Shown here: one piece after another, positions 1-54,641 of the stretch | Layout of the letters: each line of letters starts with the position of its first letter | Position numbering within the stretch: position 1 is the stretch's first letter | Assembly (NCBI GenBank): GCA_027490055.1 | Contig: JAIXYV010000089.1 | Location: 1 to 54,641, forward strand | Direction of reading: 5' to 3' | DNA from: Bacteroidota bacterium | GTDB lineage: Bacteria > Bacteroidota > Bacteroidia > NS11-12g > UBA955 | DNA length: 54,641 nucleotides | The notes under the pieces: model-generated | What the model was told of the DNA's origin: nothing | Seen by the model: the letters and a program-made list of their open reading frames with translations, nothing else | Database searches by the model: none | Translations under genes and position numbers: made by a program

Positions 1-330
1 AAATGCAATTGGAATTTTAAATTTTACTCTACTCGTAGATTGATTTAAACTCTCACTATCTACTTTTCCTCCAAAGCTAGCAATTCCAAACACCTTTAAT
101 CCTGTTGAACCTTGTATGCCGTTTGTGTTTTCTGCAAGTATTGAAATATCAAAATCTATATCTTGGATATAATGCCATCCATCGCTTCGTAATAATTTAT
201 TACCGTCTTTGCCTATTTCTATTTTCTCTGGATTTACTATAACTTCTCCATTTGCATATTTTTCTTTCATTTCAATAATAGCATCGCATATTGAAGTAAT
301 AGTACCCGTAATAAACTCTTTAAGCTCCAT
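1..330 (-). CDS. Uncharacterised small protein, C-terminus outside window
   Basis: An open frame of 110 codons runs from an ATG at 330 off the left edge without a stop, starting MELKEFITGTITSICDAI. The N-terminal third looks helical. After an INPEK-like stretch (VNPEKIEI, residues 32-39) the pattern becomes alternating hydrophobic/polar, with DIDFDISI and a closing RVKFKIPI, suggesting a small beta domain. From memory this layout resembles a scattered family of roughly 110-150 residue bacterial proteins of unknown function (MELK-type start, INP, VEFD, SRIKFSVP end). No function is assigned. Hand-counted GC over bases 1-240 is 76/240 (32%), clearly lower than mnmE next door. It may be the edge of an acquired segment. 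The 189 bases between it and mnmE are very AT-rich, with no gene seen. Confidence 0.6.
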   Translation of the reverse strand, partial: MELKEFITGTITSICDAIIEMKEKYANGEVIVNPEKIEIGKDGNKLLRSDGWHYIQDIDFDISILAENTNGIQGSTGLKVFGIASFGGKVDSESLNQSTSRVKFKIPIAF

Positions 331-519
331 AATTTATATGCGAAAATAAACAATTGATATTTAATGTGGAACTTAAAATAAAAAATTGAAACTCGAATAG
401 TCAAATTAAACATCTTATATCATTTACATTGACAATGGGCCAAACTAACTAATTCAGTGTATTACTCATATCAAAATATAAAATTAAAAATATTTTTTAG
501 TACTTTTTTTCTTAGAAGA

Positions 520-1926
520 TTACTTCCCTATACAAAATTTCCCAAATATGTTCCCGAGTACCTCATCGTTACTAATGGTGCCGGTGATATCGCCGATGGC
601 GTTGACGGCTCTGCGCATTTCAAACGAGAGGATGTCGCCGCTATTGCCGTTTTGCAATAAATCTAAAACCGTTACTAGGGCTTCTGAGGCCGATAAGAGT
701 TGCTGGTGGTGTCGAGCGTTGCTGATGATGGTTTGATTGCTGTCTATGCCCTTCAATTGCATAATGTCGTACAATACCTGACGCAAGGCTCTGGTGTCTG
801 AGCTATCGCGATTCAACATCGACACAGCGGCAAATTGCAAAGAGGCGCCTTTAAGGTAAGTTTCAAAGGTGTTTATCTGATCGCTACTACAAACATCTTT
901 CTTGTTGCCTATTACCAGCAAATGTGCCGAACTGGTATTGTTTCTGATGATCTCTATATCATTTGACAACTCGTCGATACTGGTATTGCTCATATCAAAA
1001 ATACAAATCACAATCTGTGCTTTTGATATACTCTGAATGGCTTTATCGATACCAATCTTTTCTATCACGTCTGTGGTTTGCCTGATGCCTGCCGTATCAA
1101 TGAATCTGAACGACACACCATTGATATGTATCTCCTCTTCGATAGTGTCTCTGGTTGTGCCGGCAATGTCTGAGACTATGGCGCGGTCATCTTCTAAAAG
1201 GGCGTTCAATAACGACGATTTCCCGGCGTTTGGTCGACCCACAATAGCAACCGGAATACCATTCTTAATGGCATTGCCTAACTGAAAACTGTTGATCATG
1301 GGTTGAATAAACTGATGCATCTGCTCTACCCGGTTGCGCAACTCGGTGCGATCGGCAAATTCAACATCTTCTTCACCGAAGTCTAATTCCAGTTCTACTA
1401 AAGATATAAAGTTTAATAGATCTTCTCTCAGTTTATTGAGTTGAGAAGATAAACCACCACGCATCTGATGCATGGCAATATTGAGTTGCGACTGGTTCTG
1501 AGAGGCGATGATATCTCCTACGGCTTCGGCTTGTGCCAGGTCGATACGACCATTGAGGTAGGCTCTGAGGGTAAACTCACCCGGCGCAGCTAGTCGCGCG
1601 CCGTGTTGTAACAACAAATTGACAATCTGAGATTGGATGTAGACAGAACCGTGACAGGAGATTTCGACACTGTCTTCGGTCGTAAAACTTTTAGGCGCTC
1701 TGAATACCGCTAACATTACTTCGTCAATAATTTCGGTGCCGTTAACGACATGACCGTATTGAATGGTATGAGAAGCTTGTTGTTGAACTGACTTACCCTT
1801 AAAAATTGCATCACAGATTTCAAAGGCCTTAGTACCTGAAACACGAATAACCCCGATGGCGCCGACCCCTTGTGCGGTAGCGATGGCGACTATGGTATCT
1901 TCGGGTTGAATCAGTTCGTGGTACAT
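520..1926 (-). CDS. mnmE: tRNA uridine-5-carboxymethylaminomethyl(34) synthesis GTPase MnmE
   Basis: With MnmG, MnmE makes the (carboxymethyl)aminomethyl modification at wobble uridine 34 of several tRNAs, in the cytoplasm. The 468 residues fit the family length. Visible in order: an N-terminal folate-binding domain (about 1-120), a helical domain, and an inserted G domain with P-loop GRPNAGKS (230-237), AGTTRDT switch, DTAG (277-280) and NKKD (341-344). The C-terminus is FCIGK, the conserved Cys-Ile-Gly-Lys ending. The ATG at 1926 is preceded by a TATCTTTG -7 element only four bases away, so the transcript is probably leaderless. It stands alone: the upstream neighbour ends in a strong terminator. 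No hairpin terminator was found after its stop. Confidence 0.97.
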   Translation of the reverse strand: MYHELIQPEDTIVAIATAQGVGAIGVIRVSGTKAFEICDAIFKGKSVQQQASHTIQYGHVVNGTEIIDEVMLAVFRAPKSFTTEDSVEISCHGSVYIQSQIVNLLLQHGARLAAPGEFTLRAYLNGRIDLAQAEAVGDIIASQNQSQLNIAMHQMRGGLSSQLNKLREDLLNFISLVELELDFGEEDVEFADRTELRNRVEQMHQFIQPMINSFQLGNAIKNGIPVAIVGRPNAGKSSLLNALLEDDRAIVSDIAGTTRDTIEEEIHINGVSFRFIDTAGIRQTTDVIEKIGIDKAIQSISKAQIVICIFDMSNTSIDELSNDIEIIRNNTSSAHLLVIGNKKDVCSSDQINTFETYLKGASLQFAAVSMLNRDSSDTRALRQVLYDIMQLKGIDSNQTIISNARHHQQLLSASEALVTVLDLLQNGNSGDILSFEMRRAVNAIGDITGTISNDEVLGNIFGKFCIGK

Positions 1927-1930
1927 GGCA

Positions 1931-1938
1931 CAAAGATA
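1931..1938 (-). promoter_or_regulatory. Bacteroidota -7 promoter element of mnmE
   Basis: On the minus strand this reads TATCTTTG, matching TAnnTTTG. Only four bases separate it from the mnmE ATG, implying transcription starts at or next to the start codon. The lipB promoter has nearly the same sequence and spacing. No clear -33 TTTG was found. Confidence 0.6.
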
Positions 1939-1953
1939 CTATTTACCGCATAA

Positions 1954-1988
1954 AAAAAGCCCGTTAGTAAGATACTAACGGGCTTTTT
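1954..1988 (-). terminator. Rho-independent terminator after the giant PKD/CHU_C gene
   Basis: A perfect 16-bp inverted repeat (AAAAAGCCCGTTAGTA and its complement) around a 3-base loop. The A/T ends give a U-run on either strand. It lies 15 bases past the stop of the minus-strand gene ending at 2004 and upstream of the mnmE promoter, so it closes the sigma-factor operon. Confidence 0.9.
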
Positions 1989-2003
1989 GAATAGGATATC
2001 AGA

Positions 2004-5000
2004 TTATCGGATGATTCTGACGATACCATTTAATCTTGGCTCATCTTCTTCTAAACCTTTATATCTGTAGTTCAGGATATAGTAGTAAGTACCATCTGGG
2101 CAATCAGCACCGGTGTTATTTACTTTACCATTCCAGTCTTTGTTCTTATCGGTAGATGAGAACACTTTCACACCCCATCTGTCGAAGATGGTTAGGTCGT
2201 ATTTCTCTTCACCTTCAATCAGGATATTGAATACCTCGTTACCAATTTTACCTTCAGCATCCGGATCGGTACCAGTTCCGTTTGGTGTGAATACGTTTGG
2301 CGGACGAACAATAGCTTTGAAGTTATTGAACATTCGTTTACAAACTGTATCCTTACAATCATCGGCGTTGGTCGCTTCAAGACATACCCAGTATGCACCA
2401 AGTGAGTCTCTGTAATCGCGGCAAACTGACGGATCATTGAAGTCGCTCTTATTACCATCTTCCAGGAAGATACGTTGATCTTTAGGTGTGATGGTCATGA
2501 TATCTTTAGCATTATAGAAGCTCCATCTGTTCATTGTACTATTTGTAGAAGTATTTTTGAAGCAGAAGATAGGTTTCTTGAATGAGTCGATATCGAAGTC
2601 GGCGGTTACAAATGATACATAGATTTTCACACTATCAGTAGCTGGACAAACTTTATCTCGTGAGTTAACGCTTGTTCTATCGCCGCTGAATTTAACAGTG
2701 TAGGTACCTTTCTTCCAGTACTGAACCACTTGATTAGTATCAGTAGTAGCAAGGGTATCTGTAGCATTCTTACCGAAGTTCCAGATGTAAGAAGGGTATC
2801 TTCCGAAAGGTTTCACTGAACCAACTAATCTTACTGTGTCACCGATACACACTGTATCGTTTCTCAGGAGTTTAGTGGTGTCGTATGCGAATACTTCGAT
2901 CCAGAATTCTTTTTCACCGAAGCTGGTATCAGGGTATTGAACCATACAACTTCTTGTAGAACCATTTACAGTAAACTTGAAGTAGTTATATAAAGTTACT
3001 TTATATCTGCCTGGTTTGCTGTATCTGTTACTCATGGTATCGTTAGATGGCTTGATGGTATCGTATTGGTTACCGAAGTTACCATCTCCGAATTCCCATG
3101 TCCATGAACTTGAATCGCGGGTATTATGAACACTTAGGTTTTTGAAGCTTACTTTATCACCCACACAGTATTGTCTTGGGATTAAAGTATCAAACTCAGG
3201 CTCAGGACCAGGGATGTACAATTCAGTTGAATCCCATCCGATACAACCCAGAGCGGTTTCAACTTTCCAGTAAACTTTGTATTTGCCGTTTCTGGTGTAA
3301 TCGTGAGCTATTTTATTAGGTAGCGTATTGAAGAATGAGTTCACAGAGTTGATACTGTTATCACCCCAGTATACAGTCCACTTAACGATTTGATCGCAAG
3401 GAGAACCTAATTCAGGGATACATGGATCTTGTACGTATGAAGAGTCAATTAAGTCGATGATAGTAGCACAGTTCGGACGGGTTGCAGCCAGTTTAAACTT
3501 AGCACGCAGAGCAGTCACATAAATCTTCTGTGGCAAGGTATCTTTACAACCAAAACTATCTGAAGCAGCAGTTCTGATTAAGTAAGATCTACCGGTATCC
3601 TGGTTGTAGTAGATACTGTTAGTACCACCACCCAGTTGTAGAATCTGACCAGGTTTGTTATCCAGACCTGATACGCTATAAGGGAAACCACCATAGATAG
3701 ACTTAGGATCTGTACCGTCATCTGATTTACTTAAGTCGGTTCTTGTGAAACCTTCTCTGTTAACATTACCAGCTTCAGAGATACGTTGTCTCCAGTAGTC
3801 GATACAATCGAGGAGAGCAGAACCCTGAACAGGGCAATGGGTTGTAACGATATCAGGATATACGTTGAAATATCTGAACTGAGGAGAAGCTTCTACAGTC
3901 TGACCGTGACAAAGGATGGTATCGGTATAGTTCATTACACCATAGAAACCAACGATTACACGTTTTGCAGTACCTGTAGACTTAGTACAATTTTCAGGGG
4001 CACGACTACGCAGACCGAAGTTTGCGATGTAGAAACCAGAGTACTGAGGAACAAAGTTGTAGGCATTATACATTTTACCATCCCAGCCTTTGATTCTCTC
4101 AATAGGTATCAGCGTGGTATCTCTATAGTGCAATGATTGTTTTTCATCCGCTACTTTGTAGAATCTGATGAATCTACCGAAGCCAGTGGTATCCAAACAA
4201 CCTCTGGAACCTGTGAATGGTTTACCGAATGTACCTACACCATTCCAGATAAACTCTGATAACTGAGCAGGAGACAATTCGTAAATATCAATTTTGTTAG
4301 CTTCAAGGATTAATTTGATGATATCAAATACCGGGGTGATATCAGCTTCAGTATGCCATTTTGTAATTTTAGCAATTCTGATGTTCTGACTATCCAGTGT
4401 TTTTGTTTTACCATCAAAGAAACTACGTTTTACAATTTGTAATTTGTCAATCAAATACGGGGTATCTTTATGAACTTGTACGAATCTGCTGTAACGCTCG
4501 TTTGCACTTAATACATAGTATTTATCGTAGTATTTTCCGACGTTAGCACCGGTTAATGACCAGATAGCTTCTTCAACGTCTGGAATATAAGTTCTGTTCC
4601 ATACATTAGTAGTTAAACTAATAGTATCGCGTTTACAGATTTTAGTGTAGTCGGTACCTTCCTGTGGTTTAACGATTCTGAATTTGTTATCCAGAATTGG
4701 GAATCTTGCAAATTTCTCGTAGTAAACTGTATCAACACATTCTGCAGGGTAATCAGCACCTGAAGTAGGCCACATACCGTTACCGATGATCAAACCAACA
4801 TTGATATAACCAGTGGTGGTATCTTTAATATCATCTACAGTAAACTGTTTAGAGAATCTGTTACCTGGGATACCATTGATTTGGTAACCTGGTACTGGCA
4901 CCTGATAAGGCGGATTGATTGGCGGCAAACCACCGGCAGAAATCTGACCTGGTGTTAAGTTAGCACCAACTGCAGGCACCCATCCGGTTTTATTCAGAGC

Positions 5001-7478
5001 TGTATCGAAGTTGATTTCAGCCCATGTTCTTGTACAAGAAGGTTTAGTATCATCTAATACGAAGGTAATACCATAGTTATCCTGGTCGCTACCTAAACAT
5101 AGAGTTCCTAATTTTCTTAATTTTTTAGCACTTGGTGGTTGCAGAGACAACTGAGCAATTGCTTCGTGTTCGCAAGCCAATGGATGACAGATATCTTTAT
5201 GTCTTAATCTTACGTTGTAACATCTAACTGAAGTACCTGCATAGAATTTCTGTCTGTGAGCAGCAGCATTAACGCTATCACCAGCTCTGTAACCTGGCAT
5301 CACATCGCGTTTCCACACTTTATGCCACGGTTGCAGCATATGCTGAGGAATGGTATCCTGTATAAATTGCAGCCACACATTATAATAAGCTCTATCTGTT
5401 TTTGATTTAATAATAATGGCACTTCCCGGCTGAACAGTCAGGTATCGACCACTTGGCAATGTACCTATCCATCTATTAGGAGGCAAACCATTATAAGCAT
5501 CGACAAAAACCGTATCTCCTGGCGCCAGATAGAACTTGGTTGCCACTGTTATATCCAGTTTGGCAATACCGGTGAGTTGTCTCTGAACCTTTATTTTGTT
5601 CTTGATATTATTATAGATCGAAGAGTCTTTGGTTTTGTTAGCTAATGGGTTATCACCATAGAATAAGAAAGTATCTCTGATAATGTAAACTGAATCGTCA
5701 GAATACATATTTCTTTGGTAGCATAAACCAGAGTCTTTGCTGTAGTTTAATACTCTCTCTGGAACCATTGAGAATCTTGTTTGATACATTGAATCCCATG
5801 GGGTATACCAGTGCTGAGGTAAAGTATCTTTACTGTATTTACAGTTTTTACCTACGTTGACACCATTCTTAGTATCAGTGGTACACTTTTCACAGAAGTC
5901 GTCGTCAAAATCCCAAAGTCTTTCAACGCACTCATTACCTCTTTGCTGGTTAGCATTTTTAACTGCATTAGCTGGAGCACCCGCAGCATTAGTAAAGGCG
6001 TGAACAAGTGGCTTGTTGAATCCGCCGTAGATCTTTTCGTGAATTGAAGGATCGAAAGTGGTATTTTTTGGTTGAATTTGTTTGTTAGATTTCAGAATGA
6101 TGGCACTGTCATATATTAAGTTAACAGAGTCGTCATCAGTGAAGTCGTAGTCATTGTGATAGAATTTAGAGAAGTTATAGAAGTGAACAGTATCTTTAAT
6201 AACACACTGGAATCTTTCGAAATCTTCTAAATATCTCATGCCTGAAGCAATAGAACCTTCAATGATCGATTGTGGCCCGATTACCAAAATGGTATCGTAT
6301 ACAGTACGACCGCAACCAGGAATCTGGTGGGTGAAAGAGAAGGTTACCTGATAAGGACCAACGCCACCAAATTTGTGAGTACCTGTCCATTGTCTTGTGA
6401 TATTGGCAGGAATCGGTGGTTGCTCATAAATATATAAAGGGTTAGCCGCCTGAGGAATCGGACCGTCTTTCAGTTTGAAACTGAATGTCGCGTCGTTCAC
6501 ACAAAGTGAATCAAAATCGGCAATAATTTTTGGTTTGATTACTAAGTTTGTTGCAGAAGCACTGAACGTAAAGGTTTCAGTACAACCAAAATTGGTAGTA
6601 ACTGTTAATTTGGTAGTGAAATTACCATTGTTCGGACCCTGAGATTTGAACCAGTGGCAAACACCACCATTCACACCAGCTCTCCAAAGCAAAGGCGTAT
6701 TTTTGTTACCAATGTCTTTTTTGCCATCACCCCAATCCCATGTGAATGTTTTGATACTATCCAATGGAACTGATGAGTTGTTGGTTACACAAAGCTGAAC
6801 ACTGTCACAACGTTTAGGTTGTGGCGAAGAGAAGCTCAGGCCTAATGAAGGCTGAACTACTGCTACTGCATTGGTTCTGGTTTTAGATACGCAACCATTA
6901 CAATCAGTTACCTCTACGGTCATACCATAGGTACCACCCGCAGGATCCTGGAATGAGTGACAGAATGAACGCGGACCGCTACCAGTGAAATCGTATCTGG
7001 CACCATCGTCGAAAACGACAGTTACTTTACAGATAGACCCACCCGCATCGCCGGATTTACTACTGTCAGTAAAGCAGAAACTATTGTTAGAAAAACACTG
7101 GGTTTTGTTAACAATACGCTTTACATTGATAATTGGTTTTGGTTTAACATTGATGGTGGTCTGCGTGTTACAGGTAGACCCGTTTGGTAATCTAAGGGTC
7201 AGTTTAATGACCTTGTTACCAGGGGTGTTAAATGTAAACGTCGGATCACACAATGCTGTGTTTGTACCTTCTCCGTTGAAGTCCCAGTTGAAGTTGGATG
7301 CACCAACAGTGTTACACTTAAATAACACAGGTTCTCCAACACAAGGCACTCCTCCGGTGGTAATGTTACATTGGGCATTTACCGAGCTGTACGTCAGAAA
7401 CGTAGACAGGACAACGGTGAAGACCCTTGCAAAACGGATGATTTTTTGCTTGATATTCATACTTATTTGAGATTGCAT
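2004..7478 (-). CDS. Giant secreted PKD-repeat protein with type B T9SS C-terminal domain
   Basis: A 1,824-residue exported protein, probably moved across the outer membrane by the T9SS and placed on or released from the cell surface. From the chosen ATG (7478) it has an N-terminal signal peptide ending near SSVNAQ. Several PKD-like modules follow, recognisable by WDWGDGKKD, WTWEFGDGNFG and YIWNFGKNA, within a long Cys- and Asp-rich body of unknown fold. The last ~95 residues are a CHU_C/gliding-motility type domain: NVFTPNGTG, FDRWGVKVF, WNGK, CPDGTYYYIL, GIVRIIR. An in-frame TTG at 7505 would add nine residues, and an ATG at 7460 would also leave a good signal peptide. It is the last gene of the sigma-factor operon, so it is probably that sigma factor's main target. 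Its ligand is unknown. Confidence 0.85.
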   Translation of the reverse strand: MQSQISMNIKQKIIRFARVFTVVLSTFLTYSSVNAQCNITTGGVPCVGEPVLFKCNTVGASNFNWDFNGEGTNTALCDPTFTFNTPGNKVIKLTLRLPNGSTCNTQTTINVKPKPIINVKRIVNKTQCFSNNSFCFTDSSKSGDAGGSICKVTVVFDDGARYDFTGSGPRSFCHSFQDPAGGTYGMTVEVTDCNGCVSKTRTNAVAVVQPSLGLSFSSPQPKRCDSVQLCVTNNSSVPLDSIKTFTWDWGDGKKDIGNKNTPLLWRAGVNGGVCHWFKSQGPNNGNFTTKLTVTTNFGCTETFTFSASATNLVIKPKIIADFDSLCVNDATFSFKLKDGPIPQAANPLYIYEQPPIPANITRQWTGTHKFGGVGPYQVTFSFTHQIPGCGRTVYDTILVIGPQSIIEGSIASGMRYLEDFERFQCVIKDTVHFYNFSKFYHNDYDFTDDDSVNLIYDSAIILKSNKQIQPKNTTFDPSIHEKIYGGFNKPLVHAFTNAAGAPANAVKNANQQRGNECVERLWDFDDDFCEKCTTDTKNGVNVGKNCKYSKDTLPQHWYTPWDSMYQTRFSMVPERVLNYSKDSGLCYQRNMYSDDSVYIIRDTFLFYGDNPLANKTKDSSIYNNIKNKIKVQRQLTGIAKLDITVATKFYLAPGDTVFVDAYNGLPPNRWIGTLPSGRYLTVQPGSAIIIKSKTDRAYYNVWLQFIQDTIPQHMLQPWHKVWKRDVMPGYRAGDSVNAAAHRQKFYAGTSVRCYNVRLRHKDICHPLACEHEAIAQLSLQPPSAKKLRKLGTLCLGSDQDNYGITFVLDDTKPSCTRTWAEINFDTALNKTGWVPAVGANLTPGQISAGGLPPINPPYQVPVPGYQINGIPGNRFSKQFTVDDIKDTTTGYINVGLIIGNGMWPTSGADYPAECVDTVYYEKFARFPILDNKFRIVKPQEGTDYTKICKRDTISLTTNVWNRTYIPDVEEAIWSLTGANVGKYYDKYYVLSANERYSRFVQVHKDTPYLIDKLQIVKRSFFDGKTKTLDSQNIRIAKITKWHTEADITPVFDIIKLILEANKIDIYELSPAQLSEFIWNGVGTFGKPFTGSRGCLDTTGFGRFIRFYKVADEKQSLHYRDTTLIPIERIKGWDGKMYNAYNFVPQYSGFYIANFGLRSRAPENCTKSTGTAKRVIVGFYGVMNYTDTILCHGQTVEASPQFRYFNVYPDIVTTHCPVQGSALLDCIDYWRQRISEAGNVNREGFTRTDLSKSDDGTDPKSIYGGFPYSVSGLDNKPGQILQLGGGTNSIYYNQDTGRSYLIRTAASDSFGCKDTLPQKIYVTALRAKFKLAATRPNCATIIDLIDSSYVQDPCIPELGSPCDQIVKWTVYWGDNSINSVNSFFNTLPNKIAHDYTRNGKYKVYWKVETALGCIGWDSTELYIPGPEPEFDTLIPRQYCVGDKVSFKNLSVHNTRDSSSWTWEFGDGNFGNQYDTIKPSNDTMSNRYSKPGRYKVTLYNYFKFTVNGSTRSCMVQYPDTSFGEKEFWIEVFAYDTTKLLRNDTVCIGDTVRLVGSVKPFGRYPSYIWNFGKNATDTLATTDTNQVVQYWKKGTYTVKFSGDRTSVNSRDKVCPATDSVKIYVSFVTADFDIDSFKKPIFCFKNTSTNSTMNRWSFYNAKDIMTITPKDQRIFLEDGNKSDFNDPSVCRDYRDSLGAYWVCLEATNADDCKDTVCKRMFNNFKAIVRPPNVFTPNGTGTDPDAEGKIGNEVFNILIEGEEKYDLTIFDRWGVKVFSSTDKNKDWNGKVNNTGADCPDGTYYYILNYRYKGLEEDEPRLNGIVRIIR

Positions 7479-7508
7479 ATTATATTCTTTTCTTAAATTT
7501 TCCAAATC

Positions 7509-8393
7509 TTATTTAATAATGGTCAATTTCCTTACTGTAGTCTGCTTATTTTTACCTTTAAACTGGTAAATTACTTTTACAAGATAACTGCCTGCCGGAG
7601 CATCGTCACCGTTAGGTAATTTGCAATTCCAGGCCTGGTATTTGTTCTTGGTTCTGAACAAGACTTCATTGTCAATTGAATAGACAATGATCTCAACACT
7701 TTCCTCTCCCACCAGATTAATGATGTAAGTGTCGTTAATGCCGTCACCATCTGGGGTTACCGCGGTTGGAATGAAAATACTTGAACTGTCTTTGAAATAG
7801 GTGTACTCAGTAGTTGGATTCAGTTCCTTAACTTCTTTCTGCTGAGGTGTTTCCGGATTGTCAACTGGCTTTTCTTCCTGAGTTGAACCAGTACTTGGAG
7901 AATGGTCTATCATTGGATTGACCAGGTTGGCATCCATGCTGTAAATTGGATCAGGACCGCTTACAGGTGTTTCAGTAACAGTTTCATCAATTGGTGTTAC
8001 TGGTGGAATGCTGTTGTTATTGTTGTTTTTAGAACGGGGTAATCCAATAGTCAGTTGCTTGTCAACTTCTGATGTTGGATTATTTGTACCTACTATAGCA
8101 GGTGATTGTGTTTCTGTTGATTCTTGTTTTGTGCTGTCTACTTGCTCTGGTTTTACTGGCTCCTCTTTAACTAATTGGTAGGAGATCAACGCAACTGCTG
8201 AAACTGCTACTGCTGCAATTGCGGCTTTCATCCACAGCGCTGTCTTAACGGCAGCCCCGGCAATCGCCGAACCTGAACCTATTGAGGCAGACACGCCTTC
8301 CCAAACACCCGGAGGTACCTGAGCAGTGCCATTTTCAAGGGTTTCCCTGAAAATACCATCAAACAATTCTTCTGTTTCTTTTAAGTTCTTCAC
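7509..8393 (-). CDS. Anti-sigma-like single-pass membrane protein with CHU_C-type C-terminal domain
   Basis: 294 residues with three parts. Residues 1-50 form a short cytoplasmic region containing VPPGVWEGV (26-34), a pattern I associate with Bacteroidota anti-sigma-like proteins. Residues 51-74 are a single hydrophobic segment with no signal peptidase site, giving N-in/C-out topology. Residues 75-204 are a Pro/Thr/Asn/Glu-rich linker, including NNNNN. Residues 205-294 form a CHU_C-like domain: IFIPTAVTPDGDGIND, then APAGSYLVKVIYQF and a KLTIIK end. The usual RWG motif of the domain is absent (YSIDNEVLF instead). It starts with GTG and overlaps the sigma gene by four bases (GTGA), so the two are translationally coupled. 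Inference: it sequesters the sigma factor and senses an envelope signal. The anti-sigma role is not proven by sequence. Confidence 0.7.
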   Translation of the reverse strand: MKNLKETEELFDGIFRETLENGTAQVPPGVWEGVSASIGSGSAIAGAAVKTALWMKAAIAAVAVSAVALISYQLVKEEPVKPEQVDSTKQESTETQSPAIVGTNNPTSEVDKQLTIGLPRSKNNNNNSIPPVTPIDETVTETPVSGPDPIYSMDANLVNPMIDHSPSTGSTQEEKPVDNPETPQQKEVKELNPTTEYTYFKDSSSIFIPTAVTPDGDGINDTYIINLVGEESVEIIVYSIDNEVLFRTKNKYQAWNCKLPNGDDAPAGSYLVKVIYQFKGKNKQTTVRKLTIIK

Positions 8394-8938
8394 TTTAAAT
8401 GTTTTTTTAATACTAACTCCTGTAAATATAATCTGGCCTTGTGTAACTGACTCTTACTGGTATTTTCTGAGATATTGAGCATTTGGGCAATTTCTTCATG
8501 ATGGAAACCCTCGATGGCAAAAAGGTTAAAAACTGTTTTGTATCCTTTGGGCATTCCATTAATCAGTTTCATGAGGTCGGCAGCTTTCAATTCTGAAAGT
8601 GTATGACTGTCAATGGCTTGCTCGGCAACATCATCGATGCTGTCAACCATGCTTTCTCGCTGACTTTTCCTGTAAAATTCAATGCTGGTATTGATAAAGA
8701 TCCGCTTAACCCATCCTTCAAAAGACCCTTTGTGCTCAAATCGTTCTAAATGATTAAACACTTTTATGAATCCTTCCTGAAGAATGTCTTTGGCTTCATC
8801 GGTATCCTGAGCATATCTCAGACAGACCGCATACATTTTAGGAGATAATAAGTCAAATAACTCTTTCTGTGCTTTAGGCTTTTTTTCTATACATTGAGCT
8901 AAAATCGCGTTTAGTTTATCTGTATGATTTTCTGCCAT
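8390..8938 (-). CDS. ECF-type RNA polymerase sigma factor
   Basis: An alternative sigma factor of 182 residues, the usual ECF size. Region 2 lies at about 23-93 (ELFDLLSPKMYAVCLRYA, DEAKDILQEGFIKVF, GSFEGWVKRIFINTSIEFYR). Region 4 lies at about 120-175 (MPKGYKTVFNLFAIEGFHHE, EIAQMLNISENTSKSQLHKA, a helix-turn-helix). It is the first gene of a three-gene operon with the anti-sigma-like protein and the giant PKD protein, which suggests the sigma factor drives its own operon. Upstream, the sequence before the ATG has no TAnnTTTG element, consistent with a self-recognised promoter of another type. The start is an ATG at 8938. Confidence 0.93.
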   Translation of the reverse strand: MAENHTDKLNAILAQCIEKKPKAQKELFDLLSPKMYAVCLRYAQDTDEAKDILQEGFIKVFNHLERFEHKGSFEGWVKRIFINTSIEFYRKSQRESMVDSIDDVAEQAIDSHTLSELKAADLMKLINGMPKGYKTVFNLFAIEGFHHEEIAQMLNISENTSKSQLHKARLYLQELVLKKHLK

Positions 8939-9015
8939 TTACACTTTTTGTAGTATCTGTTACTTATTGGTAGAAGAAATTTCTTAATGAAAGGTTGCCT
9001 GAACTATAAAAAAAA

Positions 9016-9483
9016 TTATTCTTCTGGCTTCAAGCGTTCGATCTGGTATCTGTCCTCAAGGGCTTTGAATGTGCTTTCAGAATAATAGCCAACGCTTTCA
9101 ATGGCTTCAACAATCTCTTCCTGAGTCAGACCTTTGGCTGGTCTTCTGTGCCTCACAGCCAGCATGTTCTGCTCGCGGTTAATCGTGTAAGACGTGTACA
9201 ACATATTAAGGTTATTATGCAATAACTCTTCATAGAAAGTTTCAAGATTGCTCCCCGGCATCAAACAAACCGGCGAAATGGTTTGGAAGGCAAAAACAGG
9301 CTCATCCGTTTCAAAATACAACCAGGAATTGTCTTTATCCAATTCCCATAAATCTACATAAATCTCAGTATCACCATTGTAAATCACCCACTGACCGTTC
9401 TCGGCACCTCTGGTTTCCAGTGGATTCAAGCCTAAAAAAGCAAAGGTAGATTCAATTAATTCTGAATAAGATTCGAAGTTCAT
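9016..9483 (-). CDS. YbjN-like protein
   Basis: 155 residues, cytoplasmic, with no signal peptide or membrane segment. The pattern of an amphipathic N-terminal helix (MNFESYSELIESTFAFLGL), a beta sheet (GQWVIYNGDTEIYVDLWE, SWLYFETDEPVFAF), a helix (LETFYEELLHNNLNMLY) and a final strand-helix with LTQEEIVEAIESVGYYS fits the YbjN/type III secretion chaperone-like fold. Members of this fold bind peptides or act as regulators; the molecular function here is unknown. It is divergent from sucD, and both genes have a recognisable -7 element in the 92-base gap. Confidence is good for the fold and low for the role. Confidence 0.65.
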   Translation of the reverse strand: MNFESYSELIESTFAFLGLNPLETRGAENGQWVIYNGDTEIYVDLWELDKDNSWLYFETDEPVFAFQTISPVCLMPGSNLETFYEELLHNNLNMLYTSYTINREQNMLAVRHRRPAKGLTQEEIVEAIESVGYYSESTFKALEDRYQIERLKPEE

Positions 9484-9503
9484 TTTTATAATTTTGAGGG
9501 AAG

Positions 9504-9511
9504 CAAAACTA
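9504..9511 (-). promoter_or_regulatory. -7 element of the YbjN-like gene
   Basis: Reads TAGTTTTG on the minus strand, 20 bases before the ATG at 9483, matching TAnnTTTG. Confidence 0.5.
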
Positions 9512-9548
9512 AATAAATTATATTAATAAATATGTAGACTTTTTCCGT

Positions 9549-9556
9549 TATTTTTG
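9549..9556 (+). promoter_or_regulatory. -7 element of sucD
   Basis: Reads TATTTTTG, matching TAnnTTTG, and ends 19 bases before the sucD ATG. It points away from the YbjN promoter in the same intergenic gap. Confidence 0.55.
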
Positions 9557-9575
9557 CACCCAAATTTTTTTCAAA

Positions 9576-10466
9576 ATGTCAGTATTAGTAGGTAAAGATT
9601 CCAAAGTTATTGTACAGGGGTTCACAGGTAAGGAAGGAACATTCCACGCCTCCCAGATGTTAGAATATGGTACCAATGTTGTCGGTGGTGTTACACCAGG
9701 CAAAGGCGGCACTATGCATCCAGAACTCAACAAGCCAATTTTCAACACCGTGCAGGAAGCTGTTAAAGCAACCGATGCCAATGTGTCAATCATTTTTGTG
9801 CCACCGGCTTTCGCCGCTGATGCTATTCTTGAATCTGCCGACGCTGGCATTCAGGTAATTGTTTGTATCACAGAAGGTATTCCAACCAAAGACATGGTTA
9901 AAGTAAAAGAATATCTGGCTTCTAAAACTTGTACCTTAATTGGTCCAAACTGCCCAGGTGTTATGACTCCAGGTGGTGCTAAAGTTGGTATTATGCCAGG
10001 CTTTATCTTCCAACCAGGCAGAATCGGTATCGTTTCTAAATCAGGAACTCTTACTTATGAAGCAGTTGATCAAATCACCAAAGCTGGTTTAGGTCAGAGT
10101 ACCGCTATCGGTATCGGTGGCGACCCAATCATTGGTACTTCTACCAAACAAGCGGTTGAAATGTTAATGAATGACCCTGACACCGACGGTATCATCATGA
10201 TTGGTGAAATCGGTGGCGGCATGGAAGCTGAAGCTGCAAGATGGATCAAAGAAAACGGCACTAAGCCTGTTGTTGGTTTCATCGCTGGTCAGACCGCTCC
10301 TGCCGGTCGCAGAATGGGACACGCCGGTGCAATCGTTGGTGGTAAAGACGATACTGCTGCTGCTAAAATGGCTATCATGAGAGAATGTGGTATCCACGTA
10401 GTAGAATCACCAGCTGAAATCGGTGCTAAAATGGTTGAAGTATTAGGCGCTAAAGCAAAAGCTTAA
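9576..10466 (+). CDS. sucD: Succinate-CoA ligase, alpha subunit
   Basis: The alpha subunit of succinyl-CoA synthetase, interconverting succinyl-CoA and succinate with NTP formation in the TCA cycle. The 296 residues fit the family. The CoA-binding Rossmann motif [10 protein letters not shown] (15-24), the IGPNCPG signature (122-128), SKSGTLTYE (154-162) and the phosphohistidine loop GHAGAIVGG with His249 are all present. The beta subunit gene (sucC) is not adjacent, so the pair is split on this chromosome. A promoter element lies just upstream and a strong terminator just downstream, so it is monocistronic. Confidence 0.97.
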
Positions 10467-10485
10467 TTCGCTAAATTTATATCTG

Positions 10486-10514
10486 AAAGCCTCCCCAAAA
10501 GGGAGGCTTTTTTT
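10486..10514 (+). terminator. Terminator of sucD
   Basis: Inverted repeat AAAGCCTCCC/GGGAGGCTTT with loop CAAAA and a continuing T-run, 19 bases after the sucD stop. Confidence 0.9.
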
Positions 10515-10557
10515 GTCACTTTACTGTCAGACTTTTTTCTAGTCAGTTTCTCGAACT

Positions 10558-10565
10558 TATATTTG
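10558..10565 (+). promoter_or_regulatory. -7 element of the SGNH esterase gene
   Basis: Reads TATATTTG, matching TAnnTTTG. Only three bases lie between it and the ATG at 10569, so the mRNA is predicted to be leaderless. Confidence 0.55.
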
Positions 10566-10568
10566 CAT

Positions 10569-11831
10569 ATGCGTTCAATCCTTGTACTGGTTATTATATG
10601 TTTTTACTCTTCTGCAACAGCTCAAACTAAAAAACCACTTAAAATTCTCTTTCTTGGCAACAGTTATACCGCAGCCAATAATTTAACCGGTATGCTAAAA
10701 GATATGGCCACGCTTGCTGGTGATTCTGTCTTTCAAATTACTTCTGCTGGTAGCGGTCAGACACTGGCTAACCATGCCGCTCCCGGTAGTCCGTCTATGA
10801 ACGAGATCAATACTGGCTCCTATGATGTTGTTGTGCTTCAGGAACAAAGCCAGATTCCGTCTTTTACTGACGCTGAAGTTCAATCATACTTCTTCCCTTA
10901 TGTTAAATACCTTGACAGCGCCATCAAAGCGGCTAATCCTTGCACTAAAACGGTTTTATACATGACCTGGGGAAGAAAAAACGGCGACGATATGAACTGC
11001 GCCAACTGGCCTCCTGTTTGCACCTATAGAGGCATGGATAGTTTATTGCGCAAACGCTATCTGGAAGCCGCAGTAGAGAATCAATGTATTGTTTCGCCTG
11101 CCGGAGCAGTATGGCGCTATATCAGACAACACTATCCTGAAATAGAACTATACGAGCCAGATAATAGTCACCCTTCCTTCGAGGGTACCTACGCCACTGC
11201 AGCTTGTTTCTATGCTTCCATCTTTAAGAAATCACCTCAAAATTTCTCTATCAATTATCATTTGCCTGATTCGACTGTTCAGAAAATCAAAACAGCCGTC
11301 GATGCCATTGTCTTACCTCAGGATAGTCTATGGCAACTGGATGTTTATAAAACAAAAGCCCAATTTACTTATACCATTACAGGCGTATACGTTCAATTTA
11401 AAAATACCTCTAAAAATGCCAGTGCCTATGAATGGATCTTTGGAGATGGTGATACAGCTGAAATCAAAAATCCTGTTCATGCCTACCCGCCGGGACAATA
11501 TCCTCTCACATTAATTGCGAAAGGTTGCCATGGCAATGACACCTTACAATTTACTTTAAAGGTTCCGAATGAGAATAGTGTCACACAGATTAATGCCAAG
11601 GCAGTCTCTCTTCGCCCGGTACCTGCAACAGATCAAATCATGTTCAATTTCGATGAGGCAATCGCATCAATACAACTCATCAATTATTCAGGACAAGTGA
11701 TCTTTCCAACCTGTAAAATGGACGGCAACACCTATATACTCGACCTAAAAAACCTCCCTGAAGGGGTGTATTATTTGACGCTTAAAAATACTGAAGGTAA
11801 AGTATTTACGAGCAAATTCAATAAACTATAG
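10569..11831 (+). CDS. Secreted SGNH/GDSL-type hydrolase with PKD domain and type A T9SS sorting domain
   Basis: A 420-residue exported protein. The signal peptide MRSILVLVIICFYSSATAQ leads into an SGNH-hydrolase-like domain (DUF4886-like). Block I is FLGNSYT with nucleophile Ser32, there is a VVLQEQS segment, and the block V equivalent is DNSHPS carrying the catalytic Asp and His. A PKD module follows (YEWIFGDGDT), then a C-terminal type A sorting domain (SLRPVPATDQIMFNF, LPEGVYYLTLKN). It is probably a secreted ester hydrolase acting on a carbohydrate or lipid; the substrate is unknown. The start is set at the ATG at 10569; an in-frame TTG six bases earlier sits inside the -7 element. It is monocistronic, between the sucD terminator and rocD. 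Confidence 0.8.
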   Translation: MRSILVLVIICFYSSATAQTKKPLKILFLGNSYTAANNLTGMLKDMATLAGDSVFQITSAGSGQTLANHAAPGSPSMNEINTGSYDVVVLQEQSQIPSFTDAEVQSYFFPYVKYLDSAIKAANPCTKTVLYMTWGRKNGDDMNCANWPPVCTYRGMDSLLRKRYLEAAVENQCIVSPAGAVWRYIRQHYPEIELYEPDNSHPSFEGTYATAACFYASIFKKSPQNFSINYHLPDSTVQKIKTAVDAIVLPQDSLWQLDVYKTKAQFTYTITGVYVQFKNTSKNASAYEWIFGDGDTAEIKNPVHAYPPGQYPLTLIAKGCHGNDTLQFTLKVPNENSVTQINAKAVSLRPVPATDQIMFNFDEAIASIQLINYSGQVIFPTCKMDGNTYILDLKNLPEGVYYLTLKNTEGKVFTSKFNKL

Positions 11832-11854
11832 TCAGATTATTTGAGAACTAACTA

Positions 11855-11870
11855 ATGGGTTTCGACCCAT
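11855..11870. repeat. Perfect inverted repeat in the rocD promoter spacer
   Basis: ATGGGT-TTCG-ACCCAT, six bases after the -7 element's spacer begins and ending six bases before the rocD -7 element. It could be an operator or a weak hairpin terminator of the upstream gene; no T-run follows it. Confidence 0.45.
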
Positions 11871-11876
11871 ATTTAT

Positions 11877-11884
11877 TACCTTTG
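11877..11884 (+). promoter_or_regulatory. -7 element of rocD
   Basis: Reads TACCTTTG, matching TAnnTTTG, and ends ten bases before the rocD ATG at 11895. Confidence 0.55.
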
Positions 11885-11894
11885 CAGAACTTTT

Positions 11895-13133
11895 ATGTCA
11901 GTCCACACCCATTCCAAAACCGAACAATTCATTGAACTTGAAGAACGCTACAACGCCCATAATTACCACCCATTACCGGTAGTTCTTGAGCGCGGTTCTG
12001 GTGTTCTGGTTTGGGATATTGAAGGCAAGCAGTACTATGACTGTCTTTCTGCGTATAGCGCGGTTAATCAGGGTCACTGCCATCCGAGAATCATAAAAGC
12101 TTTAACAGATCAGGCTCAAAAAATCACGTTAACTTCCAGAGCATTTCACAACAATTTATTGGGAGAGTATGCTGAGTTTATAACCGCTTATTTTGGATAC
12201 GACAAAGTATTGCCAATGAACACGGGTGTTGAAGGTGGTGAAACAGCTTTAAAGCTTTGCCGTAAATGGGCCTATGAAGTAAAAGGTATTGCGAAAGACA
12301 AAGCGAAAATTTTGTTTGCCGAAAACAATTTCTGGGGCCGCACTTTGGCTGCTGTGAGCTCGAGCACCGACCCTACAAGTTATACCAATTTCGGTCCCTT
12401 TATGCCAGGCTTTGAAGTGATTCCTTACAACGATATCGAAGCACTGAAACAAGCATTGAAAGACCCTAATGTAGCAGGCTTTATGGCCGAGCCTATACAG
12501 GGCGAAGCAGGCGTTGTTGTTCCAGACGAAGGGTATTTAAAACAGGTTTCAGAGTTGTGCAAAGCACATAATGTGTTATTTATTGCTGATGAAGTACAAA
12601 CAGGTATTGCAAGAACAGGCAAACTACTGGCTTGCGATCACGAAGGTGTTAAACCAGATATTCTTATTTTAGGAAAAGCCTTAAGCGGTGGTGTTTTACC
12701 TGTTTCGGCTGTATTATGCAGCAGCGAAATCATGGACACTTTACATCCCGGAGAACACGGCAGTACCTTTGGTGGCAATCCCCTGGCTTGTGCTGTAGCC
12801 ATGGAAGCTTTAAAGGTTGTTAAAGATGAAAATCTGGCAGAGAATGCTCAACAGATGGGTGAAATTTTCAGAGCCGGATTAAAAGCCATACCTAATTCTC
12901 ATATTACTGAAGTAAGAGGAAAAGGCTTACTTAATGCCGTTGTGATAGAGCCTTATGGCGAAGGCAAAACAGCCTATAATATCTGTTTGGCTTTATTAAA
13001 GAATGGCTTATTGGCAAAACAAACGCATGATCATATTATTAGATTTGCGCCACCACTTACCATTAATGAGATGCAAGTGAAAGCGTGCATTCAGATCATT
13101 GAAAAAACAATTCTTGAAGAAATTGGAGCTTAG
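11895..13133 (+). CDS. rocD: Ornithine--oxo-acid transaminase
   Basis: A PLP-dependent class III aminotransferase converting ornithine and 2-oxoglutarate to glutamate semialdehyde and glutamate, linking arginine and proline metabolism. The 412 residues fit the family. Diagnostic stretches are [18 protein letters not shown], a motif typical of ornithine aminotransferases, [18 protein letters not shown], the PLP-ring Asp in [12 protein letters not shown] (231-242), the Schiff-base Lys261 in [16 protein letters not shown], and [17 protein letters not shown]. It is monocistronic with its own promoter. Its stop is separated by a single base from the stop of the convergent gene at 13135, so no separate terminator fits between them. 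Confidence 0.95.
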
Positions 13134-13134
13134 A

Positions 13135-15276
13135 TTAACGAATCAGTAAAATCTGTCCTGATGCGTTGTTTTTCTTGATATACGGACCGTTAGGTGTGGT
13201 ATAGTTAAGCTTCCACAAATACAGTCCTTCTGGAACATACTCACCTTTATAGGTACCATCCCAGCCATCGCTATCCTGAAGCATATCTTTATCTGATTCA
13301 TAAATCAGTTCGCCCCAACGGTTATAGATCTGGAATAAAGTGATAGTAATGTTTCTGCCTCTTGGACGGAAATAGTTATTGACTAAGTCGTTACCCGGAC
13401 TGAAGGAATTGGCCATAAACAAATCACAGTAATCGGTTTGTAAAAACAAGAACACTGAATCTGTTGTAACACCGCATGGGTTAGTTACTCTTACCTGATA
13501 TTTTCCGCCCTGGAAGGCGTAAATCATACTGTCTGTGCTGCCTGTATTCCATAAATAGGTAGATTTTGGATAGGCTGCATTCAGAAATATACCCCCACCT
13601 TTACATAGTACTGTATCAGAACCAATATTGATTTTAGGCGCAGATGCGAAAACAATATTGATGGTATCTCTACCAGAACATTTGCCATCTGTAGCAATAA
13701 CATCGTATGTACCTCCCTGAGTAATGGTTATGGTTTTGGTAGTCTGACCAGTGCTCCAGAAATAACTCTGAGAATTAACGTTGGCATCTAGCTGATATGA
13801 AAACACTGAACAAACTGGTGTATCCCTTCCGATAAATGGTGCTGGTGTTGTGTAGATATTAAATGGAATAACTGTCGTATCCTCACAATACTTATCCCTG
13901 ATAACATGCGTTAACTGGTAAGTTCCCGGGGCGCCGTCTGGCACTAAAATCTGAGTAGAGCTAACAGGATACCCTGTAAAAGTTCCACCAGGCGAGTTCG
14001 GCGTCAATTTCACTTGTTGATTGCTTTGGCAATAGAAGGAATCTAAACCAGAGAATTTACTGTCCAGATCTGGTAAAACAGTGATATCTACCGTATCTCT
14101 TCCTTTACATCCTGTATTGGCAAATGCCACGTGCATCACACGATAGTTGCCGACATTCTTGTAAACATGTGAGACATTTTGATTGGAACTTGAATCGTTA
14201 TCGCCAAAATACCATCTGAAATAACTTAGAGTATTATCAGGATTCTTAAAATCGAATTTGTTATTCGTAATACATTGGAAGGTATCGTTAAGTTCTAAAC
14301 TCCCTACGGGACTTGGCAATACTGTTAGTGGGAAAGTTATGGTATCTTTACAAGCAGTTGGTTGACTGTTGGAAGTACTGCTCAATTCTAACATAACATT
14401 AAATGTTCCAGACACCTTGTAGCGCTTCTTCATTCTGGCAAAGGAGCTTTCTGCCCCATCACCAAACTTCCAATGATAGATTACCCCAATTGGAAATGGA
14501 TTTAACAAACCAGTTGCAGCAATTTCAAAGTAATTATCTTCAAGACATTGCGTGTCATTGAACGTTTTAAAATCGATAAAGGCTACTTTTCTTGGAAATA
14601 CTTTAACTGTTCGTTTGAAAGTATTTGGACAACCTGTCAAACTTGTCTGTGGAATAATTCGTATATCTTTATAACCGCCATTACCCGTGAAACGATGTGT
14701 TACAGGAGAACTTGTAGAAGTACCATCTCCAAAATCAAACATATAGGTCAAACCCGGTATGCTTGAAGTAGAAGTATTGGTAAACTCGAAACTATTGGTC
14801 ACCTGGCAAGAATCGTTGATTTTAATTGTGAAATCTAAAGAAATATTATAAGTGGTAAAAGAAACTTCTACCGGAGGATTTGAAATCAGGTATTGAGTTG
14901 AACTGCCACTGTTATCATGCTCGTAAATATGAAAATAATATATCTGACCAGGTTGCAGAGCTGTCACCTGAACAAAATTAGTTCCACCGGCATTGTAGAC
15001 AATAAAGTTATCATTGGCCGCTCCAAGTGGTGTACCTGAACCAAAAACAGTATTTGCGTTGTAAACGGTATTATCTGAGGGAACAAAATCCGGAGCCGAC
15101 CCTTTGCGACCAACTATTAGTCTTGCAGCGCCATTTCCAGAAACCCAATTAAGAAATACTGCATTACACTGAAGGCTATTATAGGTTAACCCAGATGCTT
15201 GCACAGTTGGTCTGGCTGCATATCCGGCATACACAAATAGTAACATTAATCCCGTAAGTAAACCTAGTTTTTTCAA
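13135..15276 (-). CDS. Secreted PKD-domain protein with type B T9SS C-terminal domain
   Basis: A 713-residue exported protein. It starts with a TTG (MKKLGLLTGLMLLFVYAGYA, a clear signal peptide); the only nearby ATG is at residue 11 and would remove the basic N-region. A fibronectin-like first domain (about 25-145) is followed by PKD modules marked by MFDFGDGTS, YHWKFGDGAES and RWYFGDNDS. Two cysteine-framed repeats follow, SYFWSTGQTTKTIT and TYLWNTGSTDSMIY. The C-terminal CHU_C domain has ANSFSPGNDLVN, IYNRWGELIYES, GWDGTYKG and PEGLYLWKL. It is probably a T9SS-exported surface protein or adhesin of unknown ligand. The TAAATTTG -7 element is eight bases before the TTG. Confidence 0.85.
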   Translation of the reverse strand: MKKLGLLTGLMLLFVYAGYAARPTVQASGLTYNSLQCNAVFLNWVSGNGAARLIVGRKGSAPDFVPSDNTVYNANTVFGSGTPLGAANDNFIVYNAGGTNFVQVTALQPGQIYYFHIYEHDNSGSSTQYLISNPPVEVSFTTYNISLDFTIKINDSCQVTNSFEFTNTSTSSIPGLTYMFDFGDGTSTSSPVTHRFTGNGGYKDIRIIPQTSLTGCPNTFKRTVKVFPRKVAFIDFKTFNDTQCLEDNYFEIAATGLLNPFPIGVIYHWKFGDGAESSFARMKKRYKVSGTFNVMLELSSTSNSQPTACKDTITFPLTVLPSPVGSLELNDTFQCITNNKFDFKNPDNTLSYFRWYFGDNDSSSNQNVSHVYKNVGNYRVMHVAFANTGCKGRDTVDITVLPDLDSKFSGLDSFYCQSNQQVKLTPNSPGGTFTGYPVSSTQILVPDGAPGTYQLTHVIRDKYCEDTTVIPFNIYTTPAPFIGRDTPVCSVFSYQLDANVNSQSYFWSTGQTTKTITITQGGTYDVIATDGKCSGRDTINIVFASAPKINIGSDTVLCKGGGIFLNAAYPKSTYLWNTGSTDSMIYAFQGGKYQVRVTNPCGVTTDSVFLFLQTDYCDLFMANSFSPGNDLVNNYFRPRGRNITITLFQIYNRWGELIYESDKDMLQDSDGWDGTYKGEYVPEGLYLWKLNYTTPNGPYIKKNNASGQILLIR

Positions 15277-15284
15277 AGCGATTA

Positions 15285-15292
15285 CAAATTTA
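15285..15292 (-). promoter_or_regulatory. -7 element of the 713-residue PKD/CHU_C gene
   Basis: Reads TAAATTTG on the minus strand, eight bases before the TTG start at 15276, implying a leader of only a few bases. Confidence 0.5.
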
Positions 15293-15341
15293 CAAAAATT
15301 CTTTTAAACTTAAGCAAATATAAGAAAAATATGACACTTTT

Positions 15342-16058
15342 TCAAGTGATCACAACATTCTGAGGCTCAACTAATTCGAGTAATTTGTATTTTAAAAACA
15401 CTTGAGCCGTGGTGACAATATCCTTCTTACAATAGGTACTAATACGCTCAAGGTCTTTAAGTTGCCAGTAAGTATGACCAACCATGCTGCCATCTATATC
15501 ATCCTTTGGAGAAGGAATACCAAAGCATTTGGCCAGCACATTTAGAGAGGTGTAATTTTTATAATCTCCAAATTTCCAGAGCTCCATGGTGTCCAAATGT
15601 CTGATTTCCCATGGCTTCTTGCCTGCCACATCTAAAATTGCTGGCAATTGAATGCCGTTGATCAGCATTCTTCGACAGATATATGGGAAATCAAATTCCT
15701 TCCCATTGTGCGCTAACAGCAAATGATGCTCTTTGTTAAATTTAGAGTTTAATAGTTCTGCAAATTCGAGGAGAACCGCTTTTTCATCATGACCAGAAAT
15801 GGCTTTTACTCTGAGCTGTAAGCCAGCTTCAGACTCGTGAAATATGCCCAGTCCGATAACGATTATTTTGCCAAATTCGGCATAAATAGAAGCTCTTTCA
15901 TACAAGGCTGAGGCATTGATCTCAGGGTTATTCATAGCACCAGCCTTCTTCGACCATAATTCCTGCCATTCTTCGTCTAACTCATTAAACGACGAATATT
16001 GAGGAACCGTCTCTATATCGAGCACTAAAATATCCTGAAGTTGTACTTTCTCTAACAT
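15342..16058 (-). CDS. Predicted 3'-5' exonuclease (PolB-like DEDD fold)
   Basis: 238 residues with the three exonuclease motifs of the DEDD superfamily: ExoI LVLDIETVP (Asp14, Glu16), ExoII LLAHNGKEFDFPYI (catalytic Asp in FDF) and ExoIII YCKKDIVTTAQVF. The family is annotated as a stand-alone PolB-type exonuclease/RNase H-like protein. It probably acts on single-stranded nucleic acid ends in the cytoplasm; the exact substrate is unknown. It is the last gene of the lipB-lemA-TPM-TPM cluster, starting three bases after the preceding stop, with an ATG start at 16058. Confidence 0.85.
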   Translation of the reverse strand: MLEKVQLQDILVLDIETVPQYSSFNELDEEWQELWSKKAGAMNNPEINASALYERASIYAEFGKIIVIGLGIFHESEAGLQLRVKAISGHDEKAVLLEFAELLNSKFNKEHHLLLAHNGKEFDFPYICRRMLINGIQLPAILDVAGKKPWEIRHLDTMELWKFGDYKNYTSLNVLAKCFGIPSPKDDIDGSMVGHTYWQLKDLERISTYCKKDIVTTAQVFLKYKLLELVEPQNVVIT

Positions 16059-16061
16059 AAT

Positions 16062-16871
16062 TTACCAGGAACCACTTGCGCCGCCGCCGCCAGATGAACC
16101 GCCTCCAAAACCACCAAAACCGCCTCCTGAAGATCCACCACCCCATGAGCCACCACCAAAACCACCGCCTACCCACGGACCGCCGCCAAACCAGGTGCCG
16201 CGCGGACCGATTGTCATGCCCCCTCCTCTGTTACGGTTAGAGACAATTAGAATAATTATAACGACAATGATAAAAAATATCAGCTTGCCTGTCTTGAGAA
16301 TTTTACGAGGTATAGCCTCGTTGTATTCACCTTTGGCAAGCGCCATTAAAACATCCGTGGATTCGTTTACAGCATCAAAATAATTACCCCTTTTTAAATT
16401 CGGAATCAGATTTTCTTCGATGATCCTTTTGCACATCAAATCGGGTATAGCACCTTCAAGGCCATAGCCTGTTGAGATATTGACATCGCGCTTTCCATCA
16501 TCTTTTCCTGTAGAGATTATGACAACAACACCATTGTCTTTTTTAGCAGTTCCAATACCCCATTTATGAATGACTTCTGTACCGAATTCAGAAGGCGTCA
16601 AATCATTTAGTCCGTCTACTATTACAACCGCAATTTGATTGGATGTACTATCGTTAAACTGGACTAATTTCGCTTCAATAGCAGCAGCTTCCTGAGCATT
16701 TAGAAAATTACCTGAAGCCGTTAAATCGTTATAGAGACGCGGAGGATTGGGCGCATCAGGCACTGAGCCTGTTTGAGCATTCACAGCCAATGACAACAAG
16801 CTTAGCACTGAAAAGAGCCAAACTTTTAAGTTGAGAAATACACTGCAATTATTCACCAAAACTGATGTCAT
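16062..16871 (-). CDS. TPM-domain membrane protein with Gly-rich tail (YgcG-like)
   Basis: 269 residues. An N-terminal signal peptide ends near LSLAVNAQ. The TPM domain covers about 45-170 (LYNDLTASGNFLNAQEAAAI, DSTSNQIAVVIVDGL, KKDNGVVVIIST, NISTGYGLEGAIPD). A single transmembrane helix follows (LIFFIIVVIIILIV), then a low-complexity Gly/Ser tail of about 50 residues with GGG and SWGGG blocks ending GASGSW. The topology fits a periplasmic TPM domain with a cytoplasmic tail. LemA and TPM genes commonly occur together in Bacteroidota, but their job is not settled. The gene overlaps its upstream TPM neighbour by 23 bases. Confidence 0.88.
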   Translation of the reverse strand: MTSVLVNNCSVFLNLKVWLFSVLSLLSLAVNAQTGSVPDAPNPPRLYNDLTASGNFLNAQEAAAIEAKLVQFNDSTSNQIAVVIVDGLNDLTPSEFGTEVIHKWGIGTAKKDNGVVVIISTGKDDGKRDVNISTGYGLEGAIPDLMCKRIIEENLIPNLKRGNYFDAVNESTDVLMALAKGEYNEAIPRKILKTGKLIFFIIVVIIILIVSNRNRGGGMTIGPRGTWFGGGPWVGGGFGGGSWGGGSSGGGFGGFGGGSSGGGGASGSW

Positions 16872-17286
16872 TACTTAATTCGTTTTTATCGTCGGTTTGT
16901 CTTGGAAAATAAAACCTTAACTGCTCACCTGACATTGAAATCCCGGTTATTAAACCCTGAACAAATCGGCCCTGAACAAATTCAGAAGACATCTCTTTCG
17001 ATATTGCCTCCCAGAATCCTTCCGGCACCTTTTCATCTATTCCAGCGTCTGCAATGATGGCAAATGAACGATTTCTTACAGCGAAATAAAATAAGACGCC
17101 ATTGTGTTCATTTGTTTCGTGCATTTTCAATTTCTTAAAAACCTCCTGCCCACGCGACATGATATCGCCTTTGAAGGTATCTTCGATATGCACACGAATC
17201 TCTCCGGAGGTTTGAAGTTCAGCCTCAGCAATAGTCCGTTGTATATCCTCCCTTTCGGCAGGACTTAAGAAACTTTTAGCATTCAC
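16849..17286 (-). CDS. TPM-domain protein without signal peptide
   Basis: 145 residues, TPM domain only: FLSPAEREDIQRTIAEAE, TSGEIRVHIED, NGVLFYFAVRNRSFAIIADA, DEKVPEGFW. No signal peptide or membrane helix is visible, so it is probably cytoplasmic or loosely attached. It starts with GTG at 17286, since the closest ATG is out of frame, seven bases after the lemA stop. Its end overlaps the next TPM gene by 23 bases. Two TPM paralogues side by side with LemA suggest a complex, but the biochemical function is unknown. Confidence 0.85.
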   Translation of the reverse strand: MNAKSFLSPAEREDIQRTIAEAELQTSGEIRVHIEDTFKGDIMSRGQEVFKKLKMHETNEHNGVLFYFAVRNRSFAIIADAGIDEKVPEGFWEAISKEMSSEFVQGRFVQGLITGISMSGEQLRFYFPRQTDDKNELSNDISFGE

Positions 17287-17293
17287 AGTCGGA

Positions 17294-17899
17294 TTACTTA
17301 TTGTTTTTCATTGCTTTGATATCAGGCGCAACATCTGCTCCTTCTGAAGCGCTGAAATAAGCTCTCTTCTCAAAGCCAAACATACCAGCCCAAATATTTC
17401 TTGGGAATACTCTGATGGAAGTATTGTAATCCTGTGCCATTTCATTGAATCTTCTTCTCTCTGTAGAAATGCGATTTTCCATGCCTTCGTACTGAGTTTG
17501 AAAATCTCTGAAAGCTTGAACAGCCATCAACTGAGGGTAGTTTTCTGAAATAGCCATTAAACGACCAAGAGAAGAACCAAATGCATCCTGAGCTTTCTGG
17601 AATTCTGCCAGTTTTTCAGGGGTTAAATTATCAGCATCAATTTGAATGCTGGTAGCTTTGCTTCTGGCTTCAACTACATCTTTCAAAGTGTTCTTTTCGA
17701 AATCAGCAGCACTTTGCACAATTTCAAATAAATTTTTGGTTTTATCCATACGGGCCTGATAAGCCACTTCTACTTGCTTCCACTGACCAGTTACTGCTTC
17801 GTCTTTTCTGCCTAATGAGTTAAACGATGAGCAGCCGTTGAAAGCGATTAATACGATTAGTCCTAAAACGACTAAAAGTGCGATTGTTCCTTTTTTCAT
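17294..17899 (-). CDS. lemA: LemA family protein
   Basis: 201 residues with an N-terminal membrane segment (TIALLVVLGLIVLIAFNGC) and a long helical body. The LemA signature region is present as QVEVAYQARMDKTKNLFEIV, with LMAISENYPQLMAVQAFRDFQ and the closing DYNTSIRVFPRNIWAGMFGF. A Cys follows the hydrophobic run, but the preceding residues (FNG) are a poor lipobox. LemA proteins are membrane-anchored helical-bundle proteins of uncertain role, usually found with TPM proteins, as here. Its ATG overlaps the lipB stop by four bases (ATGA), so the genes are probably translationally coupled. Confidence 0.9.
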   Translation of the reverse strand: MKKGTIALLVVLGLIVLIAFNGCSSFNSLGRKDEAVTGQWKQVEVAYQARMDKTKNLFEIVQSAADFEKNTLKDVVEARSKATSIQIDADNLTPEKLAEFQKAQDAFGSSLGRLMAISENYPQLMAVQAFRDFQTQYEGMENRISTERRRFNEMAQDYNTSIRVFPRNIWAGMFGFEKRAYFSASEGADVAPDIKAMKNNK

Positions 17900-18576
17900 A
17901 TACTGAGTAATTTTAATTCAAAAATAGATGAAAACTGATCGAGTAGAACTTGTTTCAGTTCAGCCATATCAATTTTTCGATTAAGTTCTGTTTCCATGCT
18001 GCATACAGCCTTGTCTTGAATACCACATGGGATAATATTATTAAACAATCCCAAATCCGTATTGACATTTAAAGCCAGTCCGTGCATGGTTACATGCCTG
18101 CTGCACTTAATGCCAATAGCCGCAATTTTCCTCTCATTGACCGTGCCCTTCCCTATCCAGATGCCAATGCGATCTTCGATTCTTTCAGATTCTATACCGT
18201 ATACCCGCAAAGCTCTGATGATACACTCTTCTATGTTGAAGACAAATTTCTTTACCCCTAAATGCATGGGCTCCAGATCGAAGATAGGATACACCACCAT
18301 TTGGCCCGGACCATGATAAGTAATATCACCGCCCCTTTCAATATCGAATACATCGATAGATTTCTGCTGAAGTTCAGCCTGAGACAGTAAAAGGTTAGAT
18401 TGATTGGCACTTTTTCCAAGTGTGTAAACATGAGGATGCTCGCACACTAAAAGGTGATGTTTTGGCTGCTTCCCTTCGATTTTTTCCTGAATAGCCAGAT
18501 GAAACAATTCCTTTTGCATTTGCCAGGCATTGCCATACTCAATCAATCCAAGATCGTGGAGCGCCACTTTAAACAT
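17896..18576 (-). CDS. lipB: Lipoyl(octanoyl) transferase
   Basis: Transfers octanoyl groups from acyl carrier protein to lipoyl domains of 2-oxo acid dehydrogenases and GcvH. It has 226 residues from the ATG at 18576; an in-frame GTG at 18591 lies in front of the -7 element and is rejected. The signature RGGDITYHGPGQ is at 81-92. The catalytic Lys157 (AAIGIK) and Cys184 (IIPCGI) are present, with HVTMHGLALNVN between them. It is the first gene of a five-gene cluster running to the exonuclease at 15342. Confidence 0.96.
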   Translation of the reverse strand: MFKVALHDLGLIEYGNAWQMQKELFHLAIQEKIEGKQPKHHLLVCEHPHVYTLGKSANQSNLLLSQAELQQKSIDVFDIERGGDITYHGPGQMVVYPIFDLEPMHLGVKKFVFNIEECIIRALRVYGIESERIEDRIGIWIGKGTVNERKIAAIGIKCSRHVTMHGLALNVNTDLGLFNNIIPCGIQDKAVCSMETELNRKIDMAELKQVLLDQFSSIFELKLLSI

Positions 18577-18580
18577 AGCA

Positions 18581-18609
18581 CAAAGATACACTCAAAAACG
18601 AAATAACAA
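18581..18609 (-). promoter_or_regulatory. Promoter of the lipB-lemA-TPM cluster
   Basis: On the minus strand TTG (18607-18609), then 18 bases, then TATCTTTG (18581-18588). Four bases separate it from the ATG, so a leaderless transcript is likely. The -7 element and next three bases match those of mnmE. Confidence 0.6.
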
Positions 18610-18728
18610 CCCTCTGCCAATACTTAAATCTGCAATAGACTGAGATATTATTTTAGTTGATTATAAAATGGCATTTTTTCTAATGAATTGTGCTGATTTT
18701 TTTACAAGATCCTTTTACCAGAGCGCTC

Positions 18729-19343
18729 TTACAACACAGAACAAATAGGGCATTTCTCTTCATCATGACCGCGGGCAGGGCAGTATTCGCGACCAAAAAA
18801 TATAATCTGCAAATGAACCTTATTCCACAAATCCTTTGGCACCAAACGCTTTAAATCTTTCTCCGTTTGCTCGACATTTTTTCCGGAACTCAATTTCCAT
18901 CTTGCAGCTAAACGATGTATGTGGGTATCCACAGGAAAGGCTGGATAGCCGAAGGCCTGAGACATCACTACCGAAGCGGTTTTATGTCCAACGCCTGGCA
19001 ATGCTTCTAAGGCTTCAAAAGTATCAGGCACCTCACCGTCATACTGCTCATTTAAGATAACACTTAAACCATGTATAGCCTTCGATTTTGCTGGCGATAA
19101 ACCACATGGCTTAATAATTTCTCTGATTTGATCGATGCTAAGTTTAACCATATCAGCCGGATTGTCAGCCGCCGCAAACAAATGCGGCGTAATAGTATTC
19201 ACCCGCGCATCTGTGCACTGCGCCGATAGCAATACAGCAATTAAAAGTGTATAAGCATCTTTATGATCTAATGGAATTGGGACCTCTGGATACAATTGTT
19301 CAAGTGTCTCCAATATAAATTCAACCTTTTCTTTTTTCGTCAT
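18729..19343 (-). CDS. nth: Endonuclease III (DNA glycosylase/AP lyase)
   Basis: Removes oxidised pyrimidines in base excision repair. The 204 residues contain the helix-hairpin-helix LPGVGHKTASVV with catalytic Lys121 and the catalytic Asp139 in PVDTHIHRLAARW. The C-terminal iron-sulphur motif is unusual: the cysteines are at 188, 198 and 201 (CPARGHDEEKCPICSVL, then the stop). That is C-x9-C-x2-C, compared with the classic C-x6-C-x2-C-x5-C, and the fourth cysteine is missing. I recall the same CPARGH ending in other Bacteroidota. It has its own promoter, directly in front of the ATG. Confidence 0.95.
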   Translation of the reverse strand: MTKKEKVEFILETLEQLYPEVPIPLDHKDAYTLLIAVLLSAQCTDARVNTITPHLFAAADNPADMVKLSIDQIREIIKPCGLSPAKSKAIHGLSVILNEQYDGEVPDTFEALEALPGVGHKTASVVMSQAFGYPAFPVDTHIHRLAARWKLSSGKNVEQTEKDLKRLVPKDLWNKVHLQIIFFGREYCPARGHDEEKCPICSVL

Positions 19344-19349
19344 TCACGG

Positions 19350-19357
19350 CAAATCTA
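19350..19357 (-). promoter_or_regulatory. -7 element of nth
   Basis: Reads TAGATTTG on the minus strand, six bases before the nth ATG at 19343, so the transcript probably has almost no leader. Confidence 0.55.
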
Positions 19358-19379
19358 CCTGATTTAAAATAAACTGCGA

Positions 19380-20171
19380 CTATCGGCCATCGCCATCCAG
19401 TAAATTTCCTAAACCGCCAAGGATAGAACCCTCTTCTTTGCGATTGCCATATCCGTATGCCAAAACTCTGGAAGCCAGTCGGCTAATCGGTAAACTCTGA
19501 ATCCATACTTTTCCCGGGCCTTGCAGCGTGGCAAAAAACAATCCCTCACCACCGAAAATAGTGTTCTTAATTCCTCCAACAAACTGGATATCGTAGGTAA
19601 CTGTTTGAGTAAATGCAACAATACAACCTGTATCAATCTTTATCAATTCGCCAGCCTGTAATTCTCTCTCAATCACATGTCCGCCTGCGTGAACAAATGC
19701 CAAACCATCCCCTTCTAATTTCTGCATAATAAACCCTTCACCGCCAAAGAGTCCGGTGCCCAGTTTACGCTGAAATTCAATACCCACTTCTACACCTTTG
19801 GCAGCACATAAAAATGCGTCTTTCTGACAGATGACTTTTCCGTTATGTCGGTATAAATCCATGGCAATAATTTTACCAGGATAAGGCGCAGCAAAAGTGA
19901 CTTTCTTTTTGTTATAACCAATATTGGTGTAAGCTGTCATAAATAAGCTTTCACCCGTCAAGAGACGCTTACCGGCAGACATTAGTTTTCCGAATATTCC
20001 GGTGTTCTGTTTAGACCCATCACCGAAGATGGTTTCCATCTGAATGTCCTGATCCATCATCATAAAACTACCGCTCTCTGCGATAGCCGTTTCCTGAGGA
20101 TCCAGTTCAATTTCGACGCATTGCATCTCTTCTCCAAGAATGCGGAATTCTATTTCGTGGTCATTAATCAT
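19380..20171 (-). CDS. AIM24 / TIGR00266 family protein
   Basis: 263 residues in the AIM24-like beta-rich family, whose bacterial members are of unknown function. Family features are the N-terminal FRILGEEMQCVEIELDP, AESGSFMMMDQDI, LFMTAYTNIG, the glycine-rich GTGLFGGEGFIMQKLEGDG, and a second GGIKNTIFGGEGLFFATLQG. The two Gly-Gly-Glu-Gly loops reflect an internal repeat. No signal peptide is present. The sequence before the ATG has GATATTTG, one or two mismatches from the -7 consensus. The gene lies between nth and the mannosidase gene but shows no close coupling to either. Confidence 0.85.
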   Translation of the reverse strand: MINDHEIEFRILGEEMQCVEIELDPQETAIAESGSFMMMDQDIQMETIFGDGSKQNTGIFGKLMSAGKRLLTGESLFMTAYTNIGYNKKKVTFAAPYPGKIIAMDLYRHNGKVICQKDAFLCAAKGVEVGIEFQRKLGTGLFGGEGFIMQKLEGDGLAFVHAGGHVIERELQAGELIKIDTGCIVAFTQTVTYDIQFVGGIKNTIFGGEGLFFATLQGPGKVWIQSLPISRLASRVLAYGYGNRKEEGSILGGLGNLLDGDGR

Positions 20172-20246
20172 GCTGCAAATATCTATAGGTTATTAATATC
20201 TTCCCTTGCAAATCGACCAATTGAATCTTGTCTGGCACCAACGCCT

Positions 20247-23099
20247 TTAATGTATCTCTATCTCATCCACAAAAATAAAGGCATCACCCCCGGCACCTGG
20301 ATGCCAGGCTGGTAATTTGCCATAGTTCTCTGCAAAGACTTTGATGTAACGAAGATTTGACTTTTTAATTTTGAAAAGAAAAGGGTCTCTGGACGTGAAC
20401 ATTTCCTTTTCATAAGTATTCAAATAATCGCCCGCTGTGATAGATTCATAATTTACGCCATCTATCGAACCAAAAACTTCTACAAATCGAGGGTAAAAAA
20501 TCCATGAGCGGCGGTCTTCCATAAAACCAACTTCAATGGTGTCTATTTCCATCACTTTTTTAAGGTCAATAATCACCTCAAAATTCTGACCCTGATAACC
20601 CTGCCAGCGTCCTTTTCGCCAATCGATATCCCCCTTCAGTCCATCAATTAATCCCTTATCACCACCAGCAGTATACTGTTTATTATAGACACAATTATAC
20701 GTAATTGAATAATCGTTAGAGTACTTATAAAACCTTGCTATAGCTGGCTGACTTACAAAGCTTCTGGAATCAATTTCAATCACTTTTAGTAAACAAGATT
20801 GACTAATTAACAGTGTATCTCCTATGGTATATTCTTTAGAATTTTTATCCGGTTTTGTACCGTCCAAAGTGTAATAGAATCTACTATCGGTTCTCGGCTT
20901 CATATAAATATTATTAGCTTCAATAGTGATTTTCTGTGAGCCATTAAAGACTTCAGAATTAGCATTGATTATTGGGGCTGAAATCACACAATTTTTCTCA
21001 TCTTCTATGGCCCCATCACGAGGAAAGTCGTACCCCCAATAATAGACCTCTTCGCCAAGCATACAATCATTACTCCTAACAAAAGGCTTGTTCTTTAGAA
21101 CACTCGACTTGGTGAGATTCTTATGAATCACCGCACTGCCATCTCCCTGCACAAAACGCACCGAATCAAACAACATATTGCCAAATACCATCTCAATACT
21201 AGATGGATCAGCCGGATAAAAGCCCATAGCACTAAACACATACCAGGCACTCATCTGACCGCAATCTTCGTTACCAATCAGGCCATCAGGAGTCGGATGA
21301 TAAAAATCCTTACAAATTTGCTTGACATATTTTTGCGTTGAATCGATATCGTTAAACAGATAGGCCACATGATGACTGGGTTCGTTGCCATGCGCATACT
21401 GACCGATTAAGCCTGTGATATCGGCCTGCTCTCTGCCACTGGTTTTCGGACTGGTATTAAACAGTTTTGAAAGTAAATTGTAATTACCAAACACTGCCCC
21501 ATTTTCGTGCTGAACAGCAAAGGTATATTGCCAGGCATTGGCTTCTGTGAAGTGGTTATTGACCTGCGCCGGGTCGTAATCCTTGATCCATCCCCCATTA
21601 CTTCTCGGTACCATGAAACCTGTTTTAACATCTTTTAGATTCTTCCAGGCTTGACTGTATTGTTCGAACTTTTGTTCATCCTCAGGTTTACCTAGTATAA
21701 AGGCTATTCTGGCCACACAGTGCATATTAAACGCATATTCTAAAGTCTTGGAGACACTTTCGCTTTCATCCTCGATGGACAAGAATCCTTTTTCTCTGAA
21801 TTTGTCCAAACCAGTCCTGTTATTCATTGCCTCGGCATAGACGGCGGGATAAATATCCGCTAGCTCTTGTTTGGTAATCACATTATTCAGATAGGCATTC
21901 CATATCACGCTGACACTGTGAAAACCAATCATACAATTAGTTTCATTACCCCATAACTCCCACATCGGCAGTCGACCGCTCTGCTCATACTGCGCCTTGA
22001 AGGTCATGATAAAATCGTGAGAACGTTTCTTGTCTATAATATTCAGCAAAGGATGCAAAGCACGGTAGGTATCCCATAAGGAGAAAACGGTGTAGTAATT
22101 AAACCCTTCTGCCTTGTGTACCTGCTTATCGCGCCCTCTGTACCTGCCATCCACATCGTTCATAATGTTTGGATGAATCATACAATGGTACAATGCTGTG
22201 TAAAAATTCTGCTTTTCAGTCAATGTACCACCATAAGCTTTGATGCGATTGAGTTCGGTATTCCATGCCGCATTGGCCTGTTGTTTCACCAGCTTGAAGT
22301 CCCAGTGGTTTAACTCATTTTCCAGATTGTTCTGGGCCCCTTTTTCATCAACTGAAGAAATAGCAGTTCTTACTAAAATACTCTCACCGGCATTGACCCA
22401 GTATCCGAGGTGCATACGGTAAGTCCCGGAAGAATCTTTGACGACATATACCGCATCGGCCTGCTTATTGATCTTTGTATAAAAATACACCAGCTGATCT
22501 TCGGCCCAGGCCTTGGAGCGTCTGAAACCTGAAAATGTTTGTTTATCAATTTCTGTAATTAGTCCTTCAATTAATATATCTCTGTGATTTAAATCCAGCG
22601 TTATCCAGGCATACCCCTTGTTTTTATAGGTGTATTTCTGAATACCGGCACGTGTTGTGGCACTTAACTCGACCTTGATACCATTGTTCAAAGTAACTGT
22701 GTAATAGCCTGGTGAAGCCGATTCCGTTTTACGATCGAAGGTATAATACAATTTACCTTCACTTGTAATTGGTTTAATTGGCTTTGTAACGAATGTAGGC
22801 ATAAAATTAAAATCGCCATAATCGCTACAGCCTGTTCCGCTTAAGTGGGTATGCGAGAATCCATAAATAAATGAATCGCTGTTATGGTAACCACTACATC
22901 CGTCCCATGAGCCGTCGATGCGGGTATCCGGACTGAGTTGTACCATTCCAAAAGGAAGCGTAGCTCCGGGAAAAGTGTGACCATGACCGCCGGTGCCGAC
23001 CATCGGATTGACATACTGGGTATACTCTTTAAGTGATTTCTTTTGAGCGCAGGCACTTGTCGCGGCAATTATAAGCACCAATAAAACTAAACGTTTCAT
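20247..23099 (-). CDS. GH92 family alpha-mannosidase, exported
   Basis: A 950-residue glycoside hydrolase that probably trims alpha-linked mannose from N-glycans or mannans. From the ATG at 23099 the signal sequence MKRLVLLVLIIAATSACAQ could be a lipoprotein signal (TSAC, Cys17) or type I. GH92 signatures follow: YVNPMVGTGGHGHTFPGA, PFGMVQLSPDTR, SLWDTYRALHPL and GNEDCGQMSAWYVFSAMGFY, whose acidic pair is in the catalytic region. Two C-terminal modules follow: a chitobiase C-terminal/FN3-like stretch (FYYTLDGTKPD) and a discoidin-like (F5/8 type C) stretch (VEVFGSIDGVNYESI). An in-frame TTG at 23135 would add 12 residues but lies in the preceding terminator. Confidence 0.92.
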   Translation of the reverse strand: MKRLVLLVLIIAATSACAQKKSLKEYTQYVNPMVGTGGHGHTFPGATLPFGMVQLSPDTRIDGSWDGCSGYHNSDSFIYGFSHTHLSGTGCSDYGDFNFMPTFVTKPIKPITSEGKLYYTFDRKTESASPGYYTVTLNNGIKVELSATTRAGIQKYTYKNKGYAWITLDLNHRDILIEGLITEIDKQTFSGFRRSKAWAEDQLVYFYTKINKQADAVYVVKDSSGTYRMHLGYWVNAGESILVRTAISSVDEKGAQNNLENELNHWDFKLVKQQANAAWNTELNRIKAYGGTLTEKQNFYTALYHCMIHPNIMNDVDGRYRGRDKQVHKAEGFNYYTVFSLWDTYRALHPLLNIIDKKRSHDFIMTFKAQYEQSGRLPMWELWGNETNCMIGFHSVSVIWNAYLNNVITKQELADIYPAVYAEAMNNRTGLDKFREKGFLSIEDESESVSKTLEYAFNMHCVARIAFILGKPEDEQKFEQYSQAWKNLKDVKTGFMVPRSNGGWIKDYDPAQVNNHFTEANAWQYTFAVQHENGAVFGNYNLLSKLFNTSPKTSGREQADITGLIGQYAHGNEPSHHVAYLFNDIDSTQKYVKQICKDFYHPTPDGLIGNEDCGQMSAWYVFSAMGFYPADPSSIEMVFGNMLFDSVRFVQGDGSAVIHKNLTKSSVLKNKPFVRSNDCMLGEEVYYWGYDFPRDGAIEDEKNCVISAPIINANSEVFNGSQKITIEANNIYMKPRTDSRFYYTLDGTKPDKNSKEYTIGDTLLISQSCLLKVIEIDSRSFVSQPAIARFYKYSNDYSITYNCVYNKQYTAGGDKGLIDGLKGDIDWRKGRWQGYQGQNFEVIIDLKKVMEIDTIEVGFMEDRRSWIFYPRFVEVFGSIDGVNYESITAGDYLNTYEKEMFTSRDPFLFKIKKSNLRYIKVFAENYGKLPAWHPGAGGDAFIFVDEIEIH

Positions 23100-23136
23100 A
23101 ATGGGTAAAATTACAAAGAATTTCAGTTTAGGCAAT

Positions 23137-23167
23137 AAAAAAAGGGGAATGTCAACATTCCCCTTTT
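23137..23167 (-). terminator. Terminator of the sdhCAB operon
   Basis: Stem AAAAGGGGAATGT/ACATTCCCCTTTT with a two-base centre, 22 bases past the sdhB stop. T/A-runs flank both sides. Confidence 0.88.
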
Positions 23168-23188
23168 CTATAATTTAATATTTTAAAA

Positions 23189-23941
23189 TTAATCTACCTG
23201 AGCGGTAAAGCTGGCAGACAGATATTCTCTGTTTAAGCGAGCGATATTGCTTAAGCTGATTTCTTTTGGACATTCAGCTGAGCAAGCACCTGTGTTAGTA
23301 CAAGCACCGAAACCTTCAGCATCCATTTGGTTGACCATAGCGATGGCTCTGCGTTTTGCTTCTGGCTGACCTTGTGGCAATAGCGCCAACTGAGATACTT
23401 TAGCAGAAACAAACAACATGGCACTGGCATTTTTACAAGCCGCAACGCAGGCGCCACAACCAATACAAGCTGCACTCATAAACGCTTCATCTGCTATTTC
23501 CTTACCGATTGGCAAATTGTTGGCATCCTGAGCGTTTCCAGCGTTAACGCTAACGAAACCACCAGCAGACATAATTCTGTCAAATGAAGATCTATCAACT
23601 GACAAATCTTTCAGAACTGGGAAAGCAGCTGCTCTCCATGGTTCTACTACGATGATATCGCCATCTTTGAATGAACGCATGTGCAACTGGCAGGTAGTAA
23701 CACCATGTTTTGGTCCGTGCGGACGGCCATTGATGTACATACTGCACATACCACAAATACCTTCGCGGCAATCGTGATCGAACACTACTGGCTCTTTTCC
23801 TTCGTTGATCAACTGTTCGTTAAGAACATCGAACATTTCAAGGAAAGACATATCTTCTGAAACATGGTCTAATTTGTAAGTTTCAAACTGACCGCTAGTA
23901 TTGGTATTTTTCTGTCTCCAGACTTTTAATGTAATCTTCAT
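23189..23941 (-). CDS. sdhB: Succinate dehydrogenase/fumarate reductase iron-sulphur subunit
   Basis: Carries electrons from the flavoprotein to the cytochrome b subunit. The 250 residues hold the 2Fe-2S ligands Cys58, Cys63, Cys66 and Cys84 ([20 protein letters not shown]). The C-terminal ferredoxin-like clusters are in [14 protein letters not shown] and [15 protein letters not shown]. The gene lies 12 bases after sdhA and is last in sdhCAB; the terminator follows. The sequence is the Bacteroidota type, closer to Wolinella-like fumarate reductases than to the E. coli enzyme, and the direction cannot be told from sequence alone. Confidence 0.96.
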
Positions 23942-23953
23942 ACTCGTTATTGG

Positions 23954-25960
23954 TTATTTATAGCTACGCGCTGCGATTTTAATATTCTCGTATTTTAACT
24001 CTTCTTTGTTTAGTGTCCACTGGTTGTCGCCGGTCAATTCCCAAGCCGCTACATAACTGTAATTAGCATCGTCACGTTGAGCTTCGCCTTCTTCGGTTTG
24101 GAACTCTTCTCTGAAGTGACCGCCACAACTTTCGTTTCTATTCAGGGCGTCCATACACATCAACTCACCCAATTCAAGGAAATCAGCAACTCTGCTGGCT
24201 TTCTCCAGTTCGGTGTTGAATTCATTGGCAGTGCCTGGCACTCTAACATTGCTCCAGAATTCTGCTCTAAGAGCCTGAACTTCTGCAATAGCCGCTTTTA
24301 ATCCAGCTTCATTTCTTGCCATACCACATTGATCCCAGATAATTTTACCTAAACGTTTGTGATAGTAATCGACAGATTTAGTTCCTTTAATATTGATGAG
24401 GGTATCAATGGTTTGTTGAACTTTATTTTCTGCTTCAGCAAACGCCTCGTGATCTGTTGGAATCGATTTAGTTCTGATCTCAGTACTTAAGTAAGCACCG
24501 ATGGTATACGGTAATACAAAATAACCATCAGCCAAACCTTGCATCAAAGCAGATGCTCCTAAACGGTTAGCACCGTGATCGCTAAAGTTAGCTTCACCTA
24601 TTGCATACAAACCAGGAACAGTAGTCATCAGGTTGTAATCTACCCATAGTCCGCCCATGGTATAGTGCACCGCAGGATAAATCTGCATTGGCTCGTTATA
24701 AGGATTCACACCAGTAATCTGCTCGTACATATCAAACAGGTTACCATATTTTTCTTTTACTACTGCCTTACCTAATGCGGTAATAGTAGCTTTGTCGGGG
24801 TGAGTTAAGTTTTGTTTAGTAGCTTCGATTTTACCATAACGCTCAATAGCAGAAGCGTAATCAAGGTAAACAGCCTGACCAGTTTTATTCACACCGAAAC
24901 CAGCATCGCATCTTTCTTTAGCCGCTCTGGATGCAACGTCTCTTGGCACTAAGTTACCGAATGCAGGATATCTTCTTTCCAGGTAATAATCGCGATTTTC
25001 TTCAGCAATATCATTTGGTTTTAACTGACCAGCTCTAACAGCTGCTGCATCTTCTTGTTTTGCAGGCACCCAAATACGACCATCGTTTCTGAGTGATTCA
25101 GACATCAAAGTTAACTTCGACTGGTGATCGCCAGATACAGGAATACAGGTTGGGTGAATTTGAGTGAAGCAAGGGTTAGCAAAATAGGCACCCTTCTTAT
25201 GGGCTTTCCATGCTGCTGTAACGTTACTACCCATAGCATTGGTAGACAGGAAGAATACGTTACCGTATCCACCAGAAGCAAGAACAACGGCATGACCGAA
25301 ATGTCTTTCTAATTTACCACTTACTAAATCACGGGCAATGATACCACGGGCTTTACCATCGATAACTACAACATCCATCATTTCGTGACGGGCATATAAT
25401 TTAACATTACCCATACCAACCTGACGTTGTAATGAGCTGTAGGCACCTAATAATAACTGTTGGCCGGTTTGACCAGCGGCGTAGAATGTTCTTTGAACCT
25501 GAGTACCACCGAAAGAACGGTTACTCAATAATCCACCGTATTCGCGGGCGAAAGGTACACCCTGAGCCACACATTGGTCGATGATGTTACTACTAACCTC
25601 AGCCAAACGGTGAACATTTCCTTCACGTGAGCGATAGTCGCCCCCTTTAATTGTATCGTAAAACAAACGGTAAACTGAGTCACCATCGTTTTGATAATTT
25701 TTTGCAGCATTGATACCACCTTGAGCAGCGATAGAGTGTGCACGTCTTGGAGAATCCTGGAAACAAAATGCTTTTACTTTGTAACCCATTTCCGCAAGTG
25801 TTGATGCAGCGGATGCTCCTGCAAGTCCCGTACCTACAACGATAATCTCCAGGCTTCTTTTGTTAGCTGGATTAACCAGTGGCACACTTGATTTATATTT
25901 GGTCCATTTCTGATCTATTGATCCTTCTGGAATTTTAGCGTCTAATTTGCTATTTGTCAT
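23954..25960 (-). CDS. sdhA: Succinate dehydrogenase/fumarate reductase flavoprotein subunit
   Basis: 668 residues, the catalytic subunit that oxidises succinate to fumarate in complex II. It has the FAD-binding GTGLAG (43-48), the flavin-attachment His75 in [13 protein letters not shown], the substrate-side TQIHPTCIP segment, [29 protein letters not shown], and the C-terminal [17 protein letters not shown]. It starts at an ATG 22 bases after sdhC and lies in sdhCAB. Confidence 0.97.
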
Positions 25961-25982
25961 GATACTTGTTCTCTTAGGTTAA

Positions 25983-26756
25983 TTATTGAATGAAAAAATA
26001 CACCGGCATAGCGGCAAACAGAATTGGAACGATAATACCAAATACCCATATTCCTACAAATTTAATGAGTCCGTTGTATTTGGAATGATGAACACCAAGG
26101 GTTTGAAATGCACTGCTGAATCCGTGCACCAGGTGGAATGACACAGCGGCCATTGCCAGAACATACAATAAAACGATCCACCACTCTTTAAAGGCAACTG
26201 CCACTTCAGTATACAAATCTTTTACAATGGTGTATTCCATTCCGGTTTCTGCTGAAACGAATTGTTCTTTTTTAGATTCGATTGGCGCAGACGGACCGTA
26301 AGTCATAGACCCATCAACGATGTTGCGCTCGTATTGAACGTAAGGCACTTCACCAAACTTGTATTTTGCCCAGAATCCAGCCATGTGCATAACGATGAAA
26401 GCAAGGATAATAGTACCCAATACACCCATCCAACGACTGGTCCACTGACTATTGGCTTTACCATCTACCATGGCATAAGCCACTGGTCTTGCTTTCTTAT
26501 TTTCAGACACCAGGTACAAACCCCAGAATGCGTGAAAAATAATGATAGCGTAAAGTCCGTAAGACGTAAACTTAATCAATGGATTAGTGGTCATAAATAC
26601 CGCGTACACATTGAATGCCATTCCTCCATCTGCTTTGAACAGCTGAAGATTACCAATTAAGTGCACCAGTAAAAAGGTACACAGAAACAGACCGGTCAGG
26701 GCCATTAGGAGCTTCTTTCCGATGCTCGATTTTAAGAAATTAGTTAACCAATTCAT
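25983..26756 (-). CDS. sdhC: Succinate dehydrogenase cytochrome b subunit (b558 type)
   Basis: 257 residues, a single-chain membrane anchor of the Bacteroidota/epsilon type with about five transmembrane helices and no separate SdhD. Visible helices include LLMALTGLFLCTFLLVHLIG, YGLYAIIIFHAFWGLYLV, GTIILAFIVMHMAGFW, VLLYVLAMAAVSFHLVHGF and GIIVPILFAAMPVYFF. The His residues in LVHLIG, IIFHAFW, VMHMAG and FHLVHG are the expected haem b ligands. A charged insertion of about 50 residues lies between helices 3 and 4. It is the first gene of sdhCAB with a TAAATTTG element about 89 bases upstream. Confidence 0.93.
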   Translation of the reverse strand: MNWLTNFLKSSIGKKLLMALTGLFLCTFLLVHLIGNLQLFKADGGMAFNVYAVFMTTNPLIKFTSYGLYAIIIFHAFWGLYLVSENKKARPVAYAMVDGKANSQWTSRWMGVLGTIILAFIVMHMAGFWAKYKFGEVPYVQYERNIVDGSMTYGPSAPIESKKEQFVSAETGMEYTIVKDLYTEVAVAFKEWWIVLLYVLAMAAVSFHLVHGFSSAFQTLGVHHSKYNGLIKFVGIWVFGIIVPILFAAMPVYFFIQ

Positions 26757-26844
26757 GTATTCTATATTCTAAGTATGTTTTTTAGGAATTCGTAATTGCA
26801 AGAAAATTAGCACTGTACAACATGGAATCCCATTAAATTTGCCG

Positions 26845-26852
26845 CAAATTTA
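26845..26852 (-). promoter_or_regulatory. -7 element of sdhCAB
   Basis: Reads TAAATTTG on the minus strand, 88 bases before the sdhC ATG, giving a leader of about 80 bases. That is longer than for most promoters in this window. Confidence 0.45.
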
Positions 26853-27101
26853 TTGTTTTATTTCTAATATGTAAAGTTTGAGCCTTATTTAAAATGATTA
26901 TATATAAATCAAAACAACCATAGTTGTCATTTAAACACGCTTCAATAAATTACTATCTCAAACAATATATGGAACAAATCTAGTAAAAATTGGTTTTATT
27001 TTTTGTATAATTTTTCTTAAACATTTTTAGGGAATTTAAAAACCAAAAGCGCTTCAGAAATGGCGAGGGGTCGTATAGACTAATTTCCACTGAATATGCC
27101 T

Positions 27102-27109
27102 TATCTTTG
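27102..27109 (+). promoter_or_regulatory. -7 element of the glycosyltransferase gene
   Basis: Reads TATCTTTG, matching TAnnTTTG. Only five bases separate it from the TTG start at 27115. Confidence 0.55.
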
Positions 27110-27114
27110 CAGTC

Positions 27115-28239
27115 TTGTCAGATAAAACGCCCATAAGGATTTGCCATCTTAGCTCTGTTCATTTTGCCTTAGACACAAGGATTTTTTACAGAATGTGCAA
27201 GCATTTGAGTCGGCGTTTTGAGGTACATCTGATAGCAGTTCATCCTGTTGAGGAGATCAGAGAAGGGATTCACATTATTCCATTTAAGCGCTATCACAAC
27301 AGAAAGATCAGGATTCTTTTCGGATGGATGTTCATGCTGGTAAAGGCTTTAAAGGTGAATGCCAAAGTGTACCACCTGCATGATCCCGAATTAATTCCCT
27401 GCGGTATTTTTCTGAAATTGTTTGGCAAGAAAGTCATTTTAGATATACACGAGAACATTGCAGAAGACATTTTTGATAAGCCCTGGATTAAGCGACAGAA
27501 ACTAATTTTCGCGATATTTAGTTTTTTCGAGACCATAGCATGTCGCATGTTTTACATCATACTGGCTGAAACATCTTATGAAAAGCGCTATAGTGGCAAG
27601 GCCAGGCATTGTTATACCGTTTTAAACTATTGTGATATTGATTTTTTTGACAAATTGAGTAAGACCACCTATCAGCATGGGTTACAGTTATATTATATAG
27701 GTATCATATTAGAAAACCGGGGTATTCTTCAAATTGCCGAGGCGGTATATCTCTTGAAGCAAGAAGGTTATGAGGCTGATTTTCATTGTGTGGGAGAATT
27801 GTATTCGGATTTAGACAGGAAGATAAAGCAACTCCCATATTATGAGGAGATTAAAGCTCAGTTACATTTTTATGGTCGATTGCCCTTAGAAGAAGGATAT
27901 GCCATGGCTCACAAAATGGACATAGGTTTATGCATTATCTGGCCGATGAAAAATTCAATAGAAAGTTACCCGACAAAATTATTCGAGTACATGAGTATTG
28001 GTTTACCGATTATCAGCTCAAATTTCCCCTTATATCAAAAAACGGTGGAGGGCAATTTTTCGGGAATTTGTGTTGATCCCTTAAACCCATCAGAAATAAA
28101 AAATGCGATCGTCGCTATTCACACAGATGTCAAAAAAAGTGAACTAATGGCAAAATCGGGCAAATTGGCAGTAAAAAACCAATTCAACTGGGAGAGTCAA
28201 ACTCGAGTGCTGACAAGGGTTTACGAAGATATCCTATAA
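27115..28239 (+). CDS. Glycosyltransferase family 4 (GT-B fold)
   Basis: 374 residues, cytoplasmic or membrane-associated, transferring a sugar from an activated donor to an envelope glycan or glycolipid. The N-terminal Rossmann half begins IRICHLSSVHFALDTRIFYR, a typical group 1 start, and contains VYHLHDPELIP and KVILDIHENIAED. The C-terminal half has LQLYYIGIILENRGILQIAE and the donor-binding motif YPTKLFEYMSIGLPIISS. No ATG exists before residue 27, which would delete the first strand, so TTG at 27115 is the start. The donor and acceptor cannot be named, and it is alone on the strand. Confidence 0.88.
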   Translation: MSDKTPIRICHLSSVHFALDTRIFYRMCKHLSRRFEVHLIAVHPVEEIREGIHIIPFKRYHNRKIRILFGWMFMLVKALKVNAKVYHLHDPELIPCGIFLKLFGKKVILDIHENIAEDIFDKPWIKRQKLIFAIFSFFETIACRMFYIILAETSYEKRYSGKARHCYTVLNYCDIDFFDKLSKTTYQHGLQLYYIGIILENRGILQIAEAVYLLKQEGYEADFHCVGELYSDLDRKIKQLPYYEEIKAQLHFYGRLPLEEGYAMAHKMDIGLCIIWPMKNSIESYPTKLFEYMSIGLPIISSNFPLYQKTVEGNFSGICVDPLNPSEIKNAIVAIHTDVKKSELMAKSGKLAVKNQFNWESQTRVLTRVYEDIL

Positions 28240-28264
28240 TAAAGGAAAGAAAATTGTCAGTATG

Positions 28265-28296
28265 TTTGGTATTTCAAATATGTTTAACTAATTTTG
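28265..28296 (+). promoter_or_regulatory. Promoter of rplM-rpsI-rpsB-tsf
   Basis: TTTG (28265-28268), 20-base spacer, TAATTTTG (28289-28296). It is the best full match in the window to the Bacteroidota TTTG/TAnnTTTG promoter. The leader to the GTG at 28328 is about 25 bases. Confidence 0.75.
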
Positions 28297-28327
28297 CCGT
28301 CCCAAATTTTTATCAACACCCAAAGAC

Positions 28328-28774
28328 GTGGATTCAATAAGTTATAAAACCGTTTACGCTAACAAAGGCACCATCAACAAGCAATGGTATGTAGTGGATG
28401 CTAGCGAAAAAGTACTTGGCCGTTTGGCATCACAAATTGCTGCTGCCCTTATCGGAAAGAACAAGACAGATTATACACCGCACTCTGACAATGGTGATTG
28501 TGTAATTGTACTAAATGCAGGTAAAGTCAAATTATCAGGTAGCAAACTAGCTGATAAGGAGTATATCACATACTCTGGCTACCCAGGTGGACAGAAAAGA
28601 ATTTCTGCCTCTGATTTAGTTAACAAGAAGCCAATTGCTTTGATTGAAGAAGCTGTTAAAGGCATGTTGCCTAAAAACAAACTAGGAGCTGAAATGTACC
28701 GTAATCTACATGTTTACGATAGCGATCAGCATCCACATCAGGCTCAGCAACCAAAAGAATTAAAGATTAAATAA
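28328..28774 (+). CDS. rplM: 50S ribosomal protein L13
   Basis: 148 residues. L13 features are WYVVDASEKVLGRLASQIA, LIGKNKTDYTPHSDNGDCVI, ITYSGYPGGQK and KGMLPKNKLGAEMYRNLHVY. It starts with GTG (MDSISYKT, as is usual in this phylum). It is the first gene of a ribosomal operon running into rpsI after 18 bases. Confidence 0.97.
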   Translation: MDSISYKTVYANKGTINKQWYVVDASEKVLGRLASQIAAALIGKNKTDYTPHSDNGDCVIVLNAGKVKLSGSKLADKEYITYSGYPGGQKRISASDLVNKKPIALIEEAVKGMLPKNKLGAEMYRNLHVYDSDQHPHQAQQPKELKIK

Positions 28775-28792
28775 TCCATCTAGAATATATTC

Positions 28793-29179
28793 ATGGAAGT
28801 TACAAACACATCTGGAAGAAGAAAAACAGCAGTTGCCCGCGTTTATGTTAAAGCCGGCAATGGCGATATTCTGATCAACAACAAACCTTACGATCAATAT
28901 TTCACCACCCTTGTAAATCAGTTTAAAGTGGTTCAACCGCTTCAAATGACTGACAACGTAGGTAAATACGATATCAAAATCAATGTTGACGGTGGCGGTG
29001 TTACCGGTCAGGCAGAAGCAGTTCGTCTGGCTATCTCCAAATCACTTTGTGAGATCAACCCTGAGTTTCGTCTGGCATTGAAACCTATCGGTTTATTGAG
29101 AAGAGATGACAGAATGGTTGAAAGAAAAAAACCTGGTCAAAAGAAAGCAAGAAAAAGATTTCAATTCAGCAAACGCTAA
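28793..29179 (+). CDS. rpsI: 30S ribosomal protein S9
   Basis: 128 residues with TSGRRKTAVARVYVKAGNG, GGGVTGQAEAVRLAISKSL and the basic C-terminal RRDDRMVERKKPGQKKARK ending in FSKR, whose last residues reach the P-site tRNA in the ribosome. The usual L13-S9 pair is followed by S2 and EF-Ts. Confidence 0.98.
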   Translation: MEVTNTSGRRKTAVARVYVKAGNGDILINNKPYDQYFTTLVNQFKVVQPLQMTDNVGKYDIKINVDGGGVTGQAEAVRLAISKSLCEINPEFRLALKPIGLLRRDDRMVERKKPGQKKARKRFQFSKR

Positions 29180-29191
29180 TACTACATACAA

Positions 29192-29944
29192 ATGTCTTCA
29201 GTATCACAAGAACAATTATTGGAAGCAGGCTGTCACTTCGGACACCTTACCCGCAAATGGAATCCAAAAATGGCTCCTTACATCTTCATGGAGCAAGATG
29301 GAATTCATATCATAGATCTTAACAAAACCGCTATCAAATTGGACGAAGCAGCTTCTGCTGTTAGAAATATGGTTAAATCTGGCCGTAAAATCCTTTTTGT
29401 TGCAACCAAAAAACAAGCTAAAGAGATCATTAAAGAGGTAGCTTCTCAATCTAATATGCCATTCGCCACTGAAAGATGGTTAGGTGGTATGTTAACCAAC
29501 TTCAGTACCGTTCGTAAGTCAATCAAAAAGATGCAAACCATCGACAAAATGGCTACTGACGGAACTTATGCTAACATCAACAAAAAAGAAAAATTGATGC
29601 TTGAACGTGAAAAAGCAAAATTATCTAAAGTATTAGGTGGTATTGCTGATATGTCACGTCTGCCATCTGCTCTGTTTATCGTTGACGTTAAAAGAGAACA
29701 CTTAGCAGTTGCTGAAGCCATCAAATTAAATATCCCAACAATCGCTATGGTTGATACCAACAGCGATCCAACTAATATCGACTTCCCAATCCCTTGTAAC
29801 GACGACTCATCTAAATCAATTAAATTGATCGTTGACGTAATCGTTAAAGCAATCGAAGAAGGTCAGTTAGACAGAAAGAAAGAAAAAGATTCAGCTGAAA
29901 TTGAAAAATCTAAAGCTGAAAAAGAAAGCGCAACAGAAGCATAA
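29192..29944 (+). CDS. rpsB: 30S ribosomal protein S2
   Basis: 250 residues with LLEAGCHFGHLTRKWNPKMA, YIFMEQDGIHIIDLNKT, FATERWLGGMLTNFSTVRKS, LPSALFIVDVKREHLAVAEA and AMVDTNSDPTNIDFPIPCND. The last ~25 residues are a charged Lys/Glu tail. It begins 12 bases after rpsI and is 11 bases from tsf. Confidence 0.98.
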   Translation: MSSVSQEQLLEAGCHFGHLTRKWNPKMAPYIFMEQDGIHIIDLNKTAIKLDEAASAVRNMVKSGRKILFVATKKQAKEIIKEVASQSNMPFATERWLGGMLTNFSTVRKSIKKMQTIDKMATDGTYANINKKEKLMLEREKAKLSKVLGGIADMSRLPSALFIVDVKREHLAVAEAIKLNIPTIAMVDTNSDPTNIDFPIPCNDDSSKSIKLIVDVIVKAIEEGQLDRKKEKDSAEIEKSKAEKESATEA

Positions 29945-29955
29945 TCCCTTAATTA

Positions 29956-30801
29956 ATGAGTAGTATGTCAACAATCAGTGCAGCAGATGTAAATAAACTC
30001 CGTCAATTGACAGGAGCCGGAATGATGGATTGTAAAAAAGCCCTTACTGAAAGTAATGGTGACTTTGAAGCAGCTATCGATTTTTTAAGAAAAAAAGGTC
30101 AGAAAATCTCTTTAAACAGAGCTGATAGAGCCGCTAAAGAAGGCGCAGTTATCGCTTTAACTTCTGATGATAGAAAAACAGGTGTGGTTATCGAATTGAA
30201 TTGCGAAACTGACTTCGTTGCTAAAAACGAAGATTTCGTGAAATTCGCTAACGAAATTGCAAATCTTGCTCTTACCAACAAACCTGCAAACATCGAAGCC
30301 CTTAAAGCTTTAACCATCGGTACTCTTCCTCTTGAGCAACGTTTGCTTGATGAGATGGGTAAAACTGGTGAGAAAATGGATGTTTCTAAATACGAAATCG
30401 TTAACGGTGAAAACATCGTTGCTTATATCCACGCTGGTAACAGAATGGGTGTTCTGGTAGAAATGAACAACGCTCCTAGCGATGCTAACACAGCAGCAGG
30501 TAAAGATACAGCTATGCAAATCGCTGCTATGAACCCTATTGCTCTTAACGAATCTGAAGTTCCTCAGGATACCATCAACAGAGAAATCGAAGTAGGTAAA
30601 GAACAAGCAATCGCTGAAGGTAAACCAGCTGAAATGGCTGAGAAAATTGCTCAAGGCAGATTGAACAAATTCTACAAAGAATATACCCTGTTAAACCAGG
30701 AATTCGTTAAAGACAGTTCTAAAACTATCGCTAAAATGTTAGCTGATACTGAACCAGGTCTTGTAGTGAAAAGCTTTAAACGCGTAGCTTTAGGCGCTTA
30801 A
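29956..30801 (+). CDS. tsf: Translation elongation factor Ts
   Basis: 281 residues, the nucleotide exchange factor of EF-Tu. The N-terminal UBA-like part contains LRQLTGAGMMDCKKALTE and AAIDFLRKKGQK. The core has ELNCETDFVAKNEDFVKFAN and IAYIHAGNRMGVLVEMN-like stretches. It starts at ATG 29956; a second ATG three codons later is possible. It is the last gene of the ribosomal operon, and a terminator follows 19 bases after the stop. Confidence 0.97.
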   Translation: MSSMSTISAADVNKLRQLTGAGMMDCKKALTESNGDFEAAIDFLRKKGQKISLNRADRAAKEGAVIALTSDDRKTGVVIELNCETDFVAKNEDFVKFANEIANLALTNKPANIEALKALTIGTLPLEQRLLDEMGKTGEKMDVSKYEIVNGENIVAYIHAGNRMGVLVEMNNAPSDANTAAGKDTAMQIAAMNPIALNESEVPQDTINREIEVGKEQAIAEGKPAEMAEKIAQGRLNKFYKEYTLLNQEFVKDSSKTIAKMLADTEPGLVVKSFKRVALGA

Positions 30802-30820
30802 TCAAAATATTAATAAATGT

Positions 30821-30853
30821 AAAAAAGCCGGTCTAAACAGATCGGCTTTTTTT
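30821..30853 (+). terminator. Terminator of the ribosomal operon
   Basis: Stem AAAAAAGCCGGTCT with AGATCGGCTTTTTT around an AAAC loop, followed by T. The A-run on the left side could also stop transcription coming from the right. Confidence 0.9.
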
Positions 30854-30875
30854 ATGCCCTAATTTTTGGCAAACA

Positions 30876-30906
30876 GGTATTTTACTTCAAAATACCCTGC
30901 AGGGTA
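30876..30906. repeat. Two overlapping inverted repeats at a convergent junction
   Basis: GGTATTTT-ACTTC-AAAATACC (30876-30896) and the 14-base palindrome TACCCTGCAGGGTA (30893-30906) share bases 30893-30896, so both hairpins cannot form together. They are just past the stop of the cytochrome c lipoprotein gene and may act as its terminator or RNA 3' end. Confidence 0.5.
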
Positions 30907-30908
30907 AA

Positions 30909-31259
30909 TTATTTATTCTTCTTCTTATAGGTTAAGAAAGTTATTATCTGCACCAACTCATCTTGTGTCAACTGAGCTTCACTCAATTGCTCCTCATGCT
31001 TCTTGTTGGCGAATCTGAATTCATAATTCGACAACTGCTCCGGTGAAAAATCCGGTATCGTCTGTTTCTTTTTCGAAGAATCGCCGTGGCATGATGAACA
31101 ATTCTCTACAAATAATGCCATGCCTTTGTTACATTGCTCCATAGTAACCTTTTTCAATGAATCTGACATCATCGATGGTAACTCTACTCTTGCAGCTTTG
31201 TTGCTGACACATCCAATCATCCCGATCAGACCAATGATTGCTAATCCTAATTTTTTCAT
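30909..31259 (-). CDS. Small cytochrome c-type lipoprotein
   Basis: 116 residues. The signal sequence MKKLGLAIIGLIGMIGC ends at a lipobox-like MIGC, so Cys17 is probably lipidated. One haem site, CSSCH (residues about 54-58), follows, with DFSPEQLSNYEFRF and a C-terminal ELVQIITFLTY helix typical of class I cytochromes c. It is probably a periplasmic-face electron carrier for the di-haem peroxidase, whose stop shares one base with this ATG (TAATG). Confidence 0.82.
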   Translation of the reverse strand: MKKLGLAIIGLIGMIGCVSNKAARVELPSMMSDSLKKVTMEQCNKGMALFVENCSSCHGDSSKKKQTIPDFSPEQLSNYEFRFANKKHEEQLSEAQLTQDELVQIITFLTYKKKNK

Positions 31260-33166
31260 TAATATGTTCCTCCTACAATTCTTTCTTTTAACTCTTTTTT
31301 CCTCGATTCCGGTAATTTGACCGGTCTGCTTATTTTAATAGTTTCATTTAGTGTTTTCATGAAAATAATTATCTTATCAATTTCCTGTTCTGTTAATCCC
31401 AGTGGCTCCGACCCTAATGTTTGATTGGGCAGATTTAAGCCTCTCCCTACACCACCACCATTATTATAAAATACCATCACTTCCTTCAATGTGGTAAATA
31501 CGCCGTTATGCATATACGGACCAGTTTTCTCTATGTTTTTTAAGGTGCCAGTTCTAAAAGCAAATGCAGTTTCATAGGCCGGATTTATTAAATACCGCCC
31601 TGAATCAGCGCCAAAATGACTAAAACTCGTGTCATCCGGCACTCCTAAAACTTCAAACTCAGAACCCACATATGGTGGTTTTACCCCATTAAAATGTGGC
31701 AGAAAATGACAAGTCGCACATTGGGCTTTTGACATAAATAAGTTAAATCCTTCGATTGCTTCCTCAGATAACACTTTCTTTTTCTCTATTGCCAAATCAA
31801 AGTCAGATGCCCTTTGAATCTGACCCGAATAATAATAAGTTAAAGCTGATAAAATGTGCTCTAAATCTGGCTCAGGTTTCTTGGGTGTTAAAGCACTTAG
31901 CTTCTTCAATGCTTTGGAGTAGTCCTTGACCGTCATTACTTTACTTAGAATATCTTCCTTTAAGCAACCCATTTCCTGAGGATTCGTAATCACAGCCAAA
32001 GCCTGGTCCTGTAACGTATAAAACTTGCCATCCTGCATGGCCAGATGATTGTACTCTGCATTTAACAAACTAGGCGAATTCCTTTTCAAATTGCCATTAT
32101 GGTTAAACTGAAGCGCACTCTTTCGACTGGTATCTGTAAAATATTGCTCGGGTATATGGCAAGAAGCACAAGAGCGCTGATTATTGCCAGACAATATCGG
32201 ATCAAAAAACAGCAATTTTCCGAAAGCTGCTATTTCCTTTAAATGGTTAGTATCATTTACCCGTATAAAAATGCCTTTGGTGTTTTGTCCGTTATAGAGC
32301 GACTTATCAAATATGGAAAGTGCTTCCTTATTCAAAGAGTAATCATTAAAACTCTTTGATCTAAAGCCATTTTTTAAAATCCAATTGGCATTTAACTCGT
32401 ACAATTGATTAACATAGTCTGAGATAAAACTAAAATGGTTAAAATGATCATATCCGGATTTAGCTTGTCTATCTACATAGGCTATACAAAGCTCGAGTTT
32501 ATCACTATACGCAGCATCCATTTTAGTCGCCTCAAATGTCTCCGAATAAACCTGTGCTACTTGCTTTGCAGAATGAAGCATCGCCTGAAGTTCAGGTAAA
32601 ATTCTGGAAGTATCCGGGCATTCAAATCCTGTCGTATAAATAGTAGAAAGATTCAATAGAAACAATCGATTGCAATAGGCAAAATGGTCGGCTTGACTGA
32701 GGAAATCCTGCATTGAATCGGCCTGAAAATGCTCAAAAGCTTCTGGAAGATAACTCAGATATTTTTCAATACCACTTGAATCTCCTTCATCAATAGCTAA
32801 TTCTGCAAGTGTCAGTCCGCCCCCTACTCTTTTATACGGTTTCTCATATTTTTCAAAAACCTCCGTTTCCCACTCAACCGGAAGCGGACCATTAATCAAT
32901 TTATAATTAACTGGATCCTTATACCTCAACCAAAAATCTAAAGGCTTTAACTGAATTCTGGCTTCATGTATCAATTGCTTTAAACTATCATGGCTAAAAC
33001 CTGGGGTTTCAACATAACTTTTTATCTTCTCAAAAGACAACTCTGCTTTCCTGTACATTGACGCATAAAGCGACATGTAGCCTGATTGCTTTTTGTCTTG
33101 CTTAAAGGCAGCAGTGACAGCAATCAATGATATTATGGCGCTAATGACTATTAATTTGTATCTCAT
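31259..33166 (-). CDS. Di-haem cytochrome c peroxidase/MauG-like protein with imelysin-like N-terminal domain
   Basis: 635 residues from the ATG at 33166 (an in-frame TTG or similar at 33202 is inside a terminator hairpin and is rejected). After a signal peptide, residues about 25-290 are helical with features of imelysin-like domains: ARIQLKPLDFWLRYKDP, INGPLPVEWE, and GGGLTLAELAID. The C-terminal half is a di-haem peroxidase with CXXCH sites QRSCASCHIPEQYF and AQCATCHFLPHFNG and the AFRTGTLKNIEKTGPYMHNG stretch of the family. It probably acts in the periplasm on peroxide or an oxidisable partner. Imelysin domains are associated with iron uptake, so a link to iron is possible. It is co-transcribed with the cytochrome lipoprotein. 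Confidence 0.85.
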   Translation of the reverse strand: MRYKLIVISAIISLIAVTAAFKQDKKQSGYMSLYASMYRKAELSFEKIKSYVETPGFSHDSLKQLIHEARIQLKPLDFWLRYKDPVNYKLINGPLPVEWETEVFEKYEKPYKRVGGGLTLAELAIDEGDSSGIEKYLSYLPEAFEHFQADSMQDFLSQADHFAYCNRLFLLNLSTIYTTGFECPDTSRILPELQAMLHSAKQVAQVYSETFEATKMDAAYSDKLELCIAYVDRQAKSGYDHFNHFSFISDYVNQLYELNANWILKNGFRSKSFNDYSLNKEALSIFDKSLYNGQNTKGIFIRVNDTNHLKEIAAFGKLLFFDPILSGNNQRSCASCHIPEQYFTDTSRKSALQFNHNGNLKRNSPSLLNAEYNHLAMQDGKFYTLQDQALAVITNPQEMGCLKEDILSKVMTVKDYSKALKKLSALTPKKPEPDLEHILSALTYYYSGQIQRASDFDLAIEKKKVLSEEAIEGFNLFMSKAQCATCHFLPHFNGVKPPYVGSEFEVLGVPDDTSFSHFGADSGRYLINPAYETAFAFRTGTLKNIEKTGPYMHNGVFTTLKEVMVFYNNGGGVGRGLNLPNQTLGSEPLGLTEQEIDKIIIFMKTLNETIKISRPVKLPESRKKELKERIVGGTY

Positions 33167-33177
33167 ATTTAACTTAA

Positions 33178-33205
33178 AAAGTGTGCTCCTTGCGGAGCAC
33201 ACTTT
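33178..33205 (-). terminator. Terminator or attenuator between the phytase/PhoX-like gene and the peroxidase gene
   Basis: A perfect 12-bp stem AAAGTGTGCTCC/GGAGCACACTTT with loop TTGC. It is 27 bases past the stop at 33233 and only 12 bases before the peroxidase start at 33166. No separate peroxidase promoter is obvious, so partial read-through may feed the two downstream genes. Confidence 0.85.
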
Positions 33206-33232
33206 AACATATTAGAATAAAACAACTTAAGC

Positions 33233-36200
33233 TTAATGAATCACAGATAGTCTGTATCTGCTTACTACACCATTCACTTTTAATTCGACGATATATAAAC
33301 CATTGCTGATATCAGCAGTGTTTAATGTAATCTGATGTTCGCCATTTTCTAAACTATAATTCGAAGCAGGCAATACTGATTTACCATTGATATCAATCAT
33401 ACTTACTTCAACTTCAGATGAATTAACAACACCTAAAGAAATTGTAGCTTCTGAACTACTAGGATTAGGGTATATAGTCAGTTTACTGATGTTTTCGTCA
33501 TTAATCTCGGTATTGAAGATACCTGTACCTTCTACTCTGAAAGTATAAATACGCTCGTCAACATCATTGCTCACAATTTTAACAGTTGCAACTCTCAGAC
33601 CTAAAGCAGATGGCTTAAATTTGATTGTAAGAGCCGCAGTAGAACCAGAAGCAATAGTAGCTGGCATAGTTGGAGCAAGTTCGATAGTGAAATCTGAAGC
33701 ATTAGCACCTTCTACAACGATAGAAGATAGTTTTAATGAACCAACAGCTATATTACCCAGTTCGAAACTCAATGAATTCTGAGAACCTTTAATAACATCT
33801 CCAAAATCAGTATTGTCAAACTGCTTAGCACTGATGCTACCGTTTTTGATTTCTTCGTTGTTACCACTTACAATGATTTCAGGATTGTCTAAATAGGTAT
33901 CAGGATTGTAGAATGCCAATAACTGACCACCTTCTACTACCTCACCTGGCTGAGCATAATGCGCCTGGTCGTATAAGATATACATACCCGGACCAAGAAT
34001 AGTCTGCATGTCGATGATTCCTGATGACTCTTCGTCTATCGTTAAGAAGTTAGAACTACCAGCCGTAAATCTGGTTTGATCATGCTCACCTACGATTTTA
34101 ACGGCATCAGTAGCAATCGTGTACTGCCAAACTTTAGCTATATGCGCTTGACCTCCCGGATCCTCTTGAATTAAGATATGACCAAAATTGTCAATACCGA
34201 TGTTATCCATCATTTTTGGACCTTCAGTACCGTCTAATAAAGCAGTGATTGTACCACCTGTTTCTGGATTAGCAATATCAGTGAATCTCAATCTCCATAA
34301 TCTACTAGGACTGGTGAATGAGTTGGTAGTTACGAAATAGAAGTCGTTTGGATTAATTGGATCCCAGGCACCATCTTCTGGACGTAAGAAGTTAGTTACA
34401 CCGGCAGCGTTACTGTTAGTGTTCAAGGTAGCGCCAGTAGTATTTTGAACCTGACCTAAATCTTTCAGTGTGAAAGTGGTATTAGCAGCTGGGAAAGATG
34501 AACTTACTTCGGTAGTTAAACCAGTTACAGCTACACCATATAATTTACCACCAGATAAACCTGCTTTTTCGATCTCTGAACCAGTATTGGTTTTTGTACC
34601 GATATAAATGTAAACCTGACCAGGCGTAGCATCATCCATACCAGCTACAATAGTTTTGTTAGAGGCAAGCGGACTGGCAACTGAATTCTCCCAAGAGAAT
34701 TTACCTAAATATGGTAATTCGTATGATGCACCAGCATTAGGACCTGTAGAAATATGAGCAAATGCTCTGCCTTCTGCACCAGATTCTTCACCGTTCATAA
34801 AGATACGCTCTTTAGTACCTAAACCTGTTGCTGCATTATAGAAAGCAGATACTTCTGGCAAATCAGCTGAACAGAATCTGTTAAAGGCTGCTAAAGCAGT
34901 TGTATTAACGGCATCGTATTTAGTGTAAGAAGTACCATTCCATAAGTAAACTGATTTTGTTAAATCAGTACCACTGATAACTGACAAATCAGACTTGTTG
35001 ATGACCCATTTAGAAACAAAAGCACCTTTGGCTCCGTGAGCTCTGGTTACGCCAACTGTGTTACCCATCTCATGATTCAACAATACTGTGAAAGTACCAT
35101 TGCCATTGTCATAAGCACCAACACCATCACCTAAACCACACATTCTGTAGGCGCCGATATAATCACCAGCTGTCATGATAGAGGTAAATTTAGCACCAGG
35201 AACTGTAGGCACCAGATATGGCGACTGAGAACTGCTTGGACCAGTAAGACCTGCATCAATACCAGTACCTTGAACTGAGAATGTATAATCCATTTCATCA
35301 ACATCGTTAGATCCAATCACAATCGATGCTGTTCTCAAACCTTTTAATCCTGGTAAAAATTTAACAGTGAAAGTTTGAGTGCTGTTAGAAGAAATGCTTA
35401 ATGGCAATACTGGAACATTGACAAATGAATAGTCAGAGGCATTACTACCTTTAATTTCCATTTTGGTGATTTTTAATACACCTGCACCAGTGTTTCTAAT
35501 GCTGAAAGTTTTTGTTTGGAAACTTGCAACTGAACCGAATTCTGTATTATCGGTGATAGATGGTGTGATATCGTTATTAGCGATTTCTACAGAACTACCT
35601 GTAATAGCAATTTCTGGATTAGAATTGAAAGTTTCAGGATTGAACATCGCCAATAACTGACCACCTTCTACTAATTCACCCGGAAGAGCATAGTGCGTTT
35701 GGTCATATAGAATGAACATACCTGGACCTAAGATAGTTTGCACATCGATGATACCTGAAGACTCTTCGTCTTGTGTTAAATAATTCGAAGCACCTAAAAC
35801 GAAACGGTTGTTATCGTGATCTGCAACCAGTTTAAGTTCATCCGTTGCAACATCATACTGCCAGATTTTAGCGGTATGTGATTGGTTGCCTGGATCTTCC
35901 TGAATCAATATATGACCGAAATTATCCATTCCAATATTATCCATCATTTTCGGTCCCTCAGTACCGTCAATTACAGCTGTAATATTGCCACCTAATTCTG
36001 GATTGTTTATATCAGCAAATCTAAGTCTGTACATGCGACTAGGACTGGTAAATGAATTTGTCGTTACAAAATAAAAATCATTTGGATTTTTTGGATCCCA
36101 TAAACCATCTTCCGGACGTAAGAAATTGGTTACACCATTAGCGTTACTCAATGAATTTAAATATGAACCTGTTGCATTATGAATATTAGGCAACTCGGTT

Positions 36201-38341
36201 AGTGCAAATGCTGTATTAGGAGAAATCATAGATGTGCTAGACTCAGTTGTTAAACCATTAACAGCTACACCATATAATTTACCACCAATTAAACCAGCTT
36301 TCTGAATGTCTGTTCCACTATTGGTTTTGTTACCTACATAAATGTAAACCTGACCAGGAGTAGCATCGTCTGTACCTACTACAATAGTTTTATTAGAGGC
36401 ATTTGGACTGGCAACCGAATTTTCCCAAGAAAATTTACCCAAATAAGGCAGTTCATAAGATGAACCTGCGCTGGCACCTGTTACGATATGAGCAAAACCT
36501 CTACCTTCTGAACCTGATTCCTCACCATTCATAAAGATACGCTCTTGTGTACCCAAACCTGTTGCTGCATTGTAGAAAGCAGAAACTGCTGGTAAATCAG
36601 CTGAACAAAAACGATTAAACGCTGCCATTGCAGTTGTATTTAACGAATCATATTTGGTATATGATGTACCATTCCATAAGTAAACATTTTTAATTAGATC
36701 TGAACCACTAACAACCGATAAATCTGATTTGTTAATTGTCCACTTAGATACATAAGCTCCTTTAGCACCATGTGCACGAATTCCTCCAACACTATTACCC
36801 ATTTCGTGGTTTAATAGTACGGTAAATGTACCATTACCATTGTCGTAAGCACCAATACCATCGCCTATACCTGTCATTTTGTAATTTTTAACAGATTCGC
36901 CTGAACTAATGATTGAAGTAAATTTAACATCTTTTAAAGCAGGCACTAAATATGGTGTTTGAGATGAACTCGGACCAGTTAAACCAGTTATAAAGTTGAA
37001 TTTAGAAGGCACATAGTTTTTCAGTTTGTTGGCACCTTTTAAGCCATAAACTACAACGTGACCGGTATAAGCCGTTGCAGTGGCAATCCCATTTTCAAGC
37101 GGTGAAAACTGACCGAAATCGTTATCATTACTAACTGCTATCGTACTATCGTTAATGATAGCGATACCTTCAATTTTTTCTAAACTTGCATTCCAGCCAT
37201 TCGCTAAGAAATCCATCATTAATGATTTCTTTACTGGTTTAATGCCTTCTGCAGCTAAACCAGTTGAATCAACTAAAGCTTCTAATGTTTTTGTGTTATA
37301 TAACCCTGAAGTAACCACCGTAGCACCATTGATATTGATGGTGTACATTTTCTTTACATCAGAAGTACCTCTTAATGCAGCTTCCAATACTAAGAAAGTA
37401 CTGTCGTTAATCGCTGCCATATCGCCGATTTTCCAGTCTCTTAAACGGATTTGATTAGAACCAGATGCGCCAATGATGCCATCGTTTAAATACGCATACA
37501 TCTTAGTGGCATTAGTAACCGGATCGATTTCTAATATTCTGTGAACTCTTGTTCCTTCACCAATTGTTTTGTTTGGATATAAAATTGGACTCTGGATAAT
37601 CGCATATACTTTACCATTAGGGGTGATAGCAATACCCTCAAAACCTCTGTTGTTTTTTCTGTATTTAAAACAAGAGTCGATCATGATGTCCTGAACCTGT
37701 GCCCCTACTAAATTGGCATAAGGCGTGTATCTTTTGATAACCACACCTTGTGGGTTTAAAACCCAGATGGTCGGACCGCCTTCTTCGCAAATCCAGAAGT
37801 TGCCATTCTTGTCTACTGCTAAACCTTCAGCATCAATACCCCAAATGTCTTTAGGAGCAATCTTTAAATTAAAGTTAGCACAATTTAATACTGTGTCTGT
37901 TGAAGCAACTTCTGCTGCTGTACTACCAAATCCTGTTGGATTGATAATACCAGTTGCACCTGTACCATTCGGACGTTTAATTGTGATAGTCTGTAAAATC
38001 TGAACTGAATCACCCATAACACGGACTCTGTGAATCTTAGGTGCATAGTTAGGGAAACCATAAATCTTATCGTAAGTTGGGCGACAAGATGCTGTGTTGG
38101 CATTGGCTGCATCGACATTGACACCTCTGTCAGATACGATCCAGAATTCTTTGCCGTTAGTACCTGGGATCATAAACATCCCGGAGAAGCCACTTTCCCT
38201 GAAATTAATTCCCTGGAAAGTCCCGATTGGTGCAGAATACTTGTTGGAGTAATCCTGCAACTGAACAATCTGCGCATCTGCTTTTATGAAGCAGAGCATA
38301 GCAAAAAGCCCTAAAATTGTAGTAGTTATTCTTTGTTTCAT
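33233..38341 (-). CDS. Secreted phytase-like/PhoX-like (DUF839) protein with two tandem modules and type A T9SS domain
   Basis: 1,702 residues from the ATG at 38341; an in-frame TTG at 38371 is rejected. Order: signal peptide ending near FIKADAQ. Next comes an esterase-like phytase domain (about 20-430: FMIPGTNGKEFWIVSDRG, GIDAEGLAVDKNGNFWICEE, NRGFEGIAITPNGKVY). Two copies follow of a ~578-residue unit made of a PhoX-like beta-propeller (GNGTFTVLLNHEMGN, ERIFMNGEESGSEGR, DDATPGQVYIYVG, DGTEGPKMMDNIGMDNFGHI) plus an immunoglobulin-like ASH/Hydin domain (LKITKMEIKGSNASDYSF). The end is a type A domain (LTIYPNPSSSEATISLG). It probably hydrolyses phosphate esters outside the cell; activity is inferred from families only. 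It is the first gene of an operon-like group with the peroxidase. Confidence 0.82.
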   Translation of the reverse strand: MKQRITTTILGLFAMLCFIKADAQIVQLQDYSNKYSAPIGTFQGINFRESGFSGMFMIPGTNGKEFWIVSDRGVNVDAANANTASCRPTYDKIYGFPNYAPKIHRVRVMGDSVQILQTITIKRPNGTGATGIINPTGFGSTAAEVASTDTVLNCANFNLKIAPKDIWGIDAEGLAVDKNGNFWICEEGGPTIWVLNPQGVVIKRYTPYANLVGAQVQDIMIDSCFKYRKNNRGFEGIAITPNGKVYAIIQSPILYPNKTIGEGTRVHRILEIDPVTNATKMYAYLNDGIIGASGSNQIRLRDWKIGDMAAINDSTFLVLEAALRGTSDVKKMYTININGATVVTSGLYNTKTLEALVDSTGLAAEGIKPVKKSLMMDFLANGWNASLEKIEGIAIINDSTIAVSNDNDFGQFSPLENGIATATAYTGHVVVYGLKGANKLKNYVPSKFNFITGLTGPSSSQTPYLVPALKDVKFTSIISSGESVKNYKMTGIGDGIGAYDNGNGTFTVLLNHEMGNSVGGIRAHGAKGAYVSKWTINKSDLSVVSGSDLIKNVYLWNGTSYTKYDSLNTTAMAAFNRFCSADLPAVSAFYNAATGLGTQERIFMNGEESGSEGRGFAHIVTGASAGSSYELPYLGKFSWENSVASPNASNKTIVVGTDDATPGQVYIYVGNKTNSGTDIQKAGLIGGKLYGVAVNGLTTESSTSMISPNTAFALTELPNIHNATGSYLNSLSNANGVTNFLRPEDGLWDPKNPNDFYFVTTNSFTSPSRMYRLRFADINNPELGGNITAVIDGTEGPKMMDNIGMDNFGHILIQEDPGNQSHTAKIWQYDVATDELKLVADHDNNRFVLGASNYLTQDEESSGIIDVQTILGPGMFILYDQTHYALPGELVEGGQLLAMFNPETFNSNPEIAITGSSVEIANNDITPSITDNTEFGSVASFQTKTFSIRNTGAGVLKITKMEIKGSNASDYSFVNVPVLPLSISSNSTQTFTVKFLPGLKGLRTASIVIGSNDVDEMDYTFSVQGTGIDAGLTGPSSSQSPYLVPTVPGAKFTSIMTAGDYIGAYRMCGLGDGVGAYDNGNGTFTVLLNHEMGNTVGVTRAHGAKGAFVSKWVINKSDLSVISGTDLTKSVYLWNGTSYTKYDAVNTTALAAFNRFCSADLPEVSAFYNAATGLGTKERIFMNGEESGAEGRAFAHISTGPNAGASYELPYLGKFSWENSVASPLASNKTIVAGMDDATPGQVYIYIGTKTNTGSEIEKAGLSGGKLYGVAVTGLTTEVSSSFPAANTTFTLKDLGQVQNTTGATLNTNSNAAGVTNFLRPEDGAWDPINPNDFYFVTTNSFTSPSRLWRLRFTDIANPETGGTITALLDGTEGPKMMDNIGIDNFGHILIQEDPGGQAHIAKVWQYTIATDAVKIVGEHDQTRFTAGSSNFLTIDEESSGIIDMQTILGPGMYILYDQAHYAQPGEVVEGGQLLAFYNPDTYLDNPEIIVSGNNEEIKNGSISAKQFDNTDFGDVIKGSQNSLSFELGNIAVGSLKLSSIVVEGANASDFTIELAPTMPATIASGSTAALTIKFKPSALGLRVATVKIVSNDVDERIYTFRVEGTGIFNTEINDENISKLTIYPNPSSSEATISLGVVNSSEVEVSMIDINGKSVLPASNYSLENGEHQITLNTADISNGLYIVELKVNGVVSRYRLSVIH
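33520..35251 (-). repeat. Tandem module copy 2 (PhoX-like plus Hydin-like)
   Basis: C-terminal copy of a unit of about 1,734 bases. The same landmarks (GLTGPSSSQ, NHEMGN, LRPEDG, GTG) recur at a constant 1,734-base distance from copy 1. Confidence 0.85.
35252..36985 (-). repeat. Tandem module copy 1 (PhoX-like plus Hydin-like)
   Basis: N-terminal copy of the unit. The two copies differ at many bases, mostly in codon third positions, yet are close at the protein level, so the duplication is old and both copies have been kept. Confidence 0.85.
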
Positions 38342-38529
38342 TTGATAGAAATTTTCTGTAACAAAAAACAACCCCTAAGATTAACAATCTGTTCCTCGGA
38401 ATTTACTATAGAATTACTTTAAAGTGTCTACAACAATTCCATGCATCGACATTTAATGATGCTAAGTTCACATTTAAAAAATATATAATTGATTTTACTG
38501 TCGCTTATTATCGCGCAGGTTTAGCAGAC

Positions 38530-40794
38530 TTATATCCCCAAATCCAGGCCCTCATCAGGAGAGCCGAATTCGTCGACATCATCGTCGCCCACATATTCAC
38601 CGCAGTTAAATTCTATACTGAGTTGCTCTTGTGGCCGGTCTATCGGCTGGAGTTTAATATCCAGTTTAGGATCTGCTTTAGCTTTATTAATAAATTTAGC
38701 AAATATTGGCAAGGCCGAATGGGCACCCTGACCGTAAGCTGTGCTTCTGAATCTCACTTTGCGACTGTCGCAACCAACCCAGGTAGCACACACTAAGTCT
38801 TTTGTTACACCCATAAACCAACCATCACTGTTGCTTTGAGTTGTTCCGGTTTTTCCACCTACCCAACCAGTAACGCCATATTTACCTCTCAATCTTGAAC
38901 CGGTTCCGTGATTGACCACGCCTTCCAAAAGCTGACACATTACATACGCTTTCTCTTCTGTCATGATCTGCTTGATATTGGTTGGCGCAAACTCAGCCAG
39001 AATATTGCCATTCTTATCTTCTATTCTGGTTAAATAACTTGGCTCAATCCAATAGCCTTTATTCGCAAACGTTGAAAATGCTCCCGCCATATCAAACGGT
39101 GAAATATCTGTTACACCCAAACAAATAGAGGGATAAGGATCCATCTTCGCTGAGTCGATGCCCATCTTTCTGACAAACTCAATTACGTTTGAAGGCGCAT
39201 GCTCTCCCATGGCATACATAATCTGTGCAACAATACAGTTAGTCGATGTTGCCAGTCCGCGGTACATATTCATCGTTCCGCCATAAGAACCATCGCTGTT
39301 ACCAACACGCCAGTTTGGATAAGGTGGCGGTGTATTCGGAAACTGAATGCAAGGCGATAATTTATTGTCAATAGCCATCGCATAAACAAATGGCTTAAAG
39401 GTTGAACCTACCTGCCTTCCCGCACTTTTATTGACGTGGTCGTACTGGAAATAATGGTGATTGATACCACCTACCCAGGCTTTAACCTGACCCGTTGTTG
39501 GTTGTATGGCAATAAAACCTGTGTGAAGGAAACGCTTCATGTATTTAACAGAATCCAGAGGACTCATCATGGTATCGGCATCACCCTTCCAGGTAAAAAT
39601 AGTCATTTTAGTTTTGGTACGGCACACTTTCATGATACTGGCTGTGTCCTTGCCATACATCTCTCTCAATGCAGCATATCGAGGCGTTTTCTTAAGTTCC
39701 TGAACAGGATAATTTGGAAGCACTTTCCAGTTCTCATCTCTCCATGGCTCTTTATTGCCCCAAGATTTATCGAACTGACCCTGTAATTCACTTAAATGCG
39801 ACTGCACAGCTTCCTCTGCATGACTCTGTAATCTGGAATTAATGGTCGTGTATATTTTTAAACCGTCTTTGTATAAATTGTAATTCTCTCCATTAGGTTT
39901 TTTGTGCTCTTTGCACCATTTCATCAAATCTTTCTTCAACCATTCTCTGAAATAGACAGCCGGACCATTGTTGTGATCCTCATACTGATAATTCAAAGCG
40001 ATAGGTGTTTTCTTTAAATTCTCGAGATCTTCTTTGCTCAGCGTTTTAACTTTTAAGTTATCATAGTTTCTGATCATCTGACCAATAACAACATTTCTTC
40101 TTTCCAGTGAGTTATTGGGATTGCGCTTAGGATTGAAAATAGTAATCGCTTTAAGCATTCCAACCATTACCGCACATTCTTCAACTTTCAGTTCAGATGG
40201 TTCTTTATTGAAAAACTCTTTTGCAGCTGATTTTATACCGTACGAATTTCCTGAAAACTGAACGGTATTGAGATACATGGTAGCAATTTCTTCTTTGGTA
40301 TATCTGCGCTCTAATCTCAATGCAATCACCCACTCTTTTAATTTCTGAGTTAAACGGATAAAGACATTCGGACGAATACCATTGTCGTAATGAAATAAAT
40401 TTTTCGCCAGCTGCTGTGTGATGGTACTCGCTCCACCTGATGCTCCTAATCTTACTACTGCTCCCACCAGACGCTTAGCATCTATCCCAGAGTGCTCGTA
40501 AAAACGTTCGTCTTCAGTAGAGATCAAAGCATCAAACATTTCCTTTGGAATATCATTATACCCCAGGTAAGATCGCTTTTGAATAAAGTATTGTCCGAGC
40601 ATAACGCCATCTTCACTGTACAACTCACTGGCTAATGCACTTCTTGGATTCTCCAGTTCTTCGATATCCGGCATAGATCCCAGAATACCAAAATTAACAA
40701 GTATGAAAAATACTGGTATAAATAAAAGCGTGTAAGCAAATATCTTCCAGAATTTTTTGATAAGATTATTGCTGTCTGTGGCTTTCTTACTCAT
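38530..40794 (-). CDS. mrcA: Penicillin-binding protein 1A (bifunctional transglycosylase/transpeptidase)
   Basis: 754 residues. An N-terminal membrane anchor (IFAYTLLFIPVFFILVNF, about 18-35) is followed by the GT51 domain with ALISTEDERFYEHSGID (catalytic Glu94) and GGASTITQQLAKNLF. The transpeptidase domain has the SxxK site GSTFKPFVY, SxN as STNCIVAQ and KTG as GGKTGTTQSNSDGW. It polymerises and cross-links peptidoglycan at the outer face of the inner membrane. It starts 11 bases after the PorW/SprE-like gene and so is probably co-transcribed with it, tying cell-wall synthesis to a T9SS component. No terminator hairpin was found in the 158-base gap after it (38372-38529). The gene symbol is by family. 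Confidence 0.93.
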   Translation of the reverse strand: MSKKATDSNNLIKKFWKIFAYTLLFIPVFFILVNFGILGSMPDIEELENPRSALASELYSEDGVMLGQYFIQKRSYLGYNDIPKEMFDALISTEDERFYEHSGIDAKRLVGAVVRLGASGGASTITQQLAKNLFHYDNGIRPNVFIRLTQKLKEWVIALRLERRYTKEEIATMYLNTVQFSGNSYGIKSAAKEFFNKEPSELKVEECAVMVGMLKAITIFNPKRNPNNSLERRNVVIGQMIRNYDNLKVKTLSKEDLENLKKTPIALNYQYEDHNNGPAVYFREWLKKDLMKWCKEHKKPNGENYNLYKDGLKIYTTINSRLQSHAEEAVQSHLSELQGQFDKSWGNKEPWRDENWKVLPNYPVQELKKTPRYAALREMYGKDTASIMKVCRTKTKMTIFTWKGDADTMMSPLDSVKYMKRFLHTGFIAIQPTTGQVKAWVGGINHHYFQYDHVNKSAGRQVGSTFKPFVYAMAIDNKLSPCIQFPNTPPPYPNWRVGNSDGSYGGTMNMYRGLATSTNCIVAQIMYAMGEHAPSNVIEFVRKMGIDSAKMDPYPSICLGVTDISPFDMAGAFSTFANKGYWIEPSYLTRIEDKNGNILAEFAPTNIKQIMTEEKAYVMCQLLEGVVNHGTGSRLRGKYGVTGWVGGKTGTTQSNSDGWFMGVTKDLVCATWVGCDSRKVRFRSTAYGQGAHSALPIFAKFINKAKADPKLDIKLQPIDRPQEQLSIEFNCGEYVGDDDVDEFGSPDEGLDLGI

Positions 40795-40805
40795 CGGTCT
40801 TGGGT

Positions 40806-43355
40806 TTAGTTAGTGTAGTTGGATTTAAAGAAACTTATATAATCGTCGAGAACTTTATCAGTAATCAAAATACCAAAGTTTTCTTTACTGATTAAATACT
40901 GTTTGGTACTATCTTCAATCTTAGCATCTGTAAAGAACTTGGCATTGCTGCTCATGTCTTTGATATAGGTCTTGGCTTTGCTCAGCGACTTAAAGTTGTT
41001 GACAATAAGAATCTGATACTGGTCGCCCAGCAAAGAGGTGGTTACTCTTAAACCTTCTTCTCCGTAAAAGGATTTATTGTAATTCAGGAATGTCAGTTTA
41101 AGTGCCGTCATGTCCGTTGTCTTAGGCACAATCAACATATAAAAATGATCGCTCGTTTCAGAGTAGTTGTATTTACTGGAACTGGTTTCTTTTTTAACTT
41201 CACCTGTTTTAACTTTTATCAGTTCGATAGTCTGGGCAGCTTGCATCGCTATCTCTGCTGAAGGATAATTATCTACAATGGCCTGAAGTTTAGTTCTGAA
41301 TAATTTCAAATCACCCGACTTACCTGCAATGAGTGCTTCGAGGTAATCAAAGTTCACCTGCAGCGGATTGCCCGGAAATTTCAAATCATTTTCTTTCTTG
41401 TAATTGAGTGCATCAGAATATTTACCTGCTTTGTAAGCATCAAATGCTTTAGCATAAATAGCTTCAACTTCCTGATCGGCTTTCTTAAGGGTTGAATCAC
41501 CCCCGTTGCTTTTCTTCAAAAGAACATTAAGAAAACTGCTGCTTGAATCCAAAGCCTTAATCATTTCTATGTATTGATTCGCCTTTGCTTCATTCTTCTG
41601 ATCCTGATAAATTCTGGCAAGCAGATACCATGAATTAATCTGAAATTTGCTCTTAGGATATTTACTGTTGAGTTCATCCAACAACTGCTTGGCTTTGTCC
41701 AGCTCTTTTAAATTCTGATAATAAACATTTGCACCAAGGAAATATGATTCAGATATCTCATCCTTCATTTTCTGTTTATCAGATTGAGTGAATGGAATAT
41801 TGTCGTAATACTTCTTTCTCTCTTCTGGCACCTTCTTCAGAATTTCTTCCTTGATAGAACTTCCTTTGTCATTCTTTACCTGCTCGTCATCAATTTTCTT
41901 CCAGACCTCCTTTTGCCTGTTACTGGCAATTCCCCAATAATCCGACAATTCGAAAGTCCCCCATATTCTTTGAAAATCCTGTAAGCCTTTCGACCGGGCT
42001 GCCATATTATAAAACGGAAAATTAGTTGAACCAGCCTGGGCCATTCCATTGTTCACAGAATTCTGCTGCAACTTTTTATTTTCCATTTCTATCTTCTCAC
42101 GTTCTGTTCTATCCCTGGCTTCTTTGATTAATTTATCAATGGTTTTTTCTCTTAATTTTTCATTGTCCGCCAATCTTAACAAACTATCCTTTTCTTTGAT
42201 GTTAACTAGGTGCTTAATCAGCTCATTAAGAACCAGATTTTTTTCCTGAACAAATTTATAGTTTGGATGAACCGGGTCTATGGTTCTGGCAGCACTGTCG
42301 TAATACACCTGAGCGTTTTCATAATCCTGACGCTTAAAATACAAATCAGCTAATGCTAAATAGGCACTGCTTTTTATTCCGGCATCTGTTCCTCTCGAAC
42401 GCAGACAATTGGTATATTCTGCAATAGCGCCTATATCATTTTTATCCGCCAGTTCAAGATTGCCCAATTCAAAGTAGATCTGATCAAAGTACTCGATGTT
42501 TTTATCATCTCTGAGCATATCTCTGAGCACCATCTTAGCATTCTTTACTTCCGAACGGTTCTTCATGTTGATGGCCTTAGCCATGTTCAACTTAGCATTG
42601 AAAGCAAACTCGTAAGGTGGATTCAGTTTTATCACTTTTTTGTATCTCACTAACGCATCCGGATTGCGTTTGTTAAGCGCGTATAGTTGAGCAAGAACGA
42701 AATTGTATCGAGTCTTCTGTAGTTTGTTTTTAACATTGGGAATGGCAGTTTCAAGCAGTTTGATGGCCTGAGGATATTTTCCCATTTTGATATTAACTGC
42801 AGCTCCGGCAATGTCGAGCTGAGTTTTAAGTTTGGCTGGAAAATCTTTCTTGCTACTCAGCTTCGTATACAAAGCTTCTGCATCTTCATTCTTACCTTGT
42901 AAAATGTAGGTCGTGATAATATTGATTTCGGCCTGAGCGGCAGGCATGGTGTTCTTGTAATTGCCAAGCACATATTCATAAACTTCAACGGCAGAATAAA
43001 AATCACCTTTGTACAAATGGGCATCCCCCATCAAAAGGTAACTATCGTCTACCCATTTGGATTTTGAATGACGATCGATGATATGCGAACACTTCTTAAT
43101 CACCTCATCCATTTTAGAGGCATTGCTTTTTAATGTGTTTGGATCTGAAACCGGATACAGAGACAGTACGTCTTTGAAATTATCCTTGTAGCCCAGAATG
43201 CTCAGCTCTTTGGCATCACTTACCAGTAAATTGGCATTGTAGTAATAGTTGTAATGAGAAACCGAGTTATGCCATTGTTTGGATAACCATGATTGTGCTG
43301 TGAGATTGAAAGCCGACAGCAACACCAAAACATAGAGATTTTTTAATTTAAACAA
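40806..43355 (-). CDS. PorW/SprE-like T9SS/gliding TPR protein
   Basis: 849 residues from a TTG at 43355, giving a signal peptide MFKLKNLYVLVLLSAFNLTAQ. An ATG at 43439 would add 28 residues but overlaps the divergent gene and the -7 element. The N-terminal WLSKQWHNSVSHYNYYYNAN, DNFKDVLSLYPVSDP and DDSYLLMGDAHLYKGDFYSA, followed by tandem TPRs and a C-terminal KQYLISKENFGILITD, match my memory of SprE of Flavobacterium johnsoniae and PorW of Porphyromonas. These support T9SS function. Known PorW/SprE are lipoproteins; here no Cys follows the signal peptide. The similarity is remote, so the call needs a profile search. The downstream partner is the PBP1A gene. Confidence 0.72.
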   Translation of the reverse strand: MFKLKNLYVLVLLSAFNLTAQSWLSKQWHNSVSHYNYYYNANLLVSDAKELSILGYKDNFKDVLSLYPVSDPNTLKSNASKMDEVIKKCSHIIDRHSKSKWVDDSYLLMGDAHLYKGDFYSAVEVYEYVLGNYKNTMPAAQAEINIITTYILQGKNEDAEALYTKLSSKKDFPAKLKTQLDIAGAAVNIKMGKYPQAIKLLETAIPNVKNKLQKTRYNFVLAQLYALNKRNPDALVRYKKVIKLNPPYEFAFNAKLNMAKAINMKNRSEVKNAKMVLRDMLRDDKNIEYFDQIYFELGNLELADKNDIGAIAEYTNCLRSRGTDAGIKSSAYLALADLYFKRQDYENAQVYYDSAARTIDPVHPNYKFVQEKNLVLNELIKHLVNIKEKDSLLRLADNEKLREKTIDKLIKEARDRTEREKIEMENKKLQQNSVNNGMAQAGSTNFPFYNMAARSKGLQDFQRIWGTFELSDYWGIASNRQKEVWKKIDDEQVKNDKGSSIKEEILKKVPEERKKYYDNIPFTQSDKQKMKDEISESYFLGANVYYQNLKELDKAKQLLDELNSKYPKSKFQINSWYLLARIYQDQKNEAKANQYIEMIKALDSSSSFLNVLLKKSNGGDSTLKKADQEVEAIYAKAFDAYKAGKYSDALNYKKENDLKFPGNPLQVNFDYLEALIAGKSGDLKLFRTKLQAIVDNYPSAEIAMQAAQTIELIKVKTGEVKKETSSSKYNYSETSDHFYMLIVPKTTDMTALKLTFLNYNKSFYGEEGLRVTTSLLGDQYQILIVNNFKSLSKAKTYIKDMSSNAKFFTDAKIEDSTKQYLISKENFGILITDKVLDDYISFFKSNYTN

Positions 43356-43393
43356 TTTTATTCTTCGGTTAAAACCTATTAACTTTGAAAACG

Positions 43394-43401
43394 CAAATTT
43401 A
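43394..43401 (-). promoter_or_regulatory. -7 element of the PorW/SprE-like gene
   Basis: Reads TAAATTTG on the minus strand, 38 bases before the TTG at 43355. It lies in a short gap shared with the divergent LytM-like gene, whose own element (TTATTTGC just before the ATG) is a weaker match. Confidence 0.5.
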
Positions 43402-43424
43402 TTATTTGCAGACCATTTTTTTAC

Positions 43425-44345
43425 ATGGAACGTAAACAAAACAGGAGAAAATTATTAAAAAAGCTAAAAAACAGGTACCGCCTACTGATAATTAATGAAA
43501 CGAACCTGCAGGAAAAGACTTCTTTAAGTCTAACACCCTCTAACGTTTTATTGATTGGATCGGCTGGTTTACTGCTATTTTCCTTGATTTCCTGGGGGAT
43601 TTATACTTTGTTCCCTGGCGTGAAAGATTATGCCCCTGGATACGGACAAAACTTTGACGGTAAAATGAAAAATGAGGTGCTAAAAAAAATCAGCACCCTC
43701 GAAAACGAGTTATTAATGGCTAAAAAGCGCGAATTGGCCATGAAACAAATAATCAGTGGCGAAGAAGTAACAGCCTATGATATCCCTTATAAAGCTGAGA
43801 AAAGCAGGGATGTCGAATTAACTATTAACGACACTAAGGCAGAGGGCGAAAGAGTTAAAGACGCCAATGCCAAAATAGAAAGAGCTAAGGAAAACGATGC
43901 CAAATCTGCCGCCGATAACCGCACCATCGTTAACAATGGCAGCGCAGATGCCGGAGAGGAACAAGACTTGCTGGGAAGTGAATTTTTGTTTTTCACCCCT
44001 ATAAAAGGTAATGTCTCTGAAGGTTTCAACAACCGCTCACATCCATCTTTGGATATCACGCCTAACACCGATGAGTCTGTAAAAGCGACCATGGATGGTA
44101 CAGTAATTTTTAGCGGCTGGACGCCTGAATACGGTTATATTGTATCAGTACAACATCAAAACAACTGGTTGTCTATCTATAAATACAACGCCGCCGTTTA
44201 TAAAGAACTGGGCACTTATGTAAAAGCCGGTGAAACCATTGGCATTACTGGCTATACCGATAAAGACAATCCCAAAAAGCGCCTCCGTTTTGAATTATGG
44301 CACAATGGAATCGCAGTTAATCCTTTAAATTATATAGTTTTTTAA
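43425..44345 (+). CDS. Membrane-anchored LytM/M23-like protein, probably catalytically inactive
   Basis: 306 residues. A basic cytoplasmic N-terminus (MERKQNRRKLLKKLKN) precedes a transmembrane helix at about 39-62. A coiled-coil/charged region follows (about 80-180), then an M23 domain in the periplasm (190-306). In M23 peptidases, zinc is bound by HxxxD and by HxH; here H206 and D210 are kept in SHPSLDI, but the HLHFE motif is RLRFE (Arg286, Arg288), and the Tyr-x-His position is YKYN. So the active site looks lost. It is 13 bases ahead of the bactofilin gene. Non-catalytic M23 proteins can act as scaffolds or activators of amidases, as NlpD and EnvC do. Confidence 0.85.
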   Translation: MERKQNRRKLLKKLKNRYRLLIINETNLQEKTSLSLTPSNVLLIGSAGLLLFSLISWGIYTLFPGVKDYAPGYGQNFDGKMKNEVLKKISTLENELLMAKKRELAMKQIISGEEVTAYDIPYKAEKSRDVELTINDTKAEGERVKDANAKIERAKENDAKSAADNRTIVNNGSADAGEEQDLLGSEFLFFTPIKGNVSEGFNNRSHPSLDITPNTDESVKATMDGTVIFSGWTPEYGYIVSVQHQNNWLSIYKYNAAVYKELGTYVKAGETIGITGYTDKDNPKKRLRFELWHNGIAVNPLNYIVF

Positions 44346-44358
44346 TATTATTGCAAAC

Positions 44359-44733
44359 ATGTTGAACAAAAGCACCAAAAATGACTCTGCACAGAGCACG
44401 GCCTTAAATATGATTGGTCTGGGTACTCTAATTAAAGGTGACCTGACTTCTGACGGTGACTTAAGAATTGATGGTAAAATAGAAGGTAATGTGATTTCTA
44501 AATCTAAGATTGCCATGGGTGCCAGTGCCGAAATCAGAGGCAACGTCAATGCCAGAAGTGCTGATATATCAGGTAAAATAGATGGTGATGTGGTGATTAA
44601 TGAGACCTTGTTCTTAAGATCTTCTGCTAAAATAACGGGTAATATCACTACCGCAAAACTGGTCATCGAGAGTGGTGCTGAATTTAATGGCACATGTATC
44701 ATGAGCAATAAGCCTTTAAAGGCCAACGATTAA
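44359..44733 (+). CDS. Bactofilin (polymer-forming cytoskeletal protein)
   Basis: 124 residues with the bactofilin beta-helix: repeated short hydrophobic rungs in IKGDLTSDGDLRIDGKIEGN, AEIRGNVNARSADISGKIDG and SAKITGNITTAKLVIESGA. Disordered ends flank the core. Bactofilins form filaments without nucleotide and commonly guide peptidoglycan enzymes. It follows the LytM-like gene by 13 bases and precedes the AtpZ-like gene by three, so these are one transcription unit. Confidence 0.93.
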   Translation: MLNKSTKNDSAQSTALNMIGLGTLIKGDLTSDGDLRIDGKIEGNVISKSKIAMGASAEIRGNVNARSADISGKIDGDVVINETLFLRSSAKITGNITTAKLVIESGAEFNGTCIMSNKPLKAND

Positions 44734-44736
44734 TCA

Positions 44737-44937
44737 TTGAAAGAAAGAAAACCTCTTCCGGATTATGCCAGATATTCAGCTCTGGGACTTCAGATGGCGG
44801 TTTTTATTGTCATTTGTACCTTTGCCGGTAAATACTTCGATAGTTTTAAACTTCTAAAATTTCCCCTGTTTACAATAAGCGGACTTATCCTCGGGGTATT
44901 TGGGGCTATGTACTATATGATCAAACAGTTAAAATAA
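44737..44937 (+). CDS. Small membrane protein, AtpZ/AtpI-like
   Basis: 66 residues with two hydrophobic helices: ALGLQMAVFIVICTFAGKYF and FPLFTISGLILGVFGAMYYM. This matches the AtpZ family that often precedes atp operons and may help ion transport or assembly of the enzyme. It starts with a TTG at 44737; no ATG lies between the bactofilin stop and residue 20. Three bases separate it from the bactofilin gene. Confidence 0.75.
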   Translation: MKERKPLPDYARYSALGLQMAVFIVICTFAGKYFDSFKLLKFPLFTISGLILGVFGAMYYMIKQLK

Positions 44938-44938
44938 C

Positions 44939-45343
44939 ATGAAACAGTTTCTTCCTTTTATATATGTATTACTCGCACAGTTGTTGCTGACCTGGTTGTT
45001 TCCGGGACTTGCCACCGACTATAGAGATAAAATCAGTATAAGCATCATTGTGGGCCTTTTTTGTCTGGTTTTTGTTTTAGGAACCATCCGTTTGTCGACC
45101 GCTTTGAATGTTTCTCAATCACAATTTAACGCCAGGTATTTCGGATCCATGGGACTGAGAATGTTAATGGCATTGATTTTAATAGCTATATACCTGAAAA
45201 CCAGCAATGTAATAAACAAAGTCGGCAGTATTTTTTTGTTAATCTCATATTTTGTTTACATGGGTTTTGAAATTCGGATTATCCTTCATAAATTGCGCAC
45301 CAATTCAGAAAAATCCCAAAATACTGATGATGCCCGAAAATAA
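44939..45343 (+). CDS. Four-helix membrane protein, AtpI-like
   Basis: 134 residues with four likely transmembrane helices: FIYVLLAQLLLTWLF, ISIIVGLFCLVFVLGTI, LRMLMALILIAIYL and IFLLISYFVYMGFEIRIIL. The position in front of atpB and the size fit an AtpI-like ATP synthase subunit I, which helps assemble the c-ring. The sequence match is weak, so the assignment is inferred from context. It starts one base after the AtpZ-like gene, and atpB begins inside its last 17 bases. Confidence 0.6.
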   Translation: MKQFLPFIYVLLAQLLLTWLFPGLATDYRDKISISIIVGLFCLVFVLGTIRLSTALNVSQSQFNARYFGSMGLRMLMALILIAIYLKTSNVINKVGSIFLLISYFVYMGFEIRIILHKLRTNSEKSQNTDDARK

Positions 45344-46505
45344 AGGACTTTCCATTTTTAAAAGAATTCAATTTTTGTTTCTTTTTATATTTTTTGTGCT
45401 GTTTTCGTCACAAAATGCATTAGCCAATGCACACGAAACCAGTCACGATTCTGCTTCTGTATCAAATACAGAACATCATGGAGCAGCTGCAGGACATCAT
45501 GAGGAGGAAGCTTTCAATCCGGGCAAGATGATTCTTGACCACGTAAAAGATGCTCACGACTGGCACATAATGGATGTTAATGGTCATGCCGTTAGCGTTC
45601 CGCTTCCAGTAATTATATATGACAATGGCCTACACATGTTCCTGTCATCTAAATTTGAACACGGTCACGCTACAGTTGAAAGCAAAGGTAATTTCTACAA
45701 ACTTCACGAAGGTCACATTTACAAAACAGAAGCTGACGGTCAGATCCATTTAGATGCTAAAGGTGTTGCTTCTAATGTTCAGCCTTTGGATTTATCTATT
45801 ACTAAAAACGTATTTGCTTTAATATTCGGTGCTACCTTATTAGCTTTATTATTAATAAATGTTGGTAATACCTATAAGAAAAGAGGTTCAGGTGCTCCAA
45901 AAGGCTTCCAGAACTTAATTGAAATTGGTGTTCTGTTTGTTAAAGACGAAGTAATAAAACCATCAGTTGGTAAGCACTACGCCAGATTTGTGCCATTGTT
46001 ACTGACTATTTTCTTCTTTATCTTCATCAACAACTTAATGGGTTTGATTCCAATTTTCCCATTTGGTGCTAACTTAACTGGTAACATTGCTGTTACTATG
46101 GTATTAGCAATTGTTGTCTTTATCGTTGTTAACTTCTCAGGTAATAAACATTACTGGAAACATATTTTCATGCCGGATGTACCGGTAGCACTTTGGATTT
46201 TGTTGATTCCAATTGAAATCCTTGGTGTTGTGTTAAAACCATTCGTATTGATGCTGCGTTTGTTCGCTAACATCACTGCAGGTCACATTATCATTTTAGG
46301 ATTTTTCAGTTTAATTTTCATCTTCGGACAGAAGAACATAGTAGCTGGTTACGGTTCAGCAGTATTCTCTGTGGCATTTACTTTATTTATGAGTGTGCTT
46401 GAGTTGCTGGTTGCTTTCTTACAGGCTTATGTATTCACCTTGCTAGCCTCTTTATACATTGGTTCAGCGACTGAAGAACACCATCACGCAGAAGAACATC
46501 ATTAA
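45327..46505 (+). CDS. atpB: F-type ATP synthase subunit a
   Basis: 392 residues from ATG 45327 (or the next codon, also ATG). A signal peptide-like N-terminus (FLFLFIFFVLFSSQNALANA) leads to a His-rich stretch (HETSHDSA, EHHGAAAGHHEEE) and about 130 residues of soluble extension before the first helix. The proton channel has the essential Arg in LRLFANITAGHI, and VPVALWILLIPIEILGVVLK and ELLVAFLQAYVFTLL in the C-terminal half. The protein ends HHHAEEHH. It starts inside the end of the preceding gene. Confidence 0.95.
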   Translation: MMPENKGLSIFKRIQFLFLFIFFVLFSSQNALANAHETSHDSASVSNTEHHGAAAGHHEEEAFNPGKMILDHVKDAHDWHIMDVNGHAVSVPLPVIIYDNGLHMFLSSKFEHGHATVESKGNFYKLHEGHIYKTEADGQIHLDAKGVASNVQPLDLSITKNVFALIFGATLLALLLINVGNTYKKRGSGAPKGFQNLIEIGVLFVKDEVIKPSVGKHYARFVPLLLTIFFFIFINNLMGLIPIFPFGANLTGNIAVTMVLAIVVFIVVNFSGNKHYWKHIFMPDVPVALWILLIPIEILGVVLKPFVLMLRLFANITAGHIIILGFFSLIFIFGQKNIVAGYGSAVFSVAFTLFMSVLELLVAFLQAYVFTLLASLYIGSATEEHHHAEEHH

Positions 46506-46527
46506 TCAATTTCAAACAATAAAATAA

Positions 46528-46797
<270 letters not shown>

Positions 46798-46818
46798 TAA
46801 TATCAGATAAACGAATTG

Positions 46819-46844
46819 GCAAGGGGTTTGAAAAGACCCCTTGC
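46819..46844 (+). other. Hairpin between atpE and atpF
   Basis: GCAAGGGGT/ACCCCTTGC, nine perfect base pairs with an eight-base loop, followed only by TTTAAC, so it is a weak terminator at best. It may stabilise the atpE 3' end or reduce read-through, which would help make excess c subunit. Confidence 0.55.
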
Positions 46845-46884
46845 TTTAACTTATTTAAAAAACAACAACCATAAACAATAAATA

Positions 46885-47394
46885 ATGGAATTAGTATTAC
46901 CTGGCTTAGGTCTAACGTTCTGGATGGTATTAGTTTTCGGTATCTTAGTATTCTTACTAAAGAAATTTGCCTGGAAACCTATCCTGACAGCCCTGAGCGA
47001 AAGAGAAAATTCGATTGAGGTAGCGCTTAAATCAGCTGAGCAGGCACGCGAACAAATGTCGAAACTGCAAAGCGACAATGAGCTTTTATACAAGCAAGCC
47101 AGGGAAGAGCGCGATCAAATCCTTAAAGAAGCTCGCGAAATGAAAGATAGTATCATCAGTGAAGCCAAAAAATCTGCAGAAGAAGAAGGCAAACGTATGA
47201 TACAAAAAGCAAGCGATGAAATCAACAAGCAAAAAGCCAGCGCTATTGCCGAGTTGAAAGGTCAGGTTGCCAGTTTATCTGTTAACATAGCTGAAAAATT
47301 AATCAATAATCAGTTATCAAATTCAGAAGAGCAACAAGCCATCATTGCCAAACAAGTCAATAATCTGAACAATAACCAACAAGCTATCGCTTAA
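46885..47394 (+). CDS. atpF: F-type ATP synthase subunit b
   Basis: 169 residues. An N-terminal hydrophobic anchor (LTFWMVLVFGILVFLLKKF, about 10-28), then PILTALSERENSIEVAL and a long charged coiled coil with EAREMKDSIISEAKKSAE. The stator stalk anchors the catalytic head to subunit a. The atpH ATG follows two bases after its stop. Confidence 0.93.
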   Translation: MELVLPGLGLTFWMVLVFGILVFLLKKFAWKPILTALSERENSIEVALKSAEQAREQMSKLQSDNELLYKQAREERDQILKEAREMKDSIISEAKKSAEEEGKRMIQKASDEINKQKASAIAELKGQVASLSVNIAEKLINNQLSNSEEQQAIIAKQVNNLNNNQQAIA

Positions 47395-47396
47395 GC

Positions 47397-47936
47397 ATGT
47401 CTGAAACAAAGATATCCAATAGATACGCGCAAGCTCTGATGCAGCAAGCCATTGCAGATAATAAATTATCTGTGGTAGCAGGTGATATGTCTGATATAAG
47501 CATGACATGCCGCAGCAGCAAAGACTTGAGCAATGCCCTTAAGAATCCAATCATCAATCCTGCACAGAAAATGTCTGCAATATTGGCGATTTTCTCTAAA
47601 ACCGATAAATCGACTCAGGACTTCCTAAAACTGGTTTGCGGTAGAAACAGAGAAAGCATTCTTCCGGATATTGCTGATGCATTTCTAAACCTTTACAGAA
47701 AACAACAAGGTATCGAAAAAGTAGTGGTACAAACAGCCACTCCTTTAAATGACAGCGATAAAAAAAGCATACAGGCATATGTTCAGCAGCAGACCGGTGC
47801 TAAATCGGTTGAACTGCATACAGAGATAAACGCTGCCGTAATCGGTGGTATGGTTATCAAATTTGGTGACAATTTATTGGACACCAGCATATCAGCTAAA
47901 CTAAGAAAACTTAAAAAGGAATTAAACATAGCATAA
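47397..47936 (+). CDS. atpH: F-type ATP synthase subunit delta
   Basis: 179 residues of the OSCP/delta family: SNRYAQALMQQAI at the N-terminus, LSNALKNPIINPAQKMSAIL, and the C-terminal EINAAVIGGMVIKFGDNLLD with DTSISAKLRKLKKEL. It joins the b stalk to the alpha-beta head. It is 12 bases ahead of atpA. Confidence 0.95.
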   Translation: MSETKISNRYAQALMQQAIADNKLSVVAGDMSDISMTCRSSKDLSNALKNPIINPAQKMSAILAIFSKTDKSTQDFLKLVCGRNRESILPDIADAFLNLYRKQQGIEKVVVQTATPLNDSDKKSIQAYVQQQTGAKSVELHTEINAAVIGGMVIKFGDNLLDTSISAKLRKLKKELNIA

Positions 47937-47948
47937 AAAACAATAATC

Positions 47949-49529
47949 ATGGCAGAAATAAGACCTGATGAAGTTTCAGCAATTCTGAAACAACAAATAA
48001 CAAACTTTAAAACCGAAGCCGAATTAGAACAAGTTGGTACGGTTCTTCAAGTGGGTGACGGTATTGCTCGTATCCACGGTCTCACTCAAGTACAATCTGG
48101 TGAGCTGATTGAATTCGAAAATGGTATGAAAGCCATTGTACTGAACCTTGAAGAAGATAATATTGGTGCCGTATTGTTCGGTAGCAGTACACAAATTAAA
48201 GAAGGTGATACTGTAAGAAGAACAGGTAAAATCGCGTCTATCAATGTAACTGAAAGCATGCTTGGTCGTGTTATCAATACACTTGGTGAACCGGTTGACG
48301 GTAAAGGTGAATTAACTGGCGAAAAATACGAAATGCCATTGGAACGTAAAGCTCCGGGTGTATTGTTCCGTGAACCAGTTAAAGAACCACTTCAAACAGG
48401 TATTAAAGCGATTGACGCTATGATTCCTATCGGTAGAGGTCAGCGTGAGTTGATCATCGGCGACCGTCAGACTGGTAAAACAGCTGTGGCTATCGATACC
48501 ATCATTAACCAAAAAGAATTTTACGATAAAGGTAAACCAGTATATTGTATCTATGTAGCTATCGGTCAGAAAGAGTCTACTGTTAAACAAGTAGTAAAAA
48601 CTCTGGAAGAAAAAGGTGCTATGCCATACACAGTGGTTGTATCTGCTCCGGCTTCTGCTCCTGCTCCATTGCAGTTCTTTGCTCCAATGGCTGGTGCTGC
48701 TATCGGTGAGTTCTTCCGCGACAGAGGTTTGCCTGCATTGATCGTTTATGATGATTTATCTAAACAAGCGGTAGCTTACCGTGAGGTATCTTTGTTGTTA
48801 AGACGTCCACCAGGACGTGAGGCTTACCCAGGTGACGTGTTCTATCTGCACAGTCGCTTGCTTGAAAGAGCTTGTAAACTGAATGCTTCAGATGAAATTA
48901 CCTCTAACATGAACGACTTACCTCCATCTCTGAAAGGTAAAGTTAAAGGTGGTGGTTCATTAACAGCACTTCCAATTATCGAAACTCAGGCCGGTGACGT
49001 GTCTGCTTATATCCCAACCAACGTAATCTCAATTACCGATGGTCAGATTTTCCTTGAGTCTAACTTGTTCAACAGTGGTGTACGTCCTGCGATTAACGTA
49101 GGTATCTCTGTATCACGTGTGGGTGGTTCTGCTCAAATTAAATCAATGAAAAAAGTAGCAGGTACTCTGAAACTTGACCAAGCTCAATACCGTGAGCTGG
49201 AAGCGTTTGCTAAATTCGGTTCTGACCTGGATGCTGCTACTAAATCAGTACTTGAAAAAGGTTCAAGAAACGTAGAAATCCTGAAACAAAATCAGTATTC
49301 TCCATTGAGAGTTGACCAACAGGTTGCTATCATCTACCTTGGTACTAAAGGTGCTGTAAACAGTGTTCCAGTTAATAAAGTTCGTCAGTTCGAAGCTGAA
49401 TTCCTGGAAGTACTTGAAAGCAAACACAAAGATTTGTTAAACAACCTTGCTGCCGGTAAAATTGACGATGCAATCACCGCTCAGTTAGAAGAAGTAGCAA
49501 AACAAGTTGCTAATAACTACAAAGACTAA
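47949..49529 (+). CDS. atpA: F-type ATP synthase subunit alpha
   Basis: 526 residues of a non-catalytic nucleotide-binding subunit. The P-loop is GDRQTGKT (171-178). Other landmarks are [79 protein letters not shown] and the closing [17 protein letters not shown]. The beta and epsilon genes are missing from this operon. Confidence 0.98.
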
Positions 49530-49542
49530 TCAATCCATTTAA

Positions 49543-50421
49543 ATGGCGAACTTAAAAGAAGTAAGAATCAGGATCAGTTCCACTATCTCAACCCAGCAGA
49601 TCACTAAAGCGATGAAGCTTGTTTCTGCTACTAAGTTGAGAAAGGCTCAATCCGCCATTTTTCAAATGCGCCCTTATGCTGATAAGCTGAATGGTGTATT
49701 GAAAAATCTGGGTGATTCTGCAGACGATGAAAAATTGTCTAAATATTTTAAAGAACAAGCGCTTGATCGTGTTTTACTTATTGTGGTAAGCAGCGACAGA
49801 GGTCTTTGCGGTGGCTTTAATGCCAATATCACTAAAAGAACAAGAGCTTTGTTAGGTGAAGAGTATGCTGAACTGGTTGCAAAGAAAAAAGTTGATCTTC
49901 TGTTTGTTGGTAAGAAAGCGTATGAGTTCTTCAAAAAACATGACCTGAACATCAATACTGATTTCATGGGTACTTTTGCAAACTTAAATGCTCAGACTGG
50001 TTTCGAAGTCGGTGATTATATCATGGAACAATTCCTGAATGGTACCTACAGCAGAGTTGAAGTTGTTTACAACAAATTCAAAAATGCCGCTACTCAGATT
50101 GTTACTAATGAAGTATTACTGCCTGTAACTTTAAAAGCCTCTCAGACAAAAGCCACTAACAATGATTATATCTTCGAACCAAATAAAATTGAAATTCTCG
50201 AAGAATTAATTCCAAGATCTATCAAAACTCAGTTATACAGAAGCTTCCTTGATTCTTTCGCCAGCGAACATGGTGCCAGAATGATCTCTATGGATAAAGC
50301 TACGGATAACGCGGGTGAGATTCTGAAACAGTTAAAACTGATTTACAACAGAGGCCGTCAGGCTGCCATCACCAACGAAATCTCTGAAATCGTAGGCGGT
50401 GCTGCTGCTTTGAATGGTTAA
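49543..50421 (+). CDS. atpG: F-type ATP synthase subunit gamma
   Basis: 292 residues of the rotating shaft. The N-terminal helix contains LKEVRIRISSTISTQQITKA and MKLVSATKLRKAQ. The Rossmann-like middle has VVSSDRGLCGGFNANITKR. The C-terminal helix has ASEHGARMISMDKATDNAGE and NRGRQAAITNEISEIVGGAA. It is the last atp gene, and a terminator follows. Confidence 0.97.
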   Translation: MANLKEVRIRISSTISTQQITKAMKLVSATKLRKAQSAIFQMRPYADKLNGVLKNLGDSADDEKLSKYFKEQALDRVLLIVVSSDRGLCGGFNANITKRTRALLGEEYAELVAKKKVDLLFVGKKAYEFFKKHDLNINTDFMGTFANLNAQTGFEVGDYIMEQFLNGTYSRVEVVYNKFKNAATQIVTNEVLLPVTLKASQTKATNNDYIFEPNKIEILEELIPRSIKTQLYRSFLDSFASEHGARMISMDKATDNAGEILKQLKLIYNRGRQAAITNEISEIVGGAAALNG

Positions 50422-50440
50422 TCTTAATAAAGACTATAGT

Positions 50441-50473
50441 AAAAGCCTTTCGGAAACGGAAGGCTTTTTTTTT
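50441..50473 (+). terminator. Terminator of the LytM-bactofilin-atp operon
   Basis: Stem AAAAGCCTTTCG/CGGAAGGCTTTT with a GAAA tetraloop and a long T-run, 19 bases past the atpG stop. Confidence 0.92.
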
Positions 50474-50501
50474 ATTATGCGTCGTTCATCTACAAATTCC
50501 C

Positions 50502-50509
50502 TAATTTTG
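50502..50509 (+). promoter_or_regulatory. -7 element of the type A T9SS gene
   Basis: Reads TAATTTTG, matching TAnnTTTG, seven bases before the ATG at 50517. Confidence 0.55.
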
Positions 50510-50516
50510 ACCCACA

Positions 50517-51602
50517 ATGAAAAAAATTCTACTTTCTATCATCCTCCTTTTTTCTATTAACACCTACGCTCAGATTACGCTGGAGCATGTCCATGTTATC
50601 GCTACCGGAAGACTATACACAGAAGCTACTGACAATGCTTCACACAAGCATGCTGCCTCTGGTGCTTCCAAAATGTGGGACTACTCTAATCTAAAAGCCT
50701 CAAGCAAAGACAGTATCCGTTTCGGAATGCCATTCTGGTACAAAGGTCATACCTACTTCCCACAAAGTAATTATGCATTAATCAGTTCTAATGATACCTC
50801 TGTAGTGCAATTTGCAGAACTTACTAATTCTGCCTTCTACAGTCACGGTTACTACTCATCAAGTGACACCTCTGAAACCATTTTCAGACTTAAGTCGAAA
50901 CTATTTGCCTTCCCTTCTACCTATAACAGCAGTTTCAATGAATCACTTATTTATCCTGGCCTGAGCATTGGTTTGGGCTTTGACCCAGATTCTACCGGAC
51001 CAATCCCAAAAATTGATTCTATGCAAATTTCAACTGGTTTCGACCGCAAAGCTACCATGGATGGCTGGGGAACACTTAAAACGCCACTGGGATCTTTCAA
51101 TAGTCTTAAACAAACCACCCTTCAGGTTGCCAGACAAATTGTCTTTGTAAAAACCAATGGTGCATGGATTAATGCCAGTCCTGCCATATTAAATTTATTC
51201 GGTATTACTTTACCTGCTCCAGATTCTTCTTATAGCGTAGAATTCATGACCAATAGTGGCGGCATCGGTGTGCCTTTGATGTCTTATAGCTATTTACCAA
51301 AAGACACCAGCATTACTGATATCACATGGTTATATGCCATGCCTCGCAAAAGCAGTCTCCTTAGTGTTTTAGACGAAACTGCTAATGTCTATCCCAATCC
51401 GGCCAATGACTTTATTAAAATTCAGTCAGAAACAGCTGTTAGCTTTGATTTATACAACCAGTTTGGTGCTTTGATTCTATCTGATAAAATCCAAAACGAC
51501 ACCCCGGTAAATATAGAAAACCTGAGTTCAGGTGTATACTTTATACAATTGAAGAATACCAATCAGGAGCTTGTTCACGCTCAAAAACTACTGATCAATT
51601 AA
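50517..51602 (+). CDS. Secreted protein with type A T9SS sorting domain
   Basis: 361 residues. Signal peptide MKKILLSIILLFSINTYAQ. The middle (about 20-280) is beta-rich, with no catalytic motif I recognise. Landmarks are SGASKMWDYSNLKASSKDSI, GWGTLKTPLGSFNSLKQT and GGIGVPLMSYSYLPKD. The C-terminal domain has ANVYPNPANDFIKIQ, SFDLYNQFGALIL and LSSGVYFIQLKN, a classic type A signal for T9SS export and cell-surface attachment. The function is unknown. It overlaps the convergent L,D-transpeptidase gene by eight bases. Confidence 0.82.
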   Translation: MKKILLSIILLFSINTYAQITLEHVHVIATGRLYTEATDNASHKHAASGASKMWDYSNLKASSKDSIRFGMPFWYKGHTYFPQSNYALISSNDTSVVQFAELTNSAFYSHGYYSSSDTSETIFRLKSKLFAFPSTYNSSFNESLIYPGLSIGLGFDPDSTGPIPKIDSMQISTGFDRKATMDGWGTLKTPLGSFNSLKQTTLQVARQIVFVKTNGAWINASPAILNLFGITLPAPDSSYSVEFMTNSGGIGVPLMSYSYLPKDTSITDITWLYAMPRKSSLLSVLDETANVYPNPANDFIKIQSETAVSFDLYNQFGALILSDKIQNDTPVNIENLSSGVYFIQLKNTNQELVHAQKLLIN

Positions 51603-52401
51603 ATTGATTAGCATAAACAACATCTGAATGCAGAGCTGAAGAAGTCTTTAAATAGGACTTGTGAGGATAATAGGCAAACAGACAAGTGCCATTACTGATG
51701 GTTTGCGACAGAGAACTGATAATAGTCTCTGAAACCGCTGGGCAACCTAAGCTGCGACCCAATCGCTTATTGGCTTTAATAAAAGATTCACTGACATAAT
51801 CTGCGCCGTGGATGACTATACCCCTTTGAAGGGCATTGCCATTATATCGCTTTTCCAGTCCGTTCATTCGGATGGATAAATCGTGCTTGCCACTGTATAT
51901 TTCGCCCGTAACAAAAAAGCCTAAACTTGTCTGGAAAGAGTTTTCAATATTGGAAAACTTTCTGGCAAACTCTTCACCTGAATTGCGACCATGCGCCACC
52001 AGTTCATGAAACAGCAACCTGGTTTGCTTTAAATCAATCACCCATAAACGTTTGGCATTGGCCGACAATGAATAATCGATAAAAGAGATAATGTTCTTTT
52101 TGTTCAATAAACCCTGACCGGCATAATAGGCATAACCCTTCATGGCATAATCGAAAACCTTTCTGGATGGTCGGTTAAGATCGCTGAACACCTTCACATA
52201 TAATGAATCGCAGTATGACTTAAACCTGTCTGATGATGTGTAGAAATACTCAACTACATCGTTCTCGCAAGCATCCGCTGATTCGGTTTCACCATCACTT
52301 TCAGGGATTTGCAGCATGTTAAACTTCCCTTCGTCTAAAAAAGTAAACGAAAGTAAGCAAAAAATACCAAAAAACGCTGATAATGTGACTGTTACGCGCA
52401 T
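51595..52401 (-). CDS. L,D-transpeptidase-like protein (YkuD_2 family)
   Basis: 268 residues with an N-terminal membrane or signal segment (LSAFFGIFCLLSFTFL). The catalytic domain shows the His of GIVIHGADYVSESF (His198) and the nucleophile Cys220 in LGRSLGCPAVSE. Members of this family, called murein L,D-transpeptidase catalytic domain proteins, probably remodel peptidoglycan in the periplasm. The last eight bases overlap the convergent neighbour. Its promoter has a TTTG/TAAATTTG pair and two direct repeats. Confidence 0.88.
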   Translation of the reverse strand: MRVTVTLSAFFGIFCLLSFTFLDEGKFNMLQIPESDGETESADACENDVVEYFYTSSDRFKSYCDSLYVKVFSDLNRPSRKVFDYAMKGYAYYAGQGLLNKKNIISFIDYSLSANAKRLWVIDLKQTRLLFHELVAHGRNSGEEFARKFSNIENSFQTSLGFFVTGEIYSGKHDLSIRMNGLEKRYNGNALQRGIVIHGADYVSESFIKANKRLGRSLGCPAVSETIISSLSQTISNGTCLFAYYPHKSYLKTSSALHSDVVYANQFN

Positions 52402-52411
52402 ATAAAGTCTG

Positions 52412-52446
52412 CAAATTTACGATTTATCAACGAGTTTATCAACAAA
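52412..52446 (-). promoter_or_regulatory. Promoter of the L,D-transpeptidase-like gene with direct repeats
   Basis: TAAATTTG (52412-52419) with TTG at 52440-52442 or TTTG at 52443-52446, a spacer of 20-23 bases. Two near-identical units, CGATTTATCAA (52420-52430) and CGAGTTTATCAA (52431-52442), fill the spacer on the plus strand and may bind a regulator. Confidence 0.55.
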
Positions 52447-52574
52447 ATATTGTAAAATGGGCATTATATTCTTGTTAAGTGTCTTTTAACACTGTGCATT
52501 TGAGGCCTTAAAGCACAAATTACCACACCATTGACTCTGCATTATTTTTCTACCAATGAATGCCCTCAAATGCT

Positions 52575-52582
52575 TATTTTTG
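52575..52582 (+). promoter_or_regulatory. -7 element of the mutase gene
   Basis: Reads TATTTTTG, matching TAnnTTTG, 13 bases before the ATG at 52596. Confidence 0.55.
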
Positions 52583-52595
52583 CGTTTTAATCTGA

Positions 52596-54572
52596 ATGTC
52601 ATCAACCAATATGTCAAACACCAGCCTTATAGCGGCCATTGAGGAAGAAGTACTAAAACTCGAACGCAAACTAAATCCAGAAAATAAAGACCTTATTTCT
52701 AACTGGGATGCTTTGGTAGAGAAATACAAAAACGAGGATTATATCTTCAAAGTCAGAGACAAAGAAATCAAAATTAAAACTCATACCGAAAGTTTGAGTC
52801 ATACTCAGGTGGCGAAGGTGGCTATGCCTAAATTCAAGGCCTGGGGCGATAGATTGAGATGGCAGCTTCAGGAAAATGTTCCTGGCGAATTCCCATATAC
52901 TGCTGGTATTTACCCTTTCAAACGCGAAGGTGAAGATCCAACCCGTATGTTTGCTGGCGAAGGCGGACCAGAGAGAACCAACCGCAGATTCCACTACGTG
53001 AGTTTGGGCATGCCTGCGAAACGTTTATCTACGGCCTTTGACAGCGTTACCCTTTATGGAAATGATCCGCATGTCCGTCCGGATATCTATGGTAAAATTG
53101 GTAATTCAGGTGTTAGCATTTGCTGCCTGGATGATGCCAAAAAACTATACAGTGGCTTTAATCTGGCCGACGCAAAAACATCGGTGTCCATGACTATCAA
53201 TGGTCCTGCCCCAATGTTACTAGGCTTCTTCATGAATGCTGCCATCGACCAGCAATGCGAGCTTTACATCAAGAAAAATGGTTTAGAGAACGAGGTCAAA
53301 GAAAAAATCGCTGCAATTTACAAAGCAAAGAACCAGGCTGTTCCTGTTTATCAGGGACCCTTACCAGAAGGCAATGATGGCTTAGGCCTTATGCTACTGG
53401 GTGTTACTGGCGACCAGGTATTACCAGCAGATGTCTACAACGAAATAAAAACCTATACCCTCTCGCAAGTAAGAGGTACTGTGCAGGCAGATATCCTTAA
53501 AGAAGATCAGGCGCAAAATACCTGTATCTTTAGTACCGAATTTGCTTTGCGTTTGATGGGTGATGTACAGGAGTATTTTATTACAAACAAGGTAAGAAAC
53601 TTCTACTCTGTTTCTATCAGTGGTTACCACATTGCAGAAGCTGGTGCTAATCCAATCACGCAGTTAGCCTTTACGCTAGCCAATGGTTTTACTTATGTCG
53701 AATACTACCTGAGTCGTGGTATGGACATCAACGAATTCGGACCAAACCTATCTTTCTTCTTCAGCAACGGAATCGACCCGGAATACGCCGTTATTGGTCG
53801 TGTCGCCAGAAGAATCTGGGCCAAAGCTATGAAGCTAAAATACGGTGCTAACGAGCGCTCACAGATGTTGAAATACCACATCCAAACCAGTGGAAGAAGC
53901 TTACACGCACAGGAGATTGATTTTAACGATATCCGTACAACCTTACAGGCCCTTTACGCTATTTACGATAACTGTAACAGTTTACACACCAATGCTTACG
54001 ACGAGGCCATCACAACGCCTACTGAAGAATCGGTAAGAAGAGCCATGGCTATACAGTTAATTATTAACCGCGAGTTAGGTTTAGCGAAAAACGAAAATCC
54101 AATGCAGGGCTCGTTCATTACCGAAGAGTTAACCGACCTGGTAGAAGAAGCTGTTATGTCTGAGTTCGATAGAATCACCGAGCGTGGCGGAGTTCTTGGC
54201 GCTATGGAAACCATGTACCAGCGAAGTAAAATTCAGGAAGAAAGTTTGTACTACGAAACCTTAAAACACACTGGCGAATTCCCAATCATTGGTGTAAATA
54301 CTTTCTTAAGCAGCAAAGGTTCTCCAACTGTTTTACCAAAAGAAGTTATCAGAGCTACTGAAGAGGAAAAACAATACCAGATCAATATGCTTGAATTGTT
54401 GCACCAGCGCAATAAGGAAGTCATCGAACACCAATTGAGACATATCCAGCAAGAGGCTATCAAAAACAACAATATTTTTGAAGGTTTAATGGAAGCTTGT
54501 AAAGTTTGCTCTTTGGGTCAGATTACCTCTGCCCTATTTGAAGTTGGCGGACAGTACCGCAGAAACATGTAA
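52596..54572 (+). CDS. IcmF-type acyl-CoA mutase, mutase domain only
   Basis: 658 residues. The sequence corresponds to the C-terminal mutase part of IcmF, a fused isobutyryl-CoA mutase that normally also carries an N-terminal B12-binding domain and a G-protein domain. IcmF-type marks are [77 protein letters not shown] and [20 protein letters not shown]. The gene begins at ATG 52596, directly after an in-frame TGA, and with its own promoter, so there is no room for the missing N-terminal parts. It lacks a B12-binding (DxHxxG) motif, so a partner subunit must be encoded elsewhere. A second ATG lies at residue 6. Expected substrates are isobutyryl-/butyryl-CoA or related acyl-CoAs. Confidence 0.88.
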
Positions 54573-54641
54573 TTAGTCTTCGACGATTGTCGCTGTAACT
54601 TCTTCAGATGCCTGTTTGCGCTTTAATACCAGAGCAGCAAT
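54573..54641 (-). CDS. C-terminal end of an unidentified protein
   Basis: The right edge holds 22 codons and a TAA stop on the minus strand, reading IAALVLKRKQASEEVTATIV then ED and stop. The hydrophobic start followed by a charged tail suggests the end of a membrane protein. The stop abuts the mutase stop with no spacing. Too little is present to identify it. Confidence 0.5.
   Translation of the reverse strand: MAALVLKRKQASEEVTATIVED

Follow-up and report, generated by a model that had tools for sequence, protein, structure and literature searches.

A recurrent ECF sigma factor operon of Bacteroidia encoding a putative transmembrane anti-sigma factor with a CHU_C ectodomain

How cells match the making of type IX secretion system (T9SS) cargo to their capacity for exporting it is, to our knowledge, an open question, and it is raised by an operon on the 54,641-nt contig JAIXYV010000089.1 of a Bacteroidota bacterium (hereafter the window, meaning the whole stretch of DNA that was analysed). 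Three tightly packed genes encode, in order, an ECF sigma factor, a membrane protein and a giant secreted protein, and the latter two both end in a CHU_C domain, a sorting domain of T9SS cargo. What would such a domain be doing on a protein fixed in the membrane beside a sigma factor? The original prediction for this locus held that it could compete with cargo for the export machinery, or sense backed-up cargo, and release the sigma factor in response.

The operon and its distribution

The features of the operon, all on the minus strand, are as follows.

8971..8999 (-): ECF-type promoter GGCAACC-N16-CTTCTA, 59 nt (from CAACC) upstream of the sigma ATG
8390..8938 (-): ECF sigma factor gene, 182 aa, with Sigma70_r2 and Sigma70_r4_2 above cut-off
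7509..8393 (-): gene for the membrane anti-sigma-like protein (the middle gene), 294 aa, with a GTG start and a GTGA overlap with the sigma gene
8244..8393 (-): cytosolic part of the middle protein, residues 1-50, with a motif around FD..FK..L and PP.GVWE and two predicted helices
8169..8240 (-): single transmembrane helix of the middle protein, residues 52-75, with K56
7545..7775 (-): periplasmic CHU_C domain of the middle protein, lacking RWG, residues 207-283 (PF13585, 32.8 bits)
2004..7478 (-): giant secreted PKD protein, 1,824 aa from the ATG at 7478
2061..2303 (-): CHU_C (type B) sorting domain of the giant, RWG present (PF13585, 56.5 bits)

Gene order, overlap and close packing are as first described. 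The sigma factor is matched by Pfam in both region 2 (57.1 bits) and region 4 (53.6 bits), and by the NCBIfam ECF superfamily model TIGR02937 (92.7 bits against a cut-off of 42.9). The CHU_C match of the middle protein (E 7.9e-8) exceeds the Pfam cut-off of 27 bits, in agreement with the earlier description of a short cytosolic part, one hydrophobic segment at about residues 52-75 and a CHU_C domain without RWG. In the window, neither the middle protein (24.9) nor the giant (score 32.1) reaches the cut-off of 35 set for the NCBIfam type B sorting model TIGR04131, which both distant middle-protein homologs tested do pass (46.4 and 35.8). The open frame of the giant spans 2004-7505 (-) and would yield 1833 aa from a TTG start 3 nt past the middle gene; the ATG at 7478, 30 nt past that gene, gives a signal-peptide-like N-terminus and the secreted protein of the length originally given, in which PKD_4 is matched in five stretches.

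The original prediction proposed looking for such triads in other Bacteroidota, and they do occur there. The middle protein was matched in all 59 relatives searched (E 1e-5), many via CHU_C alone, and in 40 stretches from 40 of these relatives, picked because they contained matches, a sigma gene always adjoins the middle-type CHU_C gene in the same order as in the window. Giants are complete in 36 of these stretches (1,589-2,089 aa), cut by a contig end in three (L041, L045 and L054) and split into two frames in one (L044). In a sample of 197 genomes of the class, the giant was matched in at least 26 (E 1e-20). Twenty regions were taken from these matches; 17 held long giants outside the order, and in every one of the 17 the sigma and middle genes are the next genes upstream. 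The other three regions, without a sigma gene, held two shorter paralogs and one paralog in the window's own genome. A further scan found 98 relatives, from which 80 loci were kept, nearly all of them in metagenome-assembled genomes by title.

Altogether, at least 83 distinct triads were recognised by script, with one more (L194, where the giant shares 124 nt with the middle gene) recognised by eye, and they fall in at least eight family-level groups; regions were chosen from sampled match lists, so that all such frequencies are lower bounds. The giants of the triads range from 1,484 to 2,336 aa, and in an alignment of 21 giants to that of the window, identity to it is 29-80%. Among 104 distinct giant frames scored, those that lacked one or both partners by script number 21 and comprise the L194 triad, L044, nine whose upstream sequence is missing or shorter than 1,000 nt, and ten second copies from assemblies where a triad is present as well (L087, L089, L094, L095, L097, L117, L138, L195, L196 and L197). 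A sigma gene was read directly beside the middle gene in at least 32 of the 197 class genomes (five in the order, 17 + 10 outside it). The triad is thus real and widespread in the class Bacteroidia, and no local accident.

The last ten of these genomes hold pairs rather than triads. The middle-protein profile matches at least 191 of the 197 class genomes, mostly via CHU_C, and 20 regions with middle-size frames were taken from the match list. In ten of these (L228-L236 and L243), representing six further family-level groups, a sigma gene stands beside a TM/CHU_C gene with no giant behind it, and in two of the ten a smaller CHU_C protein is encoded just downstream. The other ten regions encode CHU_C proteins with signal-peptide-like N-termini, none with a sigma gene of this type. 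Since the giant is absent from ten pairs, whatever is sensed cannot concern the giant everywhere.

Anatomy of the middle protein

Together, the triads and pairs give 93 distinct loci, with the window counted once. In the cytosolic 45-50 residues of the middle protein, D12 is found in 70 of the 93, P27 in 80 and W31 in 73 (F in 14). There is one hydrophobic segment in 89, with K56 in 88, and positive charge is greater before than after the segment in 77. Judged by hydrophobicity and motif, the middle protein has no N-terminal signal peptide, and its segment 52-75 lies behind the conserved cytosolic motif. At E 1e-3, the 93 members between them match eight Pfam families, which include neither known anti-sigma domains (such as the RseA or zinc-finger types) nor the FecR domain. 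CnrY and RsiW are membrane-bound regulators, and the anatomy of the class II (CnrY-type) anti-sigma factors is found here: a short cytosolic part with two predicted helices, one transmembrane segment and a gene adjoining that of the sigma factor.

Structure prediction points the same way. Modelled alone, the middle protein of the window has helices at residues 5-20 and 30-38 and a transmembrane helix at 52-75, with pLDDT 65-76 over residues 1-40. The sigma factor and the anti-sigma N-terminus were also modelled jointly, as one chain joined by natural read-through in a homologous giant-less pair (L228), where the corresponding helices (203-220 and 228-243) reach pLDDT 94-96 over 211-240 with a pTM of 0.79, the alignment of the joint model being of different depth (123 rows versus 36 for the window protein alone). 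In this model, the sigma factor is closed and resembles that of the SigW-RsiW complex (Z 14.1 over 155 of 155 residues, rmsd 4.4) and of CnrH-CnrY (Z 12.0 over 150 residues, rmsd 5.2), where the closed sigma factor is described as clasped by the two helices of CnrY (PMC4598750); against several polymerase-bound sigma factors with both domains aligned, the rmsd is 21-28. A SigG1 structure whose entry names no anti-sigma factor is closed too (Z 12.4, rmsd 4.1), and the closed model should therefore not be read too firmly. By the confidence of the homolog model, prediction supports the earlier suggestion that residues 1-50 associate with the sigma factor.

The periplasmic end is a CHU_C domain in all 93 middle proteins (E 1e-3), and it differs from a working signal in a regular manner. 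Triad alignments were read over 84 rows, which are the 83 distinct triads with the window entered twice (W and L158). The motif R[WYF]G is present in 80 of the 84 rows for giants and in 16 of 20 ordinary CHU_C domains (six from the window's own genome and 14 from L228-L247), versus two of 84 for the triad partners and none of ten for the giant-less partners. In the window, the giant has RWG and the middle protein has IDN at that position. Singly, the R is kept in 13 of 84 partners and the G in 30. Other residues of the domain have been retained by the triad partners almost throughout (T or S213, D217 and W255 in 84/84; N220 and Y270 in 82/84). A late glycine, position 1827 of the giant, is kept in only 23 of 84 triad partners and in nine of ten giant-less partners.

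In Flavobacterium johnsoniae, the type B signal of SprB is described as having five conserved motifs, none of them dispensable for export, and type B cargo as dependent on PorP/SprF shuttles (PMC12618676). In our reading, RWG is one of the five SprB motifs, and the CHU_C domain of the middle proteins is probably a systematically altered, export-incompetent secretion signal. With the loop motifs kept and RWG lost, docking without export would be a probable outcome. PKD domains are also matched in 20 of the 93 middle proteins, some of which therefore look like the tail end of a cargo protein set on a membrane anchor.

The fold itself says less about ancestry. The CHU_C domain of the window's middle protein (residues 201-294) is predicted with pLDDT 92-98, and its structural matches include the T9SS C-terminal domains of NucA (Z 8.4, rmsd 2.1) and PorZ (Z 8.7). 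Other Ig-like folds match the model at equal or higher Z, so that the fold alone is no proof of T9SS descent. In a sequence search against solved structures, the middle protein of the window had no match and its profile gave weak ones only, the best being FlgD (1.9e-4).

Two kinds of direct pairing between the CHU_C domains of a locus were considered and rejected. Own-pair identity (0.301) is not above identity to other giants (0.297) and gives no sequence sign of a matched pair. A disulfide link was likewise set aside; a cysteine at position 1802 is common in both proteins, and its occurrence in the two is uncorrelated.

The promoter and its targets

Upstream of the sigma gene, the pattern CAACY-N16-C[AGT]TC occurs in 73 of the 93 distinct loci, compared with 0.26% of shuffled upstream sequences. 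No other spacer from 10 to 23 occurs in more than four loci. Allowing a looser -10 element raises the count to 81 of 93, leaving 12 of the 20 loci that lack the strict pattern. The consensus is an ECF-type promoter, GCAACC-N16-CATCTA. A matrix was built from 85 sites and scored on 250 control upstream sequences (99th percentile 10.8, maximum 15.6). In the window there is one match, where 0.06 would be expected, and it scores 28.4; one locus (L058) matches the relaxed promoter expression only, with a matrix score of -12.8.

The position of further sites bears on how the giant is read. Where the gap between the middle gene and the giant is at least 100 nt, a promoter site was found before the giant in six of six loci (L064, L067, L114, L178, L180 and L181; scores 10.7-21.3), while the matrix scan found none in nine loci with gaps of 60-89 nt. 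The giant would therefore probably be read from the sigma promoter when close to it and from a promoter of its own when distant. Judged by these promoter positions, both the giant and the sigma operon itself are very likely under the control of the sigma factor.

For twelve giant frames that lack partners, the scores vary from those of strong sites (23.7 in L087; 14.2 in the window's own genome) down to no site at all (-4.1 in L097). Both the own-genome paralog and that of L087 end in a type A signal (Por_Secre_tail). In the window's genome, where the site before the paralog is weaker than that of the sigma operon, the sigma factor may possibly also transcribe this type A giant.

Beyond these genes, the regulon looks small as far as promoter patterns indicate. 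The triad promoter recurs in 14 of 16 genomes of the same genus, and one promoter-matching string recurs in four of them. Of 30 loci from the same-genus scan, 14 are intergenic, namely 11 before a triad sigma gene plus L267, L268 and L273, the last scoring 26.6 before a 328-aa frame. A broad regulon was considered and rejected, the strict pattern giving 71 matches in the 16 genomes versus 47 in a reversed control. With the looser pattern, the window's own genome shows no excess (39 matches versus 61 in the control); among 30 loose matches examined there, three are intergenic, before the sigma operon (28.4), before the giant paralog (14.2) and at one further place (9.3). Another own-genome site (18.3) is located within the last part of a phosphatase-like gene, and a gene for a thioredoxin-like protein follows 54 nt further on. 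The stricter pattern adds one more match and an intergenic site of 15.2 (L267) with no 120-aa frame within 250 nt. In ten wider genomes, the strict pattern matched 12 times versus three in the control, and seven of the 12 matches are at triads.

Candidate circuits and known systems

The best reading of the unnamed middle-protein family is that of a kind of transmembrane anti-sigma factor, in which the new part is CHU_C as the ectodomain. For the circuit as a whole, a secretion-coupled sigma/anti-sigma switch is the best reading, and one that we consider somewhat favoured. The ECF sigma factor would be held at the inner membrane by the two N-terminal helices of its partner, in a predicted wrap-around like that of CnrY. 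The partner would cross the membrane once and present to the periplasm a CHU_C domain with type B loop motifs but without RWG, which could dock on the CHU_C-recognising parts of the machinery (a PorP/SprF-type shuttle or the translocon) without being exported. With a receptor free, docking, or proteolysis triggered by it, would release the sigma factor, which in turn would transcribe both the giant and the operon that encodes it, using GCAACC-N16-CATCTA promoters. Giant cargo arriving with a full CHU_C domain could then displace the anti-sigma factor and turn the sigma factor off. In such a circuit, synthesis of one giant surface protein would be kept in step with export capacity. Both the sensing of the type IX system by CHU_C and the sign of the response are what we infer. 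In the window's genome, SprA is matched once, CHU_C 35 times above cut-off and PorP/SprF only twice, both times on contigs other than the window's, so that receptors may be scarce if the PorP/SprF family model is complete.

Extending this switch to the whole class is a step that we regard as possible rather than probable. There, the middle proteins would form a class-wide anti-sigma family, in which a crippled type B signal serves as bait to read free type IX export capacity and the sigma factor makes the giant, and perhaps a type A paralog, only if it is exportable. In effect, this would be a checkpoint of the FlgM kind that arose independently around the type IX system.

Signalling from the cell surface in the style of FecA-FecR-FecI would use the same parts differently, with the giant at the surface detecting an outside cue and signalling to the anti-sigma CHU_C domain to free the sigma factor. 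The gene order of sigma factor, membrane regulator and outer partner suits this arrangement, as do the sigma-type promoter before the giant and the topology of FecR, whose periplasmic part is described as binding the FecA signalling domain (PMC9249621). Y1813, chosen post hoc, is also found in 81 of 84 rows for giants and in 72 for triad partners, but is rare in giant-less partners (three of ten) and ordinary CHU_C domains (three of 20). An exported giant, however, would have its CHU_C domain outside the outer membrane, such that contact in the periplasm needs a further link; moreover, no FecR model appears in the set of families that the 93 partners match, and ten pairs do without a giant altogether. 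We consider signalling of this kind unlikely.

That the CHU_C domain is simply a stable beta-sandwich, used for spacing, for sensing a ligand or as a protease cap, and is unconnected with type IX secretion, seems quite improbable. Its Ig-like fold is a common one with many unrelated matches and its RWG is lost, but the type B loop residues have been kept almost without exception in the 93 partners, and the gene that follows the partner encodes a CHU_C giant in 83 triads and a smaller CHU_C protein in two of the ten giant-less pairs.

Least probable is a secretion-stress response in which backed-up periplasmic cargo binds the anti-sigma CHU_C domain and releases the sigma factor, for although location and domain would fit, and ECF sigma factors control T9SS genes in Porphyromonas gingivalis (PMC7712824) and, by promoter motif, in Flavobacterium psychrophilum (PMC9723704), the clear targets here are cargo genes and the sigma operon, whose transcription would aggravate the block. 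The regulon may also include T9SS genes. Release by backed-up cargo was the half of the original prediction that fared poorly; its real CHU_C domain, anti-sigma anatomy, recurrent triad and probably export-incompetent signal have all held up. Since the sigma factor would make cargo, release by backed-up cargo would be self-worsening, whereas release by a free receptor, ended by cargo, would be self-limiting. Docking of the anti-sigma factor on a free export receptor, ended by cargo, thus appears to fit better, its sign being the one proposed above for the secretion-coupled switch.

Several known systems share parts of this arrangement. In P. gingivalis, PorA acts with PorXY and SigP, so that, as may be the case here, an ECF sigma factor is under the influence of a protein that carries a T9SS C-terminal domain; PorA is described as the first such protein in the regulation of T9SS component genes (PMC7712824). 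According to that account, PorA is on the cell surface, is proposed to act via the PorY kinase and PorX, and targets T9SS component genes, whereas here a type B domain in the inner membrane is carried by the sigma factor's own putative anti-sigma factor and a cargo gene is the very likely target. For CnrY-CnrH and RsiW-SigW, cytosolic helices are described that hold sigma2 and sigma4 closed, an arrangement that the joint model may share, but their sensing parts are a metal sensor (CnrX) or a protease-controlled ectodomain rather than CHU_C (PMC4598750, PMC7406223), and the middle protein matches no known anti-sigma profile. The logic of FlgM-FliA would also be shared, with an anti-sigma factor tied to the state of an export machine and a sigma factor that makes the late cargo of that machine; FlgM, however, is itself exported by the type III apparatus, while the putative anti-sigma factor here is membrane-bound with an altered type IX signal (PMC4526659). 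Lastly, FecR-FecI and PupR-PupI combine a sigma factor, a one-TM regulator and an outer partner that is read by the regulator's periplasmic part (PMC9249621); here, a T9SS cargo takes the place of the iron-carrier receptor and no FecR domain is matched.

As described in these sources, none of PorA-PorXY-SigP, CnrY, FlgM and FecR has this build. The original prediction knew of no characterised case of an anti-sigma/CHU_C fusion, and searches of the open-access PMC literature, which are not proof of absence, also found none. The making of cargo may be coupled to its export in a hitherto undescribed manner, and the operon offers a direct link, open to testing, from the activity of the sigma factor to type IX export. 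The middle proteins also carry natural variants of the type B signal, which may separate residues for docking from residues for export.

Sigma control of the type IX system may itself be wider, as is hinted by the SM6 promoters described in F. psychrophilum, which have an ECF-type CGT box and drive T9SS genes together with a sigma/anti-sigma pair (PMC9723704). Of the ECF sigma factors from Bacteroidetes, only 6% are reported to have a recognised class I anti-sigma neighbour, compared with 32% over all phyla (PMC7406223). The present family offers an anti-sigma type that is missed by the Pfam anti-sigma profiles, along with a clear target promoter.

A paralog of the giant cargo and other candidate sigma targets

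The genome that carries the window also encodes a paralog of the giant PKD/CHU_C cargo protein:

L197:5700-10046 (G000:C13), + strand, giant paralog

Identity to the giant is 46-57% over the matched stretches, and the sorting signal is type A, not CHU_C. A sigma-type site, that is, a match to the motif of the sigma gene's own promoter, lies 51 nt 5′ of the paralog (score 14.2). The two genes represent one body with two export tags, possibly in a single regulon. Strong sigma-type sites at three further loci mark possible additional targets of the sigma factor:

L319 (G131:C14), score 24.3, precedes the gene of a 387-aa membrane protein
L273 (G014:C48), score 26.6, precedes a 328-aa frame
L294 (G000:C60), score 18.3, precedes the gene of a thioredoxin-like protein

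Genes adjoining the sigma locus

On its upstream side, the sigma promoter is adjoined by another gene:

9016-9483, - strand, YbjN-like protein (23.8 bits against a cut-off of 22; also a weak CesT_Tir match)

A homolog occurs in 30 of the 40 relatives' stretches, but in only one of the 17 from outside the order. At another locus, L229, the sigma/TM-CHU_C pair is followed immediately by a second pair, whose one-TM protein is without CHU_C:

L229:3742-5069, + strand, second sigma-like gene and gene of a 249-aa one-TM protein

Type IX cargo and shuttles

Besides the giant, the window encodes further type IX cargo:

13135-15276, - strand, PKD/CHU_C cargo, 713 aa
33233-38371, - strand, large phosphatase-like type A cargo, 1,712-aa frame (domains: phytase-like, PhoX, Por_Secre_tail)

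Across many contigs of this genome, 35 CHU_C matches above cut-off stand against two to PorP/SprF, the shuttles that type B cargo needs in F. johnsoniae; either the shuttles are shared or some were missed by the family model.
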